Shown here piece by piece: positions 1 to 64,000 of a stretch of DNA of 64,000 nucleotides (position 1 is its first letter; each line of letters opens with the position of its first letter). The notes below the pieces were generated by a model. It saw nothing but the letters and a program-made list of their open reading frames with translations. It searched no databases and had not been told where the DNA came from. The translations under genes were made by a program, and so were the position numbers. The DNA is from an uncultured Bacteroidales bacterium. Its GTDB lineage: Bacteria; Bacteroidota; Bacteroidia; Bacteroidales; Muribaculaceae. The DNA lies in assembly GCA_902760865.1 (NCBI GenBank), contig CACWID010000006.1, positions 1 through 64,000 of the forward strand. Reading direction: 5' to 3'.

Positions 1-165
1 CGACATTTCTGTTGTGCAAGAAATATGTACAATAAAATGAATTTTGTCGCTTTGCAAGCAAAATCCCACTAAACCCTATAGGTTGCGGATTTGAGGTTAC
101 TTTTAGATAAATTTGGATGCGCCTTAACCATTAAAGCAAGCTTTATGGTCTTCGGCTTTCACAAA
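1..165. other. intergenic, no gene seen
   Basis: Window edge. No convincing coding frame. The word GAGGTTAC at 93-100 also occurs at 1899-1906, just before the 3' end of the third small gene, so another copy of the same gene-end context may begin here. Nothing else is recognised. Confidence 0.3.
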
Positions 166-326
166 TTTTCGGTGATTTTGATAAATCGTTCTCGCTCGAC
201 AATGCTCATGCAAGCATGGCATTGCGCTCACTTAATCACGATTTTATTGTTCATGAGGCGCTGGTACTCGCCAGACTTTTATGATTTTGGTATAAGATGT
301 TCAACCGTATATGCTGTGAAAAGGCG
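166..326 (-). repeat. structured dispersed repeat, copy 1
   Basis: About 161 bp that recurs nearly base for base at 1733-1894 and, with an internal deletion, at 832-926. It ends 24 bases from the stop codon of the adjacent minus-strand gene. It contains nested inverted repeats: AATGC/GCATT enclosing CATGC/GCATG at 201-223, GCGCTCA/TGAGGCGC around it, and GTTCAA/TTGAA near the gene-side end. Open frames across it are not supported because all frames are interrupted in at least one copy. Confidence 0.75.
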
Positions 327-350
327 GTAGTATTGTTGTCGATTACATAA

Positions 351-707
351 TCAGATAACTAATATACCCAAACTTATGAATACTATCAAAGTAAGAACAT
401 AGTACAGAAATACCAAAACTCCTTTTAATTGTCTATACTTTTCACATCCATATTGGGTGTTTAGCTCATTATAAAACTTGCCATCGTCATTATCATTAAC
501 AATAACTATTTTGCCCATTAACAAGAATGTTATCAAGAGACAAGGAATCGCTATAGAATAATACATCATTTCTGTGTCGTCTTTAATCGGACCAACTGCC
601 AAATAGACACATAATAATACAATCGATATGAGATTGAATAATATACTTCCCCCAACATTACTGAAAGAGCAGTGAGATGAAAATCTATAACTCCACCCAA
701 AATTCAA
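351..707 (-). CDS. small membrane protein, possibly frameshifted at the N-terminus
   Basis: Unrecognised protein of about 118 residues with three predicted membrane segments, roughly residues 20-40, 50-69 and 95-118, and a short hydrophilic stretch between the last two. The only start in this frame is TTG. Upstream, an ATG at 759 opens a different frame that reads MILAFFRYIYYRTLHAFFEF, which looks like a natural basic, aromatic N-terminus, but it hits a stop at 685. A promoter-like TACCTTTG (789-796) lies a sensible distance before that ATG. I infer that the ancestral gene ran 351-759 and carries a small indel near 690-707, or that the assembly has an error there. Function unknown. Confidence 0.5.
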   Translation of the reverse strand: MNFGWSYRFSSHCSFSNVGGSILFNLISIVLLCVYLAVGPIKDDTEMMYYSIAIPCLLITFLLMGKIVIVNDNDDGKFYNELNTQYGCEKYRQLKGVLVFLYYVLTLIVFISLGILVI

Positions 708-788
708 AAAATGCGTGGAGAGTACGATAATAAATGTATCTGAAGAATGCCAGTATCATGTCATTAAGAAGAAAAAATGTTTCATCGA

Positions 789-796
789 CAAAGGTA
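789..796 (-). promoter_or_regulatory. promoter -7 element (TAnnTTTG)
   Basis: TACCTTTG on the minus strand matches the Bacteroidota -7 consensus. It lies about 30 bases before the ATG at 759. No TTG is seen at the usual 20-base spacing, so the assignment is moderate. Confidence 0.4.
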
Positions 797-831
797 GCGA
801 AAATTTCGCTAAACACTCATTTTCTTTTAGA

Positions 832-926
832 TTTCGGTGATTTATTATTCATGAGGCGCTGGTACTCGTCCTGACTTTTATGATTTTGGAAAAGTTGTTC
901 AACCGCTTAGGTCTTGAAAAGACGGG
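832..926 (-). repeat. structured dispersed repeat, copy 2 (internally deleted)
   Basis: Shares both ends with the copies at 166-326 and 1733-1894 but lacks the central palindrome of about 65 bp. It ends 7 bases from the stop codon of the lipoprotein gene. As in the other copies, it is immediately 3' of a minus-strand gene. Confidence 0.7.
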
Positions 927-933
927 CGTTAAG

Positions 934-1635
934 TTAATTCTGCGCCACACGCACAGGACGGACGGTAAACCCGTAGTAACGATAACTGTATTCTTCATCC
1001 CAGTTCAAATATTCAGAATCGAATTCCAGGTTGTAGGCGCCGCTGGAGTCGCGTGAGTAGAGCGTTCGCGATAAATAGTAACCCCAAGAGCCCACTTCAT
1101 CGAGAGACTCGCGCCAGCGGCCGCCTGCTGCAGGCAAGAAAATGATGTTACTGTTTGGACCTGTGCCCAACTGACCGTACACGCCGTTCCTCTGCGTCCA
1201 TTGCCAAGAACAATTATCTAACAATTCTTGGATCTGTTCCAAGGACGGCATGCACGCTCCTGCGCCCCAGTTGACTGTAGCAGCATCGTCGGCAGGCTCC
1301 AACTCGGTCATATAGTCAACGGTGCCATATTTGTCATCGGTGCAGTATTTTGTCAACTTATCGCTGGCACTATTGTACCACTTATAAGTTTCCAAATTAT
1401 AGTTGCTCTTCGGGACTGTCTCACCCCAAGCAAAATAGTCGCCGTATTCCTCGGGACTGTCTGCACCGACGTTGCACGTCGCCCACAGCGTGCCGCTGGG
1501 CAGTCCCAGGTCAACCCACTCGTGAGTATCAGGATTCTCGGGTTCGTCATCTTTACATGATGAAAGAGATGCCAGCCCTGCAGCAAAAGACAGTAATAAA
1601 AAAAACAACTTAATTGTTTTCATGTTGTGATTCAT
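934..1635 (-). CDS. FISUMP-like lipoprotein
   Basis: A signal peptide (residues 1-26) ends in LSSC, a lipobox, followed by an acidic KDDE stretch of the kind that directs surface lipoproteins in Bacteroidetes. The mature part carries WVDLGLPSGTLWATCNVGA and further WGE and GFTVRPVR motifs, typical of the Fibrobacter-type major paralogous (FISUMP) domain seen in many Bacteroidales surface proteins. The cellular role is unknown; an envelope or surface location is inferred. Two in-frame ATGs (1635 and 1623) are possible; the second gives a tighter signal peptide. The gene sits between two copies of the structured repeat. Confidence 0.8.
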   Translation of the reverse strand: MNHNMKTIKLFFLLLSFAAGLASLSSCKDDEPENPDTHEWVDLGLPSGTLWATCNVGADSPEEYGDYFAWGETVPKSNYNLETYKWYNSASDKLTKYCTDDKYGTVDYMTELEPADDAATVNWGAGACMPSLEQIQELLDNCSWQWTQRNGVYGQLGTGPNSNIIFLPAAGGRWRESLDEVGSWGYYLSRTLYSRDSSGAYNLEFDSEYLNWDEEYSYRYYGFTVRPVRVAQN

Positions 1636-1732
1636 TAAATTGTGAATTCAAATTAAGTGATATCTCGTTTATGTATCATTGTGCATTGCCAAGGCAGAAA
1701 AAATTAATGCGAAATACTCATTTTTCTCTTAC

Positions 1733-1894
1733 TTTTCGGTGATTTTGATAAATCGTTCTTGCTCGACAATGCTCATGCAAGCATGGCATTGCGCTCACTT
1801 AATCACGATTTTATTGTTCATGAGGCGCTGATACTCGCCAGACTTTTATATTTTTGGAAAAGTCGTTCAACCGCGTATGCCTTGAAAAGACGGG
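1733..1894 (-). repeat. structured dispersed repeat, copy 3
   Basis: Full-length copy, almost identical to 166-326, ending 8 bases from the stop codon of the next minus-strand gene. The central palindrome is at 1768-1790. A GTTCAAC heptamer (1864-1870) is conserved in all three copies. Confidence 0.75.
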
Positions 1895-1902
1895 GAATGA
1901 GG

Positions 1903-2460
1903 TTACTCTTCCCCGATGAGTTCTTGCAGACGACGGGTGATATCCTCATCACCGGAGCCTACAGGATATTTACCGCGTATTAATCTGGAAATAAGCACTG
2001 TAGCGACGACTAAGATGAAGATCCAGGAGATTACTTTCACTATAATACCAAAATCAGAGAAAAATACGAAACAAGCAAACCACCCAGCAAATATCAGATT
2101 TGCGATCGTCGAGATGATACTTTCGTCTTTAATGTACTTTTTGAACTTGTTCAATAGCTGTTCTGGAGTGCCGAGACCGTCGATGGTTTTTAAAAAGCTG
2201 TGAGATTTTATAACCCACCAGCCTGACATAAGGGCACATATAAATAGCGCCAAGAGGAAAACAATCCTAAAACCTTCTTTATCATGTGCCAAATAAGGTG
2301 AAGAAAACTCAACATATATTGCAATTGTCACCATTATCAGGAAAAGTATCAAGGAAACCAACCCAACCCAGAAATGAGTTTTCGCTCTTTTCTTGCACTT
2401 GTCCTTGATAACATCCAGCCATTCTTCTTTGTTAATCAAGTATAAATCTTCCAGTTTCAT
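1903..2460 (-). CDS. four-segment membrane protein, unknown
   Basis: 185 residues, no family recognised. A basic N-terminus (KDKCKKRAKTH) is followed by hydrophobic segments at about residues 31-50, 65-85, 118-137 and 140-160, then a short charged C-terminal tail (GDEDITRRLQELIGEE). It begins with ATG and has a good promoter just upstream. It is the third of three small minus-strand genes that each carry the structured repeat at the 3' end. The layout suggests individually transcribed units rather than one operon. Confidence 0.65.
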   Translation of the reverse strand: MKLEDLYLINKEEWLDVIKDKCKKRAKTHFWVGLVSLILFLIMVTIAIYVEFSSPYLAHDKEGFRIVFLLALFICALMSGWWVIKSHSFLKTIDGLGTPEQLLNKFKKYIKDESIISTIANLIFAGWFACFVFFSDFGIIVKVISWIFILVVATVLISRLIRGKYPVGSGDEDITRRLQELIGEE

Positions 2461-2528
2461 AATGATATGTTGTTAAAAATATTCGTGAAACAAATCTCTG
2501 GTACAATCAAACTTATTTTCTTTTCTCG

Positions 2529-2558
2529 CAAATATAGCAGCTTTTCCTCAAATGACAA
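2529..2558 (-). promoter_or_regulatory. promoter of the 1903-2460 gene
   Basis: On the minus strand, TTG (2556-2558) and TATATTTG (2529-2536) are separated by 19 bases. This fits the Bacteroidota -33/-7 promoter, about 70 bases before the ATG. Confidence 0.55.
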
Positions 2559-2583
2559 CTATAGAGAACAGTAAATTATGTAT

Positions 2584-2902
2584 CATTTGTGTCCGGTAAA
2601 CATCCGATAAACCATTATTAATGCTACAATGATGGCTTCACATGAAGGGGCTTACTTTTAAGCCCGTAGGGCTGTCTGGTTATAGGCAGGAGTGTAGCGA
2701 AGCGGAACTCCTGTAAATAAGCGCCACACACGAAGAATAGCCCCGTTAGGGGCGAAAGACTGTTTATCAGTGCTTTACTGTCACCCCGATGGGGCTAGAA
2801 TGGGAGTGTGTTCTATTGCAGGGGTTACGCTCGGCTTTGCCTCGCTATACCCCTGCCTATGACCTGGCCGCCCCTAACGGGGCTGTTTACCGGACACCAA
2901 TG
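2584..2902. repeat. 319-bp element with 18-bp terminal inverted repeats
   Basis: The ends are CATT(T/G)GTGTCCGGTAAAC at 2584-2601 and its inverse at 2885-2902, with one mismatch in 18. The interior has no ORF but several short palindromic phrases built on CCCCGTTAGGGGCG and a GGGGTT/ACCCC frame. The structure resembles a non-autonomous MITE-like element, but no clear target-site duplication is visible. A similar end, GTGTCCGATAAAA, occurs at 43263. It fills the gap between two minus-strand genes. Confidence 0.6.
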
Positions 2903-2921
2903 AATTCTTATGTACCCTAAG

Positions 2922-3404
2922 TTATTTCTGGGAGAGGGTCCCGAGCATCTCTACCAGTATGTCGATAGCCTCGTTGGCACGACCCATCGAGCTCTGGATT
3001 GATCCAGAGAAACCTTCCGGTTCCTTGGTAATCATCAGGAACCACACGACTACGGTTTGCGTCCCGTCGTCCTCGTCGGTCTCTATCGACCGCACGAGCG
3101 CATAGTCGTCTTTCACCAGTTTCTGGTCCACCTTGTGGCCATGGCTCTCTTTCATGTACACCCAGTTGTCAACAGCCTCTTGCAGCTGATTTTTCGTTGG
3201 GCCCAGTTCATTGTAAGTGACATCAAAACGGATCTCGTCGTCGTCAGTGGCCACGTTCATCCAGTCATCACCATAAAAAGTCACTTCCCAGTCGGCAGGA
3301 TAGCCGATAGTGAATTTCTCGTTCTCGAAGGTTTTAAAGTCGGTAGCCGTCGAAACGAGGTTCACCATCAAGGCCATCAGTAAAAACATGATAATCTTCT
3401 TCAT
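2922..3404 (-). CDS. secreted PsbP-like/unknown protein
   Basis: About 160 residues, with the start placed at the ATG opening MKKIIMFLLMALMVNLVS, a clean signal peptide; a longer upstream extension lacks one. The mature part has FTIGYPADWEVTFYG, resembling the first strands of PsbP/Mog1-like or DcrB-like folds, in which a short exported beta-rich protein carries 'YPxxWE'. Residues after 120 include an acidic SIETDEDDGTQ loop and a helical C-terminus. The enzymatic role is unknown; periplasmic location is inferred. It lies 53 bases downstream of the small ORF at 3457-3630, so it may be cotranscribed with the DUF4838 gene. Confidence 0.65.
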   Translation of the reverse strand: MKKIIMFLLMALMVNLVSTATDFKTFENEKFTIGYPADWEVTFYGDDWMNVATDDDEIRFDVTYNELGPTKNQLQEAVDNWVYMKESHGHKVDQKLVKDDYALVRSIETDEDDGTQTVVVWFLMITKEPEGFSGSIQSSMGRANEAIDILVEMLGTLSQK

Positions 3405-3456
3405 AACATACTGTATGTAGGTGGCTTCAAATATAGGTGTTTTTTTGCAAAACACA

Positions 3457-3630
3457 TCACTTTACTTGATGAATTCGGGTAAAATTGTTAGCTACGATGA
3501 AACTATAGCCGGCAAACAGTGCAAGAGTCAGAAAATCCTCTTCTGTTTCTTCTCCACTGTCATCAGCGTTGCTCGGCGACAAAGTCGCCAATAATGCATT
3601 GTCAGTCAACTGGTTGAAGTGTAATATCAC
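3457..3630 (-). CDS. small 57-residue ORF, translationally coupled
   Basis: An uninterrupted frame starts at GTG 3630 and overlaps the TGA of the upstream glycosidase-like gene in a GTGA arrangement. It reads MILHFNQLTDNALL..., has an acidic centre (DDSGEETEEDF), then a hydrophobic stretch LALFAGYSFIVA and ends RIHQVK. Composition looks protein-like, with one weak membrane segment at about residues 34-47. No family is recognised. It could instead be the remnant of a longer gene. Confidence 0.35.
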   Translation of the reverse strand: MILHFNQLTDNALLATLSPSNADDSGEETEEDFLTLALFAGYSFIVANNFTRIHQVK

Positions 3631-5807
3631 TTCACTTGAATCTCATCGATAAAGAAGTAACCGTCATACCCTACGCCGAAGTGCCAGTCGGGGCAGGCTC
3701 CGATGGTCTTCAGGTTCACCTTGACGTAGCGGGCCGTTGCGGCCTGGGGCAGCGTGACCGTCGCCCAGCGGTACTTGGGAGACAGGTCGCGGTCCTCCTC
3801 AAAGTTGAAGGTGCCGATGTCGGTAAAGTTCACGTTGTCACTCGAGATGGCATAGGACACGCTCTTGGGCAGGAAAATCCAGGCGCCCAGGTTGTGCAGG
3901 CAGTCGGTTCGCACGGTCGTGAACTGTTTCTCTTCACCCAGATCGACAACCAGTTCGGCATCCTCGCCGACCCAGCCGACCCAGCTCTCCCCGTAGGTCG
4001 CGCCGCCGAACAGTCCGTCGGTCAGCGCTGTCCCCGAGATGGGAACGAATCGGTACTCGGGCAGGTTCTTGTAGGTGACTTTGGCCCCGAGGGCGAGGTT
4101 GTTGCTGATGCCCGGCAAGAAGCGCTCCAGGTACAGGTCACAGTAATCGTCCACCGAGTTCTTGCGCTCGGTCAAGGACTTGATGCCGGCCTCATTGCCG
4201 CGTTGGCGGAAGAGTTCCACCTCACGGATGCGCTCCTCACGGTCGCCCCCGGTCGAGGTGCGCTCGAGCTCCAGCTTGCTGTACTGCTGCTGCAGCCGTG
4301 CCGCATGGACGCGCTTGAGCAACGTCTCGTCGCCGGCAACTGCCGCCTCGGCCTGGTCGAACAGGTCGTCGTATTGTGCCAGCAGGTAGGGCCGCAGCAT
4401 GCCCTCCTTGTGCGAGACGGGCGAGTCATAGATCCACAGGTCCTTGCCGCTGCCCAGCAGTGCTCCCTCGCGCATCTTGAGGTAACGATACAGATAGGGG
4501 GCCGCCTTGCCGTAATAGCCGTCCAGGAAGGCGTGCATCAGGCTGTCGGTGTCGGCATCGACATTCCACATCAGTTTGGATATCATATAGGATCGCAGCT
4601 CGCTGAAGTCCACGCCCCTGAAGCCTGCCACCTGCTCAAACAGCATCGTGGCATGGTTCTCCTTGAACAGCCTCATGTTGGGCTGCAGCACATGGAAATT
4701 GGGGAACGGGGTGACCAGGTTGTCGAAGTTGATGCCGTAGTCCCAGACGAAGATGTTGTCCGATATCTTGCCCCAACCCGTCAGGGCGCGCATGAAGTCG
4801 CGCCCGCTGGCGTTCTCGGTCAAGGGGACCTCGCGCTTGCTGTCGATACTGCACAGCATGATGTTCACGTTGGGCAGCGGCTTGGTGTGCTTGGGTGGCT
4901 GCATGCTGTACAGATAGGCCAGCGTCGAGAATTCCTTGTCTGGAAAACGCTGTGCCAGCTTGTTCATGAAGCGCACCAGATTGCCCGACGGCGAGCCCTC
5001 GTACTCGTCCACGGCCTTGCACTCGGGGCAGGCGCATTGCGTGTTGTTGCCGTCGTTCTGGCTCACCGAGATGAGTTTCATGCCAGGATTGGCCTTGAAG
5101 ATGCTGTCGATCTTAGCGGCCACCAGTTCAAAGACCTCGGGATTGGTCAGGCACCACTGGCTGTGGGCTCCGGGGTGGCGTACGCCGTTGAAGAAGGAGT
5201 AATACTCGGGATGTGCCTTGCCATAGACCGCTGCGGGCAGAATCTGGTTGAAGGTGTGGACCCACATGTTGGCGGCAAAGATTTCTTTGGGCTCCTTGAG
5301 TCTGTAGAAGGCCACATAGTCGGGGTCCTCGGTGCCGTAGGTCTGCGTCTGGCGATAGCGGAACGATGGCGTCTCGGCATGGTGCTGAGCGGCAATCGTG
5401 ATGTTGGTGCGCGGCTCTACGGTCCATGCATTGGCAGCATAGTAGCGCACGCCTAATTCGTTTTCCAGCAGCGTCGCCACGCCATAGAGGGCGCCCTTGC
5501 CGCCACCGCTCTTGATGGTCAAGAGGCCGTCATGGCAATCGATGACAAAGCCGTCCTCGCCGACTTCGTCGGTCGTGCCGCCGATGAGGATCAGGTTTTT
5601 CTTGTCCTTAAAGAGTGATATCGGCAACCTCACACCGCTCATGCGCTCGACAAATTTGTTCAGCAACATGGCCGCATCACGGTTGACCTCGCTCTCCTCA
5701 ACGATGGCAATCGATGCGCGCGGCTTGCCATTCTTCAGTACCTGCAACTGTGCCGATACCTGCATGGCTGCCAGTATCACAACAGCAAACAACAATAATC
5801 TTTTCAT
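3627..5807 (-). CDS. secreted DUF4838 glycosidase-like protein with discoidin domain
   Basis: 726 residues. A signal peptide (1-19) precedes an N-terminal alpha/beta domain like the accessory domain of GH20/GH67-type enzymes (to about 140). A DUF4838 region (about 150-430) follows, with VSQNDGNNTQCACPECKAVDE, whose CxCxxC cluster is usual for the family. After a helical middle section, a C-terminal F5/8 type C (discoidin-like) jelly roll (about 590-726) with SWVGWVGEDAELVVDLG probably binds carbohydrate. It is likely a periplasmic or surface polysaccharide-degrading enzyme; the substrate cannot be read from sequence. It heads a short minus-strand run with the two small genes downstream. Confidence 0.8.
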   Translation of the reverse strand: MKRLLLFAVVILAAMQVSAQLQVLKNGKPRASIAIVEESEVNRDAAMLLNKFVERMSGVRLPISLFKDKKNLILIGGTTDEVGEDGFVIDCHDGLLTIKSGGGKGALYGVATLLENELGVRYYAANAWTVEPRTNITIAAQHHAETPSFRYRQTQTYGTEDPDYVAFYRLKEPKEIFAANMWVHTFNQILPAAVYGKAHPEYYSFFNGVRHPGAHSQWCLTNPEVFELVAAKIDSIFKANPGMKLISVSQNDGNNTQCACPECKAVDEYEGSPSGNLVRFMNKLAQRFPDKEFSTLAYLYSMQPPKHTKPLPNVNIMLCSIDSKREVPLTENASGRDFMRALTGWGKISDNIFVWDYGINFDNLVTPFPNFHVLQPNMRLFKENHATMLFEQVAGFRGVDFSELRSYMISKLMWNVDADTDSLMHAFLDGYYGKAAPYLYRYLKMREGALLGSGKDLWIYDSPVSHKEGMLRPYLLAQYDDLFDQAEAAVAGDETLLKRVHAARLQQQYSKLELERTSTGGDREERIREVELFRQRGNEAGIKSLTERKNSVDDYCDLYLERFLPGISNNLALGAKVTYKNLPEYRFVPISGTALTDGLFGGATYGESWVGWVGEDAELVVDLGEEKQFTTVRTDCLHNLGAWIFLPKSVSYAISSDNVNFTDIGTFNFEEDRDLSPKYRWATVTLPQAATARYVKVNLKTIGACPDWHFGVGYDGYFFIDEIQVK

Positions 5808-5902
5808 AAGCCTAAAGGGTTAGTGTTTAATTTCAGGCAGTAAAGATACAACAATAATCGGACACCACCACCATTTCTCGCTGCAGGATTTCAAGCGCCG
5901 GG

Positions 5903-6130
5903 GTGTCATAATTCAACTGCTAGAACTATAACCGCCCTGCGGGCGGGAAATTAATCAAATTAATTAAAAAATTTTTATTAATATGATAATATTATCAATT
6001 TTAATTTAAAACTTTGATTAATTTGAATAATCTTGGCTGCACCTCAGCAAATCGAGCAAGCTCGTTTGCATTCGGCACAAGATTTCCCGTGCGATAGCAC
6101 GGTTATATTACCGAGTCGCAATTATGACAC
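5903..6130. repeat. 228-bp AT-rich element with terminal inverted repeats
   Basis: The ends GTGTCATAATT (5903-5913) and AATTATGACAC (6120-6130) are perfect inverse copies. A second inner pair, ATAACCG...CGGGAAA against TTTCCCG...CGGTTAT, lies a few bases in. The core is very AT-rich (about 5951-6030) and also palindromic. No coding frame. It resembles a MITE-like or foldback element between divergent genes, just upstream of nifJ. Confidence 0.55.
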
Positions 6131-6287
6131 GCCCACATTAATCTTGCATTGATGCTTGGGGAGAGCGCCTGAGAGGGTCAGGCCCGTTTTCAATCGGTGA
6201 CAGCATTTTTGACGGCTTTTTCTCGGCCCTTGAAAGCAAGCTTTCACGTCTCGCGCGCCTACTTTTTAAAAAGAAATGGCAAATAAT

Positions 6288-6318
6288 TTGGCATTTCGCT
6301 TGTCTTTGAGTACCTTTG
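6288..6318 (+). promoter_or_regulatory. nifJ promoter
   Basis: TTG (6288-6290), exactly 20 bases, then TACCTTTG (6311-6318): the Bacteroidota -33/-7 pair. It leaves a leader of about 45 bases before the ATG at 6372. Confidence 0.75.
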
Positions 6319-6371
6319 CGCCCTGTAAAAACGACTAATAACTAACTATATCAGTTTTTTCAAAAAATTTT

Positions 6372-9300
6372 ATGAGTAAGGAAAAGAAATTCATGACGTG
6401 TGACGGTAACCAAGCTGCCGCCCACATCAGTTACATGTTCACTGAGGTAGCCGCTATCTACCCCATCACTCCGTCATCAACGATGGCCGAGCACGTGGAC
6501 GAGTGGGCCGCTGCTGGCCGCAAGAACATCTTCGGCGAGACCGTCATGGTCCAGGAGATGCAGAGCGAGGGTGGCGCAGCCGGTGCTGTTCACGGTTCGC
6601 TGCAGGCCGGTGCCCTGACCACGACCTACACCGCGTCGCAGGGTCTGCTGCTGATGATTCCCAACATGTACAAGATTGCCGGTGAGTTGCTCCCCGGTGT
6701 ATTCCATGTTTCGGCCCGTACGCTGGCCAGCCACACCCTGTGTATCTTCGGTGACCACCAGGACGTGATGGCTACCCGCCAGACCGGTTTTGCCATGCTC
6801 GCCGAGGGCAGTGTGCAGGAGGTGATGGACCTCGCCGGTGTTGCTCACCTGAGCGCCATCAAGGCTCACGTGCCCTTTGTCAACTTCTTTGACGGCTTCC
6901 GCACCTCTCACGAGATCCAGAAGGTTGAGGCCATGGACCAGGAAGACCTGCGTCCCCTCATCGACATGGAGGAGCTGGCCAAGTTCCGCAAGGGTGCCAT
7001 GAATCCCGACAAGCCCGTTACCCGTGGTACTGCCGAGAACCCCGACGTGTTCTTCCAGCACCGCGAGTCGTGCAACGACTACTATACCGCAGTTCCCGCC
7101 ATCGTCGAGGACTACATGAACAAGATCAGCGAGATCACCGGCCGCAAGTATGGTCTGTTTGACTACTACGGCGCCAAGGATGCCGACCGCGTCATCATCG
7201 CCATGGGCAGTGTGACCGAGGCTATCCGCGAGACCATCGACTATCTGACCGAGAAGGGTGAGAAGGTCGGCCTCGTCGCTGTCCACCTGTATCGTCCCTT
7301 CAGCGCCAAGCACTTCCTCGCAGCCGTTCCCAGCACTGCCAAGCGCATTGCCGTGCTCGACCGCACCAAGGAGCCCGGCGCCAACGGCGAGCCCCTGTAT
7401 CTCGACGTGAAGGACTGCTTCTACGGCACCGAGAACGCCCCCGTCATCGTGGGTGGCCGCTACGGCCTCGGCAGCAAGGACACCACGCCCGCCCAGATTC
7501 TCGCCGTCTATGAGAACCTGGCCCTGCCGATGCCCAAGAACCAGTTCACCATCGGTATCGAGGACGACGTGACCTTCGCTTCTCTGCCCATGAAGGAAGA
7601 GGTTGCCATGGGTGGCGCCGGCATGTTCCAGGCCAAGTTCTACGGTCTGGGTGCTGACGGTACCGTGGGTGCCAACAAGAACAGTGTGAAGATCATCGGT
7701 GACAACACCGACAAGCACTGCCAGGCCTACTTCTCCTACGACAGCAAGAAGTCGGGTGGCTTCACCTGCTCTCACCTGCGCTTCGGCGACGAGCCCATCC
7801 GCTCGACCTACCTGGTAACCACGCCCAACTTCGTGGCTTGCCACGTTCAGGCCTACCTGCACATGTATGACGTTACCCGCGGTCTGCAGAAGGGTGGTAC
7901 CTTCCTGCTGAACACCGTGTGGGACGGCGACAAGCTGGTCGAGAACCTGCCCAACAAGGTGAAGAAGTACTTTGCCGACAACAACATCAAGGTTTACTAC
8001 ATCAACGCTACCAAGATCGCTCAGGAGATTGGTCTGGGCAACCGCACCAACACCATCCTGCAGAGCGCATTCTTCCGCATCACCGAGGTGATCCCCGTTG
8101 ACCTGGCCATCGAGCAGATGAAGAAGTTCATCGTCAAGTCCTATGGCCGCAAGGGTGAGGACGTGGTGAACAAGAACTACCAGGCCGTTGACCGCGGTAA
8201 CGAGTACACCGAGCTGGCCGTGGATCCCGCTTGGAGCAACCTGACCGTCGAGGGCGCTGCCGCCGACAATGCTCCCGCATTTGTCCACAACGTGGTTCGT
8301 CCCATTAACGCCCAGAACGGCGACCTGCTGCCCGTGAGCGCATTCAAGGGCCGCGAGGACGGTACCTGGGATGCCGGTACTGCTGCCTATGAGAAGCGCG
8401 GCGTGGGTGCCTTCGTTCCCATGTGGAAGGCCGAGAACTGTATCCAGTGTAACAAGTGCGCGCTCGTCTGCCCGCACGCTGCCATCCGTCCCTTTGTCAT
8501 GGACGAGGCCGAGGCTGCCGCTTCTCCCTTCAAGGAGAGCGACAAGCTCAAAGCCATCGGCAAGGGCTTCGAGGGCATGACCTTCGTACAGGTTGTTGAC
8601 GTGATGGACTGCTTGGCTTGCGGCAACTGCGCCGACGTTTGTCCGGGCAAGAAGGGCGAGAAGGCCCTCGTGATGGTTCCCATGGAGGGCCACGAAGAGG
8701 ACCAGAAGCTCTGGGACTACGCCGTCAACAATGTCAAGAGCAAACAGCACCTCGTGGACGTCAAGGCCACCGTCAAGAACTCGCAGTTCGCTCAGCCGCT
8801 GTTTGAGTTCTCGGGCGCTTGCTCGGGTTGCGGTGAGACCCCCTATGTGAAGCTGATCAGCCAGTTGTTCGGTGACCGTCAGATCGTTGCCAACGCTACC
8901 GGTTGCTCCTCGATCTACAGTGCTTCGGTTCCCTCGACTCCTTACACCGTCAACGAGAAGGGTCACGGTCCCGCTTGGGCCAACTCCCTGTTCGAGGACT
9001 TCTGCGAGTTCGGTCTGGGTATGACCATCGCCGACGAGAAGATGCGCAGCCGCGTCCTGGGCTTCGTCAAGGAGGCTATCGACGACGCTACCGTTGCTGC
9101 CGACGTGAAGGCCCTCTACAAGGAATGGGTTGAGAACTTCAACGACGGTGACAAGACCCGCGAGCTCAGCGACAAGATCCTCGAGGCCATCGAGCACAGC
9201 GACAATCCCGCCGACGTGAAGGTTCGTGAGCTGGGTCAGTACCTGGTTAAGCGTTCGCAGTGGATCATCGGTGGTGACGGCGCCAGCTACGACATCGGCT

Positions 9301-9923
9301 TCGGCGGTCTGGACCACGTGATTGCCAGCGGCAAGAACGTCAACATCCTCGTGCTCGACACCGAGGTTTACTCCAACACCGGTGGTCAGGCCTCCAAGGC
9401 TACCCCGATCGGTGCTATCGCCAAGTTTGCCGCTGCCGGCAAGCGCGTCCGCAAGAAAGACCTGGGTCTGATTGCCAGCACCTACGGCTACGTCTATGCC
9501 GCTCAGATCGCTATGGGCGCCGACAATGCCCAGTGCCTGAAGGCTATCCGCGAAGCCGAGGCCTATGACGGTCCCTCGATCATCATCGCCTACGCTCCCT
9601 GTATCAACCACGGTATCAAGGCCGGTATGGGTAAGGCACAGGCCGAGGAGCAGGCAGCCGTAGCTTGCGGTTACTGGCACCTGTGGCGTTACAACCCGCA
9701 GCTCGAGGCCGAGGGCAAGAACCCCTTCACCCTCGACAGCAAGGAGCCCAACTGGGACGAGTTCGAGAACTTCCTCAAGGGCGAGGTGCGCTACGCATCG
9801 GTACTGAAGCAGTATCCCGACGAGGCAGCCGAGCTGTTCGCCGCCGCTAAGGAGAATGCTCAGTGGCGCTACAACAACTACCGCCGTCTGGCCCGCCAGC
9901 AGTGGGGTGTTGCTGAGGACTAA
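6372..9923 (+). CDS. nifJ: pyruvate:ferredoxin (flavodoxin) oxidoreductase
   Basis: 1183 residues, the usual size of the single-chain homodimeric enzyme. It oxidises pyruvate with CoA to acetyl-CoA and CO2 and passes electrons to ferredoxin or flavodoxin in the cytoplasm. In order: the N-terminal pyruvate/TPP pyrimidine-binding domain (YPITPSSTMAEHVDEW), the gamma-like transketolase C-terminal domain, two [4Fe-4S] motifs (CIQCNKCALVCP near residue 690 and CLACGNCADVCP near 747), a third cluster ligand set starting CSGCGETPY (about 817), and the TPP-binding GDGASYDIGFGG (about 970) with NTGGQASKATPIGA. It stands alone with its own promoter and a strong terminator. Very high codon bias indicates high expression. 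Confidence 0.97.
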   Translation: MSKEKKFMTCDGNQAAAHISYMFTEVAAIYPITPSSTMAEHVDEWAAAGRKNIFGETVMVQEMQSEGGAAGAVHGSLQAGALTTTYTASQGLLLMIPNMYKIAGELLPGVFHVSARTLASHTLCIFGDHQDVMATRQTGFAMLAEGSVQEVMDLAGVAHLSAIKAHVPFVNFFDGFRTSHEIQKVEAMDQEDLRPLIDMEELAKFRKGAMNPDKPVTRGTAENPDVFFQHRESCNDYYTAVPAIVEDYMNKISEITGRKYGLFDYYGAKDADRVIIAMGSVTEAIRETIDYLTEKGEKVGLVAVHLYRPFSAKHFLAAVPSTAKRIAVLDRTKEPGANGEPLYLDVKDCFYGTENAPVIVGGRYGLGSKDTTPAQILAVYENLALPMPKNQFTIGIEDDVTFASLPMKEEVAMGGAGMFQAKFYGLGADGTVGANKNSVKIIGDNTDKHCQAYFSYDSKKSGGFTCSHLRFGDEPIRSTYLVTTPNFVACHVQAYLHMYDVTRGLQKGGTFLLNTVWDGDKLVENLPNKVKKYFADNNIKVYYINATKIAQEIGLGNRTNTILQSAFFRITEVIPVDLAIEQMKKFIVKSYGRKGEDVVNKNYQAVDRGNEYTELAVDPAWSNLTVEGAAADNAPAFVHNVVRPINAQNGDLLPVSAFKGREDGTWDAGTAAYEKRGVGAFVPMWKAENCIQCNKCALVCPHAAIRPFVMDEAEAAASPFKESDKLKAIGKGFEGMTFVQVVDVMDCLACGNCADVCPGKKGEKALVMVPMEGHEEDQKLWDYAVNNVKSKQHLVDVKATVKNSQFAQPLFEFSGACSGCGETPYVKLISQLFGDRQIVANATGCSSIYSASVPSTPYTVNEKGHGPAWANSLFEDFCEFGLGMTIADEKMRSRVLGFVKEAIDDATVAADVKALYKEWVENFNDGDKTRELSDKILEAIEHSDNPADVKVRELGQYLVKRSQWIIGGDGASYDIGFGGLDHVIASGKNVNILVLDTEVYSNTGGQASKATPIGAIAKFAAAGKRVRKKDLGLIASTYGYVYAAQIAMGADNAQCLKAIREAEAYDGPSIIIAYAPCINHGIKAGMGKAQAEEQAAVACGYWHLWRYNPQLEAEGKNPFTLDSKEPNWDEFENFLKGEVRYASVLKQYPDEAAELFAAAKENAQWRYNNYRRLARQQWGVAED

Positions 9924-9931
9924 TCGATTCC

Positions 9932-9957
9932 TAGGCTTTAGGCTTTAGGCTTTAGCT
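9932..9957 (+). repeat. heptamer array (TAGGCTT x4)
   Basis: TAG recurs at 9932, 9939, 9946 and 9953, exact period 7, nine bases after the nifJ stop codon and before its terminator. It belongs to the post-stop heptamer class found throughout the window. Confidence 0.75.
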
Positions 9958-9974
9958 GAAGCCTATCAATGACA

Positions 9975-10018
9975 AAACGCAGGGCTGGAAACTCGTTCCA
10001 GTCCTGCGTTTCTTTTTT
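9975..10018 (+). terminator. nifJ rho-independent terminator
   Basis: Long stem AAACGCAGG.CTGGAA / TTCCAG.CCTGCGTTT followed by CTTTTTT. Confidence 0.9.
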
Positions 10019-10239
10019 CCTTCCCGCTGTTCGCTAAGCAGGCCGTCGGTCTACACAAGACCTGCGGCCTTGGGCTTTGCCCCAACAGAGTACATGCTTG
10101 ACCACTGTATTCAACGCCCCCTTGGCCAGGACACTTTCTTTTGGTACATTCAACGCCCCCCGGCCCCCTCTAGTCTTAGAGGGGGAGTTGATGACGGGGC
10201 CCGATAAGGGGAATTTTGTCACAGGATTTGGTTTGGGAT
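10019..10239. other. intergenic with inverted repeat
   Basis: No gene seen. It holds a perfect 9-bp stem CCCCCTCTA/TAGAGGGGG (10164-10185, loop GTCT) without a T-run, and two copies of TTCAACGCCCCC. The same word appears in a hairpin at 27572-27620. Confidence 0.5.
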
Positions 10240-10270
10240 TTGGCAGATTCAAAATAATGTTTTATTTTTG
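10240..10270 (+). promoter_or_regulatory. promoter of the dockerin-tailed protein at 10298
   Basis: TTG (10240-10242), 20 bases, TATTTTTG (10263-10270), then a leader of under 30 bases to the ATG. Confidence 0.7.
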
Positions 10271-10297
10271 CACATTATCTGTTTAAATATATTTGCT

Positions 10298-12067
10298 ATG
10301 AAAAAAGTTGTTATATTATTCATCATGCTGCTTACGGTCATGGTGTCTGCCAGGGCCGAGCGGACGATTATCTTTGAGGGCGATAGTTATGCCCATCCTG
10401 CTGTGATACCGCTCTCGCTGATGCAAGATGGTTTCACGCTGTCGATTTATGGCACTGTACACTTTGATGGCCTGTTCATATATGGCGGTCAAGAGTCAAG
10501 CTTATCCACAGACGTGGGTAACATCACCAACATTGTCTTTGAAGGGCAAGGCTCGGTGTCATTTGCCTTTTCTGAAGGCTCTTATGGCACCAGCGGCATC
10601 AATGGCTACTGGACCGGTAACGCGGTTTCGGTAACCTTTGTGCCGTCGTCGAGTGTTGTAGTCCATCGCATCATAGTCACTGTCGATGATAGTGACGCCA
10701 TCACCGACATGTCCTTGTGTGACATGAAGTCTTTAGTAGACGGAAAGGCATATCTGTCCAGTCATGAACTGGTCGTACTGCAGCAGGCAAGATACTACCT
10801 TTTTGTCAAGGACAGGTTAACAGACTGCTATGGCCTCGTCCATGATGATGTCGGGCAGACTTATGCCCAGGGCGACGTGATACCCGGCGGTTGGGGAGGA
10901 AAAATGATGACTTATTATGGAGAGCCCCGATTGATGTCTGCGATTGCCTTCAGGCCCGCTGTAGAGAACATAGAAGTGACACCCGAGGAAATCACGCCTG
11001 GAGATGTGGGCCACGATTATTGGGCACACTATGTGGTCCTCAAGAACGTCATGATCAGTGAAGATGGAAGTAAGCTGACTGACGAGGACGGCAATGAGGC
11101 CCCGATTTACAAATGGCCCTACGGCGTTGAGCCTCCCGAGCTGCCTGATGACCTCAGCGTGCCCTATGATGTCTATGGTGTCGTAGAATCCTTCAGGGTT
11201 GGTTATGCCGGTTCAAGTGAGTATGACTATGAGATACTTCCCATGCGCTATGAACGTGCAGATCCACCAGAAACCGTTTGCTGCCTGGAAGACTTGTTGG
11301 AATTGTACCCTCAGAATGAGCCGGTTGAATTCTCCTACCCGCTCATTGTGATTGATCAATACGGGAATTATCTGTATTTCAAGGATACGTGCGGACGGTT
11401 CGGAATGATGTACGGCAGCAATGCGGGCGGTCCGTTCGAGAATGGCGATACCATCATCGGCAGGGCATACTGGACGACATACCAGAACGCACCTCAACTT
11501 GGAGCCAATGACGAGTGGCGGTTGGTGGGCCATGGCCCGGCAGTACAGCCCCTCCCGACTGCCATTGAAGAGATGACCGAGGATTGCGTTCACTCCTATT
11601 TGTGCTACAATGATGTGGAGATCATTGAAGAGGACAATGATTTTTACATTAAGGACAAGTGGGGTGACAGGCTGCTGCTGTACAATCGTTTCCAGATTGA
11701 GTTGCCTCCCCAGAATCCGCTGGATGATTCAGGAGACGTATACCCTTGTGGCAATGACGAAGTCACCATTGCAGTTGTAAACACGCTGATTGATCAAATC
11801 TTATCGGGCGACTATGAGTATGTGACACGCTGGGCCCCGCCTGCCGGATACAATGGTGTGTTGACCTATGACGTTACGGGGTTCCTGGCGATCTATAGGG
11901 GGACATTGGAACTGTTCCCCAATGAGGTAGGTTTCCACGGATGGACAAAGAAACGTGTGTTGAGGTGGGATGTCAACATGGATGGCGAGGTCAACCTTGC
12001 TGACGTGAATGCCGTCATCAGCATCATCTTTGACGGGAAAGCCCGCATGTTAGTTAACAGTGAATAG
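10298..12067 (+). CDS. secreted protein with C-terminal dockerin-like module
   Basis: 589 residues. The start at MKKVVILFIMLLTVMVSARA gives a standard signal peptide; an upstream in-frame start would overlap the promoter. The body is beta-rich and contains repeated segments resembling nucleic-acid-binding OB-like or lipocalin-like units (DRLTDCYGLVHDD..., DTCGRFGMMYGSN..., DKWGDRLLLYNRF...), suggesting three or four tandem copies of one fold. The end has DVNMDGEVNLADVNAVI, a single type I dockerin-like calcium-binding repeat common on Bacteroidales exported proteins. Function unknown; extracellular. The last residues (LVNSE) and the stop are encoded inside a heptamer tandem array. Confidence 0.8.
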   Translation: MKKVVILFIMLLTVMVSARAERTIIFEGDSYAHPAVIPLSLMQDGFTLSIYGTVHFDGLFIYGGQESSLSTDVGNITNIVFEGQGSVSFAFSEGSYGTSGINGYWTGNAVSVTFVPSSSVVVHRIIVTVDDSDAITDMSLCDMKSLVDGKAYLSSHELVVLQQARYYLFVKDRLTDCYGLVHDDVGQTYAQGDVIPGGWGGKMMTYYGEPRLMSAIAFRPAVENIEVTPEEITPGDVGHDYWAHYVVLKNVMISEDGSKLTDEDGNEAPIYKWPYGVEPPELPDDLSVPYDVYGVVESFRVGYAGSSEYDYEILPMRYERADPPETVCCLEDLLELYPQNEPVEFSYPLIVIDQYGNYLYFKDTCGRFGMMYGSNAGGPFENGDTIIGRAYWTTYQNAPQLGANDEWRLVGHGPAVQPLPTAIEEMTEDCVHSYLCYNDVEIIEEDNDFYIKDKWGDRLLLYNRFQIELPPQNPLDDSGDVYPCGNDEVTIAVVNTLIDQILSGDYEYVTRWAPPAGYNGVLTYDVTGFLAIYRGTLELFPNEVGFHGWTKKRVLRWDVNMDGEVNLADVNAVISIIFDGKARMLVNSE

Positions 12068-12121
12068 TTAACAGTTAAGAATTAAGAGTTAAGAGTTAAC
12101 AGTTAAGAGTTAAGAGTTAAT
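12051..12121 (+). repeat. heptamer array (GTTAAGA-type, about 10 units)
   Basis: TAA occurs at 12055, 12069, 12076, 12083, 12090, 12097, 12104, 12111 and 12118, all on a 7-base grid. The array begins inside the coding sequence and contains its stop codon. Confidence 0.85.
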
Positions 12122-12125
12122 ATTG

Positions 12126-12164
12126 ATGCGGGGCTGGAACGTATGATTCCAGCCTCGCTTTTTC
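12126..12164 (+). terminator. rho-independent terminator
   Basis: Stem GCGGGGCTGGAA / TTCCAGCCTCGC with loop CGTATGA and a following TTTTT. Confidence 0.85.
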
Positions 12165-12453
12165 AGGTTGGACATAGTCTGTCACTCAGGACACAAGCCG
12201 CAATGCACCGAGCAAAATATGCCCAAAACGGGCCCTAAAACGGGTCTAAAAATGGTCCAGAATGGCCGAAATATTGATTTTTCCTGTTAATAGAGTGCAA
12301 TTTCCTTGTAAAATTTCGGTAAATTCTAAAAAAATGCTAATTTAGCGGGCTGATTATACTGACTGATTGCATTTTTTAACTGCCATCGTTCAACAAGATA
12401 TCATCACATTATAATTATATTAATCATTTTTATTCACCAAAAAACTAAAAGGC
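12165..12453 (+). promoter_or_regulatory. susC leader region
   Basis: No gene. TAATTTAG at 12338-12345, one base off the TAnnTTTG consensus, with TTTC 20 bases upstream, is the best promoter candidate and would leave a leader of about 100 bases. Four C/G-rich phrases related to GGNCC-AAAA (12220-12275) repeat irregularly upstream. No sigma/anti-sigma pair is adjacent. Confidence 0.3.
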
Positions 12454-15400
12454 ATGAAAGAGAAAGAAAACCTTTTCAACTTCATCAAGAGAACCGGTTT
12501 GACGGTTGCCTTCGCGTTTATGGCAATGATTGCACTGGCCCAAGTGAACGGTGTGATCGTTGACCCGAACGGAGAGCCTGTCATCGGTGCCTCAGTCAAA
12601 GTTTTAGGTAGTTCCATGGGTACTGTTACCGACATAGGAGGTAACTTCACCTTGAACTGCCCGACGACCAGTACGCTGGAGGTCAGCTACATCGGTTATC
12701 AGACCCAGGCTGTCGACCTGAAGGGCCGCAGCACCGTCAACATCGAGATGCACGAGGCCGCCAACGCGCTGAGTGAAGTCGTTGTTACCGGTATGGGTAT
12801 CAAGAAAGACCAGAAGAAGCTGGGTTACGCTGTGAGCTCGGTAACTGCCGAGGAGCTCGTGAAAACGGGTGCTCCCAACTTTGCTACCGCCCTCTATGGT
12901 AAGGCAGCTGGTGTGCGCATCGCCGCCGCTCCTGGTGGTAACGTTTCGGCTGTTGCCATCAACGTTCGTGGCTTCTCGTCAATCACTGGTACCACCCAGC
13001 CTCTGATCGTTCTGGACGGTGTGCCCATCCACAATGGTGACACCAACAACAACGGTTACTGGGACAACCAGCGCATCAACTCCAACGGTCTAGTGGACAT
13101 CAACCCCGACGACATCGAGAACATCTCGATCCTGAAGGGTGCCGCCGCATCGGCCCTCTACGGTTCAGAGGCTGCCAACGGCGTTGTGATGATCACCACC
13201 AAGAAGGGTGCTGCAGGTACTGGCACCACTGTCGAGTTCGGTGTTAACCTGAGCTGGGACAAGGTGGCCTATATGCCCGACATCCAGCGCGAGTTCGGTC
13301 CCGGTTATGACAACTGGGTACTGGGTGACAACAACCCCGACGCTCTGACCGGTTTCCGTCAGACCCGCTTCGACCGCGACGGCAACAAGATCTGGACTCC
13401 CAACCGTGAGACTTATTACAGCTACGGTGCCCGCTACGACGGCCGTGAGATTACCTACTTTGACGGCACCAAGCGTCGCTACGAGCCCATCAAGGGCGAC
13501 CAGTGGAACGAGCTGTTCCGTACCGGTTTCAACCAGGCTTACAATGTGGCCATCACCAACGCCACCGAGAAGAACAACGTTCGTTTCTCTTACACCTACA
13601 ATGACGTAAGGGCTACTCAGTTCAACTCGAACAACAACAAGCACAACTTCAACCTGAGCGGTACCTTCGGTATCACCAACAACATCAAGTTGAACTATGC
13701 TGCTACCTACATGAGCCAGTACATCAAGAACCGTCCCTATCGTATCAGCCGTATCGTCTGCAACTACTCGGGTATGTTCGGCGGCTTCACCGATGTGAAG
13801 TACATCCGTGAGCACACCATGACCAGCCTGGGTTACATGAACAGCGTCGCTGCTATCAACGGCGGTTCGTCCAACACGCTGACTCCCGACGAGCAGTTCC
13901 TCTACTCGCCCATGGGCTCGACCTCACTGATCAGCGAGTACTTCTGGAACATCATGGGTAAGATCCAGGAGGAGCGCCACAACCGCTTCATCGGTTCGGT
14001 GAACCCCACCTGGGAAATCGTCCCCGGCCTGACCCTGGGCGCCCGCATCGCTACCGACTTGACCACCGACAAGATCGAGAACAAGAACCACAGTGAGAAC
14101 TCTCACATGTTCTCGAGCAACGGTGAGTACAGCGACAGCTATGGATTGACCAACAGCAAGTATGAGATCATCTACGGCGACGTGATGTTGAGCTGGGACA
14201 AGACCTTCAACAATGTGCACAACATTACCGCCAACATCGGTTACAACGCACGTCAGGAGAACTACTTCCTGTCTAACGTAAGCACCAGCAAGGGTCTGAG
14301 CCAGGAGAACTGGTTCAACCTGAACGCTTCGGTGGGTACCAAGAACGCCCGCATGGACAAGCAGGAATTGCTCCGCACCGGTATGTTCCTGACCGCCAGC
14401 TACGGCTATGACTACTGGGCATACATCGAGGGTACCATCCGCAACGAGAAGACCTCGACCCTGAAGAAGGGCAACAACTCCTTCTGGTATCCTTCGGTGA
14501 GCGGTAGCATCCTGTTCTCCGAGATGTTGAAGGACAAGCGCCCCGACTGGTTTGACTATGGTAAGATCCGCGCTTCGTTCGGTATCGTAGGTAACGCCCC
14601 CGGCATCTACAGCGCCGTTAACGCCTACAGCCAGGGTACCATCAACCGTGGTGACACCTACATCTACAACTACATCGACACCAGGGTTGGTAACGAGAGT
14701 ATCCGTCCTGAGAAGAAGTACGAGTTTGAGGTTGGTCTCGAGGGCAAGTTCTTGCGCGATCGCCTGGGCTTTGAGTTCTCGTTCTACAGCAACGACATCA
14801 AGGATCAGATCCTGCAAACCACCGCTGCTTATTCGATGGGTGCTGCCAGCATGCTGATGAACGTCGGTGAGCTGACCAACAAGGGTATTGAGCTCAGCCT
14901 CTATGGCACTCCCGTTCAGACGACCGACTTCCGTTGGGATCTGCGCGCCAACATCGCCTTCAACAAGAACAAGGTTAAAAAGCTCGCCGATGGTCTTGAC
15001 ATCCTGGCCCATCAGAACTTTGATAACGGTGCCGCTCAGCTCGAGTCTCACGTCGGTGAGCCTATGGGTGACTGGTACACCTACACCTGGAAGACCGATG
15101 AGAAGGGCAACTACCTGACCAGCAACGGTCTCTATATCACCGATACCGAGGAGCGCCACAAAGTAGGTAACGCTATGCCGGACGCTGTCGGTGGTTTCGG
15201 TACCAGCCTCACCTGGAGGAACTGGACCCTGGATGCCGCCTTCGACTTCCGCATCGGTGGTGATGTGCTGAACCTGCCGTGGCAGTACTACATGGACACC
15301 GGTATCATCGGCGAGGCCGTTGGTGCTCGTGATGCCAAGAGCGGCGGTCTGTTCTACTACAGCACTGTTGATGATGTAAACGACAAGTCCAGCATCGTTC

Positions 15401-15846
15401 AAGTTAGCGCTCCCGCTGACTACAAGCGCGGCGAGACCATGATCGACGGTCACTACGTTTGGGACAATGGTGTGATCCAACCTGGTGTTAACGAGGATGG
15501 CACCCCCAACACGACCATCGTTACCCAGTTCGAGATCAACGACATGCAGTATGGTTGGGGTACCAGCTCCACCCAGAGCTATGCTAAGGCTATCCAGGAC
15601 AACAGCTATGTTAAGTGCCGTGAGCTCAGCCTCACCTACATGTTGCCCAAGTCGCTGACCAGCAAGTTCGCTTGCAGCCGCCTGTCGATTTCGGCATTTG
15701 CCCGCAACCCGTTCTATGTATATCGTGCTCTCAAGATCTTTGATGCTGAGACCACCGATGGTACCAACTGGATCTATCAATCTCAGGTTGGTGGTTCTAC
15801 CGCCAGCACCCGCACCTTTGGTGTATCACTGCGTGCAACCTTCTAA
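12454..15846 (+). CDS. SusC/RagA-family TonB-dependent outer-membrane transporter
   Basis: 1130 residues, usual for the family. A signal peptide (about 1-29) is followed by a carboxypeptidase-regulatory-like beta domain (GVIVDPNGEPVIGASVKV, about 31-110), the SusC motif LSEVVVTGMG, a plug domain (about 115-250, with DDIENISILKGAAASALYGS) and a 22-strand beta barrel to the C-terminal ATF. It forms the transport channel under a SusD lid and uses TonB-ExbBD energy; the substrate is likely a glycan or peptide but cannot be told from sequence. susD follows after 45 bases. No glycoside hydrolase, regulator or SusE/F gene is adjacent. Confidence 0.95.
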   Translation: MKEKENLFNFIKRTGLTVAFAFMAMIALAQVNGVIVDPNGEPVIGASVKVLGSSMGTVTDIGGNFTLNCPTTSTLEVSYIGYQTQAVDLKGRSTVNIEMHEAANALSEVVVTGMGIKKDQKKLGYAVSSVTAEELVKTGAPNFATALYGKAAGVRIAAAPGGNVSAVAINVRGFSSITGTTQPLIVLDGVPIHNGDTNNNGYWDNQRINSNGLVDINPDDIENISILKGAAASALYGSEAANGVVMITTKKGAAGTGTTVEFGVNLSWDKVAYMPDIQREFGPGYDNWVLGDNNPDALTGFRQTRFDRDGNKIWTPNRETYYSYGARYDGREITYFDGTKRRYEPIKGDQWNELFRTGFNQAYNVAITNATEKNNVRFSYTYNDVRATQFNSNNNKHNFNLSGTFGITNNIKLNYAATYMSQYIKNRPYRISRIVCNYSGMFGGFTDVKYIREHTMTSLGYMNSVAAINGGSSNTLTPDEQFLYSPMGSTSLISEYFWNIMGKIQEERHNRFIGSVNPTWEIVPGLTLGARIATDLTTDKIENKNHSENSHMFSSNGEYSDSYGLTNSKYEIIYGDVMLSWDKTFNNVHNITANIGYNARQENYFLSNVSTSKGLSQENWFNLNASVGTKNARMDKQELLRTGMFLTASYGYDYWAYIEGTIRNEKTSTLKKGNNSFWYPSVSGSILFSEMLKDKRPDWFDYGKIRASFGIVGNAPGIYSAVNAYSQGTINRGDTYIYNYIDTRVGNESIRPEKKYEFEVGLEGKFLRDRLGFEFSFYSNDIKDQILQTTAAYSMGAASMLMNVGELTNKGIELSLYGTPVQTTDFRWDLRANIAFNKNKVKKLADGLDILAHQNFDNGAAQLESHVGEPMGDWYTYTWKTDEKGNYLTSNGLYITDTEERHKVGNAMPDAVGGFGTSLTWRNWTLDAAFDFRIGGDVLNLPWQYYMDTGIIGEAVGARDAKSGGLFYYSTVDDVNDKSSIVQVSAPADYKRGETMIDGHYVWDNGVIQPGVNEDGTPNTTIVTQFEINDMQYGWGTSSTQSYAKAIQDNSYVKCRELSLTYMLPKSLTSKFACSRLSISAFARNPFYVYRALKIFDAETTDGTNWIYQSQVGGSTASTRTFGVSLRATF

Positions 15847-15891
15847 TGTGTGAACCAGTAATAATTGCAAACAATTAAAAAGACAATATAT

Positions 15892-17610
15892 ATGAAAAAG
15901 ATATTTTTATTGCTCTTTGCCGCAGTGGGTTTGATGACCGCTCTCTCGTCGTGCTCGGAAGATGACTTCAACGAGAAGTATGCCGATCCGTCAAAGACCA
16001 CTACTGTGGGTGTGCCCCAGGTATTCACCGGTATCATGCACAATGGTAACCGCTGGATGAATCCCACCTACTGGCGCTACTACACCCAGTCCACCACGTC
16101 CGGCTGCTTCTCGGGCGTGATCGGCAATTCCAATGGCCGCGGTCGTTTCCGTGGTGCCAGCGAGGGTTACTTCAACATCCGCTGGCAGGACTACTACAAG
16201 ATGCTCACCCAGTTCCGTCTGCTTGAGTATAACTACAACAACATGAACGAGACCGAGAAACCCGCCAACGAGATCTTCTATCTGCTGGGTCGCACCCTGG
16301 TAGAGGCTCAGTTGCACGAGGTTCTGTCCATCTGGGGTGACGTTCCCTACAAGGGAGCCGGTACCCTGTGGATGACGGGTGACTATGACGCTGCCAAGCA
16401 GGCTGTTGCCTATGACGACGACGTTGAGCTCTACAAGATGATCCTCGCCGACCTCAAGGAGGTGGGTGACTACTTCGCTAGCGGCAACGTGAACGCTGCC
16501 GGTCTGAGCTCGCTGGCCCGTCAGGACTTCTCCTGCGCCAAGGGTTCGGCCGAGATGTGGCAGAGGTATGTCAACTCGCTGCGTCTGCGCATCGCCCTGC
16601 ACCTGGCCACCAACGGTGACCTCACCGGTGACGCCCGCAATGCCATCGCCGAGATCCTGAACAATCCCAGCAAGTATCCCTTGATCGAGAACAACAATCA
16701 TAACATGGGTGTCGACGGCGAGACCTCGACCGACGACTACAACTATGGCAAGGGTATCGCACAGGCTCTCGCAGGCCGCAGCGAAGGCTCTGGCTCACAG
16801 GCCATGCTCGATGCTATGAACGTTCCCGCCAACGGTATCCCCGATGAGAACACCGACCCCAGGATTGCTGCCATCTATGACTGCAACCCCGACGGTGAGT
16901 ATGTTGCCTATAACAACGCCCTGACCGACGCTCAGATCAGTGATATCGCCACTGCCAAGGACGCCGAGTACAAGGAGCGTGGTATCCCCTACTGCAACTA
17001 CTACTGCTACATCGACACCATCGCTATGGCTGGTTGGGCAACCTATCAGGGTAATGCCAACCTGAACGGTATCTGGATCAGCGCAGCCGAGGTTGCCCTG
17101 AGCAAGGCCGAGGCCTATCTGATGGGCTATGGTGTGGGCGCCGATGCCGCCAAGGCTAAGCAGTGCTTCATCGACGGTGTAGCCTTCTCTAATGAGTACT
17201 ACTGGGACATCAAGCTGGGTTCATCGCTGGCCAAGGACGGCAACGACAGCTACAACGGCTATCGCAGGCTGGAAGTTCCCGTCTTCGATGATTTCATCGC
17301 CTATGCCAACAAGATCTGGCAACCCACCCAGGAGTGTATTGCTACCCAGCTGTGGCTGAACTTCGGTTTCATGAATGAGCTCGAGGCTTGGAACGTTACT
17401 CGCCGCACCGGTTATCCCAACGTGAAGTTCATGAAGGACAGCCAGCAGAGTGACTATCCCACTCCTCCCCATCGTCTGCCTTATCCCAGCGATGAGCTGA
17501 ACTTCAACGCCACCAACGTCCAGAACGCTATCCAGACCAACTACAGCGAGTCCACTGGTTACTACACCAAGCTCTTCTGGGCCAAGGAGAACTACTATTC
17601 ACTCTTCTAA
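15892..17610 (+). CDS. SusD/RagB-family outer-membrane lipoprotein
   Basis: 572 residues. The start is placed at the ATG opening MKKIFLLLFAAVGL; the lipobox is LSSC followed by SEDD, a surface-export signal. The mature protein is the helix-rich SusD_2-type fold with tetratricopeptide-like helices (EIFYLLGRTLVEAQLHEVLS, WGDVPYKGAG). It binds the nutrient at the cell surface and acts as a lid on the SusC barrel encoded just upstream. The gene ends 40 bases before a strong terminator, so the operon is likely only these two genes. Confidence 0.93.
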   Translation: MKKIFLLLFAAVGLMTALSSCSEDDFNEKYADPSKTTTVGVPQVFTGIMHNGNRWMNPTYWRYYTQSTTSGCFSGVIGNSNGRGRFRGASEGYFNIRWQDYYKMLTQFRLLEYNYNNMNETEKPANEIFYLLGRTLVEAQLHEVLSIWGDVPYKGAGTLWMTGDYDAAKQAVAYDDDVELYKMILADLKEVGDYFASGNVNAAGLSSLARQDFSCAKGSAEMWQRYVNSLRLRIALHLATNGDLTGDARNAIAEILNNPSKYPLIENNNHNMGVDGETSTDDYNYGKGIAQALAGRSEGSGSQAMLDAMNVPANGIPDENTDPRIAAIYDCNPDGEYVAYNNALTDAQISDIATAKDAEYKERGIPYCNYYCYIDTIAMAGWATYQGNANLNGIWISAAEVALSKAEAYLMGYGVGADAAKAKQCFIDGVAFSNEYYWDIKLGSSLAKDGNDSYNGYRRLEVPVFDDFIAYANKIWQPTQECIATQLWLNFGFMNELEAWNVTRRTGYPNVKFMKDSQQSDYPTPPHRLPYPSDELNFNATNVQNAIQTNYSESTGYYTKLFWAKENYYSLF

Positions 17611-17649
17611 TGAGGAATTAAGGTCAGTCCTGGTGACTGATTGAGATAG

Positions 17650-17685
17650 AATCCCCGGCAGGCAACAGCTTGCCGGGGATTTTTC
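17650..17685 (+). terminator. susCD terminator
   Basis: Stem ATCCCCGGCA / TGCCGGGGAT, then TTTTTC. Confidence 0.9.
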
Positions 17686-17752
17686 TTCTTTCCAGGACTC
17701 CTGCAACTCACACCATCGCTTATTAAAAAAATATTAAACTGGTCCCAAAGTA

Positions 17753-17783
17753 TTGCAAAATCTAAAAAACTGATATATATTTG
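17753..17783 (+). promoter_or_regulatory. promoter of the Gln/Pro-rich protein
   Basis: TTG (17753-17755), 20 bases, TATATTTG (17776-17783); ATG at 17820. Confidence 0.75.
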
Positions 17784-17819
17784 TGCACCTTTAATAACAA
17801 ACTCTTTATTTATACTATT

Positions 17820-18167
17820 ATGGGATTACTTGACGAACTTCAGAGAAAACTAGAAGAGGCAGCCCGCCAGGCACAACAGCAAGCCGGTGGTGGTGGACAA
17901 GCCACAGGTGGCAACGAGATTCCCAACCCGTGGGACCAGACCCCGCAGCAACCGCAACAGCAGCAGGCTCCGAATTTCCCTCCCGGCTATCAGCAGCCAC
18001 AACAGCAGTACCCCACCCAGCAGCAGTATCAGCAGCAATACCAAGCCATCATGCAGCAGATACAGCAGCTGGTTCAGGAGGCTTACAAGCTCGGCTACCA
18101 GTATGGCGTGCAGACCGTTCAGCAGGGCGGTGTCCGCGCCGGCCTGATGGATGACCAGGAGAAATAG
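17820..18167 (+). CDS. Gln/Pro-rich small protein
   Basis: 115 residues starting MGLLDELQRKLEEAARQAQQ. A short amphipathic helix is followed by a low-complexity Gly/Gln/Pro linker (about 20-70, with NPWDQTP and repeated QQQ/PQQ) and a second helix IMQQIQQLVQEAYKLGYQYG (about 76-97). It looks like a soluble cytoplasmic protein with two interaction helices joined by a disordered spacer. No family is recognised. It has its own promoter. The stop codon is the first unit of a heptamer array. Confidence 0.6.
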   Translation: MGLLDELQRKLEEAARQAQQQAGGGGQATGGNEIPNPWDQTPQQPQQQQAPNFPPGYQQPQQQYPTQQQYQQQYQAIMQQIQQLVQEAYKLGYQYGVQTVQQGGVRAGLMDDQEK

Positions 18168-18199
18168 GCGCTAGTCGCTAGTCACTAGTCACTAGTCGT
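18165..18199 (+). repeat. heptamer array (TAGTCAC x5)
   Basis: TAG at 18165 (the gene's stop codon), 18172, 18179, 18186 and 18193: exact period 7, with the stop codon as the first unit. Confidence 0.9.
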
Positions 18200-18377
18200 T
18201 TCAGACATCACCACACCACCAGCCTGCCTTCACTACAAGGCAGCATTGGTGGTGTGTTGCCATATCATTTCACCAATAACACCATGACAATCACCGCAGG
18301 GGAGTTTCTAGCCCCTAGTTGGGCGTCCGCGCTGTAGGGCCTCGCCTTGGCGTGGCCGCATCTCCTGCTCCACAAAC

Positions 18378-18520
18378 CTCACGCTAAGTCGCAAAGACAC
18401 TAAGGATTAATGATTTCTTCGGCAATGTAGAGACGCAAAATTTTGCGTCTCAAGGGCGGCATTGCAGCAGGGCCTTGTGGTTGGAGACGCAAGATTTTGC
18501 GTCTCTACAGGGGCCAACGT
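18378..18520. repeat. composite dispersed palindromic repeat, copy A
   Basis: CTAAG-type octamers (18378-18405) precede two near-perfect palindromes, GAGACGCAAAA/TTTTGCGTCTC at 18430-18451 and a one-base variant at 18484-18505, joined by about 32 bases ending GTGGTTG. Further copies lie near 30240, 36120, 60470 and 61685. A reverse-oriented octamer phrase (18629-18650) closes the block. The GTAGGGCCTCG...GTGGCC word (18334-18356) also recurs at 30436 and 36294 in inverse form. No gene between 18168 and 18713. Confidence 0.8.
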
Positions 18521-18669
18521 GCTTGGCCTCACACTATGCCGCAATGACGCTAAGATTTTCAATAAACAACAAAAACAAGGGCATCTACATTCCAATCATA
18601 CGGAATGCAGATGCCATCTTAAAAAATCTTTGCGCCTTAGCGTGAGGCCCCAAGGACGCGGATGCCTCA

Positions 18670-18698
18670 CTAATCGCTAATCTCTAATCACTAATCAG
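18670..18698. repeat. heptamer array (TAATCNC x4)
   Basis: TAA on the plus strand (TTAG on the minus strand) at 18671, 18678, 18685 and 18692, exact period 7, about 16 bases beyond the glnA stop codon. Confidence 0.8.
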
Positions 18699-18713
18699 CG
18701 AGCAACGCGAGCC

Positions 18714-20222
18714 TTAGCCGCACTGGAAGTACTCGTTGACGAGCTGTGCGGTGCGCTTGGGATCGTGCTCGATGTCGTGACGCAGGGTGCGGTCGTTGAA
18801 GGAGCGCAGCTCGGCGATGATGCCGTCGATCATGTGTGCGCTGAACACACCGTGCTCCTCGAAGGCAGCACGCAGTTTATCCAGGCAGTCGGCACTGGCG
18901 ACGCAGCTGTCGGGCAGGCAGTCGAGTTCGTTGAGGCGGTCGGCGTTGGCAGCATCGTGGATGTTGACATCGACATAGGTCTTCTTGGCCAGCTCGAGGG
19001 CATTCTCCATCTCGAAGCCGTGGCGGCATGCTACGCACAGGCCGGCCAGCAGCTGGTAGATGTCGGCCGAGCCGTCCGGCGAGCGCATCTCGACGGTCTG
19101 CTTCTGGGTGGTGTCAAACTTGCTGGCGGGCTCCAGCGGATTGGCGGCACGGCACATGTCGGCACCTGCGGTCCAGCCCAGGGGCACACGCACGAGCACC
19201 GAGCGGTTGCGGTCACCCCAGCACACGTTGGTGGGAGCCTCCTGGTGGGGCACCAGGCGGAAGTAGGACATCGGGTTCTTGTTGCCGAAGGCGGTGATTG
19301 CGGGAGCCAGGTCCATCATGCCGGCGATGGCCTTGCGGGCCTCGTCGCTGAGGACGCCCTTGTCGTTGAGCATCATGTTGCGGCCATCCTTCATCAAGCG
19401 CATGTGGATGTGCAGACCCGAGCCGGCCTTACCGGTCGTGATCTTCGGAGCGAAGGTGACATTCAGGTTGGCGCGGAAGGCCAGGTTGCGGATCACCCAC
19501 TTGGCAATCATCAGCTGGTCGGCGGCGTCGAGTACGGGAACGGGCAGGAACTCGATCTCGTTCTGCTCATAGACCACGCCGTCTTGCTCGAAGTTGCCCA
19601 CCTCGCTGTGGCCGTACTTGATCTGGCCACCGGCCTTGGCGATGTAGTCCATGCAGCGCTGGCGGAAGTCGTTAGTCTTGGCATAGGGCATCGACTCGTG
19701 GTAGCCGTGCTGGTCGCGGGCGGGGTAGAAGTCCACCGACGGGCGGATGACGTAGTACTCCAGCTCGCCCATGGCATGATACTCCATGCCGGTCACCTCA
19801 CGGAAGGCCTGGGCGGCCTTGCGCAGCGTCTGCTCGGGAGAGCTCTCCAGGGGCTTGCCGTCCTTGTCGAAGAAGGAGCACAGCAGGCACAGCGTGGGAA
19901 TCTCGGCGAACGGATCGAGGAAGGCGGTGCTGAATCGCGGCAGCACATACAGGTCGCTGGAGCTGGCCTGGATGAAGCTGAACAGGCTGGAGCCGTCCAC
20001 ACGCTCACCACACGACAGGATCGTGCGCAGGTAATCCTTGCTGCTGATGACAAAATTCAGGGTTTTCAACTTGCCGTCACCGCCGGGGTACATGAAGTTG
20101 ACCATGCGGATGTTGTTCTCCTCGATGAAACGGATGATGTCGGCCTTGGTGAACTCTTGAGGTTCCTTCTGCAGGTAGGCCACTACCTGGTTGGCGTTCA
20201 GTGCCAGAATTTCGTTTTCCAC
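18714..20222 (-). CDS. glnA: glutamine synthetase family protein (type I-like)
   Basis: 502 residues. It condenses glutamate and ammonia with ATP to glutamine in the cytoplasm. Visible parts are the N-terminal beta-grasp region (PGGDGKLKTLNF), the catalytic signatures MGELEYYV, GKAGSGLHIHM (metal and glutamate site), and RNRSVLVRVPLG...EMRSPDGSAD (ATP/phosphate-binding arginines). The start is GTG; there is no in-frame ATG nearby and an upstream stop closes the frame. It is monocistronic with a TACCTTTG promoter element. Paralogues such as gamma-glutamyl-polyamine synthetases share these motifs, so the exact substrate is likely but not proven. Confidence 0.88.
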   Translation of the reverse strand: MENEILALNANQVVAYLQKEPQEFTKADIIRFIEENNIRMVNFMYPGGDGKLKTLNFVISSKDYLRTILSCGERVDGSSLFSFIQASSSDLYVLPRFSTAFLDPFAEIPTLCLLCSFFDKDGKPLESSPEQTLRKAAQAFREVTGMEYHAMGELEYYVIRPSVDFYPARDQHGYHESMPYAKTNDFRQRCMDYIAKAGGQIKYGHSEVGNFEQDGVVYEQNEIEFLPVPVLDAADQLMIAKWVIRNLAFRANLNVTFAPKITTGKAGSGLHIHMRLMKDGRNMMLNDKGVLSDEARKAIAGMMDLAPAITAFGNKNPMSYFRLVPHQEAPTNVCWGDRNRSVLVRVPLGWTAGADMCRAANPLEPASKFDTTQKQTVEMRSPDGSADIYQLLAGLCVACRHGFEMENALELAKKTYVDVNIHDAANADRLNELDCLPDSCVASADCLDKLRAAFEEHGVFSAHMIDGIIAELRSFNDRTLRHDIEHDPKRTAQLVNEYFQCG

Positions 20223-20295
20223 TATAATTGTAATGAAATTAGGCTTTCAGCTGAAAACTGAAAGGCAGGTTAATTAATGGTTTTAGTTCTTGGGG

Positions 20296-20303
20296 CAAAG
20301 GTA
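20296..20303 (-). promoter_or_regulatory. glnA promoter -7 element
   Basis: TACCTTTG on the minus strand, about 75 bases before the GTG start. No TTG lies at the 20-base spacing. Confidence 0.5.
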
Positions 20304-20408
20304 GTCATTTTTTCTTATAGTGATATCTTTTTATAAGAATAATTAGAGCCGATGAAGTACAAAGATTAATTCCATGGCTGCGAAAAACAGGAAAACCGGG
20401 GCAAGCAT

Positions 20409-20439
20409 TTGCACACCATTTTAGAAATGCTTACCTTTG
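20409..20439 (+). promoter_or_regulatory. promoter of the 20471 gene
   Basis: TTG (20409-20411), 20 bases, TACCTTTG (20432-20439), ATG at 20471. Confidence 0.75.
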
Positions 20440-20470
20440 AGCATTCAACCTAACCAATATTCCTGAACCG

Positions 20471-21166
20471 ATGAAACAATTATTGCTGATGGCATTTGTC
20501 CTGTTACAAGCATGGGCCGCCTCGTCCCAGGAGCTGCCCCAATTCCTGTACAATGACTATGAGGGGTGGACATATAACAACCCCGGCGTACCGCTCAGCC
20601 CCGAGGCCATCGGCAGTGCCAAGGTCCGCCTCTATGTGGACAGCCAGGGCCGGGTGCTCACGCTGACCTCGCCCGACTTCGCCTGCGCGGGGCTCGACAG
20701 CATCCACGCCGACGTCAGGTGGAAATCAGCCGACCAGACCGTCTCGTTGACCATGGTGCTGGATGACACCGAGGGCACTCCGCTGGACTCGGCGACCTGC
20801 CTGCCCTCCAACGCCGGCAGCGAGCAGGAGTTCGCCTACACGATAGCGGTCCCTGCAGGGCTGACGACGGCCCGTGTGAGGTTCGTCTCCTGGAATGCCG
20901 TGGCAGGCACCAGCGGGGCCGTCAGGAGGGTACTGTTGTCGGGCATCGCCGCAGTGACACCGCCACCCGTGGTGACCAGCGGTGACGTGGACGGCAACGG
21001 CAAGGTCAACATCGCCGACGTGACAACGCTCATCAACTACCTGCTGAGCAACCACGGCAACATCAACACCACGGCTGCCGACACCGACGGCAACGGCAAA
21101 ATCAGCATCGCCGACGTGACGACGCTCATCAACATGCTACTCAGCGGGAATTACGTCCGGGCGTGA
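20471..21166 (+). CDS. secreted protein with two dockerin-like repeats
   Basis: 231 residues. Signal peptide about 1-19 (LLQAWAASSQ). A beta-sandwich-like domain (about 22-165) resembles carbohydrate-binding modules. A Pro linker precedes two calcium-binding dockerin-type repeats, GDVDGNGKVNIADVTTLINY and DTDGNGKISIADVTTLINM, 36 residues apart, the full duplicated form. Such modules in Bacteroidales are thought to anchor or organise exported proteins, but no cohesin is visible in this window. The 3' end overlaps the convergent fucP-like gene by 16 bases. Confidence 0.8.
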   Translation: MKQLLLMAFVLLQAWAASSQELPQFLYNDYEGWTYNNPGVPLSPEAIGSAKVRLYVDSQGRVLTLTSPDFACAGLDSIHADVRWKSADQTVSLTMVLDDTEGTPLDSATCLPSNAGSEQEFAYTIAVPAGLTTARVRFVSWNAVAGTSGAVRRVLLSGIAAVTPPPVVTSGDVDGNGKVNIADVTTLINYLLSNHGNINTTAADTDGNGKISIADVTTLINMLLSGNYVRA

Positions 21167-22464
21167 CGCAGGCCGTAGAGCAGCACCACAACAAAGCACA
21201 GAACCGGAACGATGAACGAGAGGTTCACGGCAGGCAGGACAGTCACGTCGCTGTCGATGATCATCGCCTGAACGGCGGGCAAGAGGCTGCCTCCCAGGAT
21301 AGCCATGATCAGTCCGGCCGAACCGACCTCGGTGTCACGGGGCACCCCGCCCAGGGCGATGCCGTAGATGGTGGGGAACATCAGGCTCATGCAGGCCGAC
21401 ACCGCCACGAGGCAGCACATGCCCGTGCGCCCGCCCGCAAGGATGACGCCGCCCAGCAGCACGATGGCCAATGCAGCGAAGAAGGCCATCAGGCGCCCTG
21501 GCCTGAAATATTTCATCAGATAAATGTTGACAAAGCGCATCAGGCAGAAGATGACCATCGCCACGATGTTGTAGCGCTGGGAGAGCACCTCGGCGGCCTG
21601 TTCGGACATCCCCTCGGCCATGAACACGCGTGTGCCATACTGGATGATGAACGTCCAGCAGGTGATCTGCGCGCCCACATAGAAGAACTGGGCCACCACG
21701 CCGCGACGGTAGGGCCTGTTGCCCCACAGCCGCTTCACGGCGGGCCACAGGGGCTCATGGTTCTCACGGGCCGCCTGATGGACGGCAGGGATGCGCACGA
21801 GCTGCATCAGCACCAGCATCAGTACCAACACGATGCCCAGCAGGGTATAGGGTTGGGACAGCACGGCCAGGTCGCTCTGCTTCAGCACCTCGAACTCGGC
21901 GTCGCCGAGGGCTGCACGCTGGGCCGTGTCAAGCGGGGAAAGCCGCGCCTGGATGAAGTTCATCGCCACAAACATGCCCGCCAGCGACCCGATGGGGTTG
22001 AACGATTGGGCCAGGTTGAGGCGCCGCGTCGCGGTCTCGCGGTCTCCCATGAGCAGGATATAGGGGTTGGCGGTCGTCTCGAGGAACGACAGGCCGCAGG
22101 TCAGGATGAAGTAGGCGACCAGGAAGGGGGCAAAGCTGCCCATCGCCCGCGCGGGGATAAACAGCAGCACGCCTAGGGCATACAGGGACAGGCCCATCAC
22201 GATGCCGCTCTTGAAGGAGTGACGGCGGATGAACAGCGCAGCGGGCAACGCCATGCAGAAGTAGCCGCCATAGAAGGCCACCTGGACCATCGTGCCGTCG
22301 GTCACACTCATGCGGAAAATCTTGGAAAAGGCTTTGACCATCGGGTTGGTGATGTCGTTAGCAAAGCCCCACAGAGCAAAGCAGCAAGTCACGACGATGA
22401 AGGGCAGCACATAGCTCACGCCCTCACGCGTCACCAGCAGACGGGATTTCCTGTTATTCTTCAT
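21151..22464 (-). CDS. fucP: FucP-type sugar:H+ symporter (MFS)
   Basis: About 437 residues with 12 membrane segments, the size of L-fucose permeases. The N-terminal half has FALWGFANDITNPMVKAF, where the Asn/Asp pair matches FucP, and FLETTANPYILLMGDRETA, both diagnostic of the FucP/GlcP-type MFS branch. The inner membrane protein probably imports L-fucose or a related hexose with protons. The start is the ATG at 22464; the TTG two codons upstream is less likely. The mutarotase gene is 44 bases upstream on the same strand, then the broken kinase gene, so this is a small sugar-use operon. Glucose/galactose transporters share the fold. Confidence 0.88.
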   Translation of the reverse strand: MKNNRKSRLLVTREGVSYVLPFIVVTCCFALWGFANDITNPMVKAFSKIFRMSVTDGTMVQVAFYGGYFCMALPAALFIRRHSFKSGIVMGLSLYALGVLLFIPARAMGSFAPFLVAYFILTCGLSFLETTANPYILLMGDRETATRRLNLAQSFNPIGSLAGMFVAMNFIQARLSPLDTAQRAALGDAEFEVLKQSDLAVLSQPYTLLGIVLVLMLVLMQLVRIPAVHQAARENHEPLWPAVKRLWGNRPYRRGVVAQFFYVGAQITCWTFIIQYGTRVFMAEGMSEQAAEVLSQRYNIVAMVIFCLMRFVNIYLMKYFRPGRLMAFFAALAIVLLGGVILAGGRTGMCCLVAVSACMSLMFPTIYGIALGGVPRDTEVGSAGLIMAILGGSLLPAVQAMIIDSDVTVLPAVNLSFIVPVLCFVVVLLYGLRHART

Positions 22465-22487
22465 TTGCAATCAATTATCTTTATGAG

Positions 22488-22513
22488 GAGTCGCAAGATT
22501 CTGCGTCTCTACA
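22488..22513. repeat. degenerate single palindrome of the GAGACGC family
   Basis: A worn copy (GAGTCGCAAGA/TTCTGCGTCTC) in the gap between the mutarotase and fucP-like genes; its right part reaches the mutarotase stop codon. Confidence 0.65.
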
Positions 22514-22850
22514 AGCCAGATTCGAGTTTGAAGATACGCTCCATCAACTGCCACTTGGCCGTCGAGGGGGCATCGGGGTCGCAGCCCTGGAACTGGGCGA
22601 CATAGGCCTCCCACTCGGCCTGACGCGGCAGTGTCGCCAGGCGCGCGTTGTCCTTTTCCCAGTCAAAATCATCAACCGTGTCGCATATCATGAACAGGCG
22701 GTTGCCGAGGATGTAAATCTGCATATCGAGGATGCCCACGCTGCGGATGCCCTCCTGTATCTCGGGCCACACATGGGCGTGGGCCTCAACGTATTTCTCA
22801 ATCATTTCGCGGTCGTCCCGCAATTCTAAAGTCTGGCAGTATCGTTTCAT
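22509..22850 (-). CDS. L-rhamnose/L-fucose mutarotase family protein
   Basis: 113 residues, the standard length of the RhaM/DUF718 family. Members interconvert alpha and beta anomers of deoxy-sugars so that kinases or isomerases receive the right form. The sequence shows the ferredoxin-like alpha/beta pattern with HAHVWPEIQEGIRSVGILDM (catalytic His region), IYILGNRLFMI and a Trp-rich end (WEAYVAQF). It lies between the kinase remnant and the FucP-type transporter, which suggests an L-fucose-like substrate rather than rhamnose. Cytoplasmic. Confidence 0.85.
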   Translation of the reverse strand: MKRYCQTLELRDDREMIEKYVEAHAHVWPEIQEGIRSVGILDMQIYILGNRLFMICDTVDDFDWEKDNARLATLPRQAEWEAYVAQFQGCDPDAPSTAKWQLMERIFKLESGL

Positions 22851-22871
22851 AGTCAGTTGTCAGTTATTATT

Positions 22872-22920
22872 CTAGATTGTCTAGATGATCTAGATTTTCT
22901 AGATAGTCTAGAAAATTTAG
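22872..22920. repeat. nonamer array (TCTAGATNN x5)
   Basis: CTAG recurs at 22872, 22881, 22890, 22899 and 22908, exact period 9, in the gap between the kinase pseudogene's stop and the mutarotase start. It shares the CTAG core but not the 7-base period of most arrays here. Confidence 0.85.
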
Positions 22921-22929
22921 AGGGGCTCA

Positions 22930-24031
22930 CTAGAGCCTAATAGTGAGAGGGATGGCTCCCTCGGGGAAATGAGCACGGTCGCGGCAGACCAGGGCGAGAT
23001 AGCCGCCTCCGCCTGCGCCGGGCATCTTACACGCCAGCACGCCGTCCATGGCGCTGTAGCGGTCGATGTAGTCCTGCACGCCGGGCTGGATCATCGCGGG
23101 GAACATGGCCACCTGGGCCTCGAAGGAGTCACGATAGGCCGCGGCAAAGGCCTCCAGGTCACGGCGCTGGATGGCGTCCCAGCAGCGGTCGGCAGCAGCG
23201 GCCAGGGCACGCACCTTGACGGGCGTGATGTCCTTGCCCTCGACGACGCTGCAGCCCGGACGGCGCGGGAACATCGGTATCAGGCACAGGTGGTCCTCAA
23301 GCCAGCCGAGCAACGCGGGATCTTGGGTATATTCAATCTTCTCGGGCCAATAGCTGCCGTTATAGTAGTGGCGGGCAAGGCCCGGGACGCAGATGCCGAT
23401 GGCATCCTGGGCCCCGCTGACAATGCCGTCGCTGCGCTCGGGGTCGTTCTCGAGGCAGAAGACCAGGCGGGCCAGCATCTCGGGGTCCATGTCGGGCAGA
23501 CGGTAGGGCCACACGCGCCTGATGGTGTTGCGCGTGCTGGTGGACAAGCCGCAGCGCTCGCGGACCTCAAACGTCGGCTCCAGCGAGATGGTCAACGCCC
23601 ATCCCGGGGCGTGACAGGAAACGTAGGGCTGGTCAATCCATGTGCCGGCCAGGTCCAGGCGCGTGGGCAGCTGGCAGGTCGCCCGCTTGAGGGCGGTGCT
23701 GCTGCGGGCGTCCAGCCCCTCGGCCGGGACACGCTGCAGCACGATATACTCCATGCCGCGCTCGCGGCACAGCCGGCGCTTCTCCTCACGGTCGCCGTCC
23801 TCGTTGACCACCAGGCAGTCGGGACGGACGATGTCGAGCGTCGGCAGGAAGTCGAGCATGCCGTCGCCCTGGTTGATATAGGCCTCCTTGACATAGCGGA
23901 TGGCCTGCACCATGAACAGGCGCTCCCGCTCGTTGTAAAGCGTCTTATGGCCCTTCAGGTGCTAAGAACTCCACATGGCCCGAATGCAGCAGGTCGTAGC
24001 AGCCCGATACAAAAACCTTCTTGTTGCTCAC
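22930..24031 (-). pseudogene. nucleotidyltransferase + GHMP sugar kinase fusion, disrupted
   Basis: The first segment (GTG at 24031) reads MSNKKVFVSGCYDLLHSGHV, a cytidylyltransferase-like start with the HSGH nucleotide motif, then stops at about 23945. The reading continues in another frame as LKGHKTLYNERERLFMVQAI and runs open to 22930, covering the rest of the transferase domain (PDCLVVNEDGDREEK) and a GHMP kinase with GLSTSTR, SGAQDAIGI and MPGAGGGGYLA. Family members normally have about 25 more residues (the YGDLYVGIGSD-type segment) at the junction, so an out-of-frame internal deletion near 23967 is inferred. The product would be a sugar kinase/nucleotidyltransferase working with the mutarotase and symporter. 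An assembly error is the alternative. Confidence 0.75.
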
Positions 24032-24060
24032 TGTCGTTTCATTTTTTACGGTTTGAACGA

Positions 24061-24068
24061 CAAAGGTA
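24061..24068 (-). promoter_or_regulatory. promoter -7 element of the sugar operon
   Basis: TACCTTTG on the minus strand about 30 bases before the GTG at 24031. It would drive the disrupted kinase, mutarotase and fucP-like genes. Confidence 0.5.
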
Positions 24069-24153
24069 CAATTTCCGACCCACAAGAGCAGCAAGAAGGG
24101 CGGAAAAATATCTCCCGCCCGACTTATTCACTGTTTAATTAATAATCAACTTA

Positions 24154-25509
24154 TCATTCTGGAACGCACTTAAGCGTCTGACGGATGTCTTCGTCCGAGA
24201 TTCTGTGGTTCATCAGATCGCCGTTCAGGTACTGGTCATAGGCGCTCATATCGATCAGGCCGTGGCCCGAGAGGTTGAACAGGATGACCTTCTCCTCGCC
24301 TGTCTGCTTGCATTTCTCGGCCTCACGGATGGCGGCGGCGATGGCATGGCTCGACTCGGGGGCGGGGATGATGCCCTCGGTGCGGGCGAAAAGCATGCCG
24401 GCTTCAAATGACTCGAGCTGGGGGATGTCCACGCCATGCATCAAACCGTCCTTGAGCAGCTGTGAAATAATCACTCCGGCGCCGTGATAGCGCAAGCCGC
24501 CGGCATGGATGTTGGCGGGCTTGAAGCTGTGGCCCAGCGTGAACATCGGCAGCAGGGGCGTGTAGCCGGCCTCGTCGCCGAAGTCGTAGCGGAACTCTCC
24601 GCGGGTGAGTTTCGGGCAGCTCTCGGGCTCGGCGGCGATGAACTCGGTCCGCTTGCCGTCCTTCAGGTTGTGGCGCATGAAGGGGAAAGCGATGCCGCCG
24701 AAGTTGGAACCGCCGCCGAAACAGGCAATCACCACGTCGGGATATTCCCCGGCCATGGCCATCTGTTTCTCGGCCTCAAGGCCGATGATGGTCTGATGCA
24801 GCCCCACGTGGTTAAGCACTGAACCCAAGGTATATTTGCAGTTGGGCGTCGTGGTGGCCAGCTCCACGGCCTCGGAGATGGCCGTTCCCAGCGAACCCGG
24901 ATGATGCGGATCACGCGTGATGATATCCTTGCCGGCACGGGTGGACATGGACGGCGAACCCGTCACAGCGGCCCCGAAGGTGCGCATGATGGATGCGCGG
25001 TAGGGCTTCTGCTGCATCGAGATCTTCACCTGATAGACGGCAGCCTCCAGGCCGAACACCCTCGCGGCGTAGGCCAGGGCGGCACCCCACTGCCCGGCAC
25101 CGGTCTCGGTAGTGACATTGGTGGTGCCTTCCTGCTTGGCATAGTAGCACTGGGGCAGGGCCGAATTGACCTTGTGGGACCCTAGCGGGTTGACCGACTC
25201 GTTCTTGAAGTAGATGTGGGCCGGGGTCTGCAAGGCCTCTTCCAGGGAATAGGCACGCACGAGGGGCGTGGAGCGATAGGCTTTGTATTTCTCCAGCACC
25301 TCCTCGGGGATGGGGATGAAATCGTGCTCGGTGTCGAGTTCCTGGACGCAGCATTCGCGGGGGAAGATATGGGCCAGGTCGTCCACGCCCAGCGGCTGCC
25401 TGGTGGCAGGATGGATGGGCGGCATGGGCTTGTTGGGCATATCGGCCTGGATGTTATACCATGCGGTGGGCAACTCGTTCTCCTGGAGGATAAATCTTTT
25501 CTGTTTCAT
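24154..25509 (-). CDS. trpB: tryptophan synthase beta-like protein (TrpB2 type)
   Basis: 451 residues, longer than classical TrpB (about 400) and typical of the TrpB2 branch. It is a fold-type II PLP enzyme that condenses serine with indole to tryptophan. NPLGSHKVNSA holds the PLP lysine, TETGAGQWGAAL is the catalytic-loop signature, and CFGGGSNFGG binds the cofactor phosphate. The C-terminal half contains NLSGHGLIDM. trpA is not adjacent, which is common for trpB2. Expression is probably controlled by the leader peptide and terminator at 25542-25671, and this in turn supports a true role in tryptophan synthesis. Confidence 0.92.
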   Translation of the reverse strand: MKQKRFILQENELPTAWYNIQADMPNKPMPPIHPATRQPLGVDDLAHIFPRECCVQELDTEHDFIPIPEEVLEKYKAYRSTPLVRAYSLEEALQTPAHIYFKNESVNPLGSHKVNSALPQCYYAKQEGTTNVTTETGAGQWGAALAYAARVFGLEAAVYQVKISMQQKPYRASIMRTFGAAVTGSPSMSTRAGKDIITRDPHHPGSLGTAISEAVELATTTPNCKYTLGSVLNHVGLHQTIIGLEAEKQMAMAGEYPDVVIACFGGGSNFGGIAFPFMRHNLKDGKRTEFIAAEPESCPKLTRGEFRYDFGDEAGYTPLLPMFTLGHSFKPANIHAGGLRYHGAGVIISQLLKDGLMHGVDIPQLESFEAGMLFARTEGIIPAPESSHAIAAAIREAEKCKQTGEEKVILFNLSGHGLIDMSAYDQYLNGDLMNHRISDEDIRQTLKCVPE

Positions 25510-25541
25510 TGTTGATGATGTTTTTGGGTGATTAATATTTT

Positions 25542-25573
25542 AAAAGGCCTGTCGCAAGTACGACAGACCTTTT
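25542..25573 (-). terminator. trp attenuator terminator hairpin
   Basis: In the trpB direction, AAAAGG.CTGTCG, loop TACTTG, CGACAG..CCTTTT: a GC-rich stem of six pairs plus an A/T extension ending in a short T-run, 33 bases before the trpB ATG. Because it lies upstream of the gene and downstream of a Trp-rich leader ORF, I read it as an attenuator rather than a gene-end terminator. A small hairpin GTATGA/TCATAC (25587-25603) just upstream could be a pause or alternative structure. Confidence 0.7.
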
Positions 25574-25614
25574 ACTTTTTATCATTGTATGAGAATTTCA
25601 TACGGTCAGGCGAC

Positions 25615-25671
25615 TCACGACTTTTTCAATCTTGAGCTGCGCCACCACCAGTATGATGAAATCATTGTCAT
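25615..25671 (-). CDS. trpL: trp leader peptide (three consecutive Trp codons)
   Basis: An 18-codon ORF encoding MTMISSYWWWRSSRLKKS, start ATG at 25671, stop TGA at 25615-25617; the Trp codons are at 25642-25650. It begins about 18 bases after the expected transcription start and ends about 40 bases before the terminator stem. Three adjacent TGG codons in an 18-residue peptide ahead of trpB are the hallmark of ribosome-stalling attenuation: with low charged tRNA-Trp the ribosome stalls and the terminator should not form. The segment just after the stop contains GTCGC, which can pair with GCGAC in the terminator arm. A second in-frame ATG is at 25665. Confidence 0.75.
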   Translation of the reverse strand: MTMISSYWWWRSSRLKKS

Positions 25672-25695
25672 TTCTTTATATTTATGTTGACGCGG

Positions 25696-25726
25696 CAAAT
25701 TTATATTCATTTCTGTTACCAAACAA
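25696..25726 (-). promoter_or_regulatory. trp leader promoter
   Basis: On the minus strand, TTG (25724-25726), 20 bases, TAAATTTG (25696-25703); the leader ORF starts about 25 bases further on. Confidence 0.75.
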
Positions 25727-25850
25727 GCATTTTTTTGAAAAAATTGTCCCTCGGCCGCAATAACTACGGTAACCGGTCAGGTCGCCGCACCCTGTTCCCG
25801 GAAAGCGAGAAAACCATGCCCATAAAAATCAATGCATTTGCACATTTGAT

Positions 25851-25881
25851 TTGGATTTATTCAGGAAAAAGCCTAACTTTG
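25851..25881 (+). promoter_or_regulatory. promoter of the HerA/YjgR-like gene
   Basis: TTG (25851-25853), 20 bases, TAACTTTG (25874-25881); ATG at 25934. Confidence 0.75.
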
Positions 25882-25933
25882 TACCGACTATAGCCAGAAC
25901 ATCATAATAACCAATATAAAATACTATATCACT

Positions 25934-27514
25934 ATGTACACTCAAGAGAACGGATTTTATATAGCCCACGGGCCGAACGGACCTATCAGCATCCTGGGCA
26001 AAATGGCCAACCGCCACGGCCTCATTGCCGGAGCGACGGGTACCGGTAAGACGGTAACCCTGCAGGTGATTGCCGAGAGCTTCTGCAAGGCCGGCGTGCC
26101 GTGCTTCATGGCCGACATGAAGGGGGACCTCTCGGGCGTGAGCCAGCCGGGCAAGCTGTCAAGCTTCATCGAGAAGAGGCTGCCGGAGTTCGGCATCGAC
26201 CAGGAGAGCCTCACGTTTGAAGGCTGCCCGGTGCGGTTCTATGACGTCTATGGCGAGCAGGGCATCCCGATGCGAGCCACCATCGGCGAGATGGGCCCCG
26301 ACCTGATGGCCCGCATCCTGGGCCTGAACGAGACGCAGACCGGCGTGCTCAACATCCTGTACCGCATCCTCGACGACAAGGGCATCCTGCTCGACGACTT
26401 GAAGGACCTGCGCAGCGCCCTGGACTGGCTGTCCAAGCACGCCAAGGAATACACCACCCAGTATGGCAATGTTTCCACCGCCAGCATCGGTGCCATCCAG
26501 CGTGCCCTGCTGCACCTCGAGAACCAGGGGGCCGACAAGTTCTTCGGCATCCCGTCGTTCAACATCATGGACCTGCTCGAGACCCGCGACGGCAAGGGCA
26601 TCCTGAGTGTTCTGGCCGCCGACAAGCTGATGCTGCAGCCCAAGCTCTATTCCACCTTCCTGTTGTGGCTGCTGAGCGAGCTCTACAGCACCCTGCCCGA
26701 GGTGGGCGACCAGGAGCTGCCCAAGCTGGTCTTCTTCTTTGACGAGGCCCACATGCTGTTCGAGGACACGAGCAAGGCTTTGACCGACAAGATTGAGCAG
26801 GTCATCCGCCTTATCCGCAGTAAGGGCGTCGGCATCTTCTTCATTTCACAGCTGCCCACCGACATCCCCGACGTGATCCTAGGCCAGCTGGGCAACCGCG
26901 TGCAGCATGCCCTGAGGGCCTACACGCCGCGCGACCAGAAGGCCGTCAAGGTGGCCGCCGAGACCTTCCGCGCCAACCCGGCATTCAAGACCGAGGAAGC
27001 CATCCTCGAGCTGGGGACGGGCGAGGCACTGGTGTCGTTCCTCGACGAGAAGGGCGCCCCCTGTGTCGTCGAGCGCGCCAAGGTGCTGTTCCCGTTGAGC
27101 CAGATCGGCGCCATCACCGAGGGCCAGCGCCTGGACATCATGAATGCCAATAAAGACATCAACGCCAAGTACAAGGAGGCAGGGGAGAGAGAAAGCGTCT
27201 TTGAGGTGTTCGCCCGCGAAGCCGAAGCCGAGGCCAAGGCTGCCGAGGAAGCCACCGCTGCCAAGGAGGCCGAAAAAGAGGAGAAGTCCAAGAAAAAGGA
27301 AAAAACCATCTGGGACAAGGTGTGGAAGTCTGTCGTCACCGCCGTGACCGGCACGCTGGCCACCATCCTAGGCAAGACCGTTGCCGACACCATCACGGGC
27401 AAGAAGAGCAAGAACACCAGCATCAAGGATGCCGCCGGACGCGCCGCCAAGAACGCCACCAGCGCCGCCGGACGCCAAATCCTGCGCGACATCCTCGGCA
27501 ACCTCACCAAGTGA
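25934..27514 (+). CDS. HerA/YjgR (DUF853) family ATPase
   Basis: 526 residues. Walker A GATGTGKTVTLQV (about 35-47), Walker B KLVFFFDEAHMLF (about 262-274) and a sensor region FISQLPTDIPDVILGQLGNR place it in the HerA/FtsK-type ATPase superfamily, YjgR/DUF853 branch. These are hexameric cytoplasmic ATPases whose cellular function is not well defined. The C-terminal tail (about 430-526) is unusual: an Ala/Glu/Lys-rich probable coiled coil (AEAEAKAAEEATAAKEAEKE) and a basic, Gly/Ala-rich end. It has its own promoter and terminator, and no nuclease partner is adjacent, which argues against a NurA-type repair pair. Confidence 0.88.
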   Translation: MYTQENGFYIAHGPNGPISILGKMANRHGLIAGATGTGKTVTLQVIAESFCKAGVPCFMADMKGDLSGVSQPGKLSSFIEKRLPEFGIDQESLTFEGCPVRFYDVYGEQGIPMRATIGEMGPDLMARILGLNETQTGVLNILYRILDDKGILLDDLKDLRSALDWLSKHAKEYTTQYGNVSTASIGAIQRALLHLENQGADKFFGIPSFNIMDLLETRDGKGILSVLAADKLMLQPKLYSTFLLWLLSELYSTLPEVGDQELPKLVFFFDEAHMLFEDTSKALTDKIEQVIRLIRSKGVGIFFISQLPTDIPDVILGQLGNRVQHALRAYTPRDQKAVKVAAETFRANPAFKTEEAILELGTGEALVSFLDEKGAPCVVERAKVLFPLSQIGAITEGQRLDIMNANKDINAKYKEAGERESVFEVFAREAEAEAKAAEEATAAKEAEKEEKSKKKEKTIWDKVWKSVVTAVTGTLATILGKTVADTITGKKSKNTSIKDAAGRAAKNATSAAGRQILRDILGNLTK

Positions 27515-27571
27515 CGCCCGCTCGCCCGCAATAACGTAAAGCAACCAGCAATATACCCGCTAAGGAAGCCA

Positions 27572-27620
27572 GGGGGCGTTGATGCCACTGCGATAATCAT
27601 CGGTAGCATCAACGCCCCCC
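27572..27620 (+). terminator. hairpin after the DUF853 gene
   Basis: Long inverted repeat GGGGGCGTTGATG.../...CATCAACGCCCCC spanning about 49 bases without a T-run. Its arms reuse the TTCAACGCCCCC-like word of 10110-10160, so it may be a mobile palindrome rather than a true terminator. Confidence 0.55.
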
Positions 27621-27684
27621 AGACACATCTTATCTATGAGGAGAAGCTAAAATGACCCCGCTATGGGTTTGTCGTTCTCACATT

Positions 27685-27724
27685 AAATCAATCGGTCCAG
27701 GAGATGCCCCCTGGACCGATTTTG
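27685..27724 (+). terminator. rho-independent terminator
   Basis: AAATCAATCGGTCCAGG / CCTGGACCGATTTT with loop AGATGCCC and a short T-run; probably bidirectional. Confidence 0.7.
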
Positions 27725-27956
27725 TGCTTAGTCATGATTTGCTTTATTTGTGTCGTAATGGTTGTCTTTATCTTTTCTCACGTCTTTCACTCACAGGCTT
27801 GCCGGCTGCCGTTACGATAGCAATGGTTTGAATTTTTCAGGTATCTGAGTGTTTTATTATTAATGTGCGGCAAAAGTCGTTGTCTTAAGTGTTGTGACAG
27901 CCGGCAAAGCCCAGTGAATGATTATTCAACATTATTACATAATTATTCTTTGTGTT
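27725..27956. other. intergenic with long inverted repeat
   Basis: No gene. GGCTTGCCGGCTG (27796-27808) and CAGCCGGCAAAGCC (27898-27911) are inverse copies with one extra base, separated by about 89 bases of AT-rich sequence, just beyond the 3' end of the XRE gene. Confidence 0.5.
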
Positions 27957-28487
27957 TTATGCTGGTTCAAATCTCTCAAATCGTCCGTCACTGTAGAAAA
28001 CGAAGATGTTGACCACGTGACGGTCGCCGTCATTTGACGATCCGCGCTTGGAGGTCCGGCCAGCTGCGCTACGCATCATGCTCTGCAGCGTCTCGGTCAT
28101 CGAGGACGGATTAGCGACGCGATGCTGGTTCTTGGAAGAAGGGCCCTGGAAGCCCATCAGCGAATCCTCGTCGAAGGAGATGGCCCGCTGACCCTTGTCC
28201 TCCTGATGAGAATCATTTCGATAATCGGCCGCTCCCATGTCGCCAGATTCATTTTGCGAAGAAGCACCCGAGAGGAGCATCTCGCCATCGCCGAACATGA
28301 GCCACATTATATTAAGGGAGGGATAGGCACGATGTATCTTCCCGATAACCTCATCGCTGACTTTCTTATTGCGACCGTTGAGCAACTGCGAAAGAGTAGG
28401 ACGAGGGATATCGCAATTGTCAGCGAACTGAGAATTGGAAATCCCAGCTTGCTCCAGAAAGTTTTTCAACCTAGTCACGATATCCAT
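27957..28487 (-). CDS. XRE-family helix-turn-helix protein
   Basis: 176 residues. The N-terminal Cro/CI-type helix-turn-helix covers about residues 3-62 (LEQAGISNSQFADNCDIPRP then LSQLLNGRNKKVSDEVIGKI). After a WLMFGDGEML hinge comes a polar, Ser/Asn-rich, probably disordered linker (about 75-150) and a short hydrophobic end VVNIFVFYSDGRFERFEPA. It is probably a cytoplasmic DNA-binding regulator; targets unknown. A GCTC-N4-GAGC palindrome lies between its promoter element and start, which would suit autoregulation. It borders the gene desert. Confidence 0.85.
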   Translation of the reverse strand: MDIVTRLKNFLEQAGISNSQFADNCDIPRPTLSQLLNGRNKKVSDEVIGKIHRAYPSLNIMWLMFGDGEMLLSGASSQNESGDMGAADYRNDSHQEDKGQRAISFDEDSLMGFQGPSSKNQHRVANPSSMTETLQSMMRSAAGRTSKRGSSNDGDRHVVNIFVFYSDGRFERFEPA

Positions 28488-28509
28488 TTTCGAACAATTT
28501 TTTAGTCAC

Positions 28510-28537
28510 GCTCAAACGAGCAAGAAAGCCAAATTTA
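28510..28537 (-). promoter_or_regulatory. promoter element and possible operator of the XRE gene
   Basis: TAAATTTG (28530-28537) on the minus strand, followed toward the gene by the palindrome GCTC AAAC GAGC (28510-28521). It is located where an autorepressor would block transcription. No TTG at 20 bases. Confidence 0.4.
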
Positions 28538-30109
28538 GGATCAGAAAATTTTCTGACTCGAAACAGCGACCCGGGAAACACCCCAAAATCGCCCCAAAAC
28601 TCAAAAATCGGATGTTTGCGATTCTTAATTTTGGGATTGCAAATTTAGAATGATTTTTTGAATTGACCAAATTTAAAAACGAAAATTTTAAAATTTGCAA
28701 TTAAATTTTCCAAAAACTGACAATTTATGGCATGTTTCAAAACCCAACAGATAAAACTTAAAATATACTTTAAGTATAGGTGACTAATACATTGATTATG
28801 TATGATTTACACGATTCAATAGATGCCAAAAACTCGCATTCACATCTGTACACCGATTATTTATAGCAATACTAGATGTTTTACTCGTAATTTACTGATT
28901 TTCTGCTAATTGTAGCATAGTTTAAAGAATGTTAATTCAATATTTTGCTGTTTTCGTAAACTTTACGGTCACAAATTTTCAATTTTTAAGATCTAGACGC
29001 AAATGCAAACTCACAATCCAGGCGGAAAACTGTCGATTTTCATCCCCTACCCCTCGTTTGAAAACGCAAACCAGAAGGGGTTTTCAAAGAAAAACACTGC
29101 GTTGGCAAAATACCATTTTTAGTTTTCTGAGAGCTCAACTCGATTTCCTTGCAAAATTCTTCAAGGAACCCTATCACAAGGCGAAATATCAGATTTTGAG
29201 CGATTCTAGCAAGGTAAACCAATTTCCAATATTAGACAAATCTCTAGGTTCTATCGTACATTTCGCATAGCTTCATCGCTATAAAACCGCATTGATTTTC
29301 ACTTCAAAAAAAATGAAAAATCGGGCAAAAACGGGACTTTTGCCCTCTCCTGGCCGGACAGGGCAAAATATGCCCCAAAAGTGACTTTTGGGGTCGATTT
29401 TCGGTAGTCGAGAGATGGGTTTTGGCGAGCAATTCTATCCCACCCCTCAAGTGGTTAGAGACAAAAATCGGGAGCCTAGAGGGGGTAGGTTTTTCTGAAA
29501 ATTCTGCCTCATTTTTCGTGCCGGGCACCCTGAATTTTCGACTTCAGGGTAAAATTTTCTGACCCAAAATCTGTGCCATTTTTTGAAATCTGGTCCTGCG
29601 CCCTACTCTTGCGGTCAAAATTGCCCAAAAAAATGATCAGAAAATTGGAGCGGAAATCCGCTTTTTCTTGATCCACATCACCTCATGGGCTTACCGAAAA
29701 TGGTCGTACATTGTCTCTGCCCGACAGATGTCTTTTTCTCCTCCACCAGACATCCAGGAGAGCGAATGGCGTCATGCAGTGAACCGCTCATCAGATTCAT
29801 CGGCGGCAAGGATTGACATGCGGCAGGATTATTTCTGTACCCCACGAAGGGGTCAAGGCAGCTCAGAACAATAGCAGGGGTTCCACTCGGCCATGCCTCG
29901 AGCAACCCCTGAATGGTGCATAGTCATCCCCACGGATTTTTATGACGGATCCTGATTGTTTTTCATGGGGAAGATAATAGCCCGGAAATGAATATTTATT
30001 GATTGGGCATCGGGAAAAAATTGCGCTCAACCCTCAGCCAGTTGAAAATTATTGACGTCCCAAAATTCTTATCCATATAGCGCAAGGAGCAAGGCCAAGA
30101 ATCCGCGAC
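28538..30109. other. gene desert, AT-rich
   Basis: About 1.6 kb with no credible coding frame on either strand; the longest frames (around 113 residues at 28929-29270) lack protein-like composition and promoters. Base composition is clearly more AT-rich up to about 29300 than in the flanks. It contains palindromic or repeated phrases, for example GGGCA...TGCCC with CCCCAAAAGT/ACTTTTGGGG (29357-29392), which echo 12220-12275, and a worn copy of the CAGGGGTT...AACCCCTG phrase (29875-29910) also present inside 2584-2902. It may be decayed DNA. Confidence 0.5.
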
Positions 30110-30340
30110 CCTCACGCTAGGACGCTAAGGCGCTAAGGTTTTTTAAAACAACTGAATCGTCTGAATTTTCTGATGGCATCCGCGTGCTTTTCCTCACGTT
30201 AGGGCGCTAAGGCGCTAAGGTTTATTTTTCTGCAGCAATGTAGAGACGCAAAATTTTGCGTCTCTAGGTTCAGGCATTGGGGCACGGGCTTGTGGTTGGA
30301 GACGCAAAATTTTGCGTCTCTACAGGGACCAACGCTGAGG
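30110..30340. repeat. composite dispersed palindromic repeat, copy C
   Basis: Two octamer blocks (CGCTAAGG-type, CTA at 30117, 30125, 30133 and again 30193-30220), the GGCATCCGCG word between them, then two perfect GAGACGCAAAA/TTTTGCGTCTC palindromes (30243-30264 and 30299-30320) joined by a spacer ending TGTGGTTG. Confidence 0.85.
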
Positions 30341-30378
30341 CTCCACGATAGGACGCCGTTTTTTTTGAAAATATGAAA

Positions 30379-30422
30379 AAACAAGAAATACAATCTATTT
30401 GTCTTTTTTGTATTTCTTGTTT
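30379..30422. repeat. inverted repeat AAACAAGAAATACAA
   Basis: Perfect 15-bp arms (30379-30393 and 30408-30422) with a 14-base loop, immediately beyond the 3' end of uvrA. Relatives are at 45319-45394 and 60588-60670. It may serve as a terminator. Confidence 0.7.
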
Positions 30423-30459
30423 TCTGATATTGTTGCGGGGGCCACGTCATGTCGAGGCC

Positions 30460-33300
30460 CTACGGATTATGTGTGAGTTCTTGTTTGAGGAAGCGGCCCG
30501 TGATCGAGTTCTCGCATTGTATGACTTGTTCGGGGGTTCCGGTGGCGACAACCTGTCCTCCACCCCGCCCGCCCTCGGGGCCCATGTCGATAATGTAGTC
30601 GGCGCACTTGATCACATCCAGGTTGTGCTCGATGACGATGACCGTGTTTCCCTTATCGACAAGCCTGTTGAGCACGCCGAGCAGCACCTTGATGTCCTCG
30701 AAGTGCAGACCCGTCGTCGGCTCGTCGAGGATATAGACGGTCTTGCCGGTGTCCTTCTTGGCCAGTTCGCAGGCCAGCTTCACGCGCTGGCACTCGCCGC
30801 CAGAGAGCGTGCTTGAGGGCTGTCCCAGCTTGATGTAGCCCAGTCCCACGTCTTGCAGGACCTTGATCTTGCGCAGGATCGACGGCACGGCGTCAAAGAA
30901 CTCCACCGCCTGATTGATGGTCATGTCGAGCACGTCGGCAATGGATTTGCCCTTGAACTTGACCTCGAGCGTCTCACGGTTATATCGCTTGCCGCCGCAC
31001 TCCTCACAGGGCACCAGCACGTCGGGCAGGAAGTTCATCTCCACCGCCTTGTAGCCGTTGCCGTTGCACTTCTCGCATCGTCCGCCACTGGTGTTGAACG
31101 AGAAACGGCCAGGCTTGTAGGCGCGGATTTTGGACTCCGGCAGGTTGACGAAGAGGTTGCGGATATCGGTGAACACGCCGGTATAGGTGGCGGCATTGGA
31201 GCGCGGAGTGCGTCCCAGCGGCGCCTGGTCGACAGTGACCACCTTGTCCACGTGCTCCAGTCCGCTGACTGCCGCATAGGGCATGGGCGCCGTGTGGGAA
31301 CGGTAGAGGCGCTGGCTCAGGATGGGCTGCAGCGTGGCATTGACCAGCGTTGACTTGCCACTGCCGCTGACTCCCGTGACACAGATGAACGTCCCCAGCG
31401 GGAACGTCACGCTGACGTCCTTGAGGTTGTTGCCGGTACAGCCCTTGAGGCGCAGCATCTTGCCACTGCCCTCGCGCCGCTGTGCCGGGACCTCGATGGC
31501 GCGCGTGCCGTTCAGGTAGTCGGCGGTGAGCGTGTGCTGCTGGAGCAACTCTGCCGGAGTGCCGACAAACACGACATGGCCGCCCTTGCGCCCTGCCAGC
31601 GGACCGATGTCGATGACATAGTCGGCCTGGAGCATCATCTCCTTGTCATGCTCCACGACAAGGATGGTGTTACCGTCGTCACGCAGGGTCTTCAAAGCAT
31701 CGAGCAGGCGCTGGTTGTCGCGTTGGTGCAGGCCGATGGACGGTTCGTCGAGGATGTAGAGCACGTTGACCAGGCGTGAGCCGATCTGGGTCGCGAGCCT
31801 GATGCGCTGGCTCTCGCCACCCGACAACGACGCCGAGTTGCGGTTCAGCGACATGTAGTCGAGTCCCACCTCGATGAGGAAGCTGAGCCTTGAGCCGATT
31901 TCCTTGACGATTTCGCGCGCGATTTCCCATTGGGTCGTCGTCACGTGATTGTGGAGGTCTTGAATCCACTCTTGCAGCTCACTGATGTCCATGGCTGCGA
32001 GTTGGGCGATGTTCTTGTCATTGAGGCGGAAGTGGAGTGCCTCGCGGTTGAGGCGTGCGCCACCGCACTCGGGGCACACGGCGCGCGAGAAAAATTGCCC
32101 GGCCCACTTCTGTGCCGCGCTGGTGGCGGTGTCGTCCTGCTGCATCTCGATGTACTTGACCAGACCGTCGAAGGTGAGGAAGTAGTTGCTTGTCGATAGC
32201 GTCTCGGTGCGCAGGCTCAGTCGCTCGTTGGTGCCGTTGAGGATGTCGTTCAGGGCCTCCTCGGGGAGTTCCTCAAGGGGCGTGTCGAGCGTACAGCCGT
32301 ATTTTTCACAGATGGCTTGAATCTGCCAGAAAATCTGTACATTCTTGTATTTGCCCAAGGGCAGGATGCCGCCGGCACGGATGCTGAGCGACTTGTCGGG
32401 CATGATCTTGTCACGGTCAATGAGATTGACGTAGCCCAGGCCCTTGCAATGGGGGCAGGCTCCCAGCGGCGAGTTGAAGGAGAAGTTGTGGGGCGCAGGC
32501 TCCAGATAGGACAGTCCCGTGGCGGGGTCCATGAGCGAGCGGCTGTAGTAGCCCACCTCGTCGGTGTCGGCGTCGAGAATCATCAGCTGCCCGTTGCCCT
32601 GCTTGAAAGCCAGTTCGGCGGTGTCGGCCAGCCGCTTGAGGTCCTTGTCGGCGACCTTGAGGCGGTCCACCACGAGCTCCACGCTGTGATTGACATAGCG
32701 GTCAAGCTTCATGCCGAACGTAATCTCGCGGAGCGTACCATCGACGCGGACGTTGATGTACCCCTTCTTGCGCAGGTTCTCGAACAGGTCCTTGTAGTGT
32801 CCCTTGCGGTTCTTGACCAGGGGGGCGAGGACATAGATCCTGTGGCCCTGATAGCGCTCCAGGATGAGGTTCAGGATTTTCTCGGTCGTGTATTTGACCA
32901 TGCGCTCGCCGGACAGGTAGGAATAGGCGTCGGCCGCACGGGCATAGAGCAACCTGAGGTAGTCATAGACCTCGGTGGTGGTGCCTACCGTGCTGCGGGG
33001 GTTGCGGTTGACGGTCTTCTGCCCTATCGAGATGACGGGGCACAGGCCGGAAATCTTATCCACGTTGGGGCGCTCGAGGATGCCCATCATGTTGCGGGCA
33101 TAGGACGAGAAAGTCTCTAGATAGCGCCGTTGCCCCTCGGCAAACACCGTGTCGAACGCCAGCGACGACTTGCCGCTGCCGCTCAACCCGGTGATGACGG
33201 TGAGTCGATAGTGGGGAATCTCCACATCTATGTTCTTGAGGTTGTGGACCCTTGCTCCCAGCACCTCAACGCAGTCTATTTCCTGACCGTTAAGTTTCAT
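30460..33300 (-). CDS. uvrA: excinuclease ABC subunit A
   Basis: 946 residues, full length. UvrA is the damage-recognition ATPase of nucleotide excision repair, working as a dimer with UvrB in the cytoplasm. Two ABC-type nucleotide sites are visible: Walker A GLSGSGKSS (about 38) and GVSGSGKST (about 640), with signature motifs LSGGESQRIRLA and LSGGECQRVKLA and Walker B ILDEPS/ILDEPTTGLH. Zinc-finger cysteines occur as CPHCKGLG, CPECGGARL and CEKCNGNG...CEECGGKR. The lytic transglycosylase gene ends 93 bases upstream on the same strand, with tandem arrays between. Confidence 0.96.
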   Translation of the reverse strand: MKLNGQEIDCVEVLGARVHNLKNIDVEIPHYRLTVITGLSGSGKSSLAFDTVFAEGQRRYLETFSSYARNMMGILERPNVDKISGLCPVISIGQKTVNRNPRSTVGTTTEVYDYLRLLYARAADAYSYLSGERMVKYTTEKILNLILERYQGHRIYVLAPLVKNRKGHYKDLFENLRKKGYINVRVDGTLREITFGMKLDRYVNHSVELVVDRLKVADKDLKRLADTAELAFKQGNGQLMILDADTDEVGYYSRSLMDPATGLSYLEPAPHNFSFNSPLGACPHCKGLGYVNLIDRDKIMPDKSLSIRAGGILPLGKYKNVQIFWQIQAICEKYGCTLDTPLEELPEEALNDILNGTNERLSLRTETLSTSNYFLTFDGLVKYIEMQQDDTATSAAQKWAGQFFSRAVCPECGGARLNREALHFRLNDKNIAQLAAMDISELQEWIQDLHNHVTTTQWEIAREIVKEIGSRLSFLIEVGLDYMSLNRNSASLSGGESQRIRLATQIGSRLVNVLYILDEPSIGLHQRDNQRLLDALKTLRDDGNTILVVEHDKEMMLQADYVIDIGPLAGRKGGHVVFVGTPAELLQQHTLTADYLNGTRAIEVPAQRREGSGKMLRLKGCTGNNLKDVSVTFPLGTFICVTGVSGSGKSTLVNATLQPILSQRLYRSHTAPMPYAAVSGLEHVDKVVTVDQAPLGRTPRSNAATYTGVFTDIRNLFVNLPESKIRAYKPGRFSFNTSGGRCEKCNGNGYKAVEMNFLPDVLVPCEECGGKRYNRETLEVKFKGKSIADVLDMTINQAVEFFDAVPSILRKIKVLQDVGLGYIKLGQPSSTLSGGECQRVKLACELAKKDTGKTVYILDEPTTGLHFEDIKVLLGVLNRLVDKGNTVIVIEHNLDVIKCADYIIDMGPEGGRGGGQVVATGTPEQVIQCENSITGRFLKQELTHNP

Positions 33301-33302
33301 TT

Positions 33303-33398
33303 CTAGTTCTCAGTTTTTTGTTTCTAGATAATCTAGACGATCTAGATGATCAAGAACCTCTCACTCCTAACTCCTAACTTCTCACTCCTAACTCTAGT
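33303..33398. repeat. nonamer plus heptamer arrays between uvrA and the transglycosylase gene
   Basis: CTAG at 33324, 33333 and 33342 (period 9), then CTAA/CTAG-type units at 33367, 33374, 33388 and 33394. The last unit contains the stop codon (33394-33396) of the transglycosylase gene. Confidence 0.8.
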
Positions 33399-34353
33399 CG
33401 ACGACCCAGTCCTTGTTATAGGCGGTATAGGTGCGCTTGCTGCGGTAGAGGTCGCTCTGCTTGGGGATGCGCACCTTGTAGGTCTTGCCGCTGGCGTTGG
33501 TGAGCTTGGTGGAGCGGATCCAGGGATTGGCCTCACGCAACTGGGCGTAGGTGATGCCCCTGGACTGGGCCCAATCGACCCAGCTGGCGACCGAGGAGGT
33601 CACATCGACAGTGGTGTAGCCCACCGGCTGGTAAAGGTTCTTGCGCGAGAAGCGGTAGCCGTAGCGCTTGGGCGATTCCATGATCAGCTTGTAGGCGATG
33701 ATACGGAAGACATACCTTGACGTCTCCTGCACCAGATAGAGATCGAAGGAGTTATCAACCTTCTGCTTGGTCAATTCACCGCTGATTTTTCCCATGCCGG
33801 CGTTGTAGCTGGCTGCGACGGTGGGCCAGTGGCCATATTTCTTGTAGGCGGCCTTGAGGTACTTGCACGCTGCGAGCGTCGATTTCTCGGGGTCGTACCG
33901 CTCGTCCACGTCGTCGTTCACTTCCAGTCCGTAGTCACGGCCTGTGCCCGCCAGCAGCTGCCACATGCCGGCAGCCTTGGCGCTGGAATAGGCATTATAG
34001 TCCATCGAACTCTCGGTGACGGCCAGATAGAGGAAATCCAGGGGCACTCCCTGTTCCTTCAAGATCTTGGCCAAGGCGGGGAAATAGCGGTTGGCGCGCT
34101 TGAAGCACAGTTCGGTCGTCGTCTGGCCGTAGATGATGCCGGTCAGCTCGCGGTCCAGGCGCTCGGCCATGTCCAAGCGGTCAAAACTGATCTTCTCGCC
34201 CGCAAAGGTGACACTCGTCGGGATGTCGGGACTCGCCGTGACGCCGAAAACCGGCGACGCCCCCTGGGGCTGGGAATACTCCCGCTTCAACTGGGCCTGC
34301 ATCGATACCGACGTCAGCAGCGCCATCACACCTATCAAAAATATCTTCTTCAT
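33394..34353 (-). CDS. secreted lytic transglycosylase (MltD-like)
   Basis: 319 residues from the ATG opening MKKIFLIGVMALLTSVSMQA (signal peptide); a GTG eight codons upstream is less likely. The SLT domain shows the catalytic glutamate in LAVTESSMDYNAYSS, then AAGMWQLLAGTGRDYGL and VAASYNAGMGKI, all family signatures. It cleaves peptidoglycan glycan strands to 1,6-anhydromuramyl products in the periplasm. The C-terminal part (REANPWIRSTKLTNASGKTY...VRIP) resembles a single LysM-type module. It lies between a T9SS-secreted protein and uvrA. Its stop codon is inside a heptamer array. Confidence 0.9.
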   Translation of the reverse strand: MKKIFLIGVMALLTSVSMQAQLKREYSQPQGASPVFGVTASPDIPTSVTFAGEKISFDRLDMAERLDRELTGIIYGQTTTELCFKRANRYFPALAKILKEQGVPLDFLYLAVTESSMDYNAYSSAKAAGMWQLLAGTGRDYGLEVNDDVDERYDPEKSTLAACKYLKAAYKKYGHWPTVAASYNAGMGKISGELTKQKVDNSFDLYLVQETSRYVFRIIAYKLIMESPKRYGYRFSRKNLYQPVGYTTVDVTSSVASWVDWAQSRGITYAQLREANPWIRSTKLTNASGKTYKVRIPKQSDLYRSKRTYTAYNKDWVVD

Positions 34354-34374
34354 ATCTATTTCAGAATCACTGTT

Positions 34375-34398
34375 CACTAATCACTAATCACTAATCGA
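34375..34398. repeat. heptamer array (CTAATCA x3)
   Basis: CTA at 34377, 34384 and 34391, exact period 7, between the stop of the T9SS protein gene and the transglycosylase start. Confidence 0.75.
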
Positions 34399-34426
34399 CA
34401 AATTGCGGCGACTGCCGCAATTTGTC

Positions 34427-35776
34427 CTAATACTCTGCACCGCCCTCGCCCGTGGAGGTGCCGCCACCGCGCTTATTGTAACGCAGGATGGTGATGTCAC
34501 CGCGCTTATTGTGCGGCACGCCGTCACTGCCCTTTGCAGTGATCACATAGTAATACACACCCGGATCAACGAGGCGGCCACGGTACCTGCCGTCCCATCC
34601 GCCACCCGGATCGGTGAATTCATAGATCAGGGTTCCCCAGCGGTTGAATATCCAGCAGTGGAACTCGATGATCGACTTGTAGGAGACCATCCAGATGTCG
34701 TTGACGCCCTCGGTGGTGCCGGGAGAGAAGAAGTTGGGGCAGTCCAGGGCACTCTCACTGATGTTTATGGTATAGGTGGTACCAAAGGCCTCGCAAGAGC
34801 CATCGGCGTTGGCCACCCTGTAGCGCATGTAATAGGTGCCCCACTCGTCGAAGACGTAATCCACCTCGTCCTGGTTGTATTGCAGAATAATGTTCTCAAA
34901 TTCAGGGTCGGTAGCCATTTCCCACACGCGGAAGGCCACCGCGTCGGTCGGGTATCCCGTGAACACGATGTGTACCGGGGCAGAGCCGCCCAGTCCGCCA
35001 CTGAGCTTCTTCACGTTCTTGTTGGTCTGCTCATCCTGGACGGCGGTAGAGCCACAGTCCACGGCCTGGGTGTAGAAGTAATCGGCCTCGGCACTCGCAC
35101 CGATGCCCCACTCCTTAAGGAAGCGGTCGCCCGTCATCTCGATCGCCGTGTTGCACAGCGGCGGCGCGATCTCGACAGCCTGGTCCAGTGCCACGAAATT
35201 GTCGATGGTTTCCTGCTCCTGCCAGTGGGTGCTGTCATCCCACACCAGCGTGTTGTACCGCAGTTTGATTTCGCGGTCCAGCACCTGTCGGCGGCCATCC
35301 ACCGTATAGTAGGGGATGGCATCGCCATGACCGTCAATACGGAACGAAATCAGGTTGCACGGCGTCTCGTTGTTGTAGAACAAGTCATTCAGCTCCAGGA
35401 AGTAGTCGGCATAGTTGACCACCCAGCAATAATAGGGCTTGGAGCCTTCACCCTCAGTGATAATATATCCCTTGTTAGGAATCACCTGGTTCAGCGTGGT
35501 CTTATAGCCGTCCCAGCTGACGGGTACATTCTCAAAATACAGATGCCCGCCCTGGGCATCATAGGTCTGCCATGTAGCCCGCTCACCAGTCGACGAGGTA
35601 AAGGTCATCCCCACGCCGTCGGTATCATACAGGACATAGATCATTTTCAAGTCGGTATTATTATCGGGAATCACCTTGATAGGCTGATATGCACCCACAC
35701 CGGTAAACTCCACCTGGCCGCTTGCCGACAACAAAGCCAGCGCAGCCGCCATGAGCATGATAATTCTCTTATTCAT
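34427..35776 (-). CDS. T9SS type B sorting-domain protein
   Basis: 449 residues from ATG 35776 (an upstream GTG is weaker). A signal peptide (about 1-22) is followed by beta-rich Ig/PKD-like domains. The C-terminal 90 residues carry the gliding-motility-associated (CHU_C) type B sorting domain: FFSPGTTEGVNDIW, IFNRWGTLIYEF, GWDGRYRGRLVDPGVYYYVI. This domain directs export through the type IX secretion system. A polar, Gly-rich tail (YNKRGGGTSTGEGGAEY) after it is unusual. The passenger function is not recognisable. The transglycosylase gene is downstream on the same strand, 73 bases away. Confidence 0.88.
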   Translation of the reverse strand: MNKRIIMLMAAALALLSASGQVEFTGVGAYQPIKVIPDNNTDLKMIYVLYDTDGVGMTFTSSTGERATWQTYDAQGGHLYFENVPVSWDGYKTTLNQVIPNKGYIITEGEGSKPYYCWVVNYADYFLELNDLFYNNETPCNLISFRIDGHGDAIPYYTVDGRRQVLDREIKLRYNTLVWDDSTHWQEQETIDNFVALDQAVEIAPPLCNTAIEMTGDRFLKEWGIGASAEADYFYTQAVDCGSTAVQDEQTNKNVKKLSGGLGGSAPVHIVFTGYPTDAVAFRVWEMATDPEFENIILQYNQDEVDYVFDEWGTYYMRYRVANADGSCEAFGTTYTINISESALDCPNFFSPGTTEGVNDIWMVSYKSIIEFHCWIFNRWGTLIYEFTDPGGGWDGRYRGRLVDPGVYYYVITAKGSDGVPHNKRGDITILRYNKRGGGTSTGEGGAEY

Positions 35777-36008
35777 AGTGCGCACTTGATATCTGTTTTT
35801 TATATATTATATAACGTGAATCCGCCCCGCTTATTGCCACACCCACGGCTTTTACCAGCGAGCATTACACAAAAACATGCGTTTATCGTGCCGTGAACGG
35901 GCTAAAAGTGCCCTTCGTGGACAAATAAAACCACTTTTTTTGCAACAACACCTGGGCATCACACTACGATTTTGAAAACAATAAATACAATAATGACAAG
36001 GCCATCCG
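35777..36008. other. intergenic, upstream of the T9SS protein gene
   Basis: No gene and no clear TAnnTTTG promoter. A GAAAACAATAAATACAA word (35973-35989) matches one arm of the inverted-repeat family, but its partner arm is missing. Confidence 0.35.
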
Positions 36009-36361
36009 GCACGTAACAGAATAACGACAACTGAAACAACTGAATCAACGGGCATCCGCATGGTTGGCCCCACGCTAAGACGCTAAGCCACTAAGGTTTA
36101 ATATTTTCTGCAGCAATGTAGAGACGCAAAATTTTGCGTCTCAAGGGTCAGCATTTCGGCTGGGTCTTGTGGTTGGAGACGCAAGATTTTGCGTCTCTAC
36201 AGGGACCAACGCTGAGGTTGATTTGAAGACAAGAAGGGAAATAATGACAAATTGTTGGTTATCAGTGGAATATATTTGTTCCGGTATCATCACGGGGGCC
36301 ACGTCAAGGCGAGGCCCTACATGCCTGCCGCACGGGAGACGCAAGATTTTGCGTCTCTACA
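36009..36361. repeat. composite dispersed palindromic repeats, copies D and E
   Basis: Octamers CGCTAAG (CTA at 36075, 36083, 36091), then palindromes at 36121-36142 and 36177-36198 with the usual GTGGTTG spacer, then a lone palindrome (36336-36357) next to GGCCACGTCAAGGCGAGG (36296-36313). A GGCATCCGCATGG word is near 36050. No coding frame between 35777 and 36499. Confidence 0.8.
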
Positions 36362-36460
36362 GGGCGAATTCCTTATTATCACTTACCCCCTTCGACACGG
36401 CGGCAGCCGTTACATCATTCTTTATCCTGGGAGCAACGCGGGCATTACACAACTTTTTAC

Positions 36461-36468
36461 TACCTTTG
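36461..36468 (+). promoter_or_regulatory. promoter -7 element
   Basis: TACCTTTG 32 bases before the ATG at 36500; no TTG at the 20-base spacing. Confidence 0.5.
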
Positions 36469-36499
36469 CAGGGGACTATCACATTAATTATATATAGAC

Positions 36500-36910
36500 A
36501 TGGAAGAGAACGAAATGATGAACGGAATGCCGCGCCGCGAGCGGGCGGTGATGTATAAACGAGAACACAACTGCTGCCAGGCGGTGTTGCTGGCCTATGC
36601 GCCCGAGTTGGGACTGCCCGAGGACCGGTTGCTGGCGATGGGAGCATGCTTCGGCAGCGGCATGGGCAGCATGGACGAGACCTGCGGCGCCCTGTGCGGA
36701 GCGCAGATGGTGCAAGGGCTGCTGAAGTTTGAGGGCCGTCGCCTGAACCCACTGGCCAGCCAGCTGCGTGCCGAGTTTGAGCAACGCTGCGGCGCGACGC
36801 GCTGCAAGGTCCTGAAGGGCGTAGGCAGGGACGAGGGGCCGCTGTGCTCGTGCGAAGACTGCGTGCGCAACGCGGTAGAGGCTTTGGAGGAGTTAGAAGT
36901 TAGAAGTTAG
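36500..36910 (+). CDS. C_GCAxxG_C_C family protein
   Basis: 136 residues. The conserved cysteine pattern of this family is visible: NCCQAVLLAYAPELGL, GACFGSGMGSMDETCGALCGA, then later cysteines RCGATRCK and CSCEDCVRNA. Members are small helical, probably redox- or metal-active cytoplasmic proteins often found near electron-transfer or metal genes; the biochemical role is not established. Here it stands alone upstream of mreB. The last codons (EELEVRS) and stop are encoded by heptamer repeat units: TAG at 36894 and 36901 are out of frame and the third, at 36908, is the stop. Confidence 0.85.
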   Translation: MEENEMMNGMPRRERAVMYKREHNCCQAVLLAYAPELGLPEDRLLAMGACFGSGMGSMDETCGALCGAQMVQGLLKFEGRRLNPLASQLRAEFEQRCGATRCKVLKGVGRDEGPLCSCEDCVRNAVEALEELEVRS

Positions 36911-36952
36911 GAGTTAGAAGTTAGGAGTTTTGAATTAGGTATTTTGAATTAG
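36894..36952 (+). repeat. heptamer array (GTTAGAA/GTTAGGA)
   Basis: TAG at 36894, 36901, 36908, 36915, 36922, 36936 and 36950, all on one 7-base grid. It starts inside the coding sequence and supplies the stop codon (36908-36910). Confidence 0.9.
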
Positions 36953-37012
36953 GTATTTTGGAGAAAGCAAAAAACTATACTAAAACATAGGGTCCGTTTG
37001 GCATTTTTTGAG

Positions 37013-37020
37013 TAATTTTG
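37013..37020 (+). promoter_or_regulatory. mreB operon promoter -7 element
   Basis: TAATTTTG, about 67 bases before the mreB ATG. TTTG words occur upstream but not at 20 bases. Confidence 0.45.
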
Positions 37021-37087
37021 CAGTCCAATTAACGAGAGATATATCATAAGATTGTATAACTAACTATCAAACATACAGATACTAATC

Positions 37088-38110
37088 ATGGGATGGTTTT
37101 CATTCACTCAGGAAATCGCTGTCGATTTAGGAACAGCCAACACCATTATCATCCATAACGACCGCATCGTCATCGACGAGCCGTCGGTTGTCGCCCTTGA
37201 ATCCAAGACCGGCAAACCCATCGCCGTCGGTGAGCGTGCACGCGAGATGCACGGCAAGGCCCACGAGGGCATCCGCACCGTCAGGCCGTTGAGCGACGGT
37301 GTGATTGCCGACTTCAACGCCGCCGAGCACATGATCCGCGGCATGATTAAGAAGGTAAGCGCCAAGAACCACTGGTTCTCGCCCTCGCTGCGCATGGTCG
37401 TTTGCGTTCCTTCGGGCTCGACCGAGGTCGAGATCCGTGCCGTCCGCGACTCGGCAGAGCATGCCGGCGGTCGCGACGTCTATATGATCTACGAGCCGAT
37501 GGCAGCAGCCCTGGGTATCGGTCTCGACGTGCTGGCTCCCGAGGGCAACATGATCGTTGACATCGGTGGCGGTACGACCGAGATCGCCGTCATCTCGCTG
37601 GGCGGTATCGTGAGCAACAAGAGCATCCGCACGGCAGGTGACGACCTGACCGAGGACATCCAGGAGCACATGCGCCGTGCCCACAACGTCCGCGTGGGCG
37701 AGCGCACCGCCGAGGCCATCAAGATCAACGTCGGCTCGGCACTGACCGACCTGGGCGCCGAGGCTCCCGAGGACTTCATCATCCATGGTCCCAACCAGGT
37801 GAACTCCCTGCCCCTGGAGGTGCCCGTGACCTATCAGGAGGTGTGCCACTGCATCGAGAAGTCGATCTCCAAGATCGAGGCTGCCGTGCTGAGCGCCCTG
37901 GAGCAGACGCCTCCCGAGCTGTATCAGGACATCGTGCACAACGGTATCTTCCTGACCGGTGGTGGTGCCTTGCTGCGTGGCCTGGACCGTCGCCTGACCG
38001 ACAAGATCGGCATCGAGTTCCATGTCGCCGAGGATCCCCTGCACGCCGTGGCCAAGGGTACCGGCATCGCACTGAAGAACATCAAGCACTTCAAGTTCCT
38101 CATGCGCTAA
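37088..38110 (+). CDS. mreB: rod-shape-determining actin homologue MreB
   Basis: 340 residues, standard length. MreB filaments under the inner membrane guide the lateral-wall synthesis machinery. The actin-fold ATP-binding motifs are DLGTANTIIIHND (phosphate 1, about 12-24), IVDIGGGTTEIAVISLGG (phosphate 2, about 158) and LTGGGALLRGLD (adenosine). A short N-terminal amphipathic segment MGWFSFTQE may bind the membrane. First gene of mreB-mreC-mreD-mrdA-rodA on the plus strand. Confidence 0.97.
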   Translation: MGWFSFTQEIAVDLGTANTIIIHNDRIVIDEPSVVALESKTGKPIAVGERAREMHGKAHEGIRTVRPLSDGVIADFNAAEHMIRGMIKKVSAKNHWFSPSLRMVVCVPSGSTEVEIRAVRDSAEHAGGRDVYMIYEPMAAALGIGLDVLAPEGNMIVDIGGGTTEIAVISLGGIVSNKSIRTAGDDLTEDIQEHMRRAHNVRVGERTAEAIKINVGSALTDLGAEAPEDFIIHGPNQVNSLPLEVPVTYQEVCHCIEKSISKIEAAVLSALEQTPPELYQDIVHNGIFLTGGGALLRGLDRRLTDKIGIEFHVAEDPLHAVAKGTGIALKNIKHFKFLMR

Positions 38111-38195
38111 ATTATTAAGCCATTAGCTGTTGGCTACAAGCCATTAGCTGGCATCCGCGAGGAGCTAATGGCTAACGGCTAAAAGCTAAAAGCTC
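38111..38195 (+). repeat. heptamer array and inverted repeat, mreB-mreC gap
   Basis: TAA at 38166, 38173, 38180 and 38187 (exact period 7: GCTAATG, GCTAACG, GCTAAAA, GCTAAAA). GCCATTAGCTG (38140-38150) is inverse to AGCTAATGGC (38163-38172), giving a stem with GGCATCCGCGAGG in the loop. Confidence 0.75.
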
Positions 38196-38201
38196 ATTCA
38201 G

Positions 38202-39233
38202 ATGAATAATCTGCTCAACTTTTTCGTTAAGCACAGTGCGTGGTTCATTTTCGCATTCTATGTGATTTTGAGCCTCGTGCTGTTGTTTAAGGATAATCCG
38301 TTCCAGCAGAGTGTTTATCTGACCAGCGCCAATCGTGTGAGCGCGGCGGTCTATAAGGCGTTCAACGGCGTCACGTCCTACTTCCACCTGCACGACATCA
38401 ACGAGAGCCTGCAGCAGCGCAACGCGGCCCTCGAGATGGAGGTCATCGAGCTGCGCGAGCAGCTGGCCGGCCTGGAGCTTCTCTCCCCGGACTCGCTGCG
38501 CCAGCCGGCACTGCGGCAGTACAGCTTCGTCATGGCACACGTGATCAGCAACAGCATCGCCCAGCCCAACAACTACATCACCATCGACCGCGGCCACATC
38601 GACGGCATCAGCCCCGAGATGGGCGTGATCGACCAGAACGGCGTGGTGGGCATCGTCAACGTGGTGGGTCCCCATGCGGCAAGGGTAATCTCGCTGCTGA
38701 ATCCCCACATGAGGCTCTCCTGCAAGCTGCGCAACAGCGGCTTCTACGGCAGCCTGGTGTGGGACGGCAAGAGCCCGCAGTTTGCCGTCCTCGAGGAGTT
38801 GCCCAAGCACCTGACCTACCACAAGGGTGACACCATCGTCACCAGCGGCTACTCAGCCGTCTTCCCCGAGGGCATCATCGTGGGCACAGTCGAGGGACTT
38901 GCCCGCGGCATGAGCGACAGTTTCGTGTCGCTGCGCGTGAGGCTGACTACCAACTTCAGCCAGCTGAGCAACGTGCGTGTGATCACCAACAGCATGAAGG
39001 AGCAGATCGACGCCCTGCGACGTGCCGAACAAGGCATCGACACCGCCGCCAGCATCCAGACCCGTCCTGAGCTCAAGCCCGAGATCATCGACGTGCTGCC
39101 CGACGAGGAAAAGCCCCAGAAGAAGGGCAAGCAGCAGAAACAGTCCGAGAACGCCAGCCAACCCACCCCACCCGCGTTGCCGGCCGAACCCGTAGAACCC
39201 CTTAATCCCGAAAGCGGAGGAGAGCAGCCATGA
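38202..39233 (+). CDS. mreC: rod-shape-determining protein MreC
   Basis: 343 residues. A short cytoplasmic N-terminus and one membrane anchor (about 13-32, WFIFAFYVILSLVLLF) are followed by a periplasmic coiled coil (NESLQQRNAALEMEVIELRE, about 66-90) and the two beta-barrel MreC domain (about 105-275; GVIDQNGVVGIVNVVG). A Lys/Gln/Pro-rich tail (KKGKQQKQSENASQPTPP) is long for the family. MreC links MreB to PBP2 in the elongasome. Its stop overlaps the mreD start by ATGA, indicating translational coupling. Confidence 0.94.
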   Translation: MNNLLNFFVKHSAWFIFAFYVILSLVLLFKDNPFQQSVYLTSANRVSAAVYKAFNGVTSYFHLHDINESLQQRNAALEMEVIELREQLAGLELLSPDSLRQPALRQYSFVMAHVISNSIAQPNNYITIDRGHIDGISPEMGVIDQNGVVGIVNVVGPHAARVISLLNPHMRLSCKLRNSGFYGSLVWDGKSPQFAVLEELPKHLTYHKGDTIVTSGYSAVFPEGIIVGTVEGLARGMSDSFVSLRVRLTTNFSQLSNVRVITNSMKEQIDALRRAEQGIDTAASIQTRPELKPEIIDVLPDEEKPQKKGKQQKQSENASQPTPPALPAEPVEPLNPESGGEQP

Positions 39234-39748
39234 CCAAGACCGTGATACAATTCGTCGTGCTGTTCCTAGCACTACTTGTCGTGCAACTGGTGTGCAACAA
39301 GATTGTGCTGTTCAACATTGCCATGCCCGTGGTGTTCATCTACCTGATCCTCAGGTTGCCCGTCAACCTGCACGGCGGGTGGGTGCTGACCATCGCCTTC
39401 TTCTCGGGCCTGATCATCGACATCTTCAACAACACGCCGGGGATGAATGCGCTGGCCTGCACCCTGCTGGCTGCAGTGCGCCGCCCGGTGTTCAACCTGT
39501 TCGTCTCGCGCGAGAACGACATGAACATCCCCATCCCGTCGGTTGACTCGATGGGCGTCGGCGACTACCTGAAGTATATGGCAACGCTGGTCACCGTCTA
39601 TTGCACGCTCATCTTCCTGATCCAGGCCTTCTCCCTGCACGACATCGTGCTCACGCTGGCACGCATCGCCGGCAGCAGCCTGCTGTCGATTATCATCATC
39701 TTTGGGTTGGACACACTAGTGAGCACACGCCGTGAGAAAAGATTATAA
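39230..39748 (+). CDS. mreD: rod-shape-determining protein MreD
   Basis: 172 residues with five to six membrane segments and no large soluble part, as usual for MreD, the small inner-membrane partner of MreC. Its start overlaps mreC by four bases; its end overlaps the PBP2 gene by 17 bases. Identification rests on size, topology and position more than on motifs. Confidence 0.9.
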   Translation: MTKTVIQFVVLFLALLVVQLVCNKIVLFNIAMPVVFIYLILRLPVNLHGGWVLTIAFFSGLIIDIFNNTPGMNALACTLLAAVRRPVFNLFVSRENDMNIPIPSVDSMGVGDYLKYMATLVTVYCTLIFLIQAFSLHDIVLTLARIAGSSLLSIIIIFGLDTLVSTRREKRL

Positions 39749-41582
39749 CCTCGAGAAGCGCAAACTTGTCATCGGCGGCTTTATCTTGGCGATTGTCATC
39801 ATCTACATCGTCCGCCTGGTGCAGCTGCAGCTCATGGACAGCACCTACAAGGCGTCGGCCGACAGCAATGCCTTCATGGAGAGGGTCATCTACCCCTCGC
39901 GCGGCCTCATCTATGACCGCAACGACTCGCTCATCGTCTATAACTCGCCCGAGTATGACCTGATGATGACCCCCAAGGACGTGTTGCCGTTTGACACCAT
40001 CGACTTCTGCAACACGCTGCAGATCAGCCGCGAGGAGTTCGACCGCCGCTTGCAGGAGATGAAGAAGGGGCGCAACTACTCGTCCTTTACCCAACAGGTG
40101 TTCATGAACCACCTCACCCCTGAGGACTACGGGCGCCTGCAAGAGAAGCTGTACCGCTTCCCGGGCTTCTTTGTCGTGCAGCGCATCCTCAGGCAGTATA
40201 ACTACCATGCGGCCGCCAACGTGCTGGGCGACATCCGCGAGGTCAATGCGCGCGACATCGAGAACGATGCCTACTACCGCCCCGGCGACTACACCGGCGA
40301 CCTGGGCATCGAGAAGAGCTACGAGAAGTGGCTGCGCGGTGTCAAGGGCAAGGAAATCCTCGTACGCGACGCGACGGGCAAGATCAAGACCCGCTACAAC
40401 GACGGCGCCGACGACGTACAGCCCGTTGCCGGCAACAACTTGAAACTGAGCATCGACATCGGCCTCCAGGCCTATGGCGAGCTGCTCATGCAGGGCAAGG
40501 TGGGCGCCATCGTGTGCATCGAGCCCAAGACGGGCGAGATCCTGGCGCTGGTGTCCAGCCCGACCTACGACCCGGCACTGCTCATGGGCAAGGAGCGCGG
40601 CAAGAACTACAGCGACCTGGTCAACAACAGGCTCAAGCCGCTGTATGACCGCTCCATCATGGCGGCCTACCCTCCCGGCTCGACCTTCAAGCCCACCCAG
40701 GGCCTGATCTTCCTGCAGGAAGGTATCATCACCACGAGCACCATGTATCCCTGCCGCCGCGGCTATGTCAACGGCAGGATGCGCGTGGGCTGCCACGGCC
40801 ACGGCTCCCCCATCGCGCTGAAGCCCGCCCTGCAGACGTCGTGCAACGCCTACTTCTGCTGGGGCTTCAAGCACATGATGGACAACAAGCTGAAATATGG
40901 CTCGACGGGAAAGGCCTTTGAGGTGTGGAAAAACCACATGGTCTCGATGGGCTATGGCTACAAGCTCGACATCGACATGCCGGGCGAGAGCCGAGGCTTC
41001 ATCCCGAACACCGCCTTCTATGACAAGTTCCACTCCAAGGGAGGCTGGACGGGGCAGTCCATCATCAGCGACGCCATCGGCCAGGGCGAAATCCTCGCCA
41101 CGCCGCTGCAGATTGCCAACCTGAGCGCCACCATCGCCAACCGCGGCTATTACATCACGCCCCACGTGGTGAAGAACATCGAGGGCGTCGGCGTGCTCAA
41201 GAAGAGCCTTGAGCGCCACGACACCGACATCGACAAGCGCTACTACAGTGATATCGTCGAGGGCATGCGCATGGCAGTGCTGGGCGGCACCTGCACCCGC
41301 GCCAACATCCCAGGCCTGGACGTGTGTGGAAAGACCGGCACCGCCCAGAACCCGCATGGCCGCGACCACTCGATATTCATGGGCTTTGCGCCGATGAACG
41401 ACCCCAAGATTGCCGTGTGCGTCTATGTCGAGAATGCCGGCTTCGGCGCCGCCTTCGGTGTCCCCATCGGCGCGCTGATGATCCAGCGATACCTGCGCGG
41501 CGACTCCCCTGGCCTGCAGGCCCAGGGGCGCGCCATGGCCAGCCGACATACTATTTCTTCACCCAAAGTGAAGAGGGATTAG
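39732..41582 (+). CDS. mrdA: penicillin-binding protein 2 (transpeptidase)
   Basis: 616 residues. A short cytoplasmic end and one membrane anchor (about 13-33) precede the pedestal domain (SRGLIYDRNDSLIVYN) and the transpeptidase domain with PPGSTFKPTQG (SxxK serine, about 317), SCN (about 370) and KTGTAQNPHG (about 534). It cross-links peptidoglycan during elongation, paired with RodA. The start is GTG inside the mreD end (17-base overlap); MRKDYNLEKRK is a typical PBP2 N-terminus. Its stop codon is the first unit of a 15-unit heptamer array. Confidence 0.96.
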   Translation: MRKDYNLEKRKLVIGGFILAIVIIYIVRLVQLQLMDSTYKASADSNAFMERVIYPSRGLIYDRNDSLIVYNSPEYDLMMTPKDVLPFDTIDFCNTLQISREEFDRRLQEMKKGRNYSSFTQQVFMNHLTPEDYGRLQEKLYRFPGFFVVQRILRQYNYHAAANVLGDIREVNARDIENDAYYRPGDYTGDLGIEKSYEKWLRGVKGKEILVRDATGKIKTRYNDGADDVQPVAGNNLKLSIDIGLQAYGELLMQGKVGAIVCIEPKTGEILALVSSPTYDPALLMGKERGKNYSDLVNNRLKPLYDRSIMAAYPPGSTFKPTQGLIFLQEGIITTSTMYPCRRGYVNGRMRVGCHGHGSPIALKPALQTSCNAYFCWGFKHMMDNKLKYGSTGKAFEVWKNHMVSMGYGYKLDIDMPGESRGFIPNTAFYDKFHSKGGWTGQSIISDAIGQGEILATPLQIANLSATIANRGYYITPHVVKNIEGVGVLKKSLERHDTDIDKRYYSDIVEGMRMAVLGGTCTRANIPGLDVCGKTGTAQNPHGRDHSIFMGFAPMNDPKIAVCVYVENAGFGAAFGVPIGALMIQRYLRGDSPGLQAQGRAMASRHTISSPKVKRD

Positions 41583-41681
41583 TGGTTAGAGATTAGTGGT
41601 TAGAGATTAGTGATTCGGGACTAGAAACTAGGGACTAGAAACTAGGGACTAGAAACTAGAGACTAGAAACTAGAAACTAAG
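41580..41681 (+). repeat. heptamer array, 15 units, between mrdA and rodA
   Basis: TAG lies at 41580 (the mrdA stop), 41587, 41594, 41601, 41608, 41622, 41629, 41636, 41643, 41650, 41657, 41664 and 41671, with TAA at 41678. One unit (41615) has lost it. Units drift from TTAGTGG/TTAGAGA to ACTAGAA/ACTAGGG. It ends 8 bases before the rodA ATG, and an ACTAGAAAC unit reappears in the rodA start (METRN). Confidence 0.95.
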
Positions 41682-41688
41682 CATCAAA

Positions 41689-43158
41689 ATGGAAACTAGA
41701 AACGACAACGAAAATACCAACCTGCTGAGGTCTGTGGACTGGTTCACCATCGTCCTCTACCTCATCATGGTCGTTGCCGGGGCGGTCAGCATCTATGCCG
41801 CCACCTACGACTATGACCGCGCGAGCATGTTTGACCTGAGCGAATACTCGGGCAAGCAGTTCCTGTGGGCGGGTCTGTCGTTCCTGATCGGTTTCTCGCT
41901 GCTGCTGATAGACCGCCGCATCTATGAGGCCTATGCCTACCCGCTCTACGGGTTCATGATATTGCTGCTGATCATCACCAGCTTTGTCGCGCCCGACATC
42001 AAGGGCTCCCGCTCGTGGCTGCAGTTCGGCTCGGTGAGCCTGCAGCCAGCCGAGTTTGCCAAGACGGCGACGGCCCTGGCGCTGGCCAAGCTGTTCAGCA
42101 CCTACGGTTTCTCGCTCAACGGCTGGCGCAACTATGCCATCGCCATCGGCATCATCGTGCTGCCCATCCTGTGCATCATCCTGGAGCGCGAGACGGGCAC
42201 TGCGCTGGTCTATTCGTCGCTCATCTTTGTCCTCTACCGCGAGGGCATGTCGGGCTTCGTGCTGTTTGCCGCGCTGATGGCCGTGGTCTATTTTGTCGTC
42301 GTGCTCAAGTTTGCCGCCGTCACCGTGATGGGCATTCCGCTGGGCATGGTCATCGCCTTCATCATGGTTATGGCGCTCATCGTCGCCATGCTGCTGGTCT
42401 ATTGCCGCTCGTGGATTCTGGGGCGCAACGTGCTGCTGGGCTACCTGGCGGCAGGTGCCATCGCCGGCGGACTGACGCTGGCTGGGGTGCATGTCAACGG
42501 CTATGCCTTCTTCCTGCCGGTCATCATCCTGTCGCTGCTCTACCTGCTGTGGGGCATGCTCCACGACGACCTGAAGAAGGTGCTGATCACCGTCTGCTTT
42601 GCCGCCGCGTCACTGGTATTCATGTTTACCGTCAACTTCGCCTTCAACAAGGTGCTCGAGCCCCATCAGCAACAGCGCATCAAGGTGACGCTGGGCATCG
42701 AGGATGACCTGCGCGGCGCCGGCTACAATGTCAACCAGAGCAAAATCGCCATCGGCAGCGGCGGTCTCACCGGCAAGGGCTTCCTGCAGGGCACCCAGAC
42801 CAAACTCAAGTATGTGCCCGAGCAGCACACCGACTTCATCTACTGCACCATCGGCGAGGAGCAGGGCTTTGTCGGCAGCGTGGCCGTGCTGCTGCTCTTC
42901 CTGGCGCTGATATTGCGCATCATCACCCTGGCGGAGCGCAACCACTCGACCTTCGCCCGCGTCTATGCCTACTGTGTCGCGTCGATACTCATCTTCCACC
43001 TGACCATCAACATCGGCATGGTCATCGGCCTGTGCCCCGTCATCGGCATCCCGCTGCCGTTCTTCAGCTACGGCGGCTCATCGCTGTGGGGCTTCACCTT
43101 CCTGCTGTTCATCCTGCTGCGCATCGACGCCGACCGCGGCAACTACGGCTCCTGGTAA
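41689..43158 (+). CDS. rodA: peptidoglycan glycosyltransferase RodA
   Basis: 489 residues with about ten membrane segments, longer than E. coli RodA (370) as usual in Bacteroidetes. RodA polymerises lipid II into glycan strands with PBP2. SEDS-family motifs include KGSRSWLQFGSVSLQPAEFAK, QSKIAIGSGGLTGKGFLQGT and, near the end, FIYCTIGEEQGF and GIPLPFFSYGGSS. The extra length comes from additional hydrophobic segments around residues 190-320. The first codons (METRNDNEN) partly derive from the upstream heptamer unit ACTAGAA. Last gene of the elongasome operon. Confidence 0.95.
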   Translation: METRNDNENTNLLRSVDWFTIVLYLIMVVAGAVSIYAATYDYDRASMFDLSEYSGKQFLWAGLSFLIGFSLLLIDRRIYEAYAYPLYGFMILLLIITSFVAPDIKGSRSWLQFGSVSLQPAEFAKTATALALAKLFSTYGFSLNGWRNYAIAIGIIVLPILCIILERETGTALVYSSLIFVLYREGMSGFVLFAALMAVVYFVVVLKFAAVTVMGIPLGMVIAFIMVMALIVAMLLVYCRSWILGRNVLLGYLAAGAIAGGLTLAGVHVNGYAFFLPVIILSLLYLLWGMLHDDLKKVLITVCFAAASLVFMFTVNFAFNKVLEPHQQQRIKVTLGIEDDLRGAGYNVNQSKIAIGSGGLTGKGFLQGTQTKLKYVPEQHTDFIYCTIGEEQGFVGSVAVLLLFLALILRIITLAERNHSTFARVYAYCVASILIFHLTINIGMVIGLCPVIGIPLPFFSYGGSSLWGFTFLLFILLRIDADRGNYGSW

Positions 43159-43490
43159 CCCCAACCGGGCTACCGCACACGGTTTTTCTAACGGCGAAGT
43201 GCGTGAATTAAACGAATCTAGGGCATCTGCATCCTTACTCTAAAAGGAAACAATCATTAGGGTGTCCGATAAAAACATCGAAGATGCTAGCGGTTCGAAG
43301 AACCGATTTCGATGAGAAAGACCATGCAAGAACCTCGGAGAGGTTCGCAGCTTGGTCACAGAACAGAATGCTGCAAGTGTCTCGAAGAGGAACTTTGTTT
43401 CCTGCGAGTTTCCATTCACTGAAATGTAAAAAAAGTTGACACTTGGATGTAAAAAGTTTTTACATTCCTGAGGATTTGTGTATTTAAATT
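43159..43490. other. intergenic with hairpins, possible element remnant
   Basis: No gene. GTGTCCGATAAAA at 43263-43275 resembles the end of the 2584-2902 element, without a matching partner. Strong stems: GGTTC/GAACC (43292-43304) and GAACCTC/GAGGTTC (43331-43347) within a longer imperfect fold. A TGTAAAAA...TTTTTACA inverted pair lies near 43425-43463. Confidence 0.4.
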
Positions 43491-43521
43491 TTGCTCGAGA
43501 CTACAAGAGTGCCTATATTTG
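43491..43521 (+). promoter_or_regulatory. promoter of the leucine-rich repeat protein
   Basis: TTG (43491-43493), 20 bases, TATATTTG (43514-43521); ATG at 43570. Confidence 0.75.
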
Positions 43522-43569
43522 CAGCATGAAAATGACAAATAACATCACAAAATAATACTTAAAAACGAA

Positions 43570-45270
43570 ATGAAAAACTTTATCACATCCACACTCCTGC
43601 TGCTGGCCCTGCTGTTGCCAGCCACTGCCACCGCCTATGACTTTGAGGTCGAGGGCATCTACTACAACATCAACGGCAACGAAGCCACCGTGACAAAAGG
43701 AGACACCGACTACACCGGCGACGTGACTATCCCCTCAACAGTGACCTATAGTGGCAAGACCTACCCGGTCACCGCCATCGGCGACGGCGCATTTTATTTC
43801 TGCACACGTATGACCAGCGTCACAATTCCCAATTCTGTCACCACCATCGGCTTCGAGTCATTCTACGGATGCGCCGGCTTGACAGAAGTCATCATCCCCA
43901 ACTCTGTCACCACCATCGGCGAAGTGGCGTTCTGGGGCTGCACTGGTCTGACCAGCATCACAATCCCAAACTCCGTCACAACAATCTGGAATGATGCGTT
44001 TTATAATACCGCTTGGTATAATAATCAGTCTGATGGCCTCATTTATGCTGGATTAGTAGCCTATAAATACAAAGGTATCATGCCGACAAACACCAATATC
44101 ACATTAAGAGATGGTACCCTTAGTATTTCACCTTATGCGTTCGAATACTGTACTGGACTGACAAGCATCAGTATTCCCAATTCTGTAACCACCATCGGCG
44201 ACTGGGCATTTAGTTCCTGCTCTGGTCTGACCAGCATCACAATTCCCGATTCAGTTTACACTATCAGCCGAGGGGCATTCTCTGGCTGCAGCGGCTTGAC
44301 AAACGTCACCATCGGTAATTCCGTCACAACCATCGATGCCTATGCATTTGATGATTGCACTGGTCTGACCAGCTTGGAAATCCCCGACGTGGTCACCTAC
44401 ATTGGCGAGGGTGCTTTTTCTGACTGCGAAAATTTAACAAGCGTAACCATCCCCAACTCTGTCACCACCATCAGAACTGAAGCGTTCCGTAACTGTACCA
44501 GCCTGAAGCACGTGTACTGCTATATTACCGACCCGTCAGCAATCACAATGGGACAAAATGTGTTCTATCTAGACGATCAATACTATACAGGTCGCATGCT
44601 TCATGTGCCCTACGGGACTGCCGATGCCTATCAAGCCGATTGGCATTGGTTCCCGTTTTTCGAGAGAATCGTGGAGATGCAACATGTCTATGGCGACGTG
44701 AACGGCGACGATGAGGTCAACATTGCCGACGTCAATGCCGTCATCGATGTTATTCTTGGCGGCGACAATGCAGCAGCCGATGTGAACGGTGACGGTGAAG
44801 TCAACGTTGCTGACGTCAATGCCGTGATTGATGTGATTATCGGAGATTTTAATGCCCCAGACATTACGGGCGGGTGGTACTCTGAGTATGCTGTCGATGA
44901 ATATGGCAAATATGATATACCGGAAGAAATCGCGGTGTATTTTACATTCTATCGCAACAAGACAGGCTACTACTCCTATCACACCTATGTTAATAATGAA
45001 CTCGTCGACTGTATTATTGCGCTGAGGTGGAATTTGGAAGGCCAACGGCTATACATCTGGTACAATGACGGCGATTATGAGGAGTTGTACTGTACCATTG
45101 ATGAAAATGGCTACCTCTTGATGTCGCTTGACGAGGAATTCAAGAATTATACCGCCTATCGCCGAATCTGGCACCCGGGAGAACGCAGCCATCAACCGAA
45201 AGTCTCATACGCCGGCGTTATAAAATCGGTCTCCCGTGCCATTAAGGAAAGAACAATGACAGAGGACTGA
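43570..45270 (+). CDS. BspA-like leucine-rich repeat protein with internal dockerin repeats
   Basis: 566 residues. Signal peptide about 1-22. About nine LRR_5 units (ITIPNSVTTIGDWAFSSCSG type, about 60-330) form the BspA/treponemal-type curved repeat used in host or surface adhesion. Then come two dockerin-like calcium repeats (GDVNGDDEVNIADVNAVIDV and DVNGDGEVNVADVNAVIDV, about 378-425). Unusually, a further domain of about 140 residues follows the dockerin (WYSEYAVDEYGKYDIPEEIA...), beta-rich and lipocalin-like. It is extracellular; the ligand is unknown. It has its own promoter. Confidence 0.88.
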   Translation: MKNFITSTLLLLALLLPATATAYDFEVEGIYYNINGNEATVTKGDTDYTGDVTIPSTVTYSGKTYPVTAIGDGAFYFCTRMTSVTIPNSVTTIGFESFYGCAGLTEVIIPNSVTTIGEVAFWGCTGLTSITIPNSVTTIWNDAFYNTAWYNNQSDGLIYAGLVAYKYKGIMPTNTNITLRDGTLSISPYAFEYCTGLTSISIPNSVTTIGDWAFSSCSGLTSITIPDSVYTISRGAFSGCSGLTNVTIGNSVTTIDAYAFDDCTGLTSLEIPDVVTYIGEGAFSDCENLTSVTIPNSVTTIRTEAFRNCTSLKHVYCYITDPSAITMGQNVFYLDDQYYTGRMLHVPYGTADAYQADWHWFPFFERIVEMQHVYGDVNGDDEVNIADVNAVIDVILGGDNAAADVNGDGEVNVADVNAVIDVIIGDFNAPDITGGWYSEYAVDEYGKYDIPEEIAVYFTFYRNKTGYYSYHTYVNNELVDCIIALRWNLEGQRLYIWYNDGDYEELYCTIDENGYLLMSLDEEFKNYTAYRRIWHPGERSHQPKVSYAGVIKSVSRAIKERTMTED

Positions 45271-45720
45271 CTAAAAACGACAGCTTAAACTAGCTGGCAT
45301 CCGCACTCAAACGAAAAGGAAAACAATAAGTAAAATAAATACAATATATTGATTATCAATTAAATAATTTGTGTTTATTGTATTTATTGTTTTCTGATTC
45401 TGTTGCTACGTGGTGAGGAGGCAGCCGTCGTTGTGAACTGTACGAGTTGTTTTCGGGGATAAAGAAAAAGTCCGGCTCTCACGAGTGGGACTTTAGTTTT
45501 ATGAATAGAATCTGTATAGAAAAGTGCAATTCGTCTTTATTGTGTTGCAAAGGACGGAATTTTTTTCGAGCTGCCAAAATTTTTAACAGAGAAAATGTGG
45601 CCCGACCATATAAAAAATGCATATTTTATCATTTTTGGTGCTTCCGGCAGCCCAAATCACCTATAGCAGCGCCTCGTTCCAAGTACAAATTAACGGGCTG
45701 CCATCTCAAAATAGATGATG
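45271..45720. repeat. intergenic with AAACAATAAATACAA inverted repeat
   Basis: Arms GAAAACAATAA...AAATACAA (from 45319) and TTGTATTTATTGTTTTC (45378-45394) form a long AT-rich hairpin; a GGCATCCGCAC word precedes it. The rest, to 45720, has no credible gene; a 95-residue frame at 45447-45734 has no promoter and a composition unlike protein. Confidence 0.55.
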
Positions 45721-46851
45721 CTACTTCCGCTTGAGCCAGAGGGCAAAGAAGCGGTCATAAACCTGATAGGCCCCTTGAACATCCAGCACCAGTTCCTTCT
45801 CGACCAGGGCATTGAGAGCTGACCTGATAGTGCTAGTAGCACCCAGGTGATATTGACTGATAAACGATTGGCCTAAGGCCTGCTGAACAGTCCCCTCCCG
45901 GGCTATCGCACGGAGCAACCTAGCCTGAATCGGGGTCACCAGCCGCATGAACGTCTGGAATGTGGCCTCGTTCTCATCAACAATTCCCGTCAAGACCTTA
46001 TCAACGACCTCCCGCGAAATCAACTTTTCGCCAGAGTCATACAGGCGGTTCAGCAGCATCTGGACATACCAGGTGTGGCCGGCAAGTTCCTGGTAGAGAT
46101 ACCCAAACACATCAGCATTCAGCTGCTGCCGATGGGCCGCCAGCTTAGCGGTTGCAAAGTTGCAATAGGCCTGTTCCTCGATCTCATTGAGGTTCAATAT
46201 CTGGGTGCTCTGGTAGAACGGGCGGTTGGCCGAGGCAAACATGTTTTCCAGCACATGCCGCTGGCTTCCCGAGAATACGAAATGCACCGATGTGAGCTGC
46301 TGGATGTGGGAACGCAACAAGGCTTCCACACTAGGGTCGCCGTAACTGGTGATGGACTGGAATTCGTCCATAGCAACGACGCACAGCTGGCCAGACTGCT
46401 CCATGTAAGAGAAAATCTCGGCCAATGAATGCTCAGCTATTTCCGGCTTGACATCAACCATAATAGTCGGCACGCCTGTCAAGGAATCAAAGCTGAACAA
46501 CGGACGCAGGGATTTGAAAAATGTGGAAACCTGCTTGATTATCTTACTTTTTGTCGTGTCCAGTGATCCCAACACGACATTGGCCAGCTGTTCGACCAGT
46601 GATGCCAGGCTATCGGTTTTGTACAAGTCCACATAGTAACATTTGGCTAGCTTCTCGGCCTCTATACGGTGGAAAACGTGACGAATAAGTCCCGTTTTAC
46701 CTATTCGACGAGGGCTAATCAAGGTCACATTTCGTCCATTCTGTAACGCAGAAATCAGTTTTTGGGTTTCCTGTTCTCTGTCACAGAAGTAATCGGGCGA
46801 CACATAACCAGTTAAGATAAACGGATTTGCTGGAATCTTTTTCTTTTTCAT
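45721..46851 (-). CDS. AAA-type ATPase (archaeal ATPase/STAND-like)
   Basis: 376 residues. NPFILTGYVSPDYFCDREQE is the typical entry segment of this family. Walker A is SPRRIGKTGLIRHVF (about 45-60), Walker B VVAMDEFQSI (about 157-166), then a sensor FVFSGSQRHVL. The C-terminal winged-helix-like part (about 290-376) ends YQVYDRFFALWLKRK, the usual family terminus. Such proteins are common lone accessory genes in Bacteroidales, often near mobile DNA; their function is unknown. It is flanked by long non-coding stretches and by a perfect palindrome upstream. Confidence 0.85.
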   Translation of the reverse strand: MKKKKIPANPFILTGYVSPDYFCDREQETQKLISALQNGRNVTLISPRRIGKTGLIRHVFHRIEAEKLAKCYYVDLYKTDSLASLVEQLANVVLGSLDTTKSKIIKQVSTFFKSLRPLFSFDSLTGVPTIMVDVKPEIAEHSLAEIFSYMEQSGQLCVVAMDEFQSITSYGDPSVEALLRSHIQQLTSVHFVFSGSQRHVLENMFASANRPFYQSTQILNLNEIEEQAYCNFATAKLAAHRQQLNADVFGYLYQELAGHTWYVQMLLNRLYDSGEKLISREVVDKVLTGIVDENEATFQTFMRLVTPIQARLLRAIAREGTVQQALGQSFISQYHLGATSTIRSALNALVEKELVLDVQGAYQVYDRFFALWLKRK

Positions 46852-46887
46852 GACCTATTCAGTTAGAAATTTGATTGCTAAATTTTC

Positions 46888-46906
46888 GTTGCTAAATTCT
46901 AGCAAC
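46888..46906. promoter_or_regulatory. palindrome GTTGCTA-N5-TAGCAAC
   Basis: Perfect 7-bp arms about 40 bases before the ATPase start, in a divergent intergenic region that also holds TTGGT-N3-ACCAA (about 46939-46951). It is placed like an operator; no regulator is encoded beside it. Confidence 0.4.
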
Positions 46907-47022
46907 AAAATATTTGCAATGCAAAAGTACACCATATTATTGGTACCACCAAATATTCAAGCAAAAAAACAATTATTGCAACAATATATATGGTGTGAGT
47001 CTGACATTTGAAATATTGGCAT

Positions 47023-47030
47023 TATCTTTG
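47023..47030 (+). promoter_or_regulatory. promoter -7 element of the DUF4105 gene
   Basis: TATCTTTG about 19 bases before the first possible ATG (47049). Confidence 0.5.
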
Positions 47031-47048
47031 CAAAACCATTAGTGACAG

Positions 47049-48410
47049 ATGTATCGACTGCTAAGGAAATATAGCCAAAAGGCGAAAACAGGCTGCGCCT
47101 CGGGAATGCTCAAGAATATCTTCGGCATTCAGCACGGCCTGCAGTATTGTTGCCTGACAACAGTGCTGTGCGCCCTGTGTGCGACGGGCACGATCGAGGC
47201 CGCGCCCCAGTTGCCCCCGCCCGGCAAACTTCACCAAAGCCAGGAGCAGGAGGACTCGGTGCACGTGAGCCTGGTCACCTTCTACCCCGGCAGCGAGCCA
47301 CATAACATCTGGGGACACAGCGAGATACGCGTTCAGCAAGGGCCCATCGACCTGTACTTCAACTACGGCGTGTTTGACTTCCAGGCGCCGGCCTTCATGT
47401 GGCGCTTCATGTTAGGCAAGACCGACTACATCTGTCAACCCGTTCCGCGGGCCTATGCCACCCTCGGCATGGAGGAGCGCCGCATGGTGGAGCAGGAACT
47501 CAACCTGCCTCAGGACCGTGCCATCGCCATGCGTGACTTCCTGTGGAACAATGCGCAGCCCGAGAACCGCGAATACCGCTATAAATTCCTGAGCGACAAC
47601 TGCTCTACCCGCCCCCGCGACATCATCGAGCTGGCAGCGGGCGACGGGCTGCAATATCCCGCTTTCTCCCCCTCCTCCATCCTCAAGGGCAGCAATCGGG
47701 GGAACCGCACCATTGTCACCTATCGTGACATTTTGGCACACTACTGCCGCAATTATGCGTGGGAGAAATTCGGCATCGACCTGGTGCTGGGCTGGGACGT
47801 GGATACCGCCCTTGACCAGCGCGCCACGATGTTCATTCCCATGCTGCTGATGGATGCCGTGGCCGATGCCACCATCACGACCGACAGCGTGACCATGCCC
47901 TTTGTCAAGGCGACCACCGTGCCCATCGACAAGAGTACCGACGGCAACGTCAGGCCGCCCACGCCGTGGTACCTCTCCCCGATGGCATTCGCCCTGCTGG
48001 TGCTGGCATTGACGCTGCTCGTGAGCGGCCGTGACTGGAAGCGACGTGACGTTTCGCGATGGTTCGACGCCATCCTGTACACTGCCGGCGGACTGGCGGG
48101 ATGCATCCTGTTTTTCCTGATTTTCTTCTCTACCCACGAGGCCACCTCTCCCAACATCAACATAGCCTGGCTCCACCCGCTGTTGCTGCTGCTCGCCGTG
48201 CTGCCCTGGTTCAAGAAGGGACGCACAGCGGCCCGCTGGCTGCATGCCCTGAACGCGCTGGTCGTGCTGTTGCTCATGCTGGCCTGGCCGTGGCAGCCCC
48301 AGGTGGGCAACCTGGCCTTCTTCCCGCTGATGACAGCGCTGGTGGTGCGCTCGACCACCAACGTATTCCTGCTGAGCCATCCGACCCGAGGTCCGACTGC
48401 TAGGCGCTAG
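47049..48410 (+). CDS. DUF4105 membrane protein (Lnb-type N-terminal domain)
   Basis: 453 residues as drawn; the ATG at 47106 (MLKNIFGI) gives a more normal signal peptide and may be the true start. A periplasmic DUF4105 domain (about 70-290) has VTFYPGSEPHNIWGHSEIRV and YKFLSDNCSTRPRDII, whose His and Cys are conserved and probably catalytic, as in the papain-like fold assigned to lipoprotein N-acyltransferase Lnb relatives. Four hydrophobic segments follow (about 318-336, 345-370, 378-395, 405-440). A role in lipoprotein or envelope modification is a family-based inference. Its stop codon is in a heptamer array. Confidence 0.82.
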   Translation: MYRLLRKYSQKAKTGCASGMLKNIFGIQHGLQYCCLTTVLCALCATGTIEAAPQLPPPGKLHQSQEQEDSVHVSLVTFYPGSEPHNIWGHSEIRVQQGPIDLYFNYGVFDFQAPAFMWRFMLGKTDYICQPVPRAYATLGMEERRMVEQELNLPQDRAIAMRDFLWNNAQPENREYRYKFLSDNCSTRPRDIIELAAGDGLQYPAFSPSSILKGSNRGNRTIVTYRDILAHYCRNYAWEKFGIDLVLGWDVDTALDQRATMFIPMLLMDAVADATITTDSVTMPFVKATTVPIDKSTDGNVRPPTPWYLSPMAFALLVLALTLLVSGRDWKRRDVSRWFDAILYTAGGLAGCILFFLIFFSTHEATSPNINIAWLHPLLLLLAVLPWFKKGRTAARWLHALNALVVLLLMLAWPWQPQVGNLAFFPLMTALVVRSTTNVFLLSHPTRGPTARR

Positions 48411-48443
48411 TCAGAAGTTAGGAGTTAGAAGTTAGGAGTTAGG
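48401..48443 (+). repeat. heptamer array after the DUF4105 gene
   Basis: TAG at 48401 (in the last codons), 48408 (the stop), then on a shifted grid at 48419, 48426, 48433 and 48440; period 7 in both parts. Confidence 0.85.
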
Positions 48444-48552
48444 AGTTCTTAACGACCTTAAAAACCCTAGAGTCCTTAAGGGGCCTGACAGCAAAAAGCT
48501 ATCCTAAAGCATTTTTATAGCCTCTTTTAGCTGCTAATCGGCTAAAAAAGTG

Positions 48553-48560
48553 TACCTTTG
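48553..48560 (+). promoter_or_regulatory. secA promoter -7 element
   Basis: TACCTTTG; this excludes a start at 48558 and supports the ATG at 48612. Confidence 0.55.
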
Positions 48561-48611
48561 CCGTTTAGAAAAAAAAAACATCATAACAATAAATATACAA
48601 CAAGCCAACAA

Positions 48612-51950
<3,339 letters not shown>

Positions 51951-51969
51951 TCCAGCCCGACCTTGACCA

Positions 51970-52013
51970 TCAAGCAGGCGCGTCAATCCTCACCGGTTGG
52001 CGCGCCTGTTGCT
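51970..52013 (+). terminator. secA downstream hairpin
   Basis: AAGCAGGCGCG.TCAA / TTGG.CGCGCCTGTTGC, a strong stem with a weak T-tract. Confidence 0.6.
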
Positions 52014-52131
52014 ATACCTCTACCACCCATTGGGCAAGCCTTGAAAACACAAATTAATGCCAAATGACCTTTATATTTTATAACTGGTTGATAATTAAAC
52101 GTTTCCAATTAAAAGAATGTTTGGCGAATGC

Positions 52132-52162
52132 TTGCCAATTATCAAAAAACGTTATAACTTTG
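52132..52162 (+). promoter_or_regulatory. promoter of the first MKHGK paralogue
   Basis: TTG (52132-52134), 20 bases, TAACTTTG (52155-52162); ATG at 52207. Confidence 0.75.
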
Positions 52163-52206
52163 CAATCGTGAGTTAAACCGTTTTATCAACCTTAATTCAG
52201 ACTGAT

Positions 52207-52914
52207 ATGAAACACGGCAAATTTATCTGCAACCAGCTCAAGCAAGTCAGGCTTGACATTGCACGAGCCAATGGCATCAAGTATGTGCCCAGGGAGTGTC
52301 ACCACGAGGGCGACTGTGAGGGCACCTGCCCTGCCTGTGAGAGCGAGATGCGCTATCTGGAGCGCGAGATCGCCTGCAAACGTTCCCTCGGCAAGGCCGC
52401 CATCATCGCCGGCGTGAGCCTGGGATTGACGAGTTTAACGGCCACATCGTGTGACTATGTCCGTGAGACTGTTAAAGAGATCTCTCATCATGGACATGAT
52501 AGACCTCTCGAAGGTGAGGTCGTTGCCATGAATCCCGAAATCGACTCATTGGTTGCCGCTGCCTACACGATGCACAGCGACAAGAGGTTTCTTGACGAGG
52601 ATTACGGCATGGGGCCGAAGGCTGTTTTCCCCGGTGGAAAGGGCGCTTTGCTCAAATTCATCAAGCAGAACTTTGTGTGTCCCGAGGATGTGGATTCAAG
52701 CACTTTCACTATCGTCGAGGTGTATATTGACAGTGAGGGAGTTCCACAGGAACCCTATATGCCCTATGTTACTGATACGGCCTTCTGCGCTGAGGCTATG
52801 AGGGTGGCCAATCTCTTGCCCAAATTTGAGCCCGCTCAGGACGAGGAGGGAAATATCAGCCCATCCAGATACTACATCCTCTTTAACGCGAAGGACCTCA
52901 AGCCTGCCGAATAA
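52207..52914 (+). CDS. Cys-cluster membrane-anchored protein, paralogue 1
   Basis: 235 residues. The N-terminal 70 residues are nearly identical to the next gene: MKHGK..C..LK..RLDIA.ANGI, then CHHEGDCEGTCPACESEMRY, whose four cysteines and histidines suggest a metal site, then KAAIIAGVSLGLTSL, a probable membrane segment ending near a Cys. The C-terminal part (about 130-235, AVFPGGKGALLKFIKQNF) looks like a diverged TonB C-terminal domain. Topology would put the Cys cluster in the cytoplasm and the C-terminal domain in the periplasm. Not recognised as a named family. It probably arose by tandem duplication with 53023-53703. Confidence 0.8.
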   Translation: MKHGKFICNQLKQVRLDIARANGIKYVPRECHHEGDCEGTCPACESEMRYLEREIACKRSLGKAAIIAGVSLGLTSLTATSCDYVRETVKEISHHGHDRPLEGEVVAMNPEIDSLVAAAYTMHSDKRFLDEDYGMGPKAVFPGGKGALLKFIKQNFVCPEDVDSSTFTIVEVYIDSEGVPQEPYMPYVTDTAFCAEAMRVANLLPKFEPAQDEEGNISPSRYYILFNAKDLKPAE

Positions 52915-52964
52915 ATTGGGCAATGAGCGTGTTGTCCCACTGCTGAATACGGTGGAATCCGTTG

Positions 52965-52972
52965 TATATTTG
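52965..52972 (+). promoter_or_regulatory. promoter -7 element of paralogue 2
   Basis: TATATTTG about 50 bases before the ATG at 53023; no TTG at 20 bases. Confidence 0.45.
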
Positions 52973-53022
52973 CAACCGGTAATGAATCCGTTTTTATCAA
53001 CCTGTAATTATTTGAGACTGAT

Positions 53023-53703
53023 ATGAAACACGGTAAGAGAGTCTGCGATACGCTCAAGGCAATCCGTCTTGACATTGCGCACGCCAACGGTATTGAATAT
53101 GCCCCCTCTGAGTGTAACCATGAGGGCGATTGTGCAGGCACCTGCCCTGCCTGCGAGAGCGAGATGCGCTATCTGGAGCGCGAGATTGCCCGCAAGCGCG
53201 CCCTCGGCAAGGCCGCCCTCATCGCCGGCGTGAGCCTGGGGCTGATGAGTTTCACAACCACATCAGGCGACTCGCGCCCTCTGGCAACCAGCGACCGTCC
53301 CGACGTGGATGAGGACTCTATTGCAAAAAAGCCATTAATCATCCCGAGAGCAGCCGATGATCAACGGGTAAGGGATGAAGTCTTCGGACGCCCTCCTGAG
53401 CCCATGCCCAAATTTCCAGGCGGTTATGACGCAATGATGGAGTATATCAAGGAGAATCTTCACTATCCTGCCGAAGCAGCCAAGAATCAGATTGAGGGCA
53501 CCGTCCTCGTGGGACTCCACGTCGGGGTGGATGGAAAACTCATTGAAGCCATTATTACAAATCCGGTAGACCCCAATCTTGACGAGGAAGCCCTCCGCAT
53601 CTGCAAGTCCATGCCAGACTTCGAGCCGGGACGTATGGGAGAACGAAGCGTTGAGAGTTGGCTGGTGGTACCAGTGAAGTTCAGTCTGGAAGAAGAAGAC
53701 TAA
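53023..53703 (+). CDS. Cys-cluster protein with TonB-type C-terminal domain, paralogue 2
   Basis: 226 residues. Same N-terminal module as the upstream gene (CNHEGDCAGTCPACESEMRY, then a membrane segment KAALIAGVSLGLMSF). The C-terminal 90 residues match the TonB/energy-transducer domain well: FPGGYDAMMEYIKENLHYP...IEGTVLVGLHVGVDGKLIEA. Unlike classical TonB there is no long Pro-rich spacer, and the anchor is preceded by a possible zinc or iron-sulfur site. It could couple a cytoplasmic redox or metal signal to a periplasmic contact, but that is speculation. The radical SAM gene follows after 42 bases. Confidence 0.82.
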   Translation: MKHGKRVCDTLKAIRLDIAHANGIEYAPSECNHEGDCAGTCPACESEMRYLEREIARKRALGKAALIAGVSLGLMSFTTTSGDSRPLATSDRPDVDEDSIAKKPLIIPRAADDQRVRDEVFGRPPEPMPKFPGGYDAMMEYIKENLHYPAEAAKNQIEGTVLVGLHVGVDGKLIEAIITNPVDPNLDEEALRICKSMPDFEPGRMGERSVESWLVVPVKFSLEEED

Positions 53704-53745
53704 ACTGAATCAGACGAAGACCAATCACAGAAGGGATGGCAGAGC

Positions 53746-54366
53746 ATGAATCATAACCTGGCACCGATTATTGCGGTGGCAAGACATCGCTTGACGGTGG
53801 ATGGCCAAGGGGTAACCACATTGGTCGCCTTTCATGGTTGTACCCTGTGTTGCCAGTACTGCCTGAACTCACAATGCCTGCGACCTGAGGGATTGTGGCG
53901 TACCGTTACGCCCGACGAACTACTCGGCGAGGTGATGATCGACAATCTCTATTTCCTGGCCACGGGCGGAGGCATCACCTTCGGCGGCGGTGAACCGGCC
54001 ATCCGCAGCGAGTTCATCAGCGACTTCTGCCGCATGGCGCCTCCCGAATGGCACTACACAATAGAAACCGCGCTCAACGTCGACCGCGAGCACCTGGAGC
54101 GCCTCGTTCCTCACATCCACGAATATTACATTGACATCAAGGACATGAACCCCGCCATCTACCGTCGCTACACCGGCCAGGACAACCGACGCGTGCTCGA
54201 TAACCTGCAGTGGCTCCTGCAGCACGACGGTATGGCCAGCCGCATCGTCGTGCGCGTACCCCACATTCCCGACTTCAATACCGATGAAGATGTGCAACGC
54301 AGCCGCCAGCACCTTGAATCCATCGGCATAACCCGTATTGATGAATTCACCTACGAGCGCCGCTAA
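53746..54366 (+). CDS. radical SAM activating-enzyme-like protein
   Basis: 206 residues, shorter than PflA (about 246). The radical SAM cluster motif CTLCCQYC (CX3CX2C) binds a [4Fe-4S] cluster and SAM; TGGGITFGGGEPAI is the GGE motif; later YYIDIKDMNPAIYRRYTG matches the DxK region of glycyl-radical activases. No glycyl-radical enzyme is adjacent, so the target is unknown; similar stand-alone proteins exist in Bacteroidales. It is likely in one transcript with the Cys-cluster/TonB protein upstream (42-base gap). Confidence 0.88.
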   Translation: MNHNLAPIIAVARHRLTVDGQGVTTLVAFHGCTLCCQYCLNSQCLRPEGLWRTVTPDELLGEVMIDNLYFLATGGGITFGGGEPAIRSEFISDFCRMAPPEWHYTIETALNVDREHLERLVPHIHEYYIDIKDMNPAIYRRYTGQDNRRVLDNLQWLLQHDGMASRIVVRVPHIPDFNTDEDVQRSRQHLESIGITRIDEFTYERR

Positions 54367-54418
54367 CAGTCATGACTCAGTGACAGCGGCATGCCTGTAG
54401 AGCATCCCGGAGTCCTCA

Positions 54419-55165
54419 TCAAGGCAGCTGGCCTTCGATGATGAGGCGGAGCCACTGGGCCGTGGTCAAGGGGATGGGGCCTGCAGGCTCGGTGGACATG
54501 AGGCGCTCGTTAAGCTCCTGCAGCAGTGGGCGGGCATCGCTCTCGCCGGCGCGGGCAATGATGGCATGGGCCTGGGGCATGGCACGCTCCATGACAGCCT
54601 GGGATGAGGGCCGTAGCAGGAAACTGCGCCAGTAGAGCCAATAAGCATAGTCATAGATTCGCTGCGCGTCGGCAGGTTCGTCGAGGTCCACCTCGCTGGC
54701 GATGCAGAACTGCCGCGGCACGGGCGCCTGCTCATACTCCTCATCGAGCAGCATGTGGAATGCCGTTGCCAGGGCCTCGAGCTGCGGGTCATCGGGAGCA
54801 AGCGAGGCGGCGGGAGATTCACCCGCTATCGTCCACCAGATGATGAAGCGCACGTCATCAAGATTGAGTTCGTAGTCCACATAGTCCTCACGGCGCCCGT
54901 AGTGGGGCAAGGGGTTGCCGTGGCGCCGGTCGTGCAACATGGTGAACGACCGCCACAGGCCACCGTCGGCGACGATGTCCTGATAATAGCCCGTGACAGC
55001 GAGCACCACGTCGCGACGCACGCCCTCATCCAGTTCGCGCAGCCAGGGCGACTCGTCCCACAGCTTGGCCAGGCGCAGGGCTATCCACAGGTAGAACTGG
55101 TCAGTCTCGGCCACACGCGGGTTATTGGGCTGCCGCTCCATGTAATCTTTAACGCTGATTTCCAT
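54419..55165 (-). CDS. conserved hypothetical protein
   Basis: 248 residues, soluble and mainly helical, with no signal peptide or membrane segment. It begins MEISVKDYMERQPNN and contains Trp/Tyr-rich helices (FIIWWTIAGESPA, IYDYAYWLYWRSFLLRP) and an acidic middle. It resembles Bacteroidales-restricted DUF proteins, but I cannot name the family with confidence. It is convergent with the radical SAM gene (52-base gap) and directly downstream of tRNA-Thr. Confidence 0.7.
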   Translation of the reverse strand: MEISVKDYMERQPNNPRVAETDQFYLWIALRLAKLWDESPWLRELDEGVRRDVVLAVTGYYQDIVADGGLWRSFTMLHDRRHGNPLPHYGRREDYVDYELNLDDVRFIIWWTIAGESPAASLAPDDPQLEALATAFHMLLDEEYEQAPVPRQFCIASEVDLDEPADAQRIYDYAYWLYWRSFLLRPSSQAVMERAMPQAHAIIARAGESDARPLLQELNERLMSTEPAGPIPLTTAQWLRLIIEGQLP

Positions 55166-55222
55166 AATCCTCTAATATGAATAAAAAAACGGGAAAACGT
55201 CATTGTCTTCCCGTTGTGATGG

Positions 55223-55295
55223 AGCCGCGAGCGGGACTCGAACCCGCGACCTTTTCGTTACGAATGAAATGCTCTACCGACTGAGCTATTGCGGC
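55223..55295 (-). tRNA. tRNA-Thr (CGT)
   Basis: Cloverleaf on the minus strand: acceptor GCCGCAA/TCGCGGC with one mismatched pair (A6-C67), D-arm GCTC...GAGC, anticodon loop TTCGTAA with anticodon CGT, T-arm GCGGG TTCGAGT CCCGC. The CCA is not encoded. Confidence 0.9.
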
Positions 55296-55327
55296 TTGGT
55301 GCACTGCGATGACTTGCAATGCGGGTG

Positions 55328-55358
55328 CAAAGGTAGCACTATTTTTCTAATCTCACAA
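55328..55358 (-). promoter_or_regulatory. tRNA-Thr promoter
   Basis: On the minus strand, TTG (55356-55358), 20 bases, TACCTTTG (55328-55335), about 33 bases before the tRNA 5' end; it lies between the DUF4270 stop codon and the tRNA. Confidence 0.7.
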
Positions 55359-55361
55359 ACT

Positions 55362-56768
55362 TTAATCGACAATTTGTTTGCTGTAGGTCATCTTTATCCT
55401 GGCTTTGTCCAGGAGCAATCGCACGATTGCCGGCCGTGAAACCATAGGCGAAATCTTGGTGACGGTGCTCGTGGTGCCGTAATAGTAGGACTGCTGATAG
55501 GTATAGTTGGTGACGTCAACGGGGGTGATGGTGAACCTGAGATCATCCTCGGTGGCGATGCCGCCCTGGTTGTTGATGATGTTGAGGGCATAGTTGCGCA
55601 GGCCCGTAAATTCATACTCCTTGTCAATCGGGTCATAGATGGCATAGAACGAGTCCTTGTTATTGGCCAGGCTGTCGCCGTTGATGAAGTTGTCCTTCTT
55701 GGACGTCTTGACCATGAGCAGATAGGTGGGCGGCTGGATGTTGTATTCCGTCTCGGGAATGCTCACCGGCAGCTCAAGCGTCAGGTTGTTGATAACGGAC
55801 TGGTTGTTGCCGATATTAGCCTGGTACTTGTCGATGATCTCCTGGATGGGGAAACGCACCTCGACCTCATACCCCGCAGGCGCGACAATCAAGGCCTGGC
55901 CCTGATTGACCATCGAGGTGATGGCATCGTCGATGTCATAGCGGATGATGTTGTCGGAGATTATCTCGGGGGTCGAAGCCAGATAGGACTGGCCCTTGGT
56001 CGAGATGGTGTCGGTCGAGTCGGTCAGCTGCACGCGCTGTTTGTAATAGACGTCAAGCTCGGTACTCTTGATGTTCACCACGTGGCCACTGCCGTAGCTG
56101 TTGGTGATATAGATGCCGGGGAAGACGTCGGCAAAGCGCTTGGGGCTGGAGAACAGCAAGGGGTCTGACTTGTAGGCATTAAAGAGCTCGCGTCCCAACT
56201 CGACAGGCATCGGCACGGAAATGACGCGCACGGTGTCATACTGAGCCGTTCCGGTCACATAGGACGTGGCGACCTCGATCCAACCCGATTTGGGAGAATA
56301 AGACTCCGAGGCCAGCAGCTCGTCGGGGTCGTAGTAGTCCGTGGGGTCAAAGTCGCTGTATATCGGGCTGGGAAGCGTCTTATTCAGGCGATAGACATTC
56401 AGTCTCATCGGGGCCAGCGAGTCGCCGGTGAAGCCGTTGCGCGAGGGGATGCGCAACTTCAGTCGGCAGGAGTCAATCATATCTGCCTTGACTCCGGCGG
56501 TGTCGATGCTGATGGCAGGCATCCAGGAGGTCACTGCCTCGGCGATGAGCGAGCCGTAACCGTCGGCTTGCAGTGCACCGAGCATCTTGGTGCTGGTGCG
56601 CATCTGCACGCGGTCGTTGCGAACCGAGTGGCCGGTGATGACAAACGACGAGTCCTCGATGACCGACGAGACGCTGTCGGTGATGCTCACGCCGATTGTC
56701 TCGTCAGTGCATGCGAACAGGCCGAGCAGCACGCCCGCTGCCAGTATCACATTCAAAAATTGTTTCAT
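55362..56768 (-). CDS. DUF4270 lipoprotein
   Basis: 468 residues. Lipobox LFAC at about residues 17-20 (signal MKQFLNVILAAGVLLG), then TDETIG. The body is the beta-rich DUF4270 domain, conserved across Bacteroidales and usually encoded next to the short glycogen-synthase-like gene, as here. It is probably an outer-membrane or surface lipoprotein; the molecular role is not known. It is cotranscribed with the gene at 56835-57638 (66-base gap). Confidence 0.85.
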   Translation of the reverse strand: MKQFLNVILAAGVLLGLFACTDETIGVSITDSVSSVIEDSSFVITGHSVRNDRVQMRTSTKMLGALQADGYGSLIAEAVTSWMPAISIDTAGVKADMIDSCRLKLRIPSRNGFTGDSLAPMRLNVYRLNKTLPSPIYSDFDPTDYYDPDELLASESYSPKSGWIEVATSYVTGTAQYDTVRVISVPMPVELGRELFNAYKSDPLLFSSPKRFADVFPGIYITNSYGSGHVVNIKSTELDVYYKQRVQLTDSTDTISTKGQSYLASTPEIISDNIIRYDIDDAITSMVNQGQALIVAPAGYEVEVRFPIQEIIDKYQANIGNNQSVINNLTLELPVSIPETEYNIQPPTYLLMVKTSKKDNFINGDSLANNKDSFYAIYDPIDKEYEFTGLRNYALNIINNQGGIATEDDLRFTITPVDVTNYTYQQSYYYGTTSTVTKISPMVSRPAIVRLLLDKARIKMTYSKQIVD

Positions 56769-56834
56769 ATTCTTGAAATGAAGTAATGCGATTTAAGAAT
56801 ATAGAAAAAAAGACCGGTTGGGTTTTATCGTGCG

Positions 56835-57638
56835 TCAATCGAAGAGCGAGCCGTAGAACTCCGTTACCCTGTTGACATCGTTGTCGTCGATGAACTGCAG
56901 CTTCGGGAGCGATTCGGCGGCGGTGAGGACCTGCTCGCTGATTCCCTGCTCACACTCGATGATGCCGTCGGAATAGCGCAGCGAGTAGGACATCAGTTCC
57001 TCGTAGGTCAACTCCTTGCCGTTGATGGGCTTGAGGGCATTCTTGGGGATGCCGTCCTGGTGCATCTTCTCAGCAAGACGGGCTCCCAGGGGTGCCGGGA
57101 TTGACTCGTTGAAGAGTGCCGTCACAATCTTGGCGTCGCGGAAGGATGGGTCGTCGCCATAGAGCGTGCGGATATAAACCGGTGCCAGCGCCGAAATCCA
57201 TCCGGTGCACTGGATGATGTCAGGCACCCAGCGCATCTTGCGTATCGACTCGATGACGGCGCGCACGAAGAACATGCTGCGCTCGTCGTTGTCGTCGGGC
57301 GAGCAGTTCATCTCGAGCTCATCGATGCGGCTGCTGGCAAAGTAATCCTCATTGTAAATGAAATAGACTTGGAAATGAGCCTGCTGCAAGGTTGCCACCT
57401 TGATGATGAGGGGGTGGTCGGTGTCATCGATGATGACATTCATGCCCGAGAGCCTGATCATCTCGTGGAGCTGGTTGCTGCGCTCAGCGATCATGCCATA
57501 CTTGGGCATGAACGTGCGCTCCTCGATACCCTGCTCCTTGATGCCCTGCGGCAGCAGTCTGCCGATTTCTGACACGCGTCGTAGGGGCACGTATGGCTCA
57601 ATCTCTTGTGATATGAACAAGATTTTCTTTACATCCAT
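56835..57638 (-). CDS. glycogen/starch synthase-like, N-terminal GT5 domain only
   Basis: 267 residues, about half of a normal glycogen synthase. It matches the GT5 N-terminal Rossmann domain (ILFISQEIEPYVP, FMPKYGMIAER, VYFIYNEDYFA, MRWVPDIIQCTGWISALAPV). The C-terminal nucleotide-sugar domain is absent, and the usual KxGGL ADP-glucose motif after the first strand is replaced by LRRVSEIGRLLPQ. Bacteroidales genomes keep this short form upstream of DUF4270, so it is a stable protein rather than a recent truncation. Catalysis of glycogen synthesis is doubtful; a binding or regulatory role is possible. Confidence 0.85.
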   Translation of the reverse strand: MDVKKILFISQEIEPYVPLRRVSEIGRLLPQGIKEQGIEERTFMPKYGMIAERSNQLHEMIRLSGMNVIIDDTDHPLIIKVATLQQAHFQVYFIYNEDYFASSRIDELEMNCSPDDNDERSMFFVRAVIESIRKMRWVPDIIQCTGWISALAPVYIRTLYGDDPSFRDAKIVTALFNESIPAPLGARLAEKMHQDGIPKNALKPINGKELTYEELMSYSLRYSDGIIECEQGISEQVLTAAESLPKLQFIDDNDVNRVTEFYGSLFD

Positions 57639-57663
57639 GTTGTTTTCGTCTAAAATTTAAATG

Positions 57664-57671
57664 CAAAGATA
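57664..57671 (-). promoter_or_regulatory. promoter -7 element of the glgA-like/DUF4270 operon
   Basis: TATCTTTG on the minus strand, about 26 bases before the ATG. Confidence 0.5.
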
Positions 57672-57818
57672 GCTATTTTTTTTCATTTTGGCCCCATGTG
57701 GGGCGATTAAATCGGTCATTTTTATGTAAAAATGGGGGCTTTTTAACATCTTCTAATCTTTTTGCGGCCCCAAACGGAGCCCATAGTGAAGGGGTGACAA
57801 AAAAATGACGGCCCGCTG

Positions 57819-57848
57819 TTGTACAAAAGAAAAATACCCGTAACTTTG
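57819..57848 (+). promoter_or_regulatory. promoter of the 57894 gene
   Basis: TTG (57819-57821), 19 bases, TAACTTTG (57841-57848); ATG at 57894. Confidence 0.65.
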
Positions 57849-57893
57849 CGCAGTCAATAAACACGATAACAACCCATCCCAAAATCATCCGTT

Positions 57894-58118
57894 ATGTTTA
57901 CCATCCAACTGTTTGAAGAGAAGACCGGCCGCCCTGCCGCCGACAAGAAGGTGGGAATCATCTTCCACGGCCTGCTGCGTGGCGGCACCAAGAACATCTA
58001 CACCGACCGCAACGGCGAGGCCCACTTCGACTACGACAACGGCCGTGGAACCGTCTATGTGAACGGCCGTGCCATCTACGACGGCGAAATCAGCGGCCGC
58101 AAGATACTCTACATCTGA
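57894..58118 (+). CDS. small conserved-looking protein, unknown
   Basis: 74 residues, probably a compact beta-sandwich: MFTIQLFEEKTGRPAADKKV, GEAHFDYDNGRGTVYVNGRA, YDGEISGRKILYI. The pattern (a D/N-G turn between strands and 'TGRPAADKKVGIIF') is like a small carboxypeptidase-regulatory/Ig-type domain. No signal peptide or membrane segment. It has its own promoter, and codon use is like its neighbours. No function can be assigned. Confidence 0.7.
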   Translation: MFTIQLFEEKTGRPAADKKVGIIFHGLLRGGTKNIYTDRNGEAHFDYDNGRGTVYVNGRAIYDGEISGRKILYI

Positions 58119-58341
58119 CGGCCAGTCCTCCCGGACCATCGACATCAGGCATCAATCTGAAGGGCGTGACATCTCTCGCGCCCTAAACCTTAATCGCCCC
58201 GAGCACGACCATGATTTCTCCTGTGGGCCACGTAATCGGGAGGAGTCAGGGGGATAAGAAAAGAAGGGGCTTCCTTCAAACAGGAAACACCCTTCCACTT
58301 TCAAAACACACACACGATTAAGTCTATTCTTTTCATTCAGG

Positions 58342-58812
58342 TCACTTGTCCTTGCAGTTGCAGTTCTCGCAGTTTCCCTTCTGGCGGTCACCCTTCTTGG
58401 CATGGCCTCGGTATCCCATGCGGCCCTTGTCGTGGCCGCGCTTGCCAGCATGTTGCTTCATCTGGGCATACTTCGTTGCCTGCTCCGGCGTCAACAAGGC
58501 CTCAATCTTGGCATCAGTGGCCTCCTTCTGAGCCTTCATCTGCTGGTGACGGGCGCTCATTGTCGCCTCGTCGGGTTTCTCGCCCCTGTCCATTCTCTCG
58601 GACTTGTCGTTGTGCCTGGCCTGCATCTCCTCGGTATAGATACGGGTGATGGCGGCCTTCTGCTCAGCTGTCAAGCCCAAGTGCTTGTCCAGGCGCTCTA
58701 CTCGCTTCTCCACCATCTGCTCGGGACTCATGTCGGAGCGGCGTGGCGGTTGTGCATTCATCACGATGGTGCCCATCAGGGCCACTACTAATACTAAAAC
58801 AATCTTTTTCAT
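58342..58812 (-). CDS. DUF4890 periplasmic protein (Spy/CpxP-like)
   Basis: 156 residues. A signal peptide (about 1-20) is followed by a helical region with MSPEQMVEKRVERLDKHLGL and LTPEQATKYAQMKQHAGKRG, LTxxQ-type repeats of Spy/CpxP/heavy-metal sensor relatives that act as periplasmic chaperones or metal binders. The tail is basic and Gly-rich, ending KGNCENCNCKDK, a Cys cluster (CxxCxC) that may bind metal. Gene monocistronic. The family function is not proven. Confidence 0.8.
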   Translation of the reverse strand: MKKIVLVLVVALMGTIVMNAQPPRRSDMSPEQMVEKRVERLDKHLGLTAEQKAAITRIYTEEMQARHNDKSERMDRGEKPDEATMSARHQQMKAQKEATDAKIEALLTPEQATKYAQMKQHAGKRGHDKGRMGYRGHAKKGDRQKGNCENCNCKDK

Positions 58813-59095
58813 GTTAATTGATGTGGTGTTTTAAAATGAATAATACTAACTGATAGATTTCACATTGAATCTACTGTTCACTATGATTACGGCTACAAAG
58901 TAAAATCAAATTTCTGAAATGAAAAAACGGTCGAAGTGCACTTCGTGACCAATCAAGACATCATGTTGACAAACACCTAAAAAATCAAGACAAAGCCCAA
59001 GCGGGCCAGAAGAGAGAAAGGGGGAAAAACGCGAAATTTACGTCAATGAATCAAAAAAAACGTAATCGCAGGGTACAACCTAAGGAAAAACGATG
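58813..59095. other. divergent intergenic region with palindrome
   Basis: No gene. GAAGTGCACTTC (58933-58944), extended by GGTC/GACC on both sides, is a clear palindrome midway between the divergent DUF4890 and nagA genes and could be an operator. Confidence 0.4.
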
Positions 59096-59103
59096 TAAAT
59101 TTG
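59096..59103 (+). promoter_or_regulatory. nagA promoter -7 element
   Basis: TAAATTTG about 32 bases before the ATG at 59136; no TTG at 20 bases. Confidence 0.45.
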
Positions 59104-59135
59104 CAATTCTGGTAAAAGGATAAAAAAGATTGGGA

Positions 59136-60326
59136 ATGTTGACTCAGATTTATAATGGTCATGTGCTCACTCCTGAAGGCTGGATCCAGGGAGGCTCAGT
59201 CATCATCGAAGACAACCGCATCAAGGAGGTGAGCAAGAGCAGCCGTCTGATGGAGGGCATGGACAAGACCTACGACGCCCACGACATGAACGTGGTGCCC
59301 GGAGGCGTTGACCTGCATTGCCATGGCGGAGGCGGCAGCGACTTCCAGGAATGCACGCGCGAGGCGTTCCAGAATGCCGTGCTGACCCACCTGCGTCACG
59401 GCACGACATCGGTCTATGCGACGCTGTCCTCGTCGCCCATCGACATGATGGAAAAGGCATGCCAGGTGTGTGACGAACTGATGCGCGAACCCGACTCAAC
59501 CATCATGGGCATGCACATGGAGGGCCCGTACTTCAACCCGAGCAAGGCGGGGGCACAGATGCCTGAGGTCATCCGCATTCCCGACCCCAACGAGTACCGC
59601 CACATCGTCGAGGACTTTGACTGCATGCGCCGCTGGGACACGGCACCCGAGCTGCCCGGCGCCGTCGAGATGGGCAAGTACATCACCGGCAAGGGGGTGA
59701 TTGCCGCCATCGGCCACACGGCAGCCGAGTACCCTCAAGTCAAGGCCGCATGGGACGCCGGCTACACGCTGGCCACCCACTTCTATAACGCGATGCCGGG
59801 ATTCCACAACGTGCGCGAGTTCAAGCATGCCGGCACTGTCGAGAGCATCTATCTGCTGCATGACATGGCTGTCGAGGTGATTGCCGACGGCATCCACGTC
59901 CCGGCCACCCTGCTGAGCCTGGTCTATCACATCAAGGGGGTGGAGCACACTGCCCTGTGTACTGACGCCTTGGCCGTGACCGACAGTGACAGCGAGCATG
60001 CGTTCGACCCGCGCGTCATCATCGAGGACGGCGTGTGCAAGCTCTCGGACCGCAGTGCGCTGGCAGGCAGCATCGCCACGATGGACCGCCTGATCAAGAC
60101 GATGGTCCGCGTCGCCGAAGTGCCCCTGCACGATGCAGTGCGCATGGCGAGCGAAACCCCGGCCCGCATCATGGGCATCTATGACCGCAAGGGTTCACTG
60201 CAGCGAGGCAAGGACGCCGACATCCTCATCCTGGACGACGACATCAACCTGCGCAGCGTCTTCTCGATGGGAAAATTCGTCAAGGGCAGCGACCGCATCG
60301 CCCCGGCCATCATCGAGCGCCGCTAA
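59136..60326 (+). CDS. nagA: N-acetylglucosamine-6-phosphate deacetylase
   Basis: 396 residues from ATG 59136 (a TTG two codons upstream is less likely). It hydrolyses GlcNAc-6-phosphate to GlcN-6-phosphate and acetate in the cytoplasm. Amidohydrolase-fold motifs: GGVDLHCHGGGGSDF, GMHMEGPYFNPSKAGAQ (metal-binding Glu), IGHTAAEY and THFYNAMPGFH (metal histidines), DGIHVP, and the catalytic Asp in SALAGSIATMD. nagB is not adjacent. It supplies amino-sugar salvage from mucin or cell wall. Confidence 0.94.
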   Translation: MLTQIYNGHVLTPEGWIQGGSVIIEDNRIKEVSKSSRLMEGMDKTYDAHDMNVVPGGVDLHCHGGGGSDFQECTREAFQNAVLTHLRHGTTSVYATLSSSPIDMMEKACQVCDELMREPDSTIMGMHMEGPYFNPSKAGAQMPEVIRIPDPNEYRHIVEDFDCMRRWDTAPELPGAVEMGKYITGKGVIAAIGHTAAEYPQVKAAWDAGYTLATHFYNAMPGFHNVREFKHAGTVESIYLLHDMAVEVIADGIHVPATLLSLVYHIKGVEHTALCTDALAVTDSDSEHAFDPRVIIEDGVCKLSDRSALAGSIATMDRLIKTMVRVAEVPLHDAVRMASETPARIMGIYDRKGSLQRGKDADILILDDDINLRSVFSMGKFVKGSDRIAPAIIERR

Positions 60327-60345
60327 CCCCTACCCCACAGCGCCT

Positions 60346-60560
60346 CACGCTGAGGCGCTAAAACTAAAAAACAACTGATTAGTCTGAATCATCTGAGGGC
60401 ATCCGCGCCCTGTTGACCTCACGCTAAGGCGCTAAGACGCTAAGAATTATTATTTTCTGCAACAATGTAGAGACGCAAAATCTTGCGTCTCATGGGACAG
60501 GTGGCAGGGTCATGTGGTTGGAGACGCAAGATTTTGCGTCTCTACAGGGACCAACGCAAT
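60346..60560. repeat. composite dispersed palindromic repeat, copy F
   Basis: CGCTGAGG/GGCATCCGCG words, octamers with CTA at 60424, 60432 and 60440, then palindromes at 60470-60491 and 60521-60542 with the GTGGTTG spacer and the CTACAGGGACCAACGC tail. Confidence 0.85.
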
Positions 60561-60587
60561 GGCATCACGCTGAGGCGCTAAGGATTT

Positions 60588-60670
60588 GAAAACAATAAAT
60601 ACAATAATGACAAAAGAGATTATATTTAATTGATATTCAATTTATTGACTTGTTTGTATTTCTTGTTTTC
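60588..60670. repeat. inverted repeat GAAAACAATAAATACAA
   Basis: 17-bp arms (60588-60604 and 60654-60670) with one mismatch and a 49-base AT-rich loop; same family as 30379-30422 and 45319-45394. Confidence 0.75.
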
Positions 60671-60760
60671 TATAACAGCGCCGGGGTTATAGCGAAGGGG
60701 GCGATTATCGTCGATTGTGGGTGGAAAAAAGAAATAAGAAGAAAATTTTCGGCAATAAAC

Positions 60761-60791
60761 TTGCACAGAATCAAAAACGGTATTATCTTTG
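60761..60791 (+). promoter_or_regulatory. tRNA-His promoter
   Basis: TTG (60761-60763), 20 bases, TATCTTTG (60784-60791), about 31 bases before the tRNA. Confidence 0.75.
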
Positions 60792-60821
60792 CACCCGCAT
60801 TTGAAAGAAAATGCCTTATAT

Positions 60822-60896
<75 letters not shown>

Positions 60897-60904
60897 CTAA
60901 GTGA

Positions 60905-60945
60905 ATAAAAACCTGAATCGTTGAAGCGATTCAGGTTTTTATTAT
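60905..60945. terminator. bidirectional terminator
   Basis: AAAAACCTGAATCG TTGAAG CGATTCAGGTTTTT, between tRNA-His and the convergent skp-like gene; T-runs on both strands. Confidence 0.9.
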
Positions 60946-60967
60946 TTTATTCGGTTTGACCCGTGGA

Positions 60968-61471
60968 TTACAGGCCGAGGAGCGCCTTGACCATCGGGGT
61001 GATGTCGATGGTCGCGGGGCCGGTGTAGGCCACCGGGGTGACGGCGGTGTCAAGCACCAGATCGAGTGCGCCCTGCTCGCCCACCTGGCGGATGGCAGCC
61101 TGGATCTTGTCGGTGATGGGCTTGGTGAGGGCTTCGCGGCGTGCGGCGATGTCATCGGCGGCACGGCGTTCAAACTCGCGCATCTTCTTGTCGCTCTCCT
61201 GCAGTTCCTGCACGCGGCGCTCCTTGATGGTCTCGGGCATCGAGGCGTCGGCGGCCACGGTCTGGTAGTCGGCATACTTCTTGTCAAACTCGGACTTCAG
61301 CAGTTCATATTCGGCATGATATCTGTCGCTGAGGGTCTTGAGCTGTTCCTCGGCCGCCTGTTTCTCGGGCATGAGACCGAAAATCTCCTGTGAGTTCACA
61401 ATACCTATCCTGGCCTGGGCCATCAACATCAGCGGCATCAACGCCAGCGCAATCATGAGAAATCTTTTCAT
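60968..61471 (-). CDS. OmpH/Skp-family periplasmic chaperone, copy 1
   Basis: 167 residues. Signal peptide about 1-20 (MLMAQA). IGIVNSQEIFGLMPEKQAAE opens the Skp core; a long coiled-coil (about 40-115, EELK-type heptads) forms the tentacle arms; TDKIQAAIRQVGEQGALDLV closes it. Skp holds unfolded outer-membrane proteins in the periplasm. A paralogue with the same order of motifs lies at 63496-64000. Gene monocistronic. Confidence 0.9.
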   Translation of the reverse strand: MKRFLMIALALMPLMLMAQARIGIVNSQEIFGLMPEKQAAEEQLKTLSDRYHAEYELLKSEFDKKYADYQTVAADASMPETIKERRVQELQESDKKMREFERRAADDIAARREALTKPITDKIQAAIRQVGEQGALDLVLDTAVTPVAYTGPATIDITPMVKALLGL

Positions 61472-61504
61472 CGTTCTGTCTATTTAGTAGTTATTTTTCG
61501 GCGA

Positions 61505-61534
61505 CAAAGGTAGCATTTTTTCAAATAACGGCAA
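61505..61534 (-). promoter_or_regulatory. promoter of skp-like copy 1
   Basis: On the minus strand, TTG (61532-61534), 19 bases, TACCTTTG (61505-61512). Confidence 0.6.
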
Positions 61535-61560
61535 GCGACAAGACGGGTTATTGCAGCAAG

Positions 61561-61592
61561 AACTCCTGCCAGCAATCGTTCCGGCAGGAGTT
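61561..61592 (-). terminator. hairpin after the C1 peptidase
   Basis: Perfect stem AACTCCTGCC/GGCAGGAGTT between the peptidase and skp-like genes. Confidence 0.6.
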
Positions 61593-61682
61593 ATGCGCCT
61601 AAAATGACGGGGGTCAAATGAAAATTTAACTCTAAAAAGTCAAATCACTCTATAAATCTCCGCTGCTTAGATCTTATGGCCT

Positions 61683-61766
61683 GTAGAGACGTAAAATTTT
61701 GCGTCTCTAATCGTTAGGCATTACCAACATACTGTCCCTTGAGATGCAAAATTTTGCGTCTCTACA
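61683..61766. repeat. palindrome pair of the GAGACGC family, copy G
   Basis: GAGACGTAAAA/TTTTGCGTCTC (61686-61707) and GAGATGCAAAA/TTTTGCGTCTC (61741-61762) with a different spacer; the associated octamers are missing. Confidence 0.8.
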
Positions 61767-61798
61767 TATTCTTTTGATTTTTTATTTCGCGTCGGGGA

Positions 61799-63202
61799 TT
61801 AGTCATCGGTGCCGAAGAGGGGATCTTCGGGCATGACCATCACGGGCTTGGTCTCGGCAGCCTTGAGGATGCGCTGCGGCACGTATTTCTTGTCCACTAC
61901 CAAGCGGAAGGAGTACTCGTTGAACCACTCGTTGGTCATGATGATGTATCCCTTATGTCCGCTGTCGCCACCCCAGGAGTTCTCCACTTTCCACTTGAGG
62001 GGATTGCCGTTCTCGTCAAGATCGACGGCGGTGAGCGTCATGGCGTGGGTCGAACCGCTGTCAAACGTGGCAATGCGCTGGGCCTTGTCCATGGGGAATG
62101 TGGTGCCGAACAGGGTGCCATAGTCAAAGTTGTCGAGTGCGAGGTAGCCAGTGTTGCGGTTGAGCTGTTTGCCCACGTCGAAGCTGGCATAGAGCTTGGT
62201 GGAATCCTTCAGCGAAGCGATGGCCATGGCGGCGATGTCCTCCATGGGGAGGTTGACGTAGCGCCAGTTGTGGCCGTCGTAGGTGTGGCGGTCATATTCC
62301 ACCTCATAGGTCTTGTAGTATTCCCTGCGGGGGTCGTTCATCGCCATGATGAATGTGCCGTTGATGGGACCGCCCACCGTCTCGCGGTAGAATTCCAGCG
62401 GGGTGTAGGTGCGTGCGGGGCCTACGGCCTTGCCGTCCTTGTCGCGGAAGGCATAGGTGAACGACTTGATGGGCTCACCCAGGGTGAGGGACAGCATGGA
62501 GTAGATGGTGCCCAGCATCTCGGTCTTGCGCTGGTTGATGGACTTTTTGCTCTTCTTGTCGGCAACCATCTGTCGCAGTTCCAGTCCGTATTCACGCAGC
62601 TTGGACGAGACGAGTTGGCTCATGCGTGAGGTGCGCTCGGCCGAGAAAGTCTCGGGCTGCGCCTCAACGGGCACAAGGCCATATTTCTCGGCAAGGTCGG
62701 CCGCACCACAGAAGGTGCCGCCATCGTTCATCGGATTGCGGAAGAAGAACTGCACGCGCGTGTCGTCAATGGGCTTGTCGGCGCAGTCGATCACGCCCTG
62801 CAGCATTAGGTTGGCTTTCTCGAGCTGGTCGTAGAAGAAGAGGTAGTCGTGAGAGAACTCCACGTTGATGGAGTCGCCGTGACGACGCGCGAAGTTGGCG
62901 CGCAGCACGTTGAAACTGGAGTACATCCAGCAACGGCCACTCTGCAACTGGTTGTGGATCGATTGCTTGGGCGTCTCGACGCTGAAGTAAGTGTCCGTAA
63001 TCTTGTTGTTGCGGTAGTTTCTGGCAAGGTCGTCGATGGAATTGGTCGCCATGGCGTTGCTAATGGCCTTGTTGGTGGTGGCTGCCGAGGTGGCGACAAT
63101 CTGTCGCATCATGTCGGGGCTGATACCGCCCTGAGAACGGTCTTGAGCTGAGCCGGCAAAGGCGAGGCCTATTGCCAGAGCAAGTGTTGTGAATTTGTTC
63201 AT
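61799..63202 (-). CDS. secreted C1-family (bleomycin hydrolase/PepC-like) cysteine peptidase
   Basis: 467 residues from the ATG opening MNKFTTLALAIGLAFAGSAQ, a signal peptide absent from cytoplasmic PepC. Catalytic Cys in QSGRCWMYSSF, His in GSTHAMTLTAVD, Asn in VENSWGGDSGHKG. The PepC-type fold is seen in NFARRHGDSINVEFS and the long insert to about 330. It probably acts as an aminopeptidase on exported peptides in the periplasm. The C-terminus extends beyond the core to an acidic MPEDPLFGTDD, so C-terminal capping of the active site may differ from the hexameric enzymes. Confidence 0.92.
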   Translation of the reverse strand: MNKFTTLALAIGLAFAGSAQDRSQGGISPDMMRQIVATSAATTNKAISNAMATNSIDDLARNYRNNKITDTYFSVETPKQSIHNQLQSGRCWMYSSFNVLRANFARRHGDSINVEFSHDYLFFYDQLEKANLMLQGVIDCADKPIDDTRVQFFFRNPMNDGGTFCGAADLAEKYGLVPVEAQPETFSAERTSRMSQLVSSKLREYGLELRQMVADKKSKKSINQRKTEMLGTIYSMLSLTLGEPIKSFTYAFRDKDGKAVGPARTYTPLEFYRETVGGPINGTFIMAMNDPRREYYKTYEVEYDRHTYDGHNWRYVNLPMEDIAAMAIASLKDSTKLYASFDVGKQLNRNTGYLALDNFDYGTLFGTTFPMDKAQRIATFDSGSTHAMTLTAVDLDENGNPLKWKVENSWGGDSGHKGYIIMTNEWFNEYSFRLVVDKKYVPQRILKAAETKPVMVMPEDPLFGTDD

Positions 63203-63337
63203 ATTCAGTCGTGAAAATGGTTTAAATAAACTTGGCTGCACCTTTGCCATAAAAATAAACTTTTATGGCATTCGGTTTGCACAAGTTTTTGCGCGCGGCA
63301 CTTGGCCATTGCGCAGGATTAATAGCTTCTTTGACCA

Positions 63338-63368
63338 CAAAGGTAGTGCAAGTCGAGCGCAATGGCAA
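63338..63368 (-). promoter_or_regulatory. C1 peptidase promoter
   Basis: On the minus strand, TTG (63366-63368), 20 bases, TACCTTTG (63338-63345). This implies an untranslated leader of about 130 bases, long for this window. Confidence 0.7.
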
Positions 63369-63427
63369 GAAAAAATAAATTTTCTTGCACTCGCCTTGTT
63401 CCCTTTATCATCGCGTCAAACGAAACG

Positions 63428-63457
63428 GCCGCCAGCGTGGGTCTCCACACTGGCGGC
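63428..63457 (-). terminator. terminator of skp-like copy 2
   Basis: GCCGCCAGTGTGG / CCACGCTGGCGGC on the minus strand (one mismatch), followed by CGTTTCGTTT, 38 bases beyond the stop codon. Confidence 0.7.
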
Positions 63458-63495
63458 AGCCTGTCTCTCAAGCAGCATAAAGCTGATGTCTTGTA

Positions 63496-64000
63496 TTACT
63501 TGATGCCTAACTTGGCTTTCACCTTAGCGCTGACGTCCTCAGCATCGCTGCCGTTATAAATGATGGCACCGGCAGCCTGGTCAAAGATGAAGGTGTATCC
63601 GCCCTCGGCACCGACAGCCTGGATGGCGTTCTGGAGCTTCTGGGTGATGGGAGCCAGGAGGGTATCCTGCTGACGCTGCAGGTCCTGAGCAGCGGTCTGC
63701 TGGAAGTTCTGGATCTTCACGTAGTCGTCCTGCAGTTCCTGCTGATGGCGATCCTTGATAGCCTGGGGAGTGGTGGCATCCTTGTCGGCAGCCTCATAGT
63801 CGGCCATCTTCTTCTGGAAAGCGTCCTGCAAGTTCTTGAACTCGGTCTCATACTTGTCGCTCACCGTCTTGAGGGTGTTCTCGGCCGTGGCCTTCTCGGG
63901 CATGACGTTGAAAATCTCACTGGTGTTGATGTAACCGAATTTCTGAGCCTGTGCGGCAAAGCACATCATAGTAGCCGTAACGGCTAAGAGCATAAATCTT
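63496..64000 (-). CDS. OmpH/Skp-family periplasmic chaperone, copy 2 (5' end cut by window)
   Basis: At least 168 residues. The internal ATG at 63993 is preceded in frame by Arg-Phe codons, so the true start (probably MK..RFMLLAVTATMM, a signal peptide) lies outside the window. FGYINTSEIFNVMPEKATAE matches the Skp start, and a coiled coil of about 75 residues rich in Lys/Gln/Asp follows, then ITQKLQNAIQAVGAEGGYTF. It is closely similar in layout to copy 1; the two flank the peptidase gene. Two or more skp genes in a row with bamA are usual in this order. Confidence 0.9.
   Translation of the reverse strand, partial: RFMLLAVTATMMCFAAQAQKFGYINTSEIFNVMPEKATAENTLKTVSDKYETEFKNLQDAFQKKMADYEAADKDATTPQAIKDRHQQELQDDYVKIQNFQQTAAQDLQRQQDTLLAPITQKLQNAIQAVGAEGGYTFIFDQAAGAIIYNGSDAEDVSAKVKAKLGIK

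Follow-up and report, generated by a model that had tools for sequence, protein, structure and literature searches.

In the trp attenuator of Escherichia coli, tandem Trp codons in a leader peptide ORF are coupled to a 1:2 / 2:3 / 3:4 pairing logic, and a full operon is placed under control. The locus described here resembles that system in its tandem Trp codons and in its proposed pairing logic, yet it stands ahead of a lone trpB2 gene rather than a full operon. Trp leaders are already known in the phylum Bacteroidota ahead of trp operons. Rfam holds RF01692 (Bacteroid-trp), named 'Bacteroidete tryptophan peptide leader RNA' and present as a row in Table 1 of Weinberg 2010 (PMC2864571), and Bacteroid-trp RNA is placed ahead of the trp operon in F. 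psychrophilum (PMC6414381), clues for leader-peptide attenuation are given for amino-acid operons of the same species (PMC9723704), and short ORFs are reported within 5' UTRs of B. thetaiotaomicron (PMC7366714). Further literature is provided by PMC2494555 and PMC6429828. The initial annotation of our locus regarded such control as little described in Bacteroidales, a view that finds no support, given RF01692 and the presence of the same design ahead of many canonical trp genes.

TrpB2 and indole are treated in PMC11085991 and PMC1854888, and a TrpB2 paralogue of Thermococcus kodakarensis has been tied to indole salvage (Hiyama 2014, as cited in PMC11085991). The TrpB2 considered here is probably likewise an indole-salvage paralogue, whereas the T. 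kodakarensis protein is archaeal and a leader goes unmentioned for it in the accessible portion of PMC11085991. Within the open-access literature, a body of text outside which most subscription papers fall, we found no report of a Trp leader ahead of trpB2 in the portions available. The attachment of the leader to TrpB2, together with a likely role in indole salvage, is the part of this system that is likely to be new.

The locus lies in a window of 64,000 nucleotides (contig CACWID010000006.1, positions 1 to 64,000) from an uncultured Bacteroidales bacterium. Between 25727 and 24154 the minus strand carries, in this order, promoter-like boxes, a leader ORF, a hairpin over the end of that ORF, a small variable hairpin, a terminator-type hairpin and trpB2:

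25696..25727 (-): putative promoter-like boxes, CTTG at 25727-25724 or TTTG at 25723-25720, and TAAATTTG at 25703-25696 (sequence)
25615..25671 (-): leader peptide ORF MTMISSYWWWRSSRLKKS, 18 codons, stop included (sequence, conservation)
25642..25650 (-): three consecutive Trp codons, the proposed stall site (sequence, aligned leaders)
25609..25643 (-): hairpin 1:2, GGCG..GCUCA.GAUU / AGUC.UGAGU..CGCC (fold, pair counts)
25604..25612 (-): CGCCUGACC, proposed as segment 2 of an antiterminator (pairs with the terminator 5' arm in the stalled-ribosome calculation)
25587..25603 (-): middle hairpin, GUAUG/CAUAC (fold; variable among relatives, with other versions seen by eye)
25542..25573 (-): terminator-type hairpin, AAAAGGUCUGUCG / CGACAGGCCUUUU (covarying stem; -20.0 kcal/mol)
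24154..25509 (-): trpB2, the proposed controlled gene, a TrpB-like PLP enzyme of 451 aa (profile scores, structure matches)

The boxes, the 18-codon ORF with its three Trp codons, the terminator-type hairpin and trpB2 all lie where the initial annotation had put them, the promoter being putative. The boxes were judged promoter-like against the Bacteroidota promoter consensus, and a TATATTTGC-like box with an upstream CTTG recurs, by eye, among aligned relatives. The base of hairpin 1:2 overlaps the third Trp codon and its top covers the end of the leader ORF, while 32 bases separate the terminator-type hairpin (25573-25542) from the trpB2 ATG at 25509. Folding of the leader as a whole (25690-25510) yields -51.7 kcal/mol, compared with -29.3 (sd 3.7) in 200 shuffles (z -6.0).

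This arrangement is conserved among close relatives. A search with TrpB2 gave matches in 77 of 101 genomes of the same genus, and full-length proteins of 93-100% identity occur in 27 of them, our own genome counted; with G060 (a copy in two pieces of 88 and 90%, with one internal stop) and G032 (a cut copy, 96%), the number of genomes carrying the TrpB2 type of the window comes to 29. The leader adjoins trpB2 in 26 of these 29 according to model R2, which has the window and some of these very leaders in its training set. Two of the other genomes (G080, L112/L011; G088, L141/L013) have leader and trpB2 on separate contig ends, and in the last (G078, L025) the terminator is kept ahead of trpB2 and the Trp codons are gone. 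By eye, the contig ends of G080 and G088 resemble the termini of insertion elements, which have perhaps inserted between leader and trpB2. L064 and L088 also have a terminator without Trp codons ahead of trpB2, and all three terminator-only regions may represent decay, constitutive termination or an assembly artefact. No Trp leader is present at three loci read (L028-L030) from genus genomes with a TrpB2 of approximately 70% identity, and no genus genome with such a TrpB2 exceeds 33 bits in an R2 search under strict filters.

Among named genomes, an ORF scan located the leader at 15 of the best 80 trpB2 loci listed, five of which are contigs of the genus set, giving 10 others; viral contigs, scanned for the motif, yielded nothing. 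At least two Trp codons (as WWW, WCW or WW) occur in all 33 aligned trpB2 leaders, a set chosen for having Trp codons, from which L011 and L013 (fewer than 120 bases upstream), the duplicates L031-L035 and L059 (contigs of genus loci) and the remnant L025 were left out. The near-copy L027 is absent from alignment A1, L147 is in no alignment, and L141 and others are in A3, not A4. In the aligned regions upstream of trpB orthologues, a comparison that the initial annotation had proposed, Trp codons and hairpin are conserved in relatives and compensatory changes occur in the stems.

Evidence for the stems comes from two alignments. In A1, made up of the 33 trpB2 leaders selected for Trp codons, pairing holds in 97.1% of cells, and double changes occur at three pairs of the terminator. 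In A4 (32 sequences, canonical trp leaders included) changes on both sides affect 12 of 21 pairs, with 45 double-change cells against 16.9 in shuffles and none of 500 shuffles as high. The paired share drops to 36-47% in slid versions of A4. The antiterminator behaves differently: its pairs are kept in most sequences and hardly covary (two double-change pairs with hairpin 1 included, 46 of 500 shuffles as high), and since they vary so little, covariation is no proof of the antiterminator. The initial annotation had pointed to a GTCGC able to compete for the GCGAC of the terminator, which belongs to the 3' arm. The competing pairing seen in the folds joins CG.C.GACC to GGUC.G.CG of the terminator 5' arm and is not confined to GTCGC/GCGAC.

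Ribosome position was considered by calculating the probability that the first four bases of the terminator 5' arm pair with RNA further upstream while the 3' arm has yet to emerge, with ribosome footprints being assumed. Mean antiterminator pairing in the 33 trpB2 leaders is 0.89 for a ribosome stalled on Trp and 0.24 for one at the stop, compared with 0.42 when no ribosome is present. Stalled pairing is still 0.57 when segment 2 and the spacer are shuffled, the real value being higher in 31 of the 33 leaders; the 12 operon leaders give 0.79 against 0.67 in the shuffled control, with the real value higher in 9 of 12. The mutually exclusive folds that the initial annotation had envisaged are favoured by this calculation, but their antiterminator half draws little from covariation.

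As a reading of sequence, ribosome-mediated attenuation ahead of trpB2, which the initial annotation had put forward, is well supported by the conserved Trp codons, the stem covariation and the ribosome-dependent alternative folds, and the leader ORF is rich in codons for Trp, the presumed end product. With plentiful Trp-tRNA, the ribosome would reach the leader stop and cover CGCCUGACC, upon which the terminator hairpin would form and transcription would end. With scarce Trp-tRNA, it would instead stall on the three Trp codons and mask the base of hairpin 1:2, leaving CGCCUGACC free to pair with the terminator 5' arm, and trpB2 would be transcribed. TrpB2 would in turn make Trp from serine and free indole. 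Taken as a whole, we consider it probable that the lone trpB2 is controlled by a ribosome-mediated attenuator of transcription, of the kind formed by Bacteroidales trp leaders, and that serine and free indole are the most likely substrates for Trp synthesis by TrpB2.

The relationship of the window element to RF01692 is close in design. Both are Trp leader RNAs of Bacteroidetes, RF01692 being found ahead of the trp operon whereas the window element is found ahead of trpB2. Against RF01692 the element scores 40.8 bits (E 0.0013 for a search of 311 bases, 0.28 for one of the entire window), below the gathering cut-off of 49, at which it goes unreported, and it aligns across the entire model (1-131 of 131). 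None of 19 related loci reaches the cut-off, and a search of nine of them at E up to 1 gave no match. Formal membership of the family is consequently lacking, and it is the alignment over the full length of the model, with the common design, that speaks for a relation. Judging by these scores, leaders of this group seem to escape the Rfam Trp-leader model.

Leaders of the same design precede canonical trp genes as well. The five TrpA-bearing genomes of the genus (5/101) all have, by inspection, a WW leader ahead of canonical trpB, four of which R2 recovers (that of G003 is missed), and the lone canonical trpB of G001, a genome without detectable TrpA, has a WW leader as well. In other genomes, canonical trpB occurs in 12 of 20 stretches around trpA and is preceded by a WWW leader in all 12, and four of these genomes (G415, G420, G421 and G422) each possess a canonical trpB leader plus a leader-bearing trpB2. 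R2 matches are found in 208 of the 393 genomes of an order-wide sample (E up to 0.001), a figure that is not a count of Trp leaders, given that some weak matches of model R1 are plain terminators. Specifically, four R1 matches of 31-40 bits (L144, L146, L151, L152) have no Trp leader and resemble plain terminators; L145 (R1, 35 bits) is a real leader, and nine more loci, at 13.7-22.9 bits, lie outside the inspected set. Matches of R1 or R2 on the opposite strand at the same place, which look like the reversed terminator stem, were excluded.

Besides our own, each of the 29 best R2 matches includes a short ORF holding two or more Trp codons, an outcome towards which a model trained on such leaders is biased. 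Canonical TrpB lies 3' of the leader in 26 of the 29 (blastp), and the genes at the other three (L174, L196 and L201) are by eye TrpD-, TrpE- and TrpD-like, respectively. The window scores 126.6 bits against R2, its sequence being in the training set. Most canonical Bacteroidales trp leaders share with trpB2 leaders a terminator with a GGYCUGUCG-type arm, in addition to WWW or WW codons and a CUC..GAG hairpin, but segment 2 is GAGAAGAUAGCC in several Prevotella-type operon leaders and GAGUCGC..GACC in most trpB2 leaders. The window element has the conserved Trp codons, the CUC/GAG hairpin and the terminator, with covariation, that characterise leaders of Bacteroidales trp genes. In one genome, G784 (L205, L206), three separate leaders precede canonical trpB, a gene that is trpC-like by eye and another that is trpE-like by eye, which suggests that the leader travels along when trp genes split up.

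The window element seems to be related to the trp-operon attenuator and to have become attached to TrpB2. One clade of the TrpB2 tree (SH-aLRT 98) takes in 29 of the 34 leader-bearing rows, along with a single remnant and a single leaderless row, and the other five leaders are scattered. At least 7 or 8 changes of the leader are needed on the TrpB2 protein tree, and losses or repeated gains have therefore occurred. In the leader tree L045 groups with operon leaders, and this locus may represent an independent attachment to trpB2 of a leader resembling those of operons. A single origin of the trpB2 leaders is neither rejected nor demonstrated (AU p 0.094 with all 33 leaders, 0.281 when L045 is dropped).

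Turning to the controlled gene, the window TrpB2 exceeds the cut-offs of two profiles (NF009057, 687 bits, cut-off 366; TIGR01415, 586.4 bits, cut-off 518.85), and the closest solved structures are 6hul, 4qys and 6hte. Our own genome gave no match to TrpA, TrpC (IGPS) or TrpF (PRAI) in an assembly that is 95% complete, so that the absence of these genes is not absolute. Where they are detected in the genus, the three co-occur in the same 5 of 101 genomes. Since TrpA, TrpC and TrpF are undetectable in the genome, free indole is the likelier substrate and indole salvage a likelier role than de novo synthesis. The output of TrpB2 in this genome is thus most likely Trp salvaged from indole, which sharpens, and agrees with, the place in tryptophan supply that the initial annotation had argued for. 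For TrpB2 in Bacteroidota this provides a functional clue, in that a gene of uncertain role bears a leader predicted to sense Trp, in a genomic setting that makes free indole the likeliest source for Trp synthesis. The same genome encodes tryptophanase (L204, G000:C11:36648-38000; NF053783, 922.9 bits, cut-off 750), and indole release and recapture may coexist in it.

Outside the genus sample, TrpA was found in 9 of 10 genomes with a leader-bearing trpB2 and in 32 of 39 with a leaderless one, a comparison that covers 49 of 74 intended loci. We reject, on these counts, a general rule tying the leader to loss of TrpA, and indole salvage is consequently not the sole setting in which the leader occurs. 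A fuller scenario, to which we give even weight for and against, is that a relative of the trp-operon attenuator joined the lone trpB2 and, in a genus (some members of rumen type) mostly without TrpA, TrpC and TrpF, now turns on the recapture of indole under a shortage of Trp-tRNA, the genome of the window also encoding tryptophanase.

Several alternative explanations may be considered for these observations. The simplest is a chance short ORF beside an unrelated terminator, and it gains something from a second short WWW ORF elsewhere in the window (MTPRRLKSCSEKWWWCPIIVVSLLPEIKH at 5873, minus strand) and from those weak model matches that are terminators without a Trp leader. Short ATG ORFs with TGGTGGTGG number two in the window, compared with an average of 0.03 across 60 dinucleotide shuffles, and the conservation, covariation and placement of the element leave chance a negligible probability. 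A more substantial possibility is that leader peptide and hairpins influence trpB2 at the level of translation or RNA stability and not through transcription termination. The U run 3' of the window's terminator-type hairpin consists of four U only, short U runs are a feature of hairpins in the genus, and a simple terminator scan of the window called none on the minus strand at the leader. Against this, among the 23 genus leaders aligned, 33-61 nt lie between the end of the hairpin core and the start of trpB2, which is thus left uncovered, the stem and its A/U flanks covary as one unit, and U runs are longer in the operon versions (mean T in the 8 bases past the stem core: 4.3 for the 23 genus leaders, 5.1 for another 10 trpB2 leaders and 5.5 for 12 operon leaders). 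An effect other than termination accordingly appears distinctly improbable to us.

A further alternative accepts the leader as proposed but gives TrpB2 a different task, either another PLP reaction or Trp synthesis together with an undetected TrpA. TIGR01415 is named as merely TrpB-like and is of the hypothetical equivalog type, and the genome is incomplete, both of which leave room for such a role. On the other side, the leader belongs to the kind found at trp genes, the GSHK and TETGAGQWG motifs of TrpB2 align with those of 6hul (named tryptophan synthase beta chain), and TrpA, IGPS and PRAI are unmatched in 96 of the 101 genus genomes. We regard a different task as unlikely, if less so than an effect on translation or stability, and favour attenuation of a TrpB2 that would use free indole.

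The neighbourhood of the gene was also inspected. On the minus strand 3' of trpB2 (window 21154-23913) are genes for a 327-residue protein unmatched in Pfam (E up to 0.001) as well as for an L-rhamnose mutarotase and an MFS transporter. A type I dockerin domain (Pfam PF00404, 51.9 bits) is carried by a small protein encoded on the plus strand at 20471-21163.
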